Source of the DNA: Coffea arabica
Taxonomy: Eukaryota; Streptophyta; Magnoliopsida; Gentianales; Rubiaceae
Length of the DNA stretch: 64,000 nt
Direction: 5' to 3'
NCBI RefSeq assembly: GCF_036785885.1
Contig: NC_092323.1
Coordinates: 8,812,501 to 8,876,500, forward strand
The position numbers and the translations under genes were made by a program. This document shows, in pieces, positions 1 through 64,000 of the stretch (position 1 is its first letter; each line of letters starts with the position of its first letter). The notes beneath the pieces are model-generated. The model ran no database searches and had not been told where the DNA came from. It was given only the letters and a program-made list of their open reading frames with translations.

Positions 1-48
1 ATGGCTGAACTGAATTTGATTATTGTACTTGTGACTGTAAACCGGCAG

Positions 49-3000
49 GGATATGTGGATTTTGGCAGATTTGACAAGTTAAATCAGTTTGTTGCTGCTT
101 CTGGAAATTTTAAGTTTGTTCAAGTAAGCTGTGATTGCTGACCCAGGTTCTTAACAGTTTATCTCTTAAGCTGGAATAGGTGACTGTTTGTTTGGTTCTA
201 GTTCTCAAATCTCCTGTCTGAGGTCATAAATACAGTCCACACTTGCCTGAATAGTCCTTACGCTTGTTCGCTTAGTTGTGCTGCAATTGATCCATCTCAT
301 TTAACTCATTATGTATGATTACCAAGATAGGTAGATTAGCCTATCCAGTATGCCTTGCTGATGAAATCCTAGATGTGGAATTGGACTAACATAAGCAAAT
401 TTAAAGTTTTTTCTCACTGTATACAGTCATTATGTGTGCATAGCCTTTGTGGATAGTGAATGTGTTCTGATTTGCTTAGTTCTTCTGCACATTCAGCAAT
501 ATTATAATGGTGACTTAACGAGCTGTGAGCAAAGTTTTGATAAATTGGGACGCACAGCACAGGTCAGATCCATTGATACAATTATTAGTTACTATGTGTT
601 TTTGTAACTTTGATTGCATTCTTTAAAATTTCAGTTTTAATAGCATGCCAACTGCTCTTAAGGAACGTTTTAAAAGTTTGTTCTTGTAAATTTTTCAGGT
701 CAGCATCATATGCGGAAGTTGCCCAAATGGGCAATGTAAAGGTACTGAAATTTTGCATGTTAAGAAAGTTAGCACATTCTTGACATAGTCGTTCTATTTG
801 GTTGTACTTTAGCATACATAAAATTTGCTAATGTTGTCAACATGAAGAGTCGTTTTGCCTTAAACGGGTTTCAGAAATGGTCTTACCACGGTGCTATAAG
901 GATATTCCCAGAAGACTACCTTTCTAGCATATTCATTTTACTTGTTACAACTCTATAAAGATTTCAGTACCTTCTGCGAACTATCATACATCATAACTTA
1001 CACTACATAAATCAGCACTTAATGCACATGAGATATAAACTTCAGTGAATATCTTTGCCAGATTCAAGATAACCAATATTTGAGGATTTTTTTCTGTTTA
1101 TTCGTTTTCCTTTTCTCCTAAGTTGATTCCTATGAAAGCTGGACCATGGTGTACTTCTAGACTATCATGTTATGGCTATGGATTTTGTTCATCTATTTTT
1201 GTTTTCTTCCCAAGGCAGCTAATGACTTGTTGCAGAATGGATGATAGCTTGTCTTAGTGATGTTTTTATTTTCTATTGTGTGCTGATGTGTAAATGCATT
1301 AAACCCTGCTGCAAAGAGAAAATGGAGAGATGCATAGTGTTAGCAGAATAATATGTTTATGGATTGCAGCCCTTGAGTTTTATATTTAGAGTTTCCTGTG
1401 GTTTATAAATTTTCTAAAATTTATCTCAGGTGGTCTTGGATGCATATGTGATGTGACGTATGAGTCAAATTGCAGGTTTTTCTCATGATCTCCTGCTATT
1501 TAGCTTTTCCATTTTTTGGCTTTACATGCATTATACATAGCTGTTTCTGTTAAGGCAGTGCTCTTGTTGAACTTGCCATTCCATGTGAGAAACCGGGAGC
1601 ACGAGTATTTGAAGGCTATACAGTTGGTTTTCATCCACGTTCATGGGAGATTGTAAGAAGTTTCTCTTATTCTCAGTGACAAATGAATAATATTTCATCT
1701 TTGAGTAATTGATGTATGGAATCCTTAGGTGTACAATGGCATGACTCAATTAGGTTTTGAAAAGGCTCACAGCGAATTCAGGTACTGATTTTTCAGCTAT
1801 TGCCATTTGCTATCTCTTTTTTCATTATTCTGCAGTCTGCAGTGATCGTAAAGGAAATAAGTCCAGAAAGTATAAAATTTTTAACTTGGTCATATGTTTC
1901 CTTTGCAAATCTGGATCTATCATACTTCAACTTCTTCTTGCCACACTGGTGGTTGTTTTACATGAAGTTAGGTATCTATTGTTAGCTAAATTTAATCTCC
2001 TTCCTTATCAGACTTATGTTGTGAAAAATAGATGATTGTATAGGGGTACAATGTCTATCTACGGATTTGTATGGATAGAGTATTTTGCCAAATAATTATT
2101 TGGAATAATTACTATAGCACTTTTTGTGATGTGATGTATGTAAAATAAAAAGGTGGTTGGGAATATAAAAAGGTAGATTGGGAAATGTGTTTATGATACA
2201 AGCGAAAAATTTTTTTGGAAAAATTTGTTAGCCATCTATTAGCATGTTATTGGGGTATAAATGAGGTGATTGGTGTGGTTTATACATGTTGTAGGGATGT
2301 TTGGGTAGAGACATCACTTTTGGTGATTAATCTTACATAGTGCTGCTCTTTGAGGATTAATTCATAGTATGGGCTTCAATGACTTCTGTATCTCAATGAG
2401 AAACAAGAAAGAGCATTGAAGGCTACATTATCATGCATAGAATTGATTTCTAAGGACAACCTTGTTGGGTGGCTGTTACTGGCTAAATATTGGATACTTG
2501 AGATATAAAGAGTTAAGCTACCCTTGTGGCATTGTTCTTTTCTTTCAACTTTAGGAAAGTAGAGAATTTGGCTTTGACAAGATTCCGAATTAATGTCTTG
2601 GCCACTGTGAAGTGCTCCACATTATGACCAACTTTCTTACGTAACTAGATCAGGTGCTTACATCAATCACTCCATTGTTTTCCTTATTTTATTGCAGCTT
2701 GAGCACAGAACAAACTCATGTAGCCCTTTACATGACAGCAGTTGCTTCTCAATCTCATTTAGTGCAAAAACCAACAATTAAGGTGATTAAATTTATGTTG
2801 ATGTACGTGGATGTGTTTCAACAGAGTGGTTTTGAAATTTGGTATGATTTCCAATCTTCTAGGTTTTCCCGGAGCAAGGTTTGGAAATTAAGCTTTCAGG
2901 TTCAGGAGCAACTGGTGGTGCACCAACAACACTATCACCCACCATTTTAACCATAGATTGGACATGTATACATTATAATAGGATCTTTTATTTCCATTAA

Positions 3001-4430
3001 GTCAAGCAGAGATTCATGCACAGTATCTGCATAACAATTTGAGCTCTACTCTTGTTCCTCTAAACTTCTACTTTGCATCTTTCAGGCACGGAGGCTCGTG
3101 ATGTGCCATATGAAGTTGAAGTCACCATCCCAATAGAGAATTACGATCCTATTCTGTTTACTCTAGCAAAAACCTGTGGTATATATCATGGGGACATCAT
3201 ACATGCATGTTTATGACCATAGCTCAGACGATTTGAGTATAGACATGTACCAATACATAACCATGCATTTTTCATGTTTATGCAATTGATATATGACCAT
3301 ATGGCACATGCTTGTGTATGTTCTTTTTCTTGCATTTCTTATTGAACTGTTTGCAATTACAACTTAATCTGTTTCCTTTCCCTCTTCAGCTATTTAGTTT
3401 CATTTCTGAATATTTTGTTTCTCGATTATAAAGTATATTCCATATTCCAGTACTTGCAAGTCAAACTCTTTGTTTAATTTCAAAATGATAATTGTATTGC
3501 TGGTTTATGTTTTCCGGAGTAGTACTTTCGTATACAGTAGCTATAACACCTGATTCACAACTGTTCAATATTGCAGAATATGGGCAAAGTGAAGGTGTGG
3601 ATGCTACCAGTGGATGGGCTATATTCGGGATACTGTCGTGCATGTATGCTTAGCTACCTTTTTAGTGCTTGTTATTTGATTCTAAAAGTCTGACTGAGGC
3701 AAATACTACTGAAATTTATTTTACTTTTTCCATTTTGGTGCCTTTTCCCAGAGTTTTGTGTTCTATACTGTAATTTTACTTTCAAATACGCATTACTTAG
3801 TGATTTTTTTTTTTATTTTGTTGAAGGGTATACAAATGGGAATAGATCCTTTTTTGCATGACCCTGATGTTCTCTTCCAATTGATATTTGAATATGTCGG
3901 GTTGATGCAGATTCATTGTTCTCTCAACATTGTTCTGTGTCGGAGGGTTTGTCTATAAGACACGAGTAGAAAACCAGGTATCTTAGCGAAAAAGTTCTTC
4001 TTCTTTCGGATCTGTGTCTGTGGATTAGATACATTCTTTATACTTATTTACTTAATATGCATCATGTGTAGCATGGACTTGATGCTTTGCCCGGAATGAC
4101 AATTTTAGCTGCATGTTTGGAAACCGTAAGTCTTACTTAACATCTTTCAATAACTACTCTTGGATTCGTTTGTTGATCAAGCTGTTCTGTCCATAGTCCA
4201 AAATTTCATACTTCCCTCCCCTTATATTCAAATTGCAAAGGTCAAATACCAGTACACCCACAGGCAACTCTGTTTTTTTGTAAATGTCACAGGTCAGCGG
4301 AGCAGGGCATTCCAATATACGACCAGCAGATGTTAATGATCCCTTCATAAGTCAGGCTTCATGGGAAAACCATCCTGCTCGTCCTCAAGGAACAACGAGA
4401 AGTAGAGACAATAGATATGGGACAATTTAA
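49..4430 (+). CDS. Type I membrane protein of unknown function, 5' end outside window
   Basis: Thirteen exons join in phase: 49-123, 497-562, 699-741, 1430-1475, 1559-1652, 1729-1781, 2698-2782, 2863-2965, 3086-3178, 3577-3643, 3911-3977, 4072-4125 and 4293-4430, giving 327 residues and a TAA stop. The first visible exon starts GYVDFGRFDKLNQF after a cag acceptor, so an upstream exon with a signal peptide is expected. Position 1 is an ATG in frame with this exon, but that is probably chance at the window edge. The protein has a cysteine-rich, presumably lumenal region (CGSCPNGQC, GLGCICDV), then one hydrophobic segment (about GWAIFGIL to CVGGFVYK), then a short polar tail ending RYGTI, a YxxPhi-type sorting signal. 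I infer an endomembrane type I protein. By gene order it matches the Arabidopsis locus I recall as At4g36440. The function is not recognised. Confidence 0.8.
2069..2240 (+). mobile_element. AT-rich MITE family, copy 1, in an intron of the membrane-protein gene
   Basis: Left end gtatggatag, core aataattactatagcac then tgtgatgtgatgtatgta, then two copies of taaaaaggt[g/a]g in tandem, ending aaatttgttagccatc. It lies in the intron between exons 1729-1781 and 2698-2782. Confidence 0.65.
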
Positions 4431-6240
4431 ACTCGCACACTTCAGCTTTTTGGTTCAAGTGAACAATTTTGCATACTGGTTTACAGGGAAAGTTTTTGCC
4501 TTTTCGGAGAAATTCATGCTGCATTCCAAAAATACCGGGTCTTCCTCCTAGGTCACAAGCTCAAGAAAGAGAGACTAGGATTTTGATCCCTTCTCCGACG
4601 GTCAAACTTCAATATGAAGGATAAGTTACTATTGGCCGGCATTTTCCACTTTCTTTGTCTGAGGGTGATGATTCATTATTGATTTGGGATGATAACAGCG
4701 TGTTACGTCTTAACTAAGCCATGCTACAAACGCCAAAATAGAGGATTAGCCATCTCTTTTTCGTCTCCCTGTGTCTCTTTTTTATACTACTACTAAATGT
4801 AATGTAATGAGTGTGTTTGGATTTAATTGGTATGTCAGACAAATTAGACCGGCACTTCTCCTACCCCACCCATATTCACATCCTTTACTGGATCGTTAAC
4901 CTAATATTCTGATCTCCTGTTCAGGTCAGCTTCCTCTGCTCCTCCATTCTTGATTCTCGAGGAGCCCAGCAGCAAAGGAACATTTCCAATATATTGAGTG
5001 TGTAATCAATTAATGACACTTTTACGCGTCCAAATCGATGGTAAAGTGTATGCATGAACCCACCATGGTAAAGATTGCCCGCAAACGTACAACACAAGGA
5101 TGGGCATAGATTCCCAGCTATACCTTTACTTTATGCCATTGAATTTGAATCCTGCCGCACCAAATAATGAAATCAAACACGCAATTTCAAGGGAAGAAGT
5201 GCACTGTTTTCAGCTGTTCCGACATTAAAATTTAGTCTCCGTTTTCCTTGCCAAGCTCCATGTGCCTGTACAAAGATAAATTTGCAATCTCTTTCTTTGG
5301 TCAAAGCAAGTTAAAAACAGGTTTATGCAATGTTATTCCAGCTCATTTTAGCAGTTTGGCCAGTCAAGAATAATTAATGAACACCGACACAATCTGTTAG
5401 GGGAACCATCCAATGATTTTTTGAAATGATCCATCATATTTCGTCAACAGAGCAGGTACTTCTACTCCCACTCCGTTTTTCTCAATGCCTGCTGTTTGGC
5501 ATCTTCTCACGTTTGTAGTAGCTTCAAACCGGGAGCAAAAACAATGCGGTTGACCGAATCAACTCTCAAATATTTAACCACTCCTGCAATTCTCCAAAAC
5601 ATTTTCTTGCCAACGAAATTCCAATGATTCTGCCCTTAATTTGAGGATTACTTCATTCTTCTATGCTCCCGTCCGCCTAAGAGAATCAAGAAAATACATC
5701 AATCATCGTTTTTTCAAATATTTCAACATATACCTTTTTAAGCCCATAGCTAACGATGAACTAAATTCCTATCCTATCACTTTCAGCCAGAAAATCACTT
5801 CCTGGATGAACATTTGTTTACAATTCAATAATTTTAACCTTTAGTTGCAATTATTGATGCATGATTGCAAGACAAATATTCCACTGGAGACGTAAAAAAA
5901 AAGTCAGATTGATTGGACCACACAAACACACATAACGGATAGGAATGACTTTTAGGGTGGTCAGGTAGCACGCAGGCTAGAGGGCCGATATCAGCAATCT
6001 GTACTGCAATGGCAGTGAAACTGGAAATCTGATGCGGTAAAGCTGTCCGACAAAGTCTACATCAATTAATTTCCATGTGTTAAAATTAGATAGTAAATTA
6101 TTCGTGCTATTCCAAAAGATTGCTTTCACTAAACCATCACATGAACGAGTACCAATCCTAACTAAAATTCCACCAACTCCATGATTCTGTCTCCAAATTT
6201 CGTTTCTTCTTTTTTCTTCTCTTTTCTTTTGAAGTTTGTT
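4431..6240. other. Intergenic stretch, 3' flank of membrane-protein gene and peroxidase upstream region
   Basis: The first few hundred bases are the likely 3' untranslated region of the membrane-protein gene. The rest holds no recognisable coding segment; the small open frame at 5641-5844 has no family features. No transposon ends were recognised. Confidence 0.5.
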
Positions 6241-6241
6241 C

Positions 6242-6249
6242 TATAAATA
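6242..6249 (+). promoter_or_regulatory. TATA box of the peroxidase gene
   Basis: The string tataaata lies about 115 bases upstream of the peroxidase ATG at 6364, with an AC-rich leader following it. Spacing and sequence fit a plant core promoter. The transcription start itself is inferred. Confidence 0.6.
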
Positions 6250-6363
6250 ACCATATCATCCATCACAAACCTTGACATAAAACGAACTCTCTATACAATC
6301 TAAGCGTCCTTGTAGAAGTCTTCAACCTTTGGTCTCCAAGTGTAACAACAGAGAGTTAACGAA

Positions 6364-7759
<1,396 letters not shown>

Positions 7760-9093
7760 TCTTAAGACCACGTAGTCATAGCTGCCAAAAAACGGCATGT
7801 CCCAATCTTTCTGTCACTCAAGCAGTCAGCACCCGCATGATTCTCCTCTCAGCGGCCGGGAACACCTCAGCACGGGATCATCCTATCCGCTCTCATCTTC
7901 CGCTACTTATTTATTTCAGCTTGTATTAATTTTCATGGAGCTTTGGCCGCAATTTGTTGTTGTCCTGAATGAATTTCAATGCTTTTTCCTCTTTTGCATT
8001 TCAATTTTCCAAGTTTTCGTTTCTTCGGGTACTTGACAATTATCATCTCAACTTGGGCACTTTGAACTTACCCGTGGCGGATAATCAAAACTTGAACTCT
8101 GGATTCACATGTTAGAACTTTGCCTAATGCCTCCAAGGGCAAATACGAGCCCAGGGACTTTTTTTTTTTTGGTCGAAACGTACTCTTCATCTTGGATAAT
8201 GCCTAATGCATGGGCACCAAGATACTTCTATCCATATTGTCATTTCTTGTGCAAAAGAAAGAGCACTTTAAGAACACAGAGCTAAGGGAATGGATGTCCT
8301 CCATTAATGCCACACATCGAACTTCAGGGCAGTTTCTTTGCTGGAGGGCTTTGATTAAAGCTTTGTTGCTTATCCCTACTTTAACTTTCCTCCAGTTTTT
8401 TCCGATTGCCTTCATTAGGACCAGTCTAACTGCTTCTGCATCATCTTGCATCGAACTCTTGGATGTTCTTTCTAGTTATCTAGTTATTGTACGAAAATTT
8501 GATGTAACCGTGACAAAATAGAGTTATGTAGCCTTCGAGATTGGAAGACTATAGATTAATTTGGATTCTAATGCAACCATATACTATTTCCAGCGAAGAT
8601 AATGTGGAACAAAACAACGACAGATAAGTAGGGAAGTCGAGGAAAACCAAACCTTGGCATCTGCTATATATATATAATCCAACTAGGAAGGCAATATTAG
8701 ACACGCACAAAAACCAAAATGCTGCAATTTGGTGGAGAGCGCCTGGATAACAGGTCAAAAGACCCTGGTTTCACATTGCTACTAGCAGTAAGATGAAACG
8801 AGAAAATTCGACTTTTCCAACAGTAAAAGAAAAACTTCACCATCAAAGACCAAGGTCAGAAACTTTAATCAGCAAACTTGATTTAAACATCCCATAGGAG
8901 TATCTACCAGTAGATTTTAACAAATTGACTTCAGCAATTCGTTAATTTCTAACTAGTCTAGAGCTAGAAATGCTGCATGGAGCTCAACATGGTAAAAAGT
9001 TAAAAGTCTATCTACAGCAAAGGTGTCATTAAACTTTTTTTACAAATCAAGTTCAATAATAGTTTAAACAGCCTAGTAACGAGCAAAGCTGAA
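7760..9093. other. Intergenic stretch between peroxidase and PEARLI-4 gene
   Basis: It begins with the probable peroxidase 3' untranslated region and ends with the 3' flank of the minus-strand PEARLI-4 gene. The only recognisable content is the RNase H-like fragment near 8203-8470 on the minus strand. A short (TA)n run lies near 8666-8675. Confidence 0.5.
8203..8470 (-). pseudogene. Fragment of a plant RNase H-like (RVT_3) domain, probably from a LINE
   Basis: An open minus-strand frame of about 80-90 residues reads DAEAVRLVLMKA, then NWRKVKVGISNKALIKAL, then MEDIHSLSSVFLKCSF. This is the pattern of the RNase H-like domain common in plant non-LTR retrotransposons (acidic AEA helix, WxKVxVxxDSxxLIxAL strand, LIEDIxxL helix). 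The aspartate usually found before the ALIKAL strand is replaced by asparagine. There is no reverse transcriptase nearby, so this is a stranded piece. A decayed host RNase H-like gene is the alternative. Confidence 0.5.
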
Positions 9094-11542
9094 CTACAGG
9101 AGTCCATGCACAAGAGACTTTCGGCAGAATCCACTTGCTTTCTCCTTCAGATCCACAACCTTTTTATCGATCTCCTCAGCCTTGTTCTTCATTGCTTCCA
9201 GCTCAACTTTTTCCGAAAAGATCTTCTTTTGTAAGACACCCAGCTCTTCCTCCTTTCTTGCAATCAACTCAAAGTTTCTAGTCCTTTCTTTCTTCAGGCT
9301 AAAATAGTCCCCAAGTATATGTTTAGCATAAGAAATTTCATCTATCTTCTGATGGAGCCACTTGACATCCAGCTTCATGCACTCAAGATCATGAATTAGA
9401 CGAAGCAAGGTATTGAGCTCAAAAGATGTAATATCAAGAATTCCAGAGTTTTCGAGCTTTTGGTAGATACCACAGACCATTTCAAGGAAGATTCCACGGG
9501 TTTTTGGAGACTCCAGAATGGAGTTTTTAGCAATGTCACCATATTTTGCAAAGATAGCCCTAAGTAGGGGTGCGATTTCTTGGTTCACTCTATACTGATG
9601 TACTGTCACCAAAGCAGGATCAATTGCTGACTCGACCTCCTCATCATCATGAAAATCATCATTGGACATATGAGCCATCTCAGAAAGGTTAAAACTTGGA
9701 CATCTGCTTAACTGGCTATTTTTTTTAGCATGGCTGCTTGTTGCAATCTTCTCTGGTACTTCATGGATAGCATTTGATCCCAAATTGGCACCAGTCATGT
9801 GCAAATTTTTTTCAGTTGAGTTCCGCTCATTAATGAGCGGAACAAGTGGAAGGAAATTTTCAGGTCTTTCAGTTTGCGAAAGGAGATTTGCAGTAAACTT
9901 TTCCACATCTAGCCTGTCCCCGCTGCTGATTGGAGCAGACCATTCTTTGGTTGAAGCAGAACTTCCAGCATTTTTCATGCTTTTACCAATTTCAGCACTG
10001 GTACTTGAGTGACTTAATGAGGTAGCTGCAAAAGTAGAGACCTGTACACCATAACACCATCATAAGGTCTGATTACTGAATGCTTCCAGATTTACATATG
10101 AAATGAAATCAATGAGGCAATCAAGTGAATAAATCAATTGTTATTAGAATCTTAACAATTTACAGAAGTTACGAGGACAGACAAGGCTGAAGGCCTAATT
10201 TCGCGTTACCTGAATTTGATGAGGGAGTTCTGAACTGCATTTTTCTAAAGCTTTTACGTCTCCACCAGCTGGATACAATGTATTGTTTGCCTCTAGCAAA
10301 ACCCTCTTTGCTGTGACATAAGATTGCTTGGGAGTTCCAATTTGGTGTCGAAGTGGAAAAGTGAGAGAAGCCGTGGAACTAGGACATTCATGAGGGACTG
10401 CAAATGAACCTCGAGTTGGATACCTATGCTTTGCAGGCAGAATCACTGTGTCCTATATAGACATATCAACAAATTTAAAGCTCTTATATAAATAGCCAAG
10501 ACAAGGAACTGAACAAGTTTGTCTATAGTAATACAAAACCTTTAAAATATAATTCATATACTAACGCTTTGCAGGGAAAATTGCTGTGTCCTGTATAGAC
10601 ACGTCAAGCTAAAGCTCTTAAGCCAAGACAAGAAACTGCACAACCTTGTCTATAGTAATACAGAAGCTTCAGTATCTATTTTATATACTCAGGTTCAATG
10701 AAAAAAATATCCTTCTTTTTCTTTTTTTTTTGGGTTTTTTTTTGGGGGGGTGGGGGGTGCAATCAAGTCTAAAGCTTTTAAACACATAGCCAACTTAGGA
10801 TTACAGTGGAAAGGGGATAATAGCTTTCTGAATATGCTTAACAACCTACAACTAATAGTCTTAGGGATGTTAAATAGTCCCACTGCAAGGGAATAATAGC
10901 ATCATCTGCTTCTTTTAGTCTGTATCTTTTTGTGTAAAAAAAAAAAAAAAGAGTAAAGCAACATACTTGATCCTCTTTATCAGGTATGAAAAGATAAAGT
11001 TCCAGAAATACTATGACATTGCAACACTAAAGCAAGAAATCCTGTGCAAAACCATTAAGATTGAAGCGCAATGTTGCAGCGGAACTATTTATCACTGGTT
11101 AAAACTATTGAAGTTCCACGAAAGTTGAAATCTTTGCAGAATATAGAAACCAAAAATAGAAGTTATTTCTCCACGAAATTCAAGATGAAGGCCCAAATGG
11201 TCTGATTCGTACTACTAAAAGGTTCAATGAATAACTATCAAAGGGGCAATGCAAAGCCTCGTAATCAAAGAGATTACACGATCATAACAAACCCCAGAAA
11301 GCCATTGCTTGAATGGAAAAGCAAGAACACCAGCAAATTATGCTGTTAAAAAAAAATTAAGAAAAGCAGTAGATAGAGAATGTGGATTTTGAAACAACCT
11401 GATGAGGAGGAAATGAAGGTAGGAAGGGGTCATCCAGTTGCATTTGGTGTAGTCCACCACCACCACCACCAGCAGCAGCCTGAAGGCTCTCTTGAATTAA
11501 TACTTCTTTTCGTTTTCTTCCTCTCTTAACAGGGCCAGCCAT
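9094..11542 (-). CDS. PEARLI-4 (phospholipase-like) family protein
   Basis: Exons, in transcript order, are 11399-11542, 10210-10452 and 9094-10041, joining in phase to 444 residues. The N-terminus starts MAGPVKRGRKRKEVL, basic and possibly a nuclear signal, then a Gly run. The C-terminal ~170 residues hold the conserved block: QEIAPLLRAIFAKYGDIAKN, a short helical stretch with LESPKTRGIFLEMVCGI, and a long Lys/Glu-rich coiled coil to the end. That matches the plant PEARLI-4 domain, annotated as phospholipase-like although no catalytic activity is evident here. The gene is divergent from the bL12m gene (855 bp between ATGs). The start of exon 2 is tandemly duplicated inside intron 1 (10561-10686). 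Confidence 0.85.
10424..10686 (-). repeat. Tandem duplication covering the start of PEARLI-4 exon 2
   Basis: Two adjacent copies of about 130 bp, 10424-10560 and 10561-10686, share the sequence around the exon 2 acceptor (minus-strand ctata[t/c]ag followed by GACACAG). The lower copy is the exon used in the model. The upper copy, first met during transcription, keeps an acceptor at 10591 and reads DTAIFPAKR then TAG, where the true exon reads DTVILPAKHR. Confidence 0.8.
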
Positions 11543-11769
11543 TCCTAATTTCTCTATGCCTTCAGGGCCTCTCTCAAAGCTTTCAAGTTCGACGGAAAAA
11601 ATCTAAAAGAGAAAATACAGCAAGCAACAATCAGATGCTACTGCTACCGCCAGTAATATACAACTACCAGAGGTACCATTTTGTAGTAACACATAACACC
11701 AGACGAGACACGTTTTTGCGCCAGTGCAGGCAGTACCAGAGTCTCGTGCCTGCAGTCTGGCGTGGTTGC

Positions 11770-11931
11770 ATGAGAGATTATTTAAAATATTATTTAAAAT
11801 AATTACAATAATATTTTTCATGATGTAATACATGTGAGATAAAAATTTAATTAATAAAATAAAAAAATATGTTAAAAATTATGTTTGTAATATAAACAAT
11901 TCATTTTTTACTATTATTTGGGTATCCAAAT
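11770..11931 (+). mobile_element. AT-rich MITE family, copy 2
   Basis: It contains the family core: attatttaaaataattac, then a gatgtaatacatgtgagata motif, and an end near tatccaaat. It lies directly beside a second copy (11938-12083) in the PEARLI-4/bL12m intergenic promoter region. Confidence 0.6.
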
Positions 11932-11937
11932 ACATAG

Positions 11938-12083
11938 AGTATTATTTAAAATAATTACTGTAGCACTTTTTTTTATGTGATGCATGTGAGATAAAAAATA
12001 ATAAAAAAAACAAAAAAAATAAATTAAAAAATATATTTATAATACAAATAAAATATTATTTAAAATAAATTTGCAATCCAAAC
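11938..12083 (+). mobile_element. AT-rich MITE family, copy 3
   Basis: Core aataattactgtagcac followed by atgtgatgcatgtgagata, with the end tttgcaatccaaac. It is tandem with copy 2, in the same orientation. No open frame is present. It probably belongs to a TIR-class nonautonomous DNA transposon family. Confidence 0.65.
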
Positions 12084-12396
12084 ACGCTCAGTTCTAATAC
12101 ACACCGTAATTTTCAAAACAAGTAGTAGTAGTAATAGACAAAACCATTGACAAATAAAAAGAAAAGAAATAGCTATTGATGTAAAAATGTAAAGCCTGCC
12201 TCTCCGACTCTCGGTCCCAGAAAGCAAGGCCCAAACATCCTTCCTCAATCCCAAACCTTAAACCCACCAAAAATTTTCTCCGCTCGTCCGCAGTCCTCAC
12301 TCGAGCTGCTTCTAAAGTCCCTGCAATTTAGCAATTTTAAAGCCATGCTTCCGTAGTCTGTGATTTCTTCACTCCCCATAATAGATTGCTCTGACA

Positions 12397-12981
12397 ATGA
12401 GGCATTTTTATTGCCGGCTCATTTCTCAATCTTTCCGGTGCTTACAATTTAATTACACGAAAACCCACGTCCCAAAACCCCCGATTTTGAGTCCCAGATT
12501 CTCGAACTTCACGACCGTAGCTGAGCAACCAAAGCCGCCGCCTGCACCGCCGGCTAATGTGTCCGCAATTGTAGATGAACTTTCGGGACTGACGTTGCTT
12601 GAGGTTTCGGACTTGACGGAGGTGTTGAGACAGAAATTGGGGATTGAGGAGATGCCGGTGATGGCGGTTATGATGCCCGGAATGGGGTTCAGTGGTGCCG
12701 GAGTAGGAGGAGCAAAGGGGAAAGGTGGTGGGCCGGCTGCCGCGGCCGAGGAGAAGAAGGAAAAGACGGCGTTTGATTTGAAACTGGAGGGCGGATTTGA
12801 TTCTGCGGCGAAGATCAAGATTATTAAGGAAGTGAGAGCGTGCACTGATTTGGGATTGAAGGAAGCTAAGGATTTGGTGGAGAAGGCGCCTACATTGTTG
12901 AAAAAGGGAGTAACCAAAGAGGAGGCTGAGAAGATTGTCGAGAAGTTGAAGCAGGTTGGGGCTAAAGTCACGATGGAGTGA
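12397..12981 (+). CDS. Mitochondrial ribosomal protein bL12m (L7/L12 family)
   Basis: A single exon of 194 residues. The N-terminal ~45 residues are Arg/Ser/Thr-rich with few acidic residues, as in a mitochondrial targeting peptide. Residues about 55-90 form the dimerisation region (IVDELSGLTLLEVSDLTEVL). A flexible Gly/Ala hinge follows (GGAKGKGGGPAAAAEE). The C-terminal domain has the L12 signature KIKIIKEVRACTDLGLKEAK and ends KLKQVGAKVTME. Bacterial-type L12 forms the ribosomal stalk that recruits translation factors. Mitochondrial rather than plastid location is inferred from the presequence and from the matching Arabidopsis neighbour order (At4g36420, recalled). Confidence 0.93.
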   Translation: MRHFYCRLISQSFRCLQFNYTKTHVPKPPILSPRFSNFTTVAEQPKPPPAPPANVSAIVDELSGLTLLEVSDLTEVLRQKLGIEEMPVMAVMMPGMGFSGAGVGGAKGKGGGPAAAAEEKKEKTAFDLKLEGGFDSAAKIKIIKEVRACTDLGLKEAKDLVEKAPTLLKKGVTKEEAEKIVEKLKQVGAKVTME

Positions 12982-15153
12982 GGTAACTGCTTTTGCATTC
13001 ATGCTTATTCGAGTAAGCTTAGGCAGAGTTTAAGCTATTGGTACAATGGTACTTTGTTCTTATGATTCTGGAATTTAAGTGCTTCTATTCCATTATGATG
13101 AATTGGGTGTCTCAATAACTGAATTTGTTGGCAAAACTGGCTGCTTTCATACTTCAGGATCTCGTTTGATATAGATTCTGAATTTGTCATTCGGGCATTT
13201 GTAGAATGATGCTATCTTTGCTGTTTTTGTACGGTCTTGTCCAGCTTTTTTCGTAGATAAATAGGTCTTACCCATATGATGAATAAAAGTATGGATTTTG
13301 TTGCGTGCGTTGTCTGGAGTCTATCACGTGAATTGCAGTCACACAGAGATCTGCCTGCTTTCATAACTCAAACTTGTTTCAGTTGCTGTTGGGCTTGATA
13401 AAGTTTTCGTGTTGTTAATTAGGATGGCCAAAGAAGTCTATATTTCCTTGATTACTTTACGATTGGACTCTCTGATAACTTAATAAGAAGGCAAATGGAT
13501 AGTGGAGCTGCTATGGCCATATACTTTGATCTGGTCAAATTTTTCCTGACCACAATAGGAATATATAGTTAGACAGACTTCAAGTTACTTTCATTTGGAT
13601 TTAAGAACTATCCATTTTTTGGACTGAAAATTCAGGAGGACATACTACCTTGTAACTTGTAAGTGGTATTTTAAATGGTGCCTCAGGAAGCACATTGGAA
13701 TCATTAATGTATTTTGTGTGAAGCTCAATTGCCATGGGGCATCATGGAGGTGGGGTTAGGGCTGTCATTTGAATTTTAATAAGGATGGTCTCTATCTCCT
13801 GTACACCCACTCTCCATGTCATGGTAGTAGGAGTAGTGAAGGCGCACACGGTGTGGCATATTTAAGAGTTCAGGGTGTTCATTAAACTCATTATAGATGT
13901 TATTTTCTTCCTGACATTCAGAATAATTTGAATTTACAATTACATGTTGTCAAGTGCTTGGATATTTGGAACTTTTTAATGGGTACTGATTTGCATATTA
14001 CGCTTTTTGTTCAGGATTTTTCCATTTTCAATGCCAGCAGCATAACAACTTTTAGAGGTTCCGCTCTGCAACCTGATTCTGCTGCAGTTGATGTATTAAT
14101 GAAGTTATTGGTTGATGGGCAACACATATTAGTTTGACCTTTGATCACCGAGAGTAGGGATTTCTGTAACTCCTTTTATTATGATTGAACTCAAAGTGTA
14201 TGGTAAGCTTGAGTTACATTTGTTACAGCTCTGCAACCGAAGTGAAGTATTTCCATTTGGGGTTAGTTGTTCAAGCTGCAGACAACGCGTAATGTTTTCT
14301 TATTATGAAAGTCAACAGATTTAAGAAGTTTCTTCCCATGCGTAATTAGATTGAGTCAAGGTTGTTACATTTTTGAAGTAGCTTTGTATGACCTGAACAT
14401 CTTCAGTGTTTGTCATGGTGGTCATCCTTCCAGCTTTTATCTTTCTTATGGAATGCTTAAATTTCTGAGAAACTACTTGTATTATAATAATATTAAGCAT
14501 TTGACATGAGATTTTACAATTATTTTGTTGTTTTTCAGTTACAATTTCCAACACACCTTTTTACATTCTCAGTTACCTTTTTATCTCACATACATCACAT
14601 CACAAAAAGTGCTACGGTAAAAATATCTCAAATAATTTACAATCCAAACAGAGTTTATTTTGGCAAAACGCACGCTCTGCTGAAGCACTCCGTGGAGGAA
14701 GTCGAGCACGCTAATCTTTGAACGAAGGGAATGTAATAGTAAAACTTTTACCATCAATCAGAAAGTAAAACGGAAGAATTATCAGGCTAAAGCTAAACCC
14801 AACAAAAGAGAGAAGCCGCCTCAAAAGAGAATTGAAAATGTCGTACAAGGCAAGCAACCAAAGTATATAAAATTCTCAGTAGTGTTAGTTTCCCTCCTCT
14901 ACTGTTACATCCCAGGTTCAGATTGTATGGTGGCGGAATCAATCATTTATTGATTACTTGTCATTCTCTTCTCTTCTTATATAGGATAGGAATAGACTGG
15001 AGCTTCCACGATTTGTGGCTTCCGTATCGTTCTCCGTAATATTTGGGCGTCTTATTCTCTCTTTCTTGTTTGAATTTGATCAATGAAAAGAAATGATAGG
15101 AAAAACGCTGTCGTAGCAGAACCAAGAATACTGACGGAGCTTTAATAGCGGAG
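12982..15153. other. Intergenic stretch, bL12m 3' flank to FOLT1 upstream region
   Basis: No coding segment is recognised; the frame at 13928-14137 has no family features. It contains one MITE copy at 14510-14653. The last ~150 bases are the FOLT1 leader. Confidence 0.5.
14510..14653 (-). mobile_element. AT-rich MITE family, copy 4
   Basis: This is the reverse complement of the family core: tatctcacatacatcacatc, then aaaaagtgctacggta, ending tttacaatccaaac. It is intergenic, about 500 bp upstream of the FOLT1 start codon. Confidence 0.65.
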
Positions 15154-16986
15154 ATGTCGGCGTGGCGGTCGGTGGTGGACTGGCAATGGGAGAACGCCAC
15201 CGCCGGTGCTCTCGCCGGTCTCGCCACCGTCACTTTCTCTCATCCCCTTGACGTCGTCCGTACCAGATTCCAAGGTTACCTCCCGCCCTTCCTTCCTTCC
15301 TGGCCCCATTCTCTCTAGTCTCGTACGTATATGCATTAACTCGAAAAGGAAAAGTAAATAAAATCATCATGACGATTACTTTTTGTTTATTTTCCAAATA
15401 GTGCACGACGGGCGAATCTCCAACCTCCCGAGCTACAAGAATACTCCTCACGCTCTCTTCACCATTGCTCGCTCCGAGGTTTGTTTCTTTTTTCAGCATC
15501 ACGTCTTCTTTTTAGATACCTTCGCTTCAGGATCCCTGATAGATGAGGGGTTCATGGTAACTCATGTAGCAAGTCCTTTTGCTGATATTACTTTTTTTTT
15601 ATATGAATTTTGAATCAGCTTTTCCTCCTTTTAAAGATTTGAGCTTACTGAAACGTGAAAGTTTACTCTTTTTTTTTTTTTAAATTGAAATTGATGTTAT
15701 CAATACTCTTGTAACTGGTCAACTTGCAATACGACTTGCTTTTGGTGATTATATACAAATTTGATTTTCTCCTTCTTCTTCATCTTTTGGCAGTATTTCC
15801 ATTTTTTATTTTTTCCCCTCTTATTGGCTACAGCTCTGGTATCTAATTTCTACGCTTTCTGCCTCAGGGTCTCAGAGGGCTTTATGCCGGCTTTTACCCT
15901 GCTGTTCTTGGGTCAACTTTTTCATGGGGTTTGTATTTCTTCTTGTAAGTTTTACTTCTCGGGTCTTTGCTAATATCTTGTAATACACAACGACACCATT
16001 GAGTCTGGTTCACTTGGGTAAAGTAATATATTATTTTTTCAAGTTGAAGACGAATGCACACAGTCATTCACCTTTTCTAGTGTATGTTTGCTAGCGTATC
16101 ATGTTTGGCATTTTCTCCATACTTTTAGTTTCTTCCAGCATAATCTGTTCCTTTTCTGATAAAAGAAAATAAGTATAATAACAATTACTTGTGCAGCAAT
16201 TGAAGGTTATTGCACTTGGACTTTTTCTCTAATTCCATTCCCGGCTGAATGAGTCTCCAGTTATAAGCTTTGTTTTCCAATTTGGAGATAATTTTCCTGC
16301 CTATTCGACATGATATTCTTGTATGCAGCTATAGCAAGGCCAAGCAGAGATATCTAGAAAATAGGCCAGAGCTGAGCCCAGGCCTGCATCTAGCTTCAGC
16401 TGCTGAAGCGGGAGCTCTGGTTAGTACTGTACTTAAATGGAATTCTGACTGTTTTAACTGCTGCTTGTGCCAATTTTATTCTGTATAATGCAGTTCCAAA
16501 ATTGAAATTTGGACATCTATTTCAACCTGTAACAAAAGTGAGGTTGTGCAAGTCTCAGGTTTCTTTGTGCACAAATCCTGTTTGGTTAGTAAAAACAAGA
16601 CTTCAACTACAGACTCCTCAACAAGTCCGTCCATACTCTGGCTTTCATGGTATGCTCAGCTCTTTCATGGTATTAGATTTTAATTCAGTTGCCTCTGATT
16701 TACTATTGGGAATAATTTAAAGTATTCTAATCAGTTTTGGTAAAGGGACTACTATCTATTTCACGTGATATTTGCATACATATCTAATTCCAAATTTTGA
16801 ACAGATGTATCTGTCTACATTTCCTTTTCACCATGTTTATGAACATTATTCTTGTTTTCTGCTGTGACCAATCTGAGGTTCATGTTTTCCTTCTGATTGT
16901 AGATGCTTTAAGGACGATTCTAAAAGAAGAAGGGTGGAAAGCACTTTATAAGGGGCTGGTGCCTAGCCTTTTTCTTGTTAGCCCAT

Positions 16987-17041
<55 letters not shown>

Positions 17042-19091
17042 AAAAAAATGGCAGCTTTGTTCGGTTATTGAATTTATTGGTTTGACTGGCTTCCTTTCAT
17101 TGTATACTCGTGTAATCAACTGACTGGTCCTGGTTTTGCTTCAGCAGGTTACACATGGAGCTATTCAATTCACTGCATATGAGGAACTTCGTAAAGCTTT
17201 CATTCAACTCAAGTCTGAAGGAGGTGAAGGCTCCACTGATGACTCATTGGTGAGTCTTCAGCATATATACCTGTCTGTAAATTGTAATGGGGCGAACCTT
17301 TAGGCCCGTTCTCTTTGGCTTAAAATAAGCTAATTTTAGCTTTTTTTGAGCAAAACTAAAAGCTGGATTTGGGCATCCTTATTTGCTTTAAACTAGTGCT
17401 TTATGCTTTCCTTAGGCTTAAAAATTCTGATTATGAGAAGCAGGTGTTTTGTTTTATGAGAAAGCCTTGCAGGACTTCACCTGATAAGTTTTGTGTATCT
17501 GTTTGATAAACCGAATTCGCTGCTGCTTGTGTGCATTTGGGACATTTGTCTTCTGTAAAAGTTATATCGCTCTTTCTTATCTTTAATACATCCTTTCTGC
17601 CCCTAGTTTAAAAGATACAAGTGTGTTGTCAGTGTAAGGATTTAGAGTAAACTCACTAGGACAGAACATGAGAAGTCATAAGTTAGTTTTAGCTTTTTAC
17701 GCATCTTATGACTGCACTACATTTTTTTCAGTGTTAGCTTTTTAGGTATCTTATGAATGCACTACATTTTTTTCCTCTCATTTTAATGTTAAACTCTCCT
17801 GTAGTTGCATACTTGGCCACCTGTGGAAAGTTTCATCTCTCTTTGTTAAGAATTTGAAGGCGAGTTGATTTTGCTTCTTCTACATGTATAACTGTATTAT
17901 GTTGGTACTTAATTCTCACTTTGCTGTTCTGTTTTAATTGTTAGTAAAAGTTTAAGATGAATTTTCCTATTTTTTGTTTCTCTTTTTGGCTTTGTAGTCC
18001 TATTTGGTCTCTTTCCATGTCTACATATCAAATTCCTCTGGCTTGGAAACGCAGAATAATTGCTGATTTGCTCTTCCTTCAGGATTTAGAAGTTTTAGCA
18101 TTGTATTGTATTTTCTTGACAGGATTCAATTGATTATGCGGCATTAGGGGCTACTTCAAAACTGGCTGCCATTGTTTCAACGTACCCATTTCAGGTAGAC
18201 AGCTGCACAAACCCTATCTAAAATTTGGTTATGTTGATGTATTTTTATTTTGGAAGCATGTTATATATACTTCTCACAGTATTATAATCCCTTTACTAAG
18301 ACCTTGTTAACACTGTATTGCAGGTCATTCGATCTCGACTGCAGGTGAGGAACCTAAACATTCACTTGATCTTATCCATATCTTTCATATTCACTCACGA
18401 GATGAGGAGAGAGACTGAGCCACTAAGGATGATGCTCTGGGTGGCTTACTGAGAGAAAAAAAAAAATTTAGATAGGGATATACATATGATCTTGTTTCTT
18501 CCTGTATTATGGTAGCTAATGGCCAATTTGATTTTTTCTCTTCCTTCTGTAGCAACGGCCGAGTACAGATGGAATTCCAAGATACATGGACAGCTGGCAT
18601 GTAATGAAACAAACAGCAAGGTGAAAATCAAAATTTTCTCCCAGTCTTGTGGTGATCTTTCTCTCCCTCGTACACACACACGCAAACGCACATGCACATG
18701 CACACGCACACGCACAATCACAATCACAATCACAAACACATGGTCCTTGGCATGTTGAAAGTACTGTAGGACATTCTTTGCAAGACCTGGCTGAATGCAA
18801 CAACGAGAATCATCTGTCAAGTTTGTGCAACAATCTTAGCCAATTTCTACTTTAACAATGGGAAAATTTTCATTACACTTTCTTCACCTTTAGCCTTCCT
18901 GTGGAAACTTTAATAGTTTACAATTTGTTTTACCTTCCCCGTTTTCTGTTCACAGGTATGAGGGTCTACGAGGGTTTTACAAGGGTATCACTGCAAATGT
19001 GCTAAAAAATGTTCCAGCTGCTTCGATAACATTTATTGTGTATGAGAATGTTCTAAACATGCTAAAACTGGCTAAATGGAAAGATCAATAG
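15154..19091 (+). CDS. FOLT1: Folate transporter 1, mitochondrial carrier family
   Basis: Eleven exons (15154-15274, 15402-15478, 15868-15944, 16329-16419, 16559-16649, 16903-16976, 17148-17249, 18123-18194, 18324-18344, 18553-18620, 18956-19091) join in phase to 309 residues. Three carrier repeats are visible by their signatures: PLDVVRTRF (repeat 1), PVWLVKTRL (repeat 2) and PFQVIRSRL (repeat 3). The protein resembles Arabidopsis FOLT1 throughout (QWENATAGALAGLATV, LHLASAAEAGALV, NVPAASITFIVYENVL), a carrier that imports folate into plastids. Exon 9 is only 21 bp. Microsatellites sit in introns 6 and 10. It converges with the epoxide hydrolase gene downstream. Confidence 0.94.
16987..17041 (+). 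repeat. Compound (CT)n(CA)n microsatellite in FOLT1 intron 6
   Basis: About 18 CT units run directly into about 8 CA units and then an A run, starting roughly 10 bases after the exon 6 donor at 16977. It is likely length-polymorphic. Confidence 0.9.
17687..17776 (+). repeat. Short tandem duplication in FOLT1 intron 7
   Basis: Two adjacent units of about 45 bp share ttagcttttta, then atcttatga, then tgcactacattttttt, with a few differences. This is a simple local duplication. Confidence 0.75.
18665..18740 (+). repeat. CA-rich degenerate microsatellite in FOLT1 intron 10
   Basis: Runs of acacac, gcacat and caatca units begin about 45 bases after the exon 10 donor. They create chance open frames on both strands that are not genes. 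Confidence 0.85.
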
Positions 19092-19737
19092 CTTAGCTAA
19101 TTTTTGTAATCAAGAAATCTACATGTCAGTATCAAAACCTTAGGAAAAGAAAAGTTGTAGTTGAAAAAGATGATAGATGGTGTAGTACCCAATGTTACAG
19201 CAGAGAGGAGTGAGCTATGAACAGTTGAGGCAAATATCTTGTTCAATTTGTCTGTCGGCTATAATTGATTGAAAGTGTTACATCTCTAGTTTGTTACGTT
19301 GTCCAACTTCTGATACTGTCTACCATGTATCTTTTACATGTTCAATTGTCTTGGGTTCTAGCCACGATTTGCACGCATCAAAGATGACCAAGTTCGGATT
19401 CCTTATCCATCAAGAGTCTTGTATCTTTTACCTTGTGAAGTTATAGCAGTTAGATATTTGCCAGTTCTATGTTCAGAAATTTCAAAAAAAAAAAAAAAGA
19501 AAAAAAGAAAGCCATATACAATCTATTTCTACATTGGTACTTGGAATAATGTAATACATTCCAGTTACTTTTCCCCCACTGTGGGTTATTAGAAAGCAAG
19601 ATTCCACCGAAAAAGCTCCACGCTGATTGAGGTCTATCTGATTCAGTGTCTTCGCATTTGAACAACAAAATTTCGGCCAAGGTTACAGCTTTCTGTAGAC
19701 TGTAGAGTCTCTACAAAGCATGACGTATAAAGTCCCA
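19092..19737. other. Convergent intergenic region between FOLT1 and epoxide hydrolase
   Basis: It holds the 3' flanks of two converging genes. An A-rich run lies near 19483-19510. No other feature was recognised. Confidence 0.5.
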
Positions 19738-21110
19738 TTACTTGGCAGGAAATTTTCGGAGGAAGGATAGAATTTGTTCGGAAACCTCTTGAGCTTTCTC
19801 TTGTTGGATGAAATGATGGCCGTCTAGTATGACGACTTCATGGTTGGGTACTAGGCTCTTGAACACATTTCCTTCTATGTACTCCCTGGTGCCAGAATCA
19901 AATCCAATATCCTTGTTCCCCACAATCAGCTTTGCTGGAACTGTTATTTTAGACCCTTGCCACGGTGCAAGTAGCTCCCAATTCCTGTCATCACATGATG
20001 TTCACAACGGGATTAACAGGACCAGCTACATACTGATACCGGAGCATATAAACTCTTGCTATCTAACAAAATCGAGGTGAATTTCGTGTTCTTGCACATT
20101 ATTACGCTACAAAAGATTGATCATGGCAACTTAATTGAATGATAGGCTTGTCCAGTCTGGTTAGGGGTGTTTCATTTACTACAGTTGATTCGTGATGGAA
20201 CTGTGGTTTAGACTTACAGGTCCATAGCTCGGTAGTAATTGAAAGCTCCTGTAAAACCAGACTCTAGGAACTTGTCAGCGATGACCTGAAGTTCATCTTC
20301 TGTAATCCAGCGTGGTAAGTATGAAGGGGTTTCTAAATAATCAATAATCTCCATACCAGGAGGAGCTATCAGCTGATCGGTCTTGCTAATGAGATAGAAT
20401 TTCTTCATCACCGTAAGATAATCATACCTCGCAAATGATCTTTCTGCTCTTCCAGGTTCCTACCATTTCGGATTGGCACTAGTTTTATCAAATATGAAGA
20501 TATTTGTAGCATAGCCAGGAAACAGAAATCAAGAGTACCTGAAACTGGCAAACGTAGAAATTATCTCCAAACATCTGTTTGAATGAGTCGGTCGTTTTGA
20601 TGGTTGAAAATCTTGGTGTGAATGGAACCGAGAGAGCAACTATACCTCTAACTCTATTTGGCCTGAGCAGGCTCAACTGCCAAGCAGCCGCAGCTCCCCA
20701 GTCTATCCCCACCACAAAGGCCTTGCCAACAAATAATTAAGTCATAGTTTTACAAAACTACAGCTCAGAAAGTAAAGCTCAAAAAATCGTGCAAATTATC
20801 AAACAAAAGAATTTACCTGGTCTTGGCCAAAATGATCCAGAAGGCCGATGAGATCGCCAACTATGTGGAAAGCAGTGTAAGAAGAGGGGCTGAGAGGGGA
20901 GTCAGTGTCTCCATAGCCTCTCAAGTCAGGTGCAACTACGTGGTAACCATGTTTTGCCAAGAAGTTGATTTGATGGCGCCAGGAATACCATATCTCAGGG
21001 AAGCCATGGAGGAGTAAAACAAGTGGCCCTGTTCCTTTTTCAGCTATGTGCATCCATATACCATTTGTCTTGATTCTCTGGTGATTGACATCCGCGATGA
21101 CGCTCATCAT
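19738..21110 (-). CDS. Soluble epoxide hydrolase, alpha/beta-hydrolase fold
   Basis: Exons in transcript order are 20817-21110, 20539-20721, 20218-20459 and 19738-19984, giving 321 residues. Key residues match the potato enzyme numbering: oxyanion motif HGFPE, nucleophile D105 in VVGIDWGA, lid tyrosines Y154 and Y235, the charge-relay acid D265 in VGNKDIGFD, and catalytic histidine H297 in DGHHFIQ. Plant enzymes of this family hydrolyse fatty-acid epoxides to diols in cutin and oxylipin metabolism and act in the cytosol or peroxisome. The residue before the nucleophile is Ile; many family members have His there (HDWGA). The ATG chosen opens [10 protein letters not shown], where family members usually begin. 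It converges with FOLT1. Confidence 0.94.
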
Positions 21111-21978
21111 TTTTACCTCACAAAACTTTCAAAATTGATTGCCTGCTATGATGATCGCTTTGTTTGATAATTTATTTTCTGGGTTATTTGGGATTAATCG
21201 TCATCAATTGACTATGGACAAAGGCGTAAGCGAAGAGACTTAGTAGGCAAGGTCAAGAATATGCAGTCAGTGTTTTGGTGTCAAACATTTGTTTGCCTGC
21301 TTGTCTCAAGCCAGGCATGCAAGGGTGTTCCAGTCAAATACGGGTGAAGAGCTGATTGATAGACTTCTAAACATAATGATGGACCAAGAAAGAAGCTGCT
21401 TGAGTATGAACTGACACACTACCAAGGACAAATGATGTTTGAGTTTGAATATTGTCATGAAGGTGTACTCCATTTCATCAAATGTCTAGAAGTATAATCC
21501 AGATTTATTTCTCGAGGATTTACATCCATGCAACAGATTCATAGATTGATTTTCAGTATTCCCGACCAAGCCTTGGCTATAATTCTATTGATCCTTTTTT
21601 GCAGCGACACCATGTGGCACGAGGTCGAGAACAGGACACCCGGACAAACTCCTCACTCTAACGAGAATTCAGATAGTATATAAGAAATTAAATATCTTCA
21701 GAAAATTAATTTGGATTAGATGATGCAATCACCAAAAACACAGCACAGATTGGAGTTCATGACACTGCACGTTGTACTTCTAGCAGCGAGCACAAAATAG
21801 GAGTCCGCTCTTCATTTACAAATACCAGGAAAATAGTCAATTCACATTGAATTGTTCTTCGGCACTCCTCCTGGTTGCCAATATTTAGCTTTACTTTTAA
21901 GCTGAATTCATCTACCGATGGAATAAGAGCTGATTTGCCTCCTTAAAACAGTTAATGACAGTGAAGAAATTATTATTT
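21111..21978. other. Intergenic stretch between epoxide hydrolase and UBC gene
   Basis: It holds the upstream region of the epoxide hydrolase and the 3' flank of the UBC gene, both on the minus strand. No other feature was recognised. Confidence 0.5.
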
Positions 21979-24401
21979 TTACACTTTGTCATCATGAAAC
22001 CACCATCTAGTTTCCTTTGGAGATCTGCCATTTTTACAGTTTCTTACATAACGATCATTGTCTTCTGGTGGTTGCTGCACATACAGGCAACGAAGGATTA
22101 ATATGCATCTGAGATTTGCAGGTGATTAAAAAATACCTAATCTAGAAGCCGTCAAGGACTAATAGAGGCATACCTTTACAGTTGAACTTGACAGCATTGA
22201 TAGAATGCTGATACAGACAGAGCTAACAGTCATGGCAGGGGACCATGAGTCATACAGAATATCTGCATTGCACGAGGATATATAAGATATGATTTACTGA
22301 TTTTCCGAAGGCCAGAGTCACAATGATAAGTATCTAACTGCATGGAAGGCATTACAAGCAAAGGCAATCAAGACGGTCTCACATTGGGCCTTCATTGCTT
22401 TCACCAATGTTAACGTCATACATTTTAGGACCAGCTGTGAAGCCAATATTCGCAAGTTGCAGGAAGAAAAAACATAGAGATGCCATTTCATTTAGTTTTG
22501 AAAATGTAATTCTCCTAAAAGTGAACTCAAAAATCTAAAATTCCTAATGAGTGTTCTAGTAAGTAAGGAACGAGGTACTCCCACTTCCTCTCTTAATCTG
22601 GGCTGAGGATCTCTGACCAGAAACTTAAAAATCCAAGCCATTATAGCTTCAAGCTTCTTGTCATTCACCTTGAGTAATCCAGAGATGAATTCACAGGAGA
22701 AGCTTTGATTGTCTCTCCATTCACAAGAAAAAAATCTTAGTTTTAATAGGAAGCCAAATAGCCAATCATATTCTTGTATCCCTATCAAGCAGAGAACAAT
22801 ATCGAGCTAGATGGGGACATGCAATTCCCACTAATGCTATCTCATACTCTCGTTACCCCTTCCTAAAAGAGCAATTTCTACAACATCCAGTGTCAACAAT
22901 TGGTAATGCAGCTTGTCTGTAAAATGAAAATCCCAATAAATGCTGCATTTCTCAAACCTCATAAGAGGATAAAGAGTCTAAACCTTAACATGCAACGGTC
23001 CTCATAATATGCTTTTTGTTAGGACATGCTAAAAATTACAACAAACAACTTTAAGAAACTATAAAAACAAGGACTAAACGGCTTCAATCATATGAGGAAT
23101 TTTTCCTTCTCTTAAGAGAGAAATAGAGAAACCTATTTTCAGGAAGATTGGAAAGACAAGTGAGGGTACAATTAATACATAGAAGATTTGAAGAAATGGC
23201 AATGTTCTCAAAGTAACTGCCATCTCAGTGCGTTCAAATAGTAGTGATTTTTGCACATAATAGAACTATCGCTGTCATTGCATGATGGTGACAATAAATT
23301 TAGTGGTGGCGTAACATATAACTCGCACAAATCTTTCCATTTCTTGAGATGCTAAACTTAATTAGACAAAAAGAGTTTTAACAGCAAATGGATTAGATCT
23401 CCTGTATTGACATCCACAGAAAAGGCAAATAAGGACAAAGAACACCAACCTAACAATCAAAAGAGCAAAGAAATCTCTGCAGATTAACTGCATCCGGCAA
23501 ACCTAAGTGGCAAAGATTTTTTATGAAATGTAATATGATTAAGCTTACCTAAACAAATGTGGCCATTGCTATAGATATGAGGGTGCAAAGGAGCCGGGCT
23601 CAAAAATATCACCTTGCATCAATCCCAAATTAAAAGAACAAATCAGAATGCCATTCAAAGAAACTTTCGCCAAAATTATATACAGTAACTCCAAAAATTA
23701 AAACAAAAAAGAAGAAATACTGTAAAAAGATCCAACCTGGGGCGCTTCCATAGGATAATGTTCTGGAAAATCTACTTGTAGCTGAAATGTTTCATTAGCA
23801 TATAAAGTTCCAGGAGCTCCATGCACTTCAATGACCCACCTTTTTATCAAATCAACTTACTAAATCAATAGCTAATCACAATCATAAACAACTGCAATGT
23901 TACAAAAAGCAGTAATTCATTCATTAAAAATCGATTTAGTATCAATAATTTCCCTGTACGAAATGAACAAATCCCGTATCATATCAACGTCCACCCACCG
24001 CCCTCCCCCCCCCCCCCCCCCAAAAAAAAAAAAAGGAATAAAACAATTGTTAGGAGCAAGAAGCAATTGGGCTAAAAAAAGTGAAAGCTGATAAACAAGA
24101 AAGCAAAAGAAAACAACCTCTGAAGATTATCGGTGGGCTTGTGCTTAAAACCAGCAGGAGGATTGACCTGCCACTCCACCAGCTCCTTCTGCAACCGGTT
24201 GGTCGCTATTTTGCTTAACGCCTAATTCAACAATTACTATTGTCAAGATAATAATCTTTAAATGAATCTAAGAAAGAAAATTCTACATCGGAAAAGAAAA
24301 GCTAAAATTTTGTACAGCGCAATTTTGTAAAATTATCCACAAATTCCATATAGAGAGATTGAGAGGAATAAACCTTGCGAGAGGCGGCGGAGGAGCCGGT
24401 C
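21979..24401 (-). CDS. Ubiquitin-conjugating enzyme E2, UBC16/17/18 (UBE2W-like) group
   Basis: Six exons in transcript order (24372-24401, 24118-24221, 23737-23839, 23549-23612, 22174-22262, 21979-22074) encode 161 residues, the length of Arabidopsis UBC16. The active-site cysteine is C99 in HPHIYSNGHICLDIL. The HPH in place of the usual HPN of E2s is the UBE2W-group signature. The C-terminus NGRSPKETRWWFHDDKV is nearly identical to the plant group. Exon 1 codes only ten residues (MTGSSAASRK). Intron 4 (22263-23548) is long, about 1.3 kb, without a recognisable insertion. The enzyme accepts ubiquitin from E1 and passes it to substrates; animal UBE2W modifies protein N-termini, and carrying that over to this gene is inference. 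Confidence 0.95.
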
Positions 24402-24505
24402 ATGGCGTCGCAAGATCACCTGATACCTGGCTCGGATAGACAGTAAAAGGCCGACTATTGACGACGAGGAGGATGATTCTACGGAGGAGCACACAAGGAA
24501 TATGG

Positions 24506-24541
24506 CCCTGCTGCTGCTAATAATAATAATAATAATAATAC
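24506..24541 (-). repeat. (CTG)n/(TAA)n trinucleotide run upstream of the UBC start codon
   Basis: On the plus strand ctgctgctg runs into about seven taa/aat units, ending about 105-140 bases upstream of the UBC ATG. It probably lies in the 5' untranslated region or core promoter. Confidence 0.8.
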
Positions 24542-27081
24542 GTCCTGTCCCCATTCTTTCTTTTTTGCTTTTATTTCATTTCACCCTGTCTAATTTCTTC
24601 TCCAAATAATACTCTACTAATTTCTTCCCCAAATCAAATAAAAAATGTCTTCTTATTTATTTATCTACTACAACTGTAGTTGTACTAGTACAGTATTTTT
24701 AAGGACTTTATTCTTTATGTTTTTAAACTGCTAGTGGGATATTTTATAGTAACTAGTAGTACTAATTTTCTTGGTAAATACTGACCTCCTCTCCTCCTAC
24801 GGTTGATATCATAAATTCTAGTACTAAATTAATGTCGTCAACGGGAGATTTTGAGGTGAACCAGATTTTATCACCCCATTAAGATCGCATCGCATCACCA
24901 TCTTTATGCTTTTTATTTACCAAATAGTAATACTAGTAATTAAAGAACAAGAATTGGTCCAAAATCGGCCCGGTTTGATGATGATCTAAGTGGGATGTCT
25001 TTACCCAAAAAAATAGTACCCCCTTGAGAAAGTGGGATGTTGCCAATAGTTCCCAAAATCAGCAAAATTCATTCTATCTTGAAAAATAAATTAGGTGTAA
25101 ACCACCCAGTCTAAAACTAACAAAGAAGTAGCACACAAAAAGTAATAGAAAGTTCCTTTTCTTTTTAGTGTAGAAAGTTGACGGGAGTCCTTGACATCTT
25201 CCCTTCAATCCAAGATGCCGGGCCGAGACAGGAAAACCCTTTATTGTCATTTTCCTCTCAATTATTGGTTTCTAAATCAAATACAACAGCTCATCTATAT
25301 TACTACTATGAGGACGGTCATCTCGGCCCGGTCACTCTAAAGAAAGGACTAGGGCTTCCTGTATTTCCAGTCATCTCGGCCCGAGGTTGTATGAACTCGG
25401 CTTTCCAGTGAAATGTCGAGTCCTCACACGTCTACAGTCATCTCAGCTCGTCATTGCGCGAATTCCGTCAAGGCCAGTTCTTCGCCCCTCAGCGTCTCGA
25501 CTAATGAACTGTTCCTGACAACTAACACCTTATTGAAAAACCCCAACGTCTATATGACAGAAAGACATAACGTTTGACAAGACTTGACCACTGCTATATC
25601 TTGTCAACACAGACATGACACACAGGCGGTTAGATCTTAGGAAATTAAAGTCCACTATCCTTCCCTCCTATTGGCCTTCTATAAATACCATTCCCTCCTA
25701 AATAAAGGGAGAGGACTCTCTACTATTTTCATTCCCATTATTCATTTCCCACAAAACTAACTTAATCATTGAAAGTACTCCGAGGGAAAAAAGCGCCGTC
25801 TAGTGTGTTTATCAGGAAAAGTACAGCACAAAATCAACTCGCTTAAGAAGATGACGTATTAGGTTAGCTCGGCTTGCCCATCCAGAAATAACCTTTTCAT
25901 GCTACATATTTACAACAAACGGAAAAGGAAAAAATTTGAATCCCTAAACAGGAAAACGATTGTCATTTTCCGGTCAATTATTAGTTTTTATCCAAAGGAA
26001 TACACTATTGCACACTGCTGCAGAGAGAGATTTGAATCCTTAATCTATAGTCAGAATTGCCCCTCAGCTCACGTAATGCGAGTCGGTTTCCTAAATTCTA
26101 GTCACCGGTCTTCGTTTCTAACCGACGCCAAGTTCATTGCATAGTTTCTCACTGGTCCAAAGTAAACGACATGTTTCCTTGCGAGGCACCATCAAAGTAT
26201 CGAGTGGCTTCGTAAGCACGATATCTTCCCCTGGAATAGTTTTCTGTATTTGGCTCTTCTCAGGCCTGTCAATCTGCATTTTTCGTCGACCAAGTCGGCA
26301 AAAAGACTCGAGATCTACTTCTAGAAAACAATTTGTCAAACGAACAAAGGGAAAAATATGTCAAAAGTGATCTAAAGCAAACACTTTATTAGCTATTTGC
26401 TTTGGACGCTGTCAATAGGAAGGAATCAGATTACCCACTGACGTATCCTCCAAGGTAATTAACTTGCTAGGACAGGATTTCAGTTTCAACACAAGGAGGA
26501 TTAAGCATATCCTTTGCATCATTTCAATTTTATGACTGCCCCCACCAAGAAAACTAGACTCTGGAAAGCATCTAGCGGTTGCAGAATCAAAGTTCATGCC
26601 TATTCCGATCTTGACCTGTCTTAAATCAGTAAATAATCAATAAACAATGATGATAAGTTACTCATTATGTGAGAATTAAGACCGCATTTAGGTACTGGAT
26701 CATGGTTAATCATCGTCCCTACAAAACATGTTAGTCATGGTATGTTCTTGTACAGCAAGCGAACGGTAGAAATGGCATTCTCACTGAGACTGGAAGACAA
26801 ATGAACAACCAACAGTATACGGTATGGTCATCACAATCTTTTAAGGATGGCCCAAGTTACTTTGCACAAAAATTCTGCACATTGAAGGATGGCTTAAGTT
26901 ACTTGCACATACTTTTAGGAACAACATGTCATTGAAGTCTCAATTTCTCAGCCTGTAATCTGTAATCTACGACCTGTGGTATGAATTTTCTAATGCAATC
27001 TTATTCTCAATTTTGTGTCAAAAACTAAAAGTCGTACCCTGAGCTGAAAAATTGGACACTTGCAGTCATCAGTTTATTTCC
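24542..27081. other. Intergenic stretch with LTR fossil, between UBC and D2HGDH genes
   Basis: About 2.5 kb without a host gene. It contains the degraded LTR near 25170-25900. Frames at 26118-26339 and 26412-26597 on the minus strand could not be assigned to any family. The last ~450 bases are the D2HGDH 3' flank. Confidence 0.5.
25170..25900 (+). mobile_element. Degraded LTR-like fragment, Ty3/gypsy-like
   Basis: The stretch has the layout of an LTR: a promoter-like part with three copies of a gtcatctcggcccg motif (near 25317, 25370 and 25437), a TATA-like box near 25681, and a C/T-rich leader. No coding region of a retroelement lies beside it, so it is a solo or truncated LTR and clearly broken. 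Ends and target-site repeats could not be fixed. The family call is tentative. Confidence 0.4.
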
Positions 27082-34349
<7,268 letters not shown>

Positions 34350-35624
34350 CTCGTAGAGAATTTGATGACTATTGAGGGCCGAGCTATTTCATGATAGTGT
34401 CAGATTACTGGGCTATTAAGGGAGTTTTAGGACCAGTTTGGGCAAAGAAATATAGAAGAGACAAGTATTTGGATAAACTGGAGGCTAACTTTGTTTTTTT
34501 TTTTTCGTAGGAGAGGCTGACTTTGTTGAAAGCTTCAGACTCGTTGCCATGCCACTTCTATCCTGTCCTTTCTCTTGTGGTGCATGCGTCTTGTTCTCAA
34601 CTATTTCTAATTGTGTAAAAATTAATTTTAAAAACTTAAAATAAAAAAAATAAAAACTTGTTTCTGATTTTCAGCTTTTTATGTCCAAAAAATTCAAAAT
34701 CAATATAAAATATAATTGAAAATATAATAAAATAAATTTTTAAAAATCAAATCTTAAAAGTCATTTTGTGATTAAAGTCCATACTTCGACAATGTGCAGT
34801 TGCACTCAGTGCTGGTAAAAATAAATTGCATGTTTCATTCTCTTTTTACTTATTCCAATATATGTCTTATTACCATTTTATTTGAAACTCCAAAAAATAC
34901 AAAAGAGACAATCACCCTTTGGTCATATGTCTGGCTTTTATTTTTAACTAATTCCATCCAAATTAGGTACTGGGAAAAAAATTTAAAGTTCAATTTAGGA
35001 GAGAAAATGAAAAGAAATCAAGATTTTCACATTGTCTTGTTTGTCGAAAAATTGGGGGAAAAAAATTCATTATGAATGAATAGACAATATGCATCTAAGG
35101 TACTTAACTTCCAATTTTTTTTGGGGGGGGGGGGGGGGGGGGGGAGGGGTGTAAATAGATTGGGTGATATAGGAGAAAGCAGTCTAAATAAGAGATCATC
35201 ACCTCAAGAGCTCCCACTTAAAAAAAAAAAAAAAAGTGTTCCAATTTGAATTATTTAATTGTTCATTTTACTGGTAAACTAAGCAACGTAAGAATGTTGA
35301 CAAATAGTCTCACTTCTTTATCTATAACTTTTCCCACTTATTAGAAGGAAATGAAAGAAAGAAAAATCACTTCATTAAAATTCCAAGAAACACACTTTCA
35401 GTTGTTTTGCATTCTCTTTTTTTTTTCAAAGAAAAAAAAAACTCCCAAGTTTCAATTATCTTTAGTTCAAGTAATTCCTTTCCTGCAATTACCGTCCAAA
35501 CAAGGTGTTAAACAAAACTGAAGTTATGGTACAGCCCGCTTGCTATTCGGATCCTTTCATTTTCCGAGCCCTATCCAACTCTCTCCTTCAGACTTCCCAA
35601 AGCCAAGTAGTGTATCATAGCAAA
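34350..35624. other. Divergent intergenic region of D2HGDH and methylthiotransferase genes
   Basis: This 1.28 kb stretch should hold both promoters. It contains a short direct repeat around a T run (gaggctaactttgtt / gaggctgactttgtt, 34481-34530), AT-rich DNA, and a homopolymer G run of about 25 at 35123-35152. No transposon ends were recognised. Confidence 0.5.
35123..35152 (+). repeat. Poly-G tract
   Basis: About 20-25 consecutive G residues, interrupted once near the end by A, follow a T run. Tracts like this are unstable, can form G-quadruplexes, and are prone to sequencing length error. Confidence 0.85.
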
Positions 35625-38600
35625 ATGGCGACTGCCACTGCTGCCGCTGCTGCTTCCATATCTTCTTCAGTGTCGTCTGTCTTAAACCAACCCTACCACC
35701 ACCCTTCTCTAATCATCCGGCTTCCTCGGAGATGCTCCGCCGCCTTCTCTCGCCGACTCCTTGGGTCCCCAAATCCCCTGAAAACCTCATCATCTCTCTC
35801 CCGTTCTTCCTACCATGTCCTCGCCCGCTCGCCATTATTAAAAGCGCGGCGATGTTTAACCTTTTCTTTAGGATTCGTTCGGAACTCAGCATCGCACATT
35901 CCGCTTTCCCAAAAGCAAGAAATCCCGAGTCTCCACCATTTCATGCCAAAAGCTACTCCCGTTCCTTCTGTTTCTGAACCCCAATTCGAGTAAGTTGGGG
36001 ATTCCATCGATTTCATTTTTATGCGTGGTTTTATGTTTGTATTAATTCTGGGTTCTGTCTGCTGGAAGTATTTGCCTTGGATAATCTGAGAAAGATTTAA
36101 TCTCGAAGAATTGCCTGGTTGTTATTCAACTTGAAGCTTGTACGTTAGTAATGAGCTCAACTGTTAGTTACTGCTACAAAAATGAATAAGCCTTATCGGT
36201 TTATTTGGCTAGTAATCAAGCTAAAAGAGAAACCACTGAATGCAATTTTCGATTTTGTATCAGTATTTGACGTCATAATTGGATATGTTGGGATTATATT
36301 GTTTGAGCATATTCATTTTTAGTAGAGCGAATTGCGCGAAATGTCACTAAACTATTTCAAAGTGCCGGTTCTGATCATTAAACTTTTTTATTAGCGCGAA
36401 ATGTCACTGAACTAGTAAATCTATACCGTTTTGGTCACTCCGTGTATTTGTGCGGAAATCAACTTTTTGAGGGGTAATTTCGTCTACACAATAGTTAAAA
36501 AATTTATGCCTTCATTCTTCTTCACCCACAACCATAGTGCTATACCATATTTACATTCCCAGCCTTCCCGTACGCATCAATCATCACAGAATAGGTAACC
36601 TCATCCGGTTCACACCCAAAAGACGGCATTTTTTCGAACCACTGGACGGCTTTCTCAGGTAAAGAAGACAGCCTGGCGCAGCTAATTATGGTGGAAAGGA
36701 GGAGTATTGGACCAGCAATCAAAGAATCAAGAGATGAATTCGCTGAAGAAGGGTTCTTTTCGTCCTCTGGGGCTGCTGCTTGGCCTTGTACCTGTCCCAT
36801 ATCTCATCGAGATTGGATGCTACGGAGATGAAGTAAGAGGAAAAGGCAACAGCAGCAACCAAAAAATTGGGATGGACGAGAATTTTGAAGTTGGAGTTGG
36901 GGTTGGGTGCTATCTGCAACCCATGTAAAGTTGTGGAGTGATTTGCGATTAATCTGTTAAATGTTATTGTGCCAACTGCCAACAGAATTGGAATGGACAT
37001 CAAAGTCCAGTGTAGGCCGACGACGGACGGAGCTCTCTATGCCCACCCACTTCTGCAACAAAACCACCGAACTTTACATTTAATTTCTCATTCTTTTCAC
37101 TCTTTCCGCATCGTCATTTTCGCCACTCCCAACCCCAGAGGTATGTAAAGGTGACATTATCGGGCTTAACTCCTCTCTCAATCATATCCGTAAACAATTT
37201 CTCGGCTCTGTCCAAGTCTCTACATTTTCTAAACACCTTGAAGGTAACATTATACAAAATCACTTCTTTCTTCAACTTAAGCCTTTCCAGAAAGTAACTC
37301 AGCACCAAAGGCGCAGTTTCAGAGTTGGACATGTTATTGAGCACAACGGCAGCATCTTGCTCTACAACTTTGCCACCCAAATTAGCCAAAATACTAATAA
37401 CGTCAGCTTCTACAGGGTCACACGAGTCCAATTGTTGGGAAGCTTGGACTAAAGAAGCATACCTGAAATCGTAGGAATTGCGCCTGAGCTTTGATGCCCT
37501 GGAGCTGTTGGGGTTGACCCAGATATAGCTTTTTGAGGAAGAAGAGATGGTTTTAGCATCTGGGCGGTGAGGAATTTGGGAAATTGAGGGGGATTGTTGT
37601 TGGGAAGCCGGTATAGAGAGGGAAGGTTTTGGATGGGGCTTGAGAGGAGGAAAAGCGAGGGCGTTATGGGGGATGATTCTGAGTTGGTGGAGGTGAGTGG
37701 GATAAAGAGAGTTACAGAAGAGGTGTGGGTGGCGAGAGAGATGAGACGGCGAATAGGCGGCGGCCACCATTCTTCTCTCTACTCTTCTTCCTTCCTTCTC
37801 AGTCGTCACTCACTCAGCAGAGCAGTCAGCAGCATTTGAATTTTCTTCTTTTTTACAACTATGAAAAATTTCGCCTGCATTTTTTGGTTGAAGTTTGATG
37901 GTGCCGCCATTCAGATCAGCCATCTCCTTTATGTCTTTGCCGGATACGGAACCATTGATTATGTAAAAGCTTCAAGAAAAAGGCTGTGCTGACAAATTTG
38001 CCCCTCAAAAAGTTGATTTCCGTCTCTCCTAACGGCACAAATACACGGAGTGACTAAAACGGTATAGATTTACTAGTTCAGTGACATTTCGCGCTAATAA
38101 AAAAGTTTAGTGACCAGAACCGGCACTTTGAAATAGTTTAGTGACATTTCGCGCAATTCGCTCTTTTTAGTATCTCATTTAGCTATTATTGTATGCTTAA
38201 CAATGCCATTATTTAACCTTTGCCTTCTTGACGCTTTCCGGTTTTGATGTTGAATAGTTGTGTTTGCTCTTCATAGTGTTTAGTGTCGACTGATCATACA
38301 GATGGGTATCTTCTGAAACTAAAGCCGTTATATGCACAGAGTTGTTGTCTTGTCAACAGTGCAGTGTCTAAGTACTAGCGACTTCATATACTTATAGTTT
38401 TCTTAAACATAAAGAGCTCTTATGTCCAATTACAAATATCTCATTGTTATTTCTCTTCTTGTTTATTTTTGTCCTAGCTTGATAGCACCTTCTGAAGTTC
38501 TTCCAAGAGGTCGTATTTATCAAGAAACATATGGATGTCAGATGAATGTCAATGATATGGAGATAGTATTATCTATCATGAAGAAAGCTGGGTATAGTGA

Positions 38601-40395
38601 AGTGGTGGATGTTCCTGAGAGTGCAGAGATAATATTTGTCAACACATGTGCTATTAGGGACAATGCAGAGCACAAGGTATGGCAGAGGCTCAATTACTTT
38701 TGGTTTCTTAAGAGGCATTGGAAGAGCAATGTTGCCATTGGACGGTCACAGTCCCTGCATCCTCCGAAAGTTGTTGTTCTCAGCTGTATGGCTGAGAGGT
38801 TGAAGGAGAAGATATTAGATGCAGATAAGATGGTTGATGTTGTTTGTGGACCTGATGCTTATAGAGACCTGCCACGCCTATTAGAAGAGGTAGACTCTGG
38901 TCAAAAAGGGATTAACACTCTACTTTCACTTGAAGAAACTTATGCTGATATCAATCCTGTTCGTATCTCTAAAAATTCAATCAGTGCTTTTGTCTCAATT
39001 ATGAGAGGTTGCAATAATATGTGCTCCTTTTGCATTGTTCCTTTCACCAGAGGCAGAGAGAGATCTAGGCCAGTGGAATCCATTGTTAGAGAGGTGGGAG
39101 AGCTTTGGAAAGAATGTGTTAAAGAGGTGACACTTCTTGGTCAGAATGTTAACAGTTACAATGACACATCCGGGCTTGAAAAAGAAATTGAACCAGGAGT
39201 AAACTGGAAACTTAGTGAAGGTTTTTCCAGCATGTGTAAGGTTAAAAAGATGGGTTTACGCTTTGCAGATCTCTTGGATAGACTTGCTGTGGAATTTCCA
39301 GAGATGCGGTTTAGATTCACTTCACCACACCCTAAAGATTTTCCTGATGAGTTGTTGTATGTAATGCGAGACAGACACAATATCTGCAAAAGCATCCATT
39401 TGCCTGCACAATCAGGGAACAGTAACGTGCTGAAAAAGATGCGACGTGGCTATACACGAGAAGCATATTTAGAACTTGTGAGTAAGATACGGAGTATAAT
39501 TCCTGATATGGGGATCAGCAGTGATTTTATTTGTGGTGAGAGTCTTATTCACATTGGTTTTACTCATCGTATTCTTAGTTTTCATTAATTATTTTATCTT
39601 CTCTTCTTTGATTTTCTTCATTTTATTGCATTTTTCTGGTTCTTTTACACCTCATGGCTTGTCATCAAGTTCCTGACTCTCCCTGATTATCAAATGGCAC
39701 CACTGTCAATCATGAATCTCTGGGGTTTAAGTTTCATATGGATCCTGTAATTGCCAAGCACTCCCATGTTTTGGCAGTAGTTGACCAAATCTTCTTGAGC
39801 TTTTAATTTTAATTGGTTGGACTATTTTGGGGATAGGATTGCTTATGAATCATTTCTTGTCTGAATAATTTGGTGCCTTGATGCAGGTTTTTGTGGTGAA
39901 ACAGAGGAGGAGCACCAAGACACACTTACCCTGATGAAGGCTGTCAGTTATGATATGGCATACATGTTTGCATACAGTATGAGAGAGAAAACCCATGCCC
40001 ACAGGAATTACGTGGATGATGTTCTTGAAGATGTAAAGCAGAGACGGCTAACAGAGCTTATTGAAGCTTTCCGGGAGAGTACAGGTCAGTGCTTTGACTC
40101 CCAATTTGGCAGTGTCCAACTTGTGTTAGTTGAAGGGCCCAATAAGAGGGCCCCTGACACAGAGCTTATAGGCAAGAGCGATAGAGGCCACAGGGTATCT
40201 TTCAGAAACTTGCCTGTCCCTGATAGGGTTGAGATTGATGGTAAAAGGAATCCAAGAGTTGGTGATTTTGTGGAAGTTCATATTTCAAAAACCTCAAGAG
40301 CGACACTCTTTGGAGAAGCACTTGCGATTACTAAACTGAGCTCATTTTATGACAATCTACATGAACCTGCTTTTGCCTGTGCTAGCGGAATTTGA
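35625..40395 (+). CDS. MiaB/CDK5RAP1-like tRNA methylthiotransferase, organellar
   Basis: Exons 35625-35989, 38478-39535 and 39887-40395 join in phase to 643 residues. The chosen ATG ([11 protein letters not shown]) aligns with the start I recall for Arabidopsis At4g36390. An in-frame ATG at 35505 would add 40 residues. A Ser/Arg-rich transit peptide fills most of exon 1. The N-terminal UPF0004 domain has cysteines in [22 protein letters not shown] and LSCMAERL for one Fe-S cluster. The radical-SAM motif [13 protein letters not shown] supplies the second cluster. A TRAM domain closes the protein (GDFVEVHI). The family converts i6A to ms2i6A at tRNA position 37. Intron 1 (35990-38477) contains a complete Pack-MULE. 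Confidence 0.93.
36540..36692 (-). pseudogene. Second captured PPR fragment within the Pack-MULE
   Basis: The minus-strand reading [19 protein letters not shown] continues through [20 protein letters not shown] and stops. It picks up the SVR7-like protein exactly where the first fragment leaves off (NVTFT/TIISCAR). It covers one PPR unit plus the start of the next, then ends near the left inverted repeat. The donor gene is not in this window. Confidence 0.82.
36700..37130 (-). other. Non-PPR filler within the Pack-MULE
   Basis: About 430 bp separates the two PPR fragments. On the minus strand it holds a 94-residue frame (36719-37003) containing [17 protein letters not shown], which I cannot assign. 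A ttttgttgcag acceptor-like site precedes it. It may be a second captured gene piece or an altered intron of the donor. Confidence 0.5.
37142..37809 (-). pseudogene. Captured N-terminal fragment of an SVR7-like PPR protein
   Basis: An uninterrupted minus-strand frame begins with Met at 37809 and runs about 220 residues. After a Ser/Pro/His-rich, transit-peptide-like N-terminus it reads [20 protein letters not shown], then [16 protein letters not shown], then a PPR-type helix pair ending [12 protein letters not shown]. These are landmarks of Arabidopsis SVR7 (At4g16390), a plastid PPR-SMR protein. Similarity stops at about 37142, where unrelated sequence begins. The frame closes soon after at 37114. 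It is antisense to the host gene and sits wholly within the Pack-MULE. Confidence 0.85.
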
Positions 40396-42131
40396 TCTAT
40401 TCTTTTAAGAAGCCCCTGGTACAACTTTTTCCTCACTAAATTAATCTACTTGAAGGTAGTTTTGCTGTAATTACGGGTTTAAGTTTCATTCATCCCTTTG
40501 AATTATTGCTTGGTCTCAAAATTAAGTGCTTCTTCAGCAGACCTATATTACACAGTTTATATTTCTGGAGGAAATTCCATACCAAGCAACAGTTCTGGGG
40601 CTGAAGGGAGTAAATTGAATTTTCCCTTGATTACATCCTGGAAGCACAGGTGATTTCTATTGGTCTGGTTCCTTGGGATGGGCTCTGGACCTCCGTTAAA
40701 AGGGGAGGATGTTCTCTTGGTTTTGCGTGATGCTTGTAGTGAAAGATAGGCTTTTGTGTAGTTTCTCACCTCTCACTCAAACCAGGCGAAAATGCCAAGA
40801 TCACAGAATCAAATGCAGGAGAGCAAAATACTTGGTAGCACTCTTTCTCAGAGTTATTAGAGAGTATCCAAGACACTCAGCAGTGACAGTGAAATGGAGC
40901 TTCTCTGAAGCATGAATCTGGGAGGCTAAACATTCTCCAGTTCAGGTGGATCAGTGTCAGCAAGAAAATGGGTTTTGTACGCCAGGTTCATTTAATTTTA
41001 CGTGAGATTATAGTTCTTAACTCCCAGAATCCATTGTCATTGAGTTTTGGTGTACGACTAGATTAGGACAAACAAAATACACATATGAGGAGTTTGGCAT
41101 GAAAGCCCCCCCGTGGGGGATTCTGATGCAAGTGAAAGGGATGAAGGATACGGAAAGCTTTAGCTCGAACCCTGTACACCTTTTCTATCCTAGAGGCTCC
41201 GCATGTTTCCTGGCGTAAGTTCATTGCTGAAAGCTAAATGGAAGTCAACTATAACTATATACATAAAATATATATAATAATATGTATAATTTATAATTAT
41301 ACCTATTATAACATAAATTAATAATAATTTATATATCGATTTGTGGTAATTCATAATCATTAAATAAATATTATATTTAATTATGAATTCGTTTTAAGTC
41401 CAAAGTTCATATAAAAATGTGAATCAAGTTTGAGCCTCCTAATTTGAGCCTAAACTCGAAGGTCCAAAAGCCTGAAAGTTCTATTTAATCAAGTTTGAGC
41501 TTGTGAAAACTGGCTCATAGAGCCTAACCGACAGCCCTGCAGCTAATTGTTTTCCTTGACAGCAACCTCATTCAGACGTTGCATGACCAAGTGATGAAAT
41601 TTTAGGCTCAATGCATTATTACGCTATGCTAAAGACTCTGAAATACGGTAACACTTCATTGGAAAAGTTTATTATTATTAGAGAGCTTGTCAAAAGAATT
41701 ACTAGTGTAGTGGAGGAAAAGTTTCCCAAGAAATACTTAATTGAATGCAAGGCAATTAGCTGTGTTTGGTTTTGCTTTGAGGCTTTTAGCTAATGTCAGG
41801 GGGTGCTGAGAACTGAGAATGAGAGTGTGTGAATTTGTCGGGTTCTTGAGGAGAATGAGAAGAGAGAGTGACCAAAAAGAGCAGAGTGAAAATTGAAGAG
41901 TGATAAGGACAAGTCGAAGTAGACGAGACTTGTGAGGAAGCAAAGCAGAGCCATGGGGAGCGTCTTGAAAAATGAAGATGCAGCAGCAGCAGGAGCAGGA
42001 TGTAACCTCGTCTGGACTGATTTTTATTCAAACGCGCGCACAGGATGTAACCTCATTTATTTGTTCATTCAAGACGTAATTCAATTTTAACAATTTGTAA
42101 ATATTTAACTCACACGTAATGTTAAAATTGA
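40396..42131. other. Intergenic, methylthiotransferase 3' flank and AT-rich DNA
   Basis: The first part is 3' untranslated region. Around 41400-41530 a repeat-like stretch recurs to tttgagc motifs, resembling a decayed dispersed repeat. The minus-strand frames at 41737-42031 show no family features. Confidence 0.45.
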
Positions 42132-42148
42132 TGTACAAAATGTTATCT

Positions 42149-42377
42149 TTTTTTTTTCGGAGACGACAACTGTAGTATATCCTAATATATCCTACACTAC
42201 GGGAAAGGGTGGACCTAAGGAGGTTCGGGAGTAACTCGGAGGGGACTGAACCACTGTCGAATCAAACGAGTATACTATGCATCCGTCTGAATTTTTTGAA
42301 ACATATCTACATTTTAATGTGGTAACCCCGCCAAGCCTTAAAAGGCTTTGGTGGCCACAAGCCCAAAGGCTGGTGGT
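42149..42377 (-). mobile_element. SINE, tRNA-like head, with 17-bp target-site duplication
   Basis: Identical 17-bp flanks tgtacaaaatgttatct lie at 42132-42148 and 42378-42394. Between them, on the minus strand, the element starts accaccagcctttgggctt (A-box-like cttgtggccacca), has a B-box-like gtggttcagtccc, and ends gtcgtctccg followed by an A run of nine or more. The length of about 229 bp, A tail and long perfect duplication are SINE hallmarks. Assignment to a named family was not possible. Confidence 0.8.
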
Positions 42378-42394
42378 TGTACAAAATGTTATCT

Positions 42395-43317
42395 CAACTT
42401 TACAACATCATCTCTCGTCAACCTTTAGGGACGTCCCTGCCCCATTTCCGGTTAATTAACTTGCCTTTAAATACACATCTACTACGAGTAAAAAAGTTTG
42501 CTGCTGCGTCTCTGGCATAGTTAGTGTCCGCTAGGCTCTAGGCCTCTAGCTAACATAGTATAATGCATCTGGGGGTCGCTGCAATGTTAAATTGTACTTA
42601 AAAATTTTCGGAAGCTTGGATTTTTAAGAGTTACTATTTCAGTTTCTCCACTATCATGTATAGTATTCTAAACCAGCCTTAGGTCATTAGAAATCCATTT
42701 TCACTTCCAACTTCATGCTTAATTTGTTTCCTAAGCAACTTTCCTGTTCGCCCTGCCAAATCTCTACTTTTTTTTCCCCTTATGATGCTAAATCTCTACT
42801 TAATTTATATAAATGTCTTGTGCTTTTGCAATTCCTCATGATTATGAATAGTGGACTGAAAGATAAGGTGATTAATTGAGCCTGCGCAATCTGTTTTATG
42901 TCGAATTAGCTAAAAGTTAAACTAGTGTTGCTTAGATTTGAAAAACAGGACTAAGTGCTACAACACTCCCTAGTCAATTCCAATTAGTTTCTTCAAATCT
43001 CATTTTAATTCTCAACACGTCAAATCACACACGCACACATAATATAAATGGTCTATCCAACGGGTACCCATGCCCTCGTTAAAATGTATTTCATGTGTCA
43101 TATTTTTTAAAATATAATATTAATTAACGAAAGTAAATAAATACAATGGAGAGAAAGTATATAAATGCAATGAAGAGTAATAATTATTAATATATGTATA
43201 TACATAGTACGTTAAGTGAATTTTATGTGTAAACGAGTGCCTAATGGACACGCATTAGAAAAATCCTAATACAAAATGATCTTCAGTTCTGATTTTGGTA
43301 GGTTGTTGAATTGGCTA
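42395..43317. other. AT-rich intergenic DNA
   Basis: No open frame, inverted repeat or RNA signature was recognised between the SINE and the tandem-repeat field. Confidence 0.4.
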
Positions 43318-44700
43318 TTTCGACATTCTATCAAGTGGACATTTTATTTTCATGCCACGTGCCAAATTAAATTGCAAGAAAAAGTGTGTCCATTTATATC
43401 TCGGTGGATTTTATTTTTCTTTTTTTGGTAACAATTAATTATACACCTTATTAGAGTTCCTTATTTATAGTCAATTTCACCCAATCTATTAATGACCTAC
43501 CTTATATAAGTTTGTATTAATTATATCTTTTTATTTTTTTTGGTCAATCAACTCATATCTTTCTTTTTAATCTTCCTCAATTACTTTTTCAATTCTTGTT
43601 ATTGGCTTGATTACTTATTACCATTACTAAAATTTGAACAAAATATAGATATTAATGCTCACGTAGATAGTATTTCTCTTGATGGGTTACTAAGCAGGCT
43701 ATACTGAAAAAAAAGTTGCCTATTCCGGTTTTTTATCAAGTGTAAATTCTATCTTTTCGCCACGTGGAAAAAATTATGTTTGCTTATGTTTCTTGGTGTG
43801 TTTTATTCTTTCTTGGTTAACAATTAATTATAGTCCTTTATTACTTTTTTATTTATAGTAAAATTTAAACAATCAAATAATTGCCTACTGTATATACATT
43901 TCCATAATTTATGCTTTATTTTATGCATTTTTCTAATTGGTATCTAATGAACACTTGTTAACACACCTACATGTCACCCCAACCTATCATTTTTATACAC
44001 ACACTAATAATTACTACTTTATCTTACATTTATATACTTTTTCTAATTAATCTCCTTGTATTTATACACTTTTGATAGTTAATTTTATATTTCTAAAAAT
44101 CTAACACTTGAAATACATCTTAACAAGTACCCATAGGGCACCCATTAGACATACCATTATTTTATTTTTGTTAATAGCTTTCATTTTTTAATTCTCTACA
44201 ATCACATCTGATTTTTTGCCAATTGTAAGATCTATCTTTTCACCATGTACAAAAATATTGTGTATGGCTCTTGCTGAATTTTTAATTTTCACCACGTACA
44301 AAAATATTTTTTTAATTATAATTCTTTATTATTGTCTTATTTGTAGTAAACTTTAAACTTTAAACAACTGATTAATTACCTACTTTATACACATTTCTAT
44401 AATTTAAGCTTAACTTTATTTTTTGTTAATAGCTTTCTTTTTATAATTCTCTACAATCATATCTGATTTTTGTCAAGTGTAAGTTCTATATTTTTACCAT
44501 GGAGAAAAATATTGTGTTTGCTTATGTTTTTTGGTGGATTTTAATTTTTTTTGGTAACAATTAATTATAGTCCTTTATTACTTTCTTATCAGTTAATTAC
44601 CTACTTCATATACATTTCTATAATTTACGCTTTATTTTATTTTTTGTTAACAGTTTTGGTTTTTAACTCTCTACAATCTCTATTCCTATTATTGAATTAT
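43318..44700 (+). repeat. Diverged tandem-repeat field, about four units
   Basis: Units near 43318-43525, 43720-43930, 44165-44420 and 44418-44690 share ordered landmarks: tcaagtgtaa, then ccacgtggaaaaaa, then ggtaacaattaattatag, then cctttattacttt, then acctacttatatacattt and ctctacaatca. Units 3 and 4 are adjacent with a period of about 253 bp; units 1 and 2 are more diverged and spaced. There is no coding potential. It may be a decayed minisatellite or repeated insertion of one element. Confidence 0.65.
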
Positions 44701-44880
44701 CATTTATTATTAGTAGGATTAATCTTTCACGTATACACTGTCAGCACACTGTTAGCACCGTAGATGAATGACGACTATGTAAAATTTAAATATGAAATTC
44801 AATTTTTGCGCACGTGTCATGGATTCAATGGTAATTGTGTATACACTGTCAGTATACAATATTTACCCTTATTATTATTA
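44701..44880 (+). repeat. Short element with direct copies of gtatacactgtcag
   Basis: The motif gtatacactgtcag occurs near 44732 and 44838, about 105 bp apart and in the same direction, with a related cacactgttag between. It may be a fragment of a dispersed element. Ends were not identified. Confidence 0.35.
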
Positions 44881-46470
44881 TTAAAATTTAGATAAACTTT
44901 CATTTGTATATCAATTTTTTATTTATAGTAAATTAAAATCTATTAATCCCATACCTTATATATATTTACATTCATTACACTTTTCTTTTTTTAAAATCAA
45001 TCAACATTGTTTTTTAAAATTTTCTTCAATTATGTTGACTATATTTCTATTGTTTGATTCGTTTATTTATTTGTAATTCTAAAGTTTTGACAATTTTTAT
45101 TTTTCAATGGATTTATATACTGCAATTCTAGCATATACTCATACAAATCCACTTAAATTATATAAATAATCTTTCTTTTTCTAAATTTTTTCTATTAATT
45201 TTTATGCTCTCTTTCCATTGGAAATCAATTCAAGCTAAAATGGTGTCCATATAAACACCGGATTGTAAAAGTTTTCTCAAATTACCTTTTTGCTAATTTT
45301 TAATAATTTGATCAAATGATAAGTTCATTATCTATTAGTTTGCTTTTTAAAATTCTTATTAGTCATGAAAAATTCAAATATTAAGCACACTTATTTCCAA
45401 ATATATCTTCTTTATTCATATATTGACATACCACCATTAATTAGAGTAAACATAATTGAATCATGGGATAAGGTTTGATTGCAACTAATCATTAAGTTGT
45501 TATGAATTAACTATTTTTAATCTATTTAATTTAAATTTTTATAAATGATATTTTTAGTTATTTTATATCAAATTTTATTTAAAAAATGAAAACTTTAGAG
45601 CATACAAATTGCTCGTGTAAATCCACAGGTACATAACTAATGAAGCATTATATTTCGCAACATTGTAATATATTACCACTGCCATTCTTAGCTTCATAGT
45701 CAAGAGACTCTATGCAAGTACCCAAAGTTTGTGTCTCTGCTAATTCAAGACTAAAGAAGACAAATTTATTATGTCTTTTAATTATTACTGAAACAATTAC
45801 GTCTTAGTTAGGCAAATGTATATTTTCTTTGTGAAGCACGTGCCGCAAAATCTCAATCCTTGAATTAAACTGAATGTATATAGTTTTTTAAAATAAATAG
45901 ACGTAGGAATAGCCACCGGAGCGAACACCCACCTTGTGAAAGGAGTATGAGGTGGGGTGGGGAGGAGGATTTTTCTCCCCCATCTTAAACGAGGTGGGGT
46001 GCGAGAGAGCATAACCTTGCCCCATCTTCCCCTCCGTCCCTTGTATTAATTAAATAAATATAATAAGATTATTAATACATTTATTTTTTCCATATTATTT
46101 TGGGTTAAATTATTAGTACTAGTAGATTCTTTTTTTTTGCTAATAATAGTACTATTTATTAGTATTAGTGATTGTAATATTAGTGAAACCAAATCATGTT
46201 TATGCAATAGCATTTGTTTGAATGACTTACTTTTTGTGATGTCATTGAATCAGTGCAAAATGCTGTTGCATGTCTAGGAAAGTTGTCTCGACTCTCGAAT
46301 CGAGACAAACTGTGAGCTTGTTATGAAGCTTGGACCGCCTCATTAGTGTTTTGCTCGTGTATAAGTACGTGTACTAATGATACATGTATTAGTTTGTGAG
46401 TCTGATGTAACTAGGGCCTAATAGCTCCATTTTATGCACTTATTTCTTATCAATACAGTGTTCATTTGTG
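44881..46470. other. AT-rich intergenic DNA with a GC-rich patch
   Basis: Mostly low-complexity AT-rich sequence. A patch at 45900-46035 (repeated gaggtggggtg) resembles the GC-rich repeat at 46474-46733. No gene was recognised. Confidence 0.4.
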
Positions 46471-46473
46471 GCA

Positions 46474-46733
46474 CTCGTGGGGTAATGGGATAGGGCGAGG
46501 TGGGAGATAAAGCGGGAGCGGGAGAGATATATCATATATGACAATGGGACGGGAGGCAGGGAAAGGCTTTCCTGCCTCAAATCCGCACTGTTGCCATTCC
46601 TAAATATACTCGCGGGGAAATGGGACGGGACAGAGACTAGAGATGGAATAGGGGCAAAGGAGTTATATGACAACAAGGTAGGAGGTAGGGAAAGCTCTCC
46701 CGCTCCAAATCCAAATCCGGTTCGCTGCATCTT
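46474..46733 (+). repeat. Two diverged copies of a GC-rich repeat
   Basis: Units about 46474-46601 and 46612-46733 share gggacggga, then agggaaagctctcccgc-like text, then caaatccg. They form a local duplication of a dispersed plant repeat that I cannot name. Confidence 0.55.
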
Positions 46734-46736
46734 TAA

Positions 46737-47828
46737 AGGGTTATTATCACTTTATTCCCTTAACATTCGGTGTCACTGTCAATTTCTCCCTTAACGTTAT
46801 CGTTTAGTCACTTTATCCTCAAGACTAACGGTCAAAATTAACGGAGTTTATTAAATTTAACGGAGTTTATTAATTAAAATAAAAAAACAAGTTTAGCCCT
46901 TAAAGTTACTATCACTTTACTCCTATAAACTATAGTTTCATTATCAATTTACCACATAGAGTTATTTTTTGGGCAATTTATCCCACCATTAAACCAATTT
47001 AGCAAGTTGAAAAACTTTAGAAGAAAGTACCCTCCTTTTTATATAATAAAAATAATAAAAAATTTAGAGTGACTCTTCTCCTCTTTAATATCAAGAAAAA
47101 AAGTCAAAATATTAATCTCTTTCTTTTTGGCGATCTTATTAATATTAAAAAAAATAGAAAGATCGGGAGGGGAAGGGAGGGGGAGAGAGAGATAGAGAGA
47201 GAGAGCTCAATTCTTTTTTTTTTTAAATACAAATAAGAAAGAATTAAATACTTTTATTATTTAAAATTATTTTACTTTATTGTTTACCACCAGATTTCAA
47301 TCATAATCGCGACAACCTTAAATTAATACGATAATGTTAGATTTTTTTTTTATTTTTTTCTTTGTAAAATCTAATTTTCTGTCTCCTTCTTTCCTATCTC
47401 TTTTTCTTTTTCTAGTATTAATAAGTGTGAAAAAAGAAATTTGAGAAAACTCTTTCATTTTTTATATTTTTGGATCTCTTAAAGTGAAAAAAAGAAGAAT
47501 AATCATTCCAACTTTTTTATTTTTAATTATATATATAAGGGTAAATATATTTAAATATTTTTTTGTCATACTAGTTAGATTAACGATGAAGTAAAATGCT
47601 TATAAAATAATGTTAGGAATTAAATTGATTATATCACTATAATTTAAAGGAATAAAGTAGTAATAACAATGTAGTAATGCTATAGAATAAAAGAGTATTT
47701 TTGTCCAAAATTTCTTAACATGTTGAGTTGAATTACTTATAGAGGTGAAGTGATTAAAAGATAACAAACGTTAAGGAGTAAACTGATAATAGTGATATAA
47801 TTGAACGTGGTAAAGTGACAATAACCCT
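46737..47828. mobile_element. Nonautonomous MULE-like element with subterminal repeats
   Basis: The ends are inverted: agggttattatcactttat on the left, and its imperfect complement ending gtgacaataaccct on the right. Further matches (cccttaacgtt, tatcactttactcct, tatcaattta) are arranged as a nested second inverted pair. The flanks atctttaa and atcttttaa look like a target duplication with one indel. There is no transposase frame. The TIRs are clearly more diverged than those of the other two elements, so it is older. Confidence 0.6.
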
Positions 47829-48230
47829 ATCTTTTAAATAGATGTATACGAAAGTGGCCTCGCTCATACACATTCAAACCTACAAGTTGTAAGCTTTTGA
47901 CTATGTGCTTTTTTCCTAAATTATAGACACTTTAGCGGAAATTCAGACACGGTTAGGTGTCAAAATTTGACTTTGTGTACCAATTGCAATGATTATTTTT
48001 TCCATTCCGAGATGATGGTAGTAAGTAATAGTAACACAAATTAGCAAATGCCCCATAAAACACACTCACTGGTGTCTATTGATTTGACACACACACACAC
48101 ATAAAAAAAAAAGCAAAAAAAAGATACTAGAAAAAAAAATTAGTGTCTATTGTGAAAAGCGTGATGCGATTCAAATCACAAAAGCTCTCACTTGGATTTT
48201 GCAAATGATTCACGAAAGAAAAGGTTAGAC
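47829..48230. other. Intergenic DNA upstream of CYP90C1
   Basis: No coding or repeat structure recognised apart from short (CA)n and A-rich runs near 48089-48140. Confidence 0.4.
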
Positions 48231-48370
48231 CGCAAACAAATAATTACTATAATATTTTTTATAATTTGATATATATATATATATATATATGAAATAAAAA
48301 TATAATTTGAAATATAAAAAAAAATTTAAAAAAATATGTTTATGACATTATTTAAGAAAGCTATCCAAAG
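48230..48370 (+). mobile_element. AT-rich MITE family, copy 5
   Basis: It reads aataattactataatatttt, then a (TA)n run and gaaataaaaa, then aaaatatgtttatgac, and ends gctatccaaag. It lies about 500-650 bp upstream of the CYP90C1 start codon. It is degenerate in the middle. Confidence 0.5.
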
Positions 48371-48552
48371 ACATCCATAGTTTCTTTCAAAGGGGTAGAG
48401 ACAAAATAAGCATAAGTTGTCATGCCCCCATTGCTGAACCAGAATGGCCTTATTCATTTATGGAAAAGTAATCCCATAAGATCTTCGCACATACAACTAA
48501 AGATTCACTATTTACTCCTCTCATTCAATTTCCTGAACACAGACACGCAGGC

Positions 48553-48586
48553 GCACCCTGCCCCTCTCTCTCTCTCTCTCTCTCTC
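48553..48586 (+). repeat. CT-rich microsatellite in the CYP90C1 promoter
   Basis: About 12 CT units followed by C-rich sequence, roughly 100 bases upstream of the TATA box. CT tracts are common near plant core promoters. Confidence 0.8.
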
Positions 48587-48673
48587 CCCCCAACCCCCCT
48601 CTCTCCATCTCTCCACACCACTTTCTCTCTCTATTTATGCCACAAAATCATTCATTTATGTACTAGCTACAAC

Positions 48674-48682
48674 TATAAATAG
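48674..48682 (+). promoter_or_regulatory. TATA box of CYP90C1
   Basis: The string tataaatag lies about 215 bases upstream of the ATG at 48892. The predicted leader contains a (CTTT)n run near 48820-48841 and an A run. Confidence 0.6.
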
Positions 48683-48891
48683 AGATGCTGCATCAGTACT
48701 CTGAATACTCTGTGAAAAAGCCAGTCGTGGTGTTCTGATTCTTTAAAGCGGTTCAGCTCAGAAAAGGAATTGGAACAACTTGCGAACCAAAATCTTCCAA
48801 AAAAACACACAAGTTCTTTTCTTTCTTTCTTTCTTTCTTTCGAAAAGAAAAAAAAAAAAAGAATCCTTAATCAGCGTATATCTAGGTGAAA

Positions 48892-50592
48892 ATGACATGG
48901 GTTTTGATTGGTATAGTTGTGTCAGTGTTCTGTTTGTATAAGGTGATGAGAAAAAATAAGGAAGAGAGAGAGAAGAAAAATTGGATTCCTAGAGGAAGTT
49001 CAGGCTGGCCTCTTCTTGGCGAAACTCTCGACTTCATAGCTTGTGGTTACTCTTCTCGCCCTGTCAGCTTCATGGAGAAACGGGCGGCCCTGTAAGCCTT
49101 CTTCTTGCTTCCATAATTTTCGCATAATTTACCATGATCTTCTTTTCTTGTGACTTAATTATCATTTGCTTCTAGAGTAAGCTATTCTTTTTGCTTTGCT
49201 GCAAATTTGTATATTATTGGCACATGCAGTGTGGTTGAAATTGTTAAAAATTCGTTTTGAAGAGGATTCTTTACAATCTCCGATGATTTGCTGGAAAGGG
49301 CAACAGTTCCGAGCCAAGACTTTAAGATTTGTATTACAAGTTTCATCATTCATGTGGTTTTTTTACTTTGGATATGTGCAGTTTAAGAAAATTTTTACAT
49401 CTAGATCTTTGCGAAATAAGAATCCATTAATTTCGACTTGTGCTTGAGTATTTAGACCGCTCACTCAAAAATTTTCTTACACTTGACGGTACTATGTGAA
49501 AAAACAAATATTCCTTCTAGTTTTAGTTTCCAAACAGAAATTTTATGTTATGAGATATATATATATATATTTTTTTTCAGTTTTGTACAATCAATGAAAC
49601 TGATTGTAATGAAAAGATGTCCAATTACTTCAGAATTAAAATGCGGAATTTACAAAATTTTTTTGGTAATTTAAAATTGTCTTTAAAAGGTTAGGCCAGT
49701 AGGTAACTTAAGTAACGTACTATTTGATTTGCGATAGCCCTTCAATTCTAGAAAGAGAAAAGGAAACGAAGTAAGACAATCACCAGATTTGTATGGTACC
49801 TAATGTTAGAGGGGAGGTCTTGTTTTGTTACTTTCATAAACTAAAAAACTACTACTACTTTGCACGACCGTTTGAAGTAATAGACTAGTTCTTTTAGGTT
49901 GTTGGATTGGATATAGCACTTGTTTTTTTTTAAATGCAGTGGAATGTAGTGGATTTGCACAAAAACCACAATTAACGAAAGAAAATCAAAAAAGAAAAAA
50001 CATATAATATTATTGTTTTGTCAATCGTAGGGGAGTTTTGAAAATCAGTTTCCATTGATTTCCAATTTTTTTTTTTTTTTTTTTTTGGTGGTGCCGTGCC
50101 ATTCTGGATCAGGACCCTGTCAATTAATGCCATATTATCCAAGTAGGAAGTAGCGTCCACCAAATAAAAATCAAATATGTATATATCCTTTACTTTCCAT
50201 CTATATATGCCTAAAATAATTCGGCAGATATATGGTAATAACAGCAGGTAAATTAGAAAATAAAGTCAATGACTCGAAAACGTCAAAAGATCCTTTACTT
50301 TCTTGTTTCCTACTCACCTTCCTTTATGTATGTGGATGTGTATAGTAATTGTCTTATTATCGCATGATTAGCACGAGAATAGACAGAGTGCGTGCTTTTA
50401 TGAGTCTTTGATAAAATGGCTTCATCCATCATTATTGGTATTTGTTGGCATGTTAAAGTTACTCGTTTGTGATACTGCTATGAAATTTTCTCTAAGCTTT
50501 ATGTTTTTTTTTTGATTTATTATTAATAATTTGCCGACAATTGATTTTCAAGAAGATTCTGATACGGATATTCGACGAATGGAGTATTTCAA

Positions 50593-50623
<31 letters not shown>

Positions 50624-53600
50624 GCAAGTGACTATACGGTTGGTTGGCTTGCGATGATGGATGATCGATCATATCCTTTGATGTTGCATAGGTTCCACAC
50701 ACAACCCATATTCACGTGTGTGTTCATTGTCATACGTTTGTAGCGTTACTATATATCTATCACTCCAGCCTTTTCCATGATTGATACGGCTTGCGTTTAT
50801 TAACATTCATGATTCATGCCCATGCCCCCCTCTCTCCCATAAGACACAAAAAACCCAGCTCATTGTTAGGTCATCCAATCGAAGATATATAGTCCAATAT
50901 TGAGGCCTTTGTTTAGCGATACATCAATCTCTCTCTCTCTCTCCATAATCTTTAATGCGAAAGTAGAGGGTTATATTATTGTATATACCATCTTTTACCT
51001 GTACTGCTGTACCATTGTTAGGAATAATCTCCCTTTGTCCATTTACCTTGACTAATCATCGTTGCATCGCTATCAGACTGCGTGTGTCTTGCAATTTGAG
51101 GAAATTGTCTGAAACGATGGGTAAATTGGATTAAGACATCTGCCCATCGACTGTAAGGAATTTTTTTTTTTTTTTTTTTTTTTTGGCTGGAGTCACGCTA
51201 CCCTGACTGAGGTTTTTGGCTTCATTTCATGAATTGCAGAAGGGGAGAGTGATACGAGTAGCGAAAAGCTTGACGTTAAATTGTACATGCACTGGTTGTG
51301 GCAGATTTGACTGATGAAATTAATAGTGCTTGGGTGTGATGTGGAATATTTTTTTTAAAAAAATAATTACGGTAACGATTTGATTTTTTTTTTCTATGAT
51401 GTGATATATATAGAATGTAAATAAAATAATTTAAAAAAAAAAATAACGTATTCGTGATAGAAACCACCGGTGTGATATAAATAAAAATATATATATACAT
51501 ATATGACTTATCCAAACACACCGGTGTGACCAGGTACGGGAAGGTGTTCAGAACACATATCTTGGGCAAAGCCATAATCGTGTCAACAGACCCCGAGGTG
51601 AACAAGGTTGTTCTGCAGAATCAAGGGAACGCTTTCATTCCTCATTATCCAAAATCCATCTCCGAACTGCTGGGCAAGTATTCGATATTGCACATTAATG
51701 GACCTCTGCAGAAAAGGTTGCATGCGCTCATCGGAGGCTTCCTGAGGTCACCCCAGTTCAAGGCTCAAATCACTCGAGACATAGAAGAATCCGTTCGACA
51801 TGTCTTCTCATCCTGGATGGAAAAACAAGACCGACGAATTTACCTCCAAGAAGAAAGCAGGAAGGTATCTTTTGTCTTTTTTTTTTGAATCCTCACTATC
51901 GCGCACAAAGACAGAGGTACCTGTTTTTTTAAACAATTATTGTACTTGAGGATGATTAAATAAACCATGGTTAATGTTTCAGATTGCATTTGAAGTCATG
52001 GTAAAAACTTTGATGAGCGTCGGCCGGGGTGAAGATTTGAATTTGTTGAGAAGGGAATTTGAAGAATACTGCAAAGGCTTGATTTCTTTGCCCATTAAAC
52101 TTCCTGGAACGAGGTTGTACAAATCTTTGAAGGTACAAACACATCCTATATATGCAATTGCATGCATGCATCCATCTAATTAATATTTCCAACGGTTTAA
52201 TTATTTACGTTGGAAATATATAACGCAACGCAGTATATTTGACCATTCATAGAATTTTTTTTTTTTTAAAAAAAAAAATTGGTTGTTGAACTTAGTCATT
52301 GGTAGGGTTTGCACATGAATATTATTAGGATCCATGCAGGCTAAAGAAAGGATGTTGAAGGTGGTGAGAAGCATAATACAGCAAAGAAAGATGGCTGCTT
52401 TGGAAGAAAAACAAGGAACGAATGGGTTGCTGAATGACGTAATTGATGTATTATTGCGCGACACGTTTGAATCATCAGCAGCAGAGGAGGCTCAGCCACG
52501 GCTGCCGTTGGATTCGATAGGTGAGAACCTCATAGAGTTGATGATCCCCGGTGAAGAGACTGTTCCGACGGCTCTGACGCTAGCAGTCAAGTTCTTAAGT
52601 GACAGCCCCGTCGAGCTAGCCCGATTGCTGGTATGTAGCAGTACTAGATTTTTTCTTTGTACCGTGGCTGGCGGTAGCATGGATTTTTCAATTGTTTTTT
52701 CAATCGACGGATAGGATGAGGTTCTGGGTAATCCTACGGCTGGGATCAACTAGATGCACGAGCTTCTAGTGGGCCATTGAATGTCAACTTCACTTTATGA
52801 TTGTCGTACTGGATTGACTTTCAAAAGTCATTTTCAATCAGACACACGAGCGCCCACACGTGGGGAGATGCTCGTCGGCCCCACGGTGGTCTGTTTGGAC
52901 TTATTCTAGCCGTACGATTTGGATTGAACGGCTGTCAGCCGGTGGGCCAATCTAACAACTACGTACCTTCTTTGGATTTTTTTTTTCCTTTAGAAAAATT
53001 CTTAAACCATTTTTTGTGAGCATAATTTTTAATTATTTTTTTACCTTATATTTTTTTTAAAACACTAAGCTCCTTTTTTTTTCCTTACTATTTTATACTA
53101 TTATTTTTGTCCGTCAAGTAGTGATTTTTTTTTTTTAAAATAGTGGTGGCTTTTTTCACTAGCTATTTTTTCTTTTTTTTTTGGAGGGGAGCCTTCTTTC
53201 TTTCTTTTTGGGTGTCAGCCTTCTTTCGGTCGGTGTCAGCCTTCTTTCGGTCTAGGTACTACTACACATTTCTTTCAAGATTTCCTTCTTTCTTTCCGGG
53301 TACTACTACAAGTTTCTTACAACTAAAATATGTTTGGATAGCGAATTTTTTCAAAAAATTTTTGCTCGTATCATAAAAATATTTTTTAATTCATCTTTTT
53401 ACATTATCAATCACCTTTTTATTTTAGATACATCACATCACAGAAAATACCATAATAATTAATCAAAATAATTTTTAGGAATAACACTATCAAACAAAGC
53501 CTCCTTTCCAAATTCAAATAGTGTGTACTTCTTGTAAGTTGTAACCTCTTATCACTTGGGCAGGAGGAGAACATGGAACTGAAGCGGCAAAAGGCTAAGT

Positions 53601-54747
53601 CGGGTGATGAATATTATTGGACTGATTATGTCTCGCTCCCATTTACCCAGAATGTAAGTTGCTGAGTCGCTGTACTATGTAACCAATAGAGTCTAGACCC
53701 CCCAAAATGAAGAATGGGAACATTTCTTTTTTTAAAGAATTGCAATATTCAGTATCTTGTTCTTTTCTTCTTTTGGTCACTTCAGGTCATCAGTGAAACT
53801 CTGCGAATGGGCAATATCGTGAATGCAGTTTGGAGGGAAGCAGTAAAAGACGTGAAAATTAAAGGTATGTAGTTCTCTTTACTTTTATGGACGTGTCATT
53901 TGCCAAAAGCAGGTTGTACAGTACCTTTTTTTTTTCCTTCACAAATTCTCGTCAGGAAAATGCTAATTTAGGCTGTGGGGTTAATTGGGTTCTTTTCCCA
54001 GGCCACTTGATACCAAGAGGATGGTGTGTCTTGACATCCTTCAGTTCACTTCACATGGACGAAGCAAACTATGAAAACCCCTATGAATTTAATCCCTGCA
54101 GATGGGAGGTATGCGTGTCTTGTCCGATTATCTGTCTTGTTACCAGTTCAATAACTTCCTCTTTACAACTTTCAATTATCAATCAGAGCATCATTTTGAT
54201 GTCGCCCGTGCAAAATGTCAACATGGAGACGAAACAAAAAGATTCTTTGGTCTGGATACCATTCTAATCAACATTTTTTTTTGGGCATTGGTTGGTAGAA
54301 AACAGGAGCTTCGGTTAACAGCAACACATTTACACCATTTGGTGGTGGCCAGAGGCTGTGTCCCGGTTTAGAACTGTCGAGGCTCGAAATTGCTATTTTC
54401 CTTCATCATCTTGTTACAACATACAGGTCATTTTCTTCGTCTTCTTTCTTTTCTTTCTCTCCTTTCTTTTTTTTTTTTTAACTTCCTGTGACAAATAGAT
54501 GGTTGAGACTTGAGAGAGTCACATGCGGATGCTACCCCTAAAACTTTTAGTAGTGGCACTATGGTTTCTTATTGCATTAGGTGGCTAAGGTGGTGACGGG
54601 TGAATACTGAAAGTAACGGTAGCTAACACGATCTTTCATTTTCTCCCTTGCAGATGGGTGGCCGAAGATGATGACATTACCTATTTTCCATTCGTCAGAC
54701 TGAAACGGAAGCTGCCGATCACCATCACACCCCTAGTAAGAGGATAA
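48892..54747 (+). CDS. CYP90C1: Cytochrome P450 CYP90C1 (ROTUNDIFOLIA3), brassinosteroid C-23 hydroxylase
   Basis: Nine exons (48892-49091, 51534-51864, 51983-52132, 52340-52630, 53564-53653, 53786-53864, 54002-54108, 54299-54426, 54654-54747) join in phase to 489 residues. There is an N-terminal membrane anchor ([14 protein letters not shown]), the I-helix [10 protein letters not shown], the K-helix ETLR (358-361), and the haem loop [10 protein letters not shown] with ligand C437. The stretches [18 protein letters not shown] and [13 protein letters not shown] match ROT3 better than CYP90D1, and gene order (ROT3 next to the methylthiotransferase) agrees. The enzyme hydroxylates brassinosteroid intermediates at C-23 on the ER. 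Intron 1 is 2.4 kb. MITE copies lie in introns 1 and 4. The anchor region is shorter than that of Arabidopsis. Confidence 0.93.
50593..50617 (+). repeat. (TA)n microsatellite in CYP90C1 intron 1
   Basis: About 12 TA units. A shorter TA run lies at 49555-49570, and a T run of about 24 at 51161-51184, all in the same intron. Confidence 0.85.
51328..51520 (+). mobile_element. AT-rich MITE family, copy 6, abutting the CYP90C1 exon 2 acceptor
   Basis: It begins gtgcttgggtgtgatgtgg, contains aataattacggtaac and tatgatgtgatatatatag, and ends cttatccaaacacac. Only 13-17 bases separate its end from the exon 2 acceptor at 51531-51533. The branch-point region of this intron therefore probably lies inside the element. 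Confidence 0.6.
53331..53497 (-). mobile_element. AT-rich MITE family, copy 7, in CYP90C1 intron 4
   Basis: The left end tgtttggatag and right end ctatcaaaca form a short inverted repeat. Inside, atcaatcacctttttatttt and agatacatcacatcacag are the reverse complement of the family core. This copy defines the element ends best. Confidence 0.7.
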
Positions 54748-57070
54748 TGAAAAGAAAAAAAAAAAAAGAGGGTTGGATAACCATAAACCTAAGGCAAGGG
54801 TCATCCCCCACAACCATAGGTCTTACAAGATGAGCCCATATCAATTATTACTACCTGTAGCACATCTCCCCGAGATTTTAAGCGTTTTAATCAATCTAAA
54901 TTTTAGTGCAATCCTAGAGCGTTCTTTCATTGGAGTAATGATATTTATCTTTGTGACTTGTAAGACAAATGGCATATGACTTCTCTATTGTAAGTACATA
55001 TCATTGAGTTTGTTCCGGGGTCACTGTCTTTCTTTTGATTGAAGAAGGGTTTTCTTCTCCCTGGGCCCTGATAGAAAACTGATTAGTTAAGCCTGCAAGT
55101 GGAGTGGGGTTATGATTTCTGACCTTTATCATCAGAGCCATCATAGCATGAAAATCTATATTTTCTTCTTTGATAAGAATGGATGAAGGTGCATGGTGGT
55201 CCTCTACCACGTCGAACATGTGCTCTGCTAGTACATCGACAGTGTCTGGTAATCGAACGACGACAATCCTGCATCTCTCCCTTTTTTTTTTGGTACGAAA
55301 AAGTTTAGATGAATTCGATTCCAATTATCATCTTAGATCAGGGTATGTCTTCAAATCATTAGTCGCTTATAGAAATTTTTGCAAATCGTTCACCAACATA
55401 ATTCTCTTATTGATAGTAAAATTCGAACACGCCCGCGTTTCATCTTTTGCAAACATTGGTTTAATGATGTTATAGCTTTAACCTTCATCCCTGTCTACCC
55501 GATAAACAATACGTTGTAGGGCATTTGCATGATTATGCTCGTGCTTTAATGCCTAGTACGGCCTAAATTGCTGGAAACTTCAAACTGTAGCTGACATAGG
55601 TTATTTTCAGCAGTTAATACAAGAGTTATTGTAGATTATTTTGGCTCAATCACTAAATCTGTCTACTTTTAATCCTGCCTTTTAGATCTAAGATTTGTAT
55701 GCGGACTGATTGGAACAAATATAGGTCAATGTAGGCCAAGAAATTCCAGCTGAATTGTAGACAGCCCGCAACTGCTAGCTGAAACGGGATGATCATGTCA
55801 TTGAAATTGCAGACCATCTACTAATTCTTCAACCAACCACACATTACAATAATTCATTTGTGTTAGTACAAGGTTCGAAGATGAAATACCTATCCGATTT
55901 AGTATCGTTTTTCTTTCTGTGAGTAATTAGTGAGATTATGATGTTACTTGCATTGTACATTTTTTTGGGTGGCAACTTACAACCATAATAACTTGACTCC
56001 TTCCCTTTAACTGAAAACAGTACATTATTTGATGTTCATGCCAACCGATCTCCATTAACCATGTTGATTTCCAGTGTCATAGCCGAGTTAAAGTCAAAGG
56101 TGTTCCTTCCTTTCCCCTCTTTGTTCCTCTTTCCCTACGGTGCCTCAAGTCTCAAATCAGGGCAAAGCATTCCACGGCTCCATAATATCCCCCTTTTCGT
56201 TTAGATGCCAATACCATGTATGCAAGCACTATTATCCAATTCAAATTACACTAGCACCCCTTGTAATGCATATGTGCACATGCACATTACCTATAACTCC
56301 TGATGGGGGAATTCAAGCACATCGTTGCAAAAGTAGACCATGAATAAGCTTTTAACTCAATGCGTTTCACCGCACTGAATCCCAGCTCAATTCTTTACCT
56401 AGGCATAATAGAAGCTATCTTCCAATAATCTAAAAATTCAACAATGTAACGGCAATGGGATCTCAATAAAATGGTCAGCTCTTTATAGCAACATAATTTG
56501 AAAACTTCAGTAATCCACTTGAGCTCACTAGGATTGCCTACAAGGATGGATGGGGCAAGCTTGAAAAGGAATGGTCCAAAGTTTTACTATGCCATAGCAG
56601 TGGGGTATATCGAGAATTTGAGTATGAAGTTTACAATCCTGTGCAAGAGAAGCTAATAACTATTCCATTTATATGTGATATTATAAGATTCACATTTTTT
56701 AGGGAATAAGAAATTTCCATTAACAAGGAGGCAACATATGTTTACTGCATTTTTTAGGGAACAACAATTTATAAAATGACGAAGACAATAGATTTTTACA
56801 GAATTTTTTAATACACTTGCAGGAAGATCACTGGAGATGACGAGCAACATGCTCTTTGAATTATGAATAAGAGCTTGTACTAGCTGTTGAAAATCCAAAA
56901 CAAGGGTAAAAAGAAAGAAAAGGACAACAGATGTCAAAATAAAGGAGTCATGAACCACAACTAGAGTAGGTAGTATGTAAAGTAAAGCTTACACTGATAA
57001 AAGCAATTTCAACTTTTATCTTCTTCCCGGCACAAAAACTACAAAATGCTAGAATTGCAACCAAAAAATG
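54748..57070. other. Intergenic stretch between CYP90C1 and the small basic-protein gene
   Basis: The first ~300 bases are CYP90C1 3' flank. A 107-residue minus-strand frame at 55001-55324 could not be assigned and looks like chance or a repeat. The last several hundred bases are 3' flank of the minus-strand gene. No transposon ends were found. Confidence 0.45.
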
Positions 57071-58577
57071 TCAAGCCATTGCTGCCTTCTTCTCTTCCTC
57101 AATCTGCTGAAGCTCTACCAACCTTTGTGCCCATGCTCTTTCCCTTGCTACTGCAGCCATTTTCCGCTCCACCCTCTTTATCATTTTCTTTCTTTTGGCC
57201 TCTTGTAACTGAGCTTTACGCTTCTTCTTTTCAGCCTGTCCATGATTAAGAATATCATAAAAGGGAAACGCAAATGTCAACAAGTAGTATGCCTTAGCCA
57301 GTACAGTAAGTTATTTTTTCTAAGTAATAAATAAAAAATTCAGTGAAAACCACAAAAGTTTTGGCAGAATCTCAAAATAGCCAAACCTGATAAAATTTAC
57401 AACATTAAGACAGATTATAGAACAGAAAAGAGAAGAACCATTTCAAATGACAACAGTGCATTAGATCACTAATGAGATTATAAGGCCTAAAGATGTCTGC
57501 AAGCTCCACCAGCTAACTATAGAATTTCGTGAAGCAGCAAATTTTCACTGTCATCAATCAAAAGCCAGCTTTAATCACCAGATCCTATTTGTAACCCACT
57601 CGAGAGCAAAGAGATCAAGATAGTTTGTTGCGCCATAAACTTGTTCAAGAGAAACAGTTTAACAAGGCATTTCTCTTGAATTAGTTCTTTCCCATCTATT
57701 TTCCCAATCCAGAATAATTTAATCAGGTTACCTTGATGAACATCACGAAAATGTTCACACATTGTCATCATAATTAAATACATTATTTTACACAGACATT
57801 GCATTTTACAAGTTCAATATCGGATTTCAGTTAATCCGTACTCCTAGTTAGGCCAGAATATAAAATAGTCACCCACAAAAAGATCAGATTTGGTTAGAAG
57901 ATTGAACGCAGAAAACCATATATCAAGCAGATTAACAAACTTAATTGAGCTCCAAAAAAAAAAAAAGTTACTGATTACCAAGAAAATGAAGCTTAAGACT
58001 TTACCAGTATGAACGCACGGTGCAGCTTAATCCGCTTTTTCTCATTTCTTCGCTTCACACTTCCTTCATTGGGTTGTTTTGCAGCTATTGGCTCTCCAGG
58101 TACATATTTCACCCAAGCATAAGGCCCTAATATCCGCAAATAAAATTCACCCAAAAAGCATCAAAATTTCAGTTAGCTTTTAAATTACAAGGTGTACATT
58201 TTCTTATCCCCAAAATACCACCAATTTGTAATTAAAATTTGAAACTAAAACTTAAACCCTAAACCCTAAACCCTAGGAATGGGGAAGATGAAAATGGGAC
58301 CTGGGGGTTTTAATTGAGCTCTTTTACGACGAGGCTTGTCACTGGGGCGTCGTTTGGGGTATCGGGTGTCCGTTAAGCTGTGGAAAGCGGAAGATGAAGG
58401 ATTGAATGGAAGATTCCGGTGGAAGGGGCCCAAGTGGTGGCGGAAATGGAGCTCAGATGCCGGAAAGGGAGAGAAGATGGCCGCGATTCGTTGGGGAGCA
58501 AGAGCAAAGGTTGTACGGGTTGACAAGAGAGTCCGCGATACGGGTCGAATTATGGATCGTAGGGCTCCGAGACCCAT
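57071..58577 (-). CDS. Small Lys/Arg-rich protein, probably mitochondrial, unknown function
   Basis: Exons in transcript order are 58301-58577, 58005-58126 and 57071-57235, joining in phase to 187 residues. The N-terminal ~80 residues are rich in Arg, Ser and Thr with almost no acidic residues (MGLGALRSIIRPVSRTLLST), a good mitochondrial presequence. The conserved core is PYAWVKYVPGEPIAAKQPNE then GSVKRRNEKKRI. The C-terminus is a very basic helix with RKKMIKRVERKMAAVARERA, ending EEEKKAAMA. I recognise it as a conserved plant protein but not its role. The composition would fit a ribosome-associated protein, which is inference. Intron 1 carries three telomere-type repeats just after the donor. 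Confidence 0.82.
58254..58274 (-). promoter_or_regulatory. Telo-box: three tandem AAACCCT units
   Basis: Three uninterrupted aaaccct units (plus strand), about 27-47 bases inside intron 1 of the small basic-protein gene. Plant telo-boxes near the 5' ends of translation-related genes are known to act in expression in dividing cells. Here the position suggests such a site, but the function is inferred. Confidence 0.65.
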
Positions 58578-58746
58578 GATTTTACGCCTGAGCTGAGTGA
58601 CGTTTTAAGGTTGGTGCTGTTCTCTGTGGCAAATTTGTCTGCTACCTTGCTTCTTTAGTTTGCGGGAGAGCCAGCAGAAAACGACGTCGTTAAGATGCTC
58701 TTAGAAGGTTACGACTTAAGAAACATAAATGACAATATAAATAAAA

Positions 58747-60216
58747 GGGATAATTGCAGAAACCTCCCCTGAGGTTTCTAACATTTGCACTGACCTCCCC
58801 TGTAGTTTGAAAAATTACACTGACTTCCCCTGAGGTTACTAATCCATTGCAAATTCAGTCCAAACGATTAAAATATTGTTTTAGGGAGTGAAATTAGAAT
58901 TTTTTACCAAATTTGTCATTTGTACTTCATGTCCAATGAATGACAAAATATTACAAATTAATTAACAATGAATAAATTTTAAGGAGTATAGTTTATAGGC
59001 AAATACGCATTATCTATTTAAAGTACTGGCTTTTTATGGGTATTTTACTTTCAAACATTTAATTTAATACAAATACTTACGCTCAAATACATATTTGTAT
59101 TTACTTTCATATATTTAATTTTTGTTAAATACAAAAACTACCAATCTCTCTTCCGTAAAAATATTAATATAACACTTTTTCAATTTTAGTTACAAACATT
59201 TATGTATTTAACATAAATTAAATGATTCAGAATAAAATACCCATAAAGAGCCAATACTTTACTCATGTAATGGAAGAAAACCATAAAGAATTAATACTTT
59301 ATGGGCCATTTCTTTTTTTAAAAAATATTTAATTTACGTTAAATAAATAACCTACCGATTTCCTTTTTGCAAGAATATTACTGTAACACTTTTTGAATTT
59401 TACTTACAAACATTGATATATTTATCATAAATTAAATGTTTGAAAGTAAAATATCCGTAAAAAGCTAATACTTTAAATGAGTAATGCGTGTTTGACTATA
59501 AAGAGCCGGTAACTATTTAAAGTACCGGTTCTTTAAGGGTATTTTACTTTCAAACATTTAATTTAATACAAATATTTACGCTCAAATACAGATTTGTATT
59601 TACTTTCAAATATTAATTTTTATTAAATACAAAACCTACCAATCTCTCTTCCGTAAAAATACTAATATAACACTTTTTCAATTTTAGTTACAAATATTTA
59701 TGTATTTAACATAAATTAAATGATTCAGAATAAAATGCACATAAAGACCGAATACTTTACTCGTGTAATGGATGAAAGCCATAAAAAATTAATACTTTAT
59801 GGGCCATTTATTTTTTTGAAAAAATATTTAATTTATATTAAATGAATAACCTATCGATTTCCTTTTTGCAAGAATATTACTATAACAATTTTTGAATTTT
59901 ACTTACAAATATTGATATATTTATTATAAATTAAATATTTAAAAGTAAAATACCGGTAAAGAGCCGGTACTTTAAATGAGTAATGCGTGTTTGCCCATAA
60001 ATTATACTTCTTGAAGTTTATTAATTGTTAATTGATTTATAGTACTTTGTCATTCATTGGATATGTAGCACAAAGGGCAAATCTGATATAAAATTCTAAT
60101 TTCACTCCCTAAAATAATATTTTAATCGTTTGGACTAAATTTGCAAAGGATTAGTAACCTCAGGGGAGGTCAATGCAAATGTCAGAAACCTCAGGAGAGG
60201 TTTCTGCAATTATCCC
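58747..60216. mobile_element. Nonautonomous MULE-type element with internal tandem duplication
   Basis: The ends are inverted: gggataattgcagaaacctc on the left, and gaggtttctgcaattatccc on the right, with similarity continuing about 250 bp inward (ctaatttcactccctaaaa, gacaaagtac). A perfect 9-bp target duplication taaataaaa lies at 58738-58746 and 60217-60225. There is no coding capacity. The interior holds two ~490-bp tandem units. It sits between the small basic-protein and DIM1B genes, starting about 170 bp upstream of the former's ATG. Confidence 0.9.
59013..59998 (+). repeat. Two ~490-bp tandem units inside the MULE, each an inverted repeat
   Basis: Unit 1 (about 59013-59508) and unit 2 (about 59512-59998) match along their length (tttactttcaaacatttaat, accaatctctcttccgtaaa, gggccattt). 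Each unit begins near actatttaaagtac and ends with its complement, gtactttaaatgagtaatgc, so each folds back on itself. This suggests a nested foldback element that was later duplicated. Confidence 0.8.
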
Positions 60217-60227
60217 TAAATAAAATA

Positions 60228-60365
60228 GTTAGGATAGGAGCTTAGTTGAAATATTACTTGGAATAATTACGGTTATACTTTGTAAATTGTCATATATGAG
60301 AGGTAAAATGGTGCATTGAGAAATTATTTGTAATGAAAGTAAATAATATTTTGACACATAATTGA
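60228..60365 (+). mobile_element. AT-rich MITE family, copy 8 (degenerate)
   Basis: It contains aaatattacttggaataatt, then acggttatac, then gtcatatatgagaggtaaaa, as in the family core. It begins immediately outside the right target duplication of the MULE. The end is not clear. Confidence 0.45.
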
Positions 60366-60811
60366 TAAGTTTCGTACTATAAATGGCCTCACAAACCGAA
60401 TTTTTACCTTTAAGGATTAACACATACTAAGACATAGGGTAAGGGCTCGATTATAGCTCTATGTTTTGCAAGATCCAGATTAATTTTTGCTCCTCAAAGC
60501 CTAGTCAGGATGCTATTCAATGTTTGTTGCTGCTTGAAAAGAGAATATTAAAACCTGTCCACCACGACTGCATGCCATGTTTATCCTGTGGAACTTTCGT
60601 ATGGTATCAAAACCCTCGGATCCAAAGTACTCAATGACATGTAGAACTTGGATGTCAACCGCAGCACAAGTAGTTTAACGAAAGGAGTTCAGATCCATCA
60701 TGGGTACTTAAAACAATATAGTAGTTCAAGTTCAGACGCCAACTATAAGGAGTGAAATTTTTTTTTGAAAAAAAAGGGTCAGCAGTGATTATCACAGCCC
60801 TCTGCTCCAAC

Positions 60812-62128
60812 TTAGTTTGGAGTCAACTCGTATTTAATAAAAGTCGTTATCAATTTTTCATAGTATTTTGCATTGTTTGTATCCTTGACCTCTGCTTGAT
60901 CATGAAAATGTATACCAGCTTGATTAAACACGGAGAGCAAATGCAGCAATTCCTCGTTTGATAGCTTTGAAGGCCTCTTGCTCTCCACTCCTCCGGATCT
61001 AATGATTTCCACGACTTTCTCTTTAAACGAGCTCATCCCTTTCTTCGAGCCCATTTTCATATTCGTCTCCATTTCATTTTTGTCATCTTCATGTTCATCT
61101 TCACTTTCAGCATTCAGCTCAACTTCCTTTTCATCATCACCATGACTCTCATAATCTTGGAAACTCGCATCAGTTTGTGACAACTTCATCAGCTCCATCA
61201 ACTTCCTCTTCTTCTTAAATATCGCACCGAGTGTCTTATTTTTCTTGCTAAAGCACATCCGTGTAAACGCCCACCATTCCATCAAATCAACACTTGGAAC
61301 GTCCTCTTTAGGCCAGATCTTGATCACCGAAGAATCAATCTTAGGAACGGGCAAAAAGTCCCTCTTGCTTACATCCATAACAAACTCCACGTCTGCCACC
61401 AGCTTCACATTCGCCGCTAACCGGTTATACTCTGGTTCACCAGGATCGGCTAACAGCCTCCTAGCAAACTCTTTCTGAAGTAAAAGTGTTGCACTCCTGA
61501 ACTTACTCCCACCAAACACGAACTTCGCTACCAAACGCGAGGATATCCCATAGGGAATATTAGCTACCACGAGATCAAATTGTGGAAAATCAACCTTCAG
61601 TGCGTCATCACATATTACCTAAACAGAAAAAAGCATGAAATCAGCTAAAAAAAAACTCCTCTGAAGCATTACATCAAACAGCTGATCATTGTATCTCACA
61701 GTCAACCGGTCTTCAAATCCTCGCTCAGCGACTTTCTTGTGAAGGATTTCGACCATGCGCTTGTCGATTTCGATAGCATTAACTTTCTCCGCAACTTCAA
61801 GCAGCTTCAAAGTCAGATTTCCGGTGCCGGGTCCGATTTCTAAAACGGTGTCATTGGGTTTTATATTGGATTTCCTGACAATAGTATCGAGGACTCGCGG
61901 GTTAGTGAGAAGATGTTGTCCCCGGCTTTTGAATAGCTGTAAATGTTTCTCTGAAACTTTAACGTCGCTTCCGAGATTGTTACCGTAGTCATCCTCGTCA
62001 TCTTCTTTGTCCGAGTCTCTGATGTTGAAACGACGGCTTGATTTCGAGCGAATTTGTTGGATGAGAAAGCTTCTCCTGATTATAACTGCAGAAAATTTGC
62101 TAGGAAGGGACTTGCAACGGTGAAGCAT
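60812..62128 (-). CDS. DIM1B: rRNA adenine dimethyltransferase, mitochondrial DIM1B type
   Basis: Exons 61673-62128 and 60812-61618 join in phase to 420 residues. The chosen ATG gives MLHRCKSLPSKFSAVIIRRS, an Arg-rich presequence. The frame is open further upstream, but the added part lacks family features. SAM-binding motif I is VLEIGPGTGNLT; motif II is the acidic AIEID. The catalytic NIPYGIS is the NLPY-type motif of KsgA/Dim1 enzymes. A hydrophilic acidic insertion (about SESEDEHEDDK-like) sits in the C-terminal part. The family dimethylates two adjacent adenosines near the 3' end of small-subunit rRNA; the mitochondrial target is inferred from the presequence and from similarity to Arabidopsis At5g66360. 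Confidence 0.93.
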
Positions 62129-62344
62129 TTCAGGGATAGTTTTCCCCCGATTACTCGATGGGTTCTTTTTTTTTTTTTTCCCCAGATTTGACCGTTTAAG
62201 TTGGAAAAGCGGGCGGGGGTGGCGGGTAGAGGACGAGTTGGCGGGGAAGATGCAAAGGCTTTCGCATTTTATCTTTCGTTTGTGAGATGGGCCAATAAAA
62301 CTGATGCAGATAAGCCCAATAGACCGGAGAATTGTTGACATCAT

Positions 62345-63665
62345 TCAGCATAAGTTGGGGGACCTTTAATTCTTGGACAGGTTAATGGGCCATCAGTCCA
62401 AAGACTCTTAATGCGTGCTTCTAAATTCTTCACTTTGTTGTTTAGTTTGATAATCTCTCTCTCCTTTTTTTTTCGAAAGTAAGTGAGAGATATTGGATCC
62501 AGAACTTTTTACTTACAATCTTTCTCACCTTATCATCCAATTCAACCCTCCTCCGACTTAATAATCTTGATTTTCAAAGAAACTATGAGCTGAAACCCAT
62601 GGCCTGAAACATTAGGCACATTTGTAATGGTAGGAGAATAATAAGAACATTTTTCGAGTTCAAACTTGAGCATTGGCATAGCTCAAACGCACATACAACT
62701 TGAGCTTGCCAAAAAAAAACACACACACACACACATGTAAGAGGATACATGAATCTAATTCGAAATTAGATGTTAGATAAACTTAAGTGCTATAGAAGCG
62801 GACTTCTTCCGCTGGCACTCCACAAAACGAATAACGCTAGCCTAGCTTGACTTGGAATAGTCTCCCCGTTAAAAGTGACTTACTAAAACAAAACAAATAA
62901 TCTTGTGAAGCACTGTGGTATTAGCCTAGTAATAGATCTTGGCAAATATCATAGAAAATCTGAGAAAGCCTTTGATTTAGGAGGTTGCTTGCTTGCTTGA
63001 TATGCAGATAACTTCGATACCTGCTGTCGGTGGCACAATAGGGTCTGGATCTCCATCACTACTGATTTTGGTTGGTAGAGAAATGCTGGCCCAGCTTTTA
63101 TCTTATCAATGGTCCCAGGAGGCCATGATATAAGGTTTTGACAATGAAAAGCATTCAAGGGTTCGTGCATTGGTCCAAATATTGCTCTCTCTCTTTTGAA
63201 GCAAACTAGGAAACTCGAACACTTGTCATCTAAAGAGAAGTAAGAAAATGAACCATTTCATCAGGTATAGAATCTCCTTTCGGGTTTCCCATTTCCCCAT
63301 GTAAGCCTTGGAGTCTCTTCTAAACAAAACTAAAAATATATAAAGGAAAGGTATTAACCATTTGTTTAGATTTAGCCGTTGGGTGACACTGTATGAGGAT
63401 CATGAAGGATTGAGACACTCTACTGTGGTCTTTCTTGGGTTGGCTTTTCATTGACATGAGATATCATTAAGCTGAACCTAATTAAGATGGTTGTTCAGCT
63501 GTACATGTACAAGTGGGGCACATAAACTCGCCTCAATTATGTTTTGCTTCACAATCATGTTGTCTAAGATTTCAATTTCACACAGTAGCCCATCAATCCG
63601 ATTGAAGAAGGATCTTAGGAAAATTGGTGCATTTCCAATGAATGAGTTTTTTTTTTCTTCTTTCC
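62345..63665. other. Intergenic stretch upstream of DIM1B
   Basis: No gene recognised. A (CA)n run lies at 62707-62735. The minus-strand frame at 62949-63170 has no family features. A C run of about 16 at 63666-63681 marks the start of the SINE-like region. Confidence 0.4.
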
Positions 63666-63739
63666 CCCCCCCCCCCCCCCCGAGAAATAGTGACAAGGAA
63701 GAAGCTCCGAGCCTCAGCAGTGGAAGCAAAATTTGGGGC

Positions 63740-63860
63740 CAATACAAGTTGGCTTACTTGGTAATGACAGACCATTTTTTCACAAAAGATCGTGTGTTTC
63801 AATCTCACTACTGTCGATATAAAAACTGTATTGGTGGGCGATCTGTAAACAAAGCAAATT
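63740..63860 (+). mobile_element. tRNA-derived SINE-like head
   Basis: The text aagttggcttacttggta resembles a tRNA A box and gtgtgtttcaatctcacta a B box, about 50 bp apart with a plausible anticodon-arm remnant between. This is the layout of plant SINE heads. Tail and target duplication were not identified, so the end is approximate. It is not a tRNA gene: the acceptor stem does not close. Confidence 0.45.
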
Positions 63861-64000
63861 TTGGGATGGAGGGGGGAAGTTTCATATGGTGAGTATGATG
63901 ATCGCAAAAGGGAAAAATTTATTAGTGCTATGGCGATACAGCCAACTTGGTCAGTTCATTTCGAATTTGATAAAAATAATAATGCTCAGGGCTTTGTTTT

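Follow-up and report, generated by a model that had tools for sequence, protein, structure and literature searches.

What kind of insertion separates the first two exons of a tRNA methylthiotransferase gene of Coffea arabica, how did it come to carry parts of a PPR gene, and could it affect either gene? The locus lies within a window of 64,000 nucleotides, i.e., the whole stretch of DNA that was analysed, and its features are compiled in Table 1. Our answer to the first part, held with high confidence, is that the insertion is a non-autonomous Mutator-like element (MULE) carrying the 5′ part of a PPR gene and residing in intron 1 of a MiaB-type gene. The original prediction had described it as a Pack-MULE with antisense PPR pieces in a methylthiotransferase intron, and this description is backed by a target-site duplication (TSD), long terminal inverted repeats (TIRs), the lack of a transposase, and matches of the captured pieces to the PPR_2 family.

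Table 1. Coordinates of the element, its captured parts, and the host gene (positions within the window)
Feature	Position	Strand	Remarks
MULE-like element	36325-38163		1,839 bp; boundaries confirmed exactly
Left TSD, tttttagta	36316-36324	.	9 bp
Right TSD, tttttagta	38164-38172	.	9 bp
Left TIR	36325-36490	+	166 bp aligned
Right TIR	37985-38163	-	179 bp, 13 bp of them missing from the left arm
Captured PPR piece 2	36546-36695	-	continues piece 1 in PPR register; edges uncertain by a few bp
Middle segment between PPR pieces	36696-37146	.	about 451 bp without PPR sequence; edges uncertain by a few bp
218-codon open frame (PPR piece 1)	37114-37770	-	208 codons of PPR-protein N-terminus with own ATG, plus 10 codons of middle segment
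Probable captured 5′ untranslated leader	37771-37845	-	far edge judged by eye
Host exon 1, coding part	35625-35989	+	N-terminal extension, no Pfam match
Host intron 1	35990-38477	+	GT-AG, phase 2, 2,488 bp
Host exon 2 and rest of open stretch	38478-39588	+	UPF0004, radical SAM, MiaB family; 3′ splice edge not fixed
TRAM-domain open stretch	39865-40395	+	probable C-terminal exon of host gene

The extent of the element had been predicted correctly to the base, and all 9 bases of the tttttagta duplication, of a length that is a general feature of Pack-MULEs, are identical on both sides. When the whole window was examined for identical 9-mer pairs at the spacing of the element, one was found in 62,143; this is the TSD itself, because that pair was among those examined. 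The inverted-repeat search returned TIR arms with 98% identity over 130 nt and 87% over 38 nt. Specifically, the outer alignment contains 3 mismatches in 128 bp, in agreement with the roughly three substitutions originally noted for the outer 130 bp or so, and the inner alignment, past an indel of 13 bp (38023-38035 of the right arm, without counterpart at 36452/36453 of the left), contains 5 in 38 bp, so that 158 of 166 aligned bases are identical. The repeats are thus long, as anticipated, and the lengths in Table 1, with the indel, replace the earlier estimate of about 160 to 175 bp. Each arm carries two copies of a 21-nt motif spaced 60 bp apart. With up to three mismatches allowed, this motif has four matches in the 64-kb window, all four inside the element and none outside it, and 100 shuffles gave an expected mean of 0.00. 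Viral and prokaryote collections yielded 0 exact matches each, which says little for a plant sequence. For the transposase scan, stop-to-stop frames of at least 40 amino acids were compared with Pfam; 22 frames were listed, 21 of which lie within the element (the remaining one ends before it), and none of these 21 has a Pfam transposase match, in line with the original statement that a transposase is lacking.

We regard "Pack-MULE" as the best reading because the TSD, the long TIRs, and the absence of a recognisable transposase were each looked for and found. In the long TIRs and the lack of a detected transposase the element resembles the Pack-MULEs of rice, tomato, and Arabidopsis (PMC3310237, PMC4858842), as it does in the higher GC content of the putatively captured genic DNA (PMC3310237, PMC4858842), and it shares the 9-bp TSD with grapevine MULEs (PMC2528002). 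Unlike these precedents, it sits in an intron, where the captured frame runs counter to the host gene, and it was classed from the structure of one copy. The term "Pack-MULE" is absent from the main text of PMC4053705. Another superfamily of DNA transposons with long TIRs has to be weighed, given that the assignment was made from structure only, with no transposase inside the element, and that the grapevine table contains a hAT family, Hatvine-6, with a 9-bp TSD (PMC2528002). The same source makes this alternative very improbable: every TSD found for a grapevine MULE is 9 nt in length and long TIRs are typical of MULEs, whereas hAT TIRs measure 8 to 23 bp (13 bp in Hatvine-6) and the TSDs in the PIF rows, and in the CACTA rows where one was seen, are 3 bp (PMC2528002). 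TIRs of 166 to 179 bp together with a 9-bp TSD fit a MULE best.

The window holds further repeats. A second element, at 58747-60216, is bounded by inverted ends and by the 9-bp duplication taaataaaa and contains four internal 211-bp units; it probably represents a further non-autonomous MULE-like element, whose TIR is different. Related dispersed copies of a short, A+T-rich, MITE-like repeat occur in both orientations at 2079-2239, 11783-12085, 14518-14620, 53348-53488, and 60253-60313, and diverged direct repeats are clustered at irregular spacings at 43376-45013.

The original prediction had placed the insertion inside an intron of a tRNA methylthiotransferase gene, and the reconstructed reading frame bears this out. 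The donor site reads GA/GTAAGT, with the intron starting at 35990, and the acceptor CCTAG/C, with 38478 as the first exon base; when exons 1 and 2 are joined in phase 2, the frame is open from the start codon into the MiaB family region. UPF0004 (E = 1.2e-23), radical SAM (E = 4.3e-22), and TRAM (E = 3.4e-10) domains follow, the TRAM domain being the usual C-terminus. The MiaB/RimO family TIGR00089 was matched with 283.9 bits, above its cut-off of 251. The best E-value was obtained for TIGR01574 (MiaB), but its 291.9 bits stay below its own cut-off of 355.3, the query having been a single open stretch rather than the whole protein. Among solved structures, the best relative is MiaB in the PDB (E = 6.4e-92). 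With exon 1 and all splice sites being predicted, the host gene looks intact; without the element and one TSD, intron 1 would measure 640 bp.

On the minus strand of the element, the expected open frame of about 220 codons with its own start codon was found as an ATG at 37770 followed by 218 codons and a stop. Its PPR part, piece 1, matches PPR_2 of Pfam with E = 1.6e-9. The second fragment that had been announced is present as well (piece 2, PPR_2 E = 1.1e-9), but to judge from the repeat register it is better read as a continuation of piece 1. Upstream of the frame, positions 37772 to 37845 of the putative leader have a GC content of 0.459. Pfam, NCBIfam, and the PDB assign the pieces to "PPR" only; the N-terminus and first repeats, for which these libraries go no further, may be like those of the PPR-SMR protein SVR7, as the original prediction had stated, and Arabidopsis SVR7 may well continue across the joint between the two pieces. 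In viral contigs, one stretch fitted the pattern of piece 1, and none was confirmed.

The register argument is as follows. Pfam recognises one complete or near-complete PPR motif in the 218-codon frame; this last motif before the break covers positions 2 to 31 of the 31 in PF01535, and the 208 PPR codons stop a few residues inside a PPR motif. In TIGR00756, residues 186 to 217 of piece 1 correspond to positions 3 to 34, which makes residue 221, where the PPR part ends, position 3 of the motif that follows; the match of piece 2 begins at position 4 of 35. When the pieces were joined in register, the join outscored all four shifted joins in all five PPR models listed: PPR_2 (81.8 bits versus 77.8, 77.3, 67.5, and 76.0), PPR (61.7 versus 55.9, 55.2, 55.8, and 53.1), PPR_1 (59.3 versus 51.4, 49.8, 43.6, and 51.0), PPR_3 (44.0 versus 39.5, 39.5, 33.1, and 38.1), and PPR_long (26.0 versus 20.1, 14.5, 15.0, and 17.6). 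The best shifted join trails by a modest margin (4 bits in PPR_2), and Mtf2, a family that stays below threshold, favours one of the shifted joins (18.9 versus 13.2 bits); continuity of the two pieces in repeat register is therefore likely, short of proof. Since they meet in exact register, the pieces are probably one capture, split by approximately 451 bp of other DNA.

In the frames of at least 40 amino acids that overlap this middle segment, no Pfam match outside the PPR parts exceeded the cut-off; the sub-threshold hits to CD52 (E = 0.096), SMUBP-2_HCS1_1B (E = 0.12), and DUF218 (E = 0.068) were taken as chance. Codon scores are indecisive in all six frames, and the scores have little power, as the PPR frames also score near zero. 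The GC content of the segment (0.457) is like that of the PPR parts (0.462 and 0.465) and above that of the intron flanks (0.340 and 0.341), which makes a genic origin plausible, and the segment may represent a second captured gene. In Oryza, chimeras of at least two parents amount to 5 to 10% of MULE-derived genes, and few are under constraint (PMC4858842); Pack-TYPE elements are likewise described as combining material from several loci (PMC8903248). On the minus strand, an ATG at 36800 within the middle segment opens a frame that leads in frame into PPR piece 2 (36540-36800), possibly by accident.

The contiguous register of the two PPR pieces would also suit a donor PPR gene that already contained the 451 bp or so, as an intron or an insertion, and was captured in one uninterrupted stretch. 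We consider this unlikely, though it keeps a real share of the probability. None of the 794 in-frame joins examined around the junctions has GT-AG or GC-AG ends; this argues against a donor intron, which was rejected as the source, though not against an insertion in the donor. Inspected by eye, the edges of the segment showed neither inverted ends nor a clear duplication, apart from a short CCTTT common to both sides of the PPR break. A template switch out of the PPR gene to another place and back would give the observed break pattern, and so would a second capture nested within the first or a donor already carrying an insertion. The split may also stem from an altered donor, or from DNA that entered the element at a later time. 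Animal Pack-TIRs are attributed to gap filling or FoSTeST (PMC8277862). In the present element, which is from a plant, a switch of template at a few shared bases would account for the break.

Divergence between the TIRs ranges from K = 0.023 (outer part) to K = 0.048 (all aligned positions), which would translate to about 0.9 to 3.4 million years at rates of 7e-9 to 1.3e-8. Insertion does not, however, produce both TIR arms from a single template; their divergence therefore gives no insertion date, and the mismatch count was rejected as one. High TIR identity has been taken as a rough indication that an element is young (PMC3310237). The earlier view of a fairly recent insertion is weakly supported: the outer TIR has 3 mismatches in 128 bp, but the repeat as a whole has 8 in 166 positions plus the 13-bp indel.

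The same divergence values serve as an age guide for the open frame. The possession of an ATG and a leader, 218 open codons, and an overall open stretch of 231 codons, a length that 0 of 1,000 first-order Markov sequences reached, could speak for expression as a truncated protein under selection. The frame, however, was inherited from a coding donor, so that the comparison with random sequences shows past coding only and was rejected as evidence of function. Under a model in which indels amount to 10% of substitutions and two thirds of them shift the frame, the probability that the frame stays open neutrally is 0.50 at K = 0.023 or 0.24 at K = 0.048; its openness is therefore no sign of function or selection. 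As Pfam finds a single complete or near-complete PPR motif in the frame, and as protein-coding Pack-MULEs are called rare (PMC8277862), we give a selected truncated protein very little credence.

The PPR frame and the host gene lie on opposite strands, so that the pre-mRNA of the host is antisense to the donor PPR gene. The predicted minimum-energy fold of the 2,488-nt intron RNA pairs 160 of 166 bases of the left TIR with the right TIR, as is expected of any inverted repeat. Small RNAs would not depend on a promoter for the minus strand, since the plus-strand pre-mRNA already contains PPR-antisense sequence flanked by TIRs that are predicted to pair; transcription of the minus strand is a further possibility, as TIR promoters driving internal sequences have been reported (PMC3310237). 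An effect of an antisense transcript on the host or the donor gene, as originally proposed, is possible. One such scheme would have the intron of the host pre-mRNA fold back and be diced, silencing relatives of the element and perhaps the donor PPR gene. The predicted TIR pairing and the opposite strand of the PPR pieces speak for it, and it has been discussed that captured fragments may act through antisense or small RNA (PMC2528002, PMC8277862); introns, however, are normally spliced and degraded, and a comparable fold would come from any inverted repeat, which leaves the scheme improbable. The stronger version, in which the intron of a housekeeping gene has become a constitutive fold-back precursor with PPR-antisense RNA between 98%-complementary TIR arms in each host transcript, has in our estimate only a very slim chance of being correct. 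If true, such an intron would link how strongly a tRNA-modifying enzyme is expressed with the silencing of a PPR gene for an organelle protein. A partial parallel is offered by the Cactavine-5 CACTA elements of grapevine, which contain PPR gene sequence in reverse orientation, so that transcripts of this piece could be antisense to PPR genes (PMC2528002). They differ in superfamily, in carrying a coding part plus 3′ untranslated region, and in having the PPR piece downstream of the element's own transposase (PMC2528002).

Taken as a sequence of events, the preferred reading, a Pack-MULE in a MiaB-type gene, would begin with the capture, via gap repair or template switching, of the 5′ portion of a plant PPR gene, comprising its leader, its start codon, and about 258 codons in all, together with the stretch of approximately 451 bp by which the PPR sequence is now interrupted. 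The element would then have been mobilised by a MULE transposase encoded elsewhere and inserted into intron 1 of the methylthiotransferase gene, giving rise to the 9-bp duplication. As the likeliest outcome, the insert would be spliced out with the intron and decay neutrally, any small-RNA effect being possible but secondary.

Gene-carrying transposons of this sort are already well known in plants. The present one is clean and complete, with readable junctions, and its insertion site allows occupied and empty alleles to be compared for effects on the host gene. Its most informative detail is the split yet in-register PPR capture, a small record of how such elements acquire DNA.
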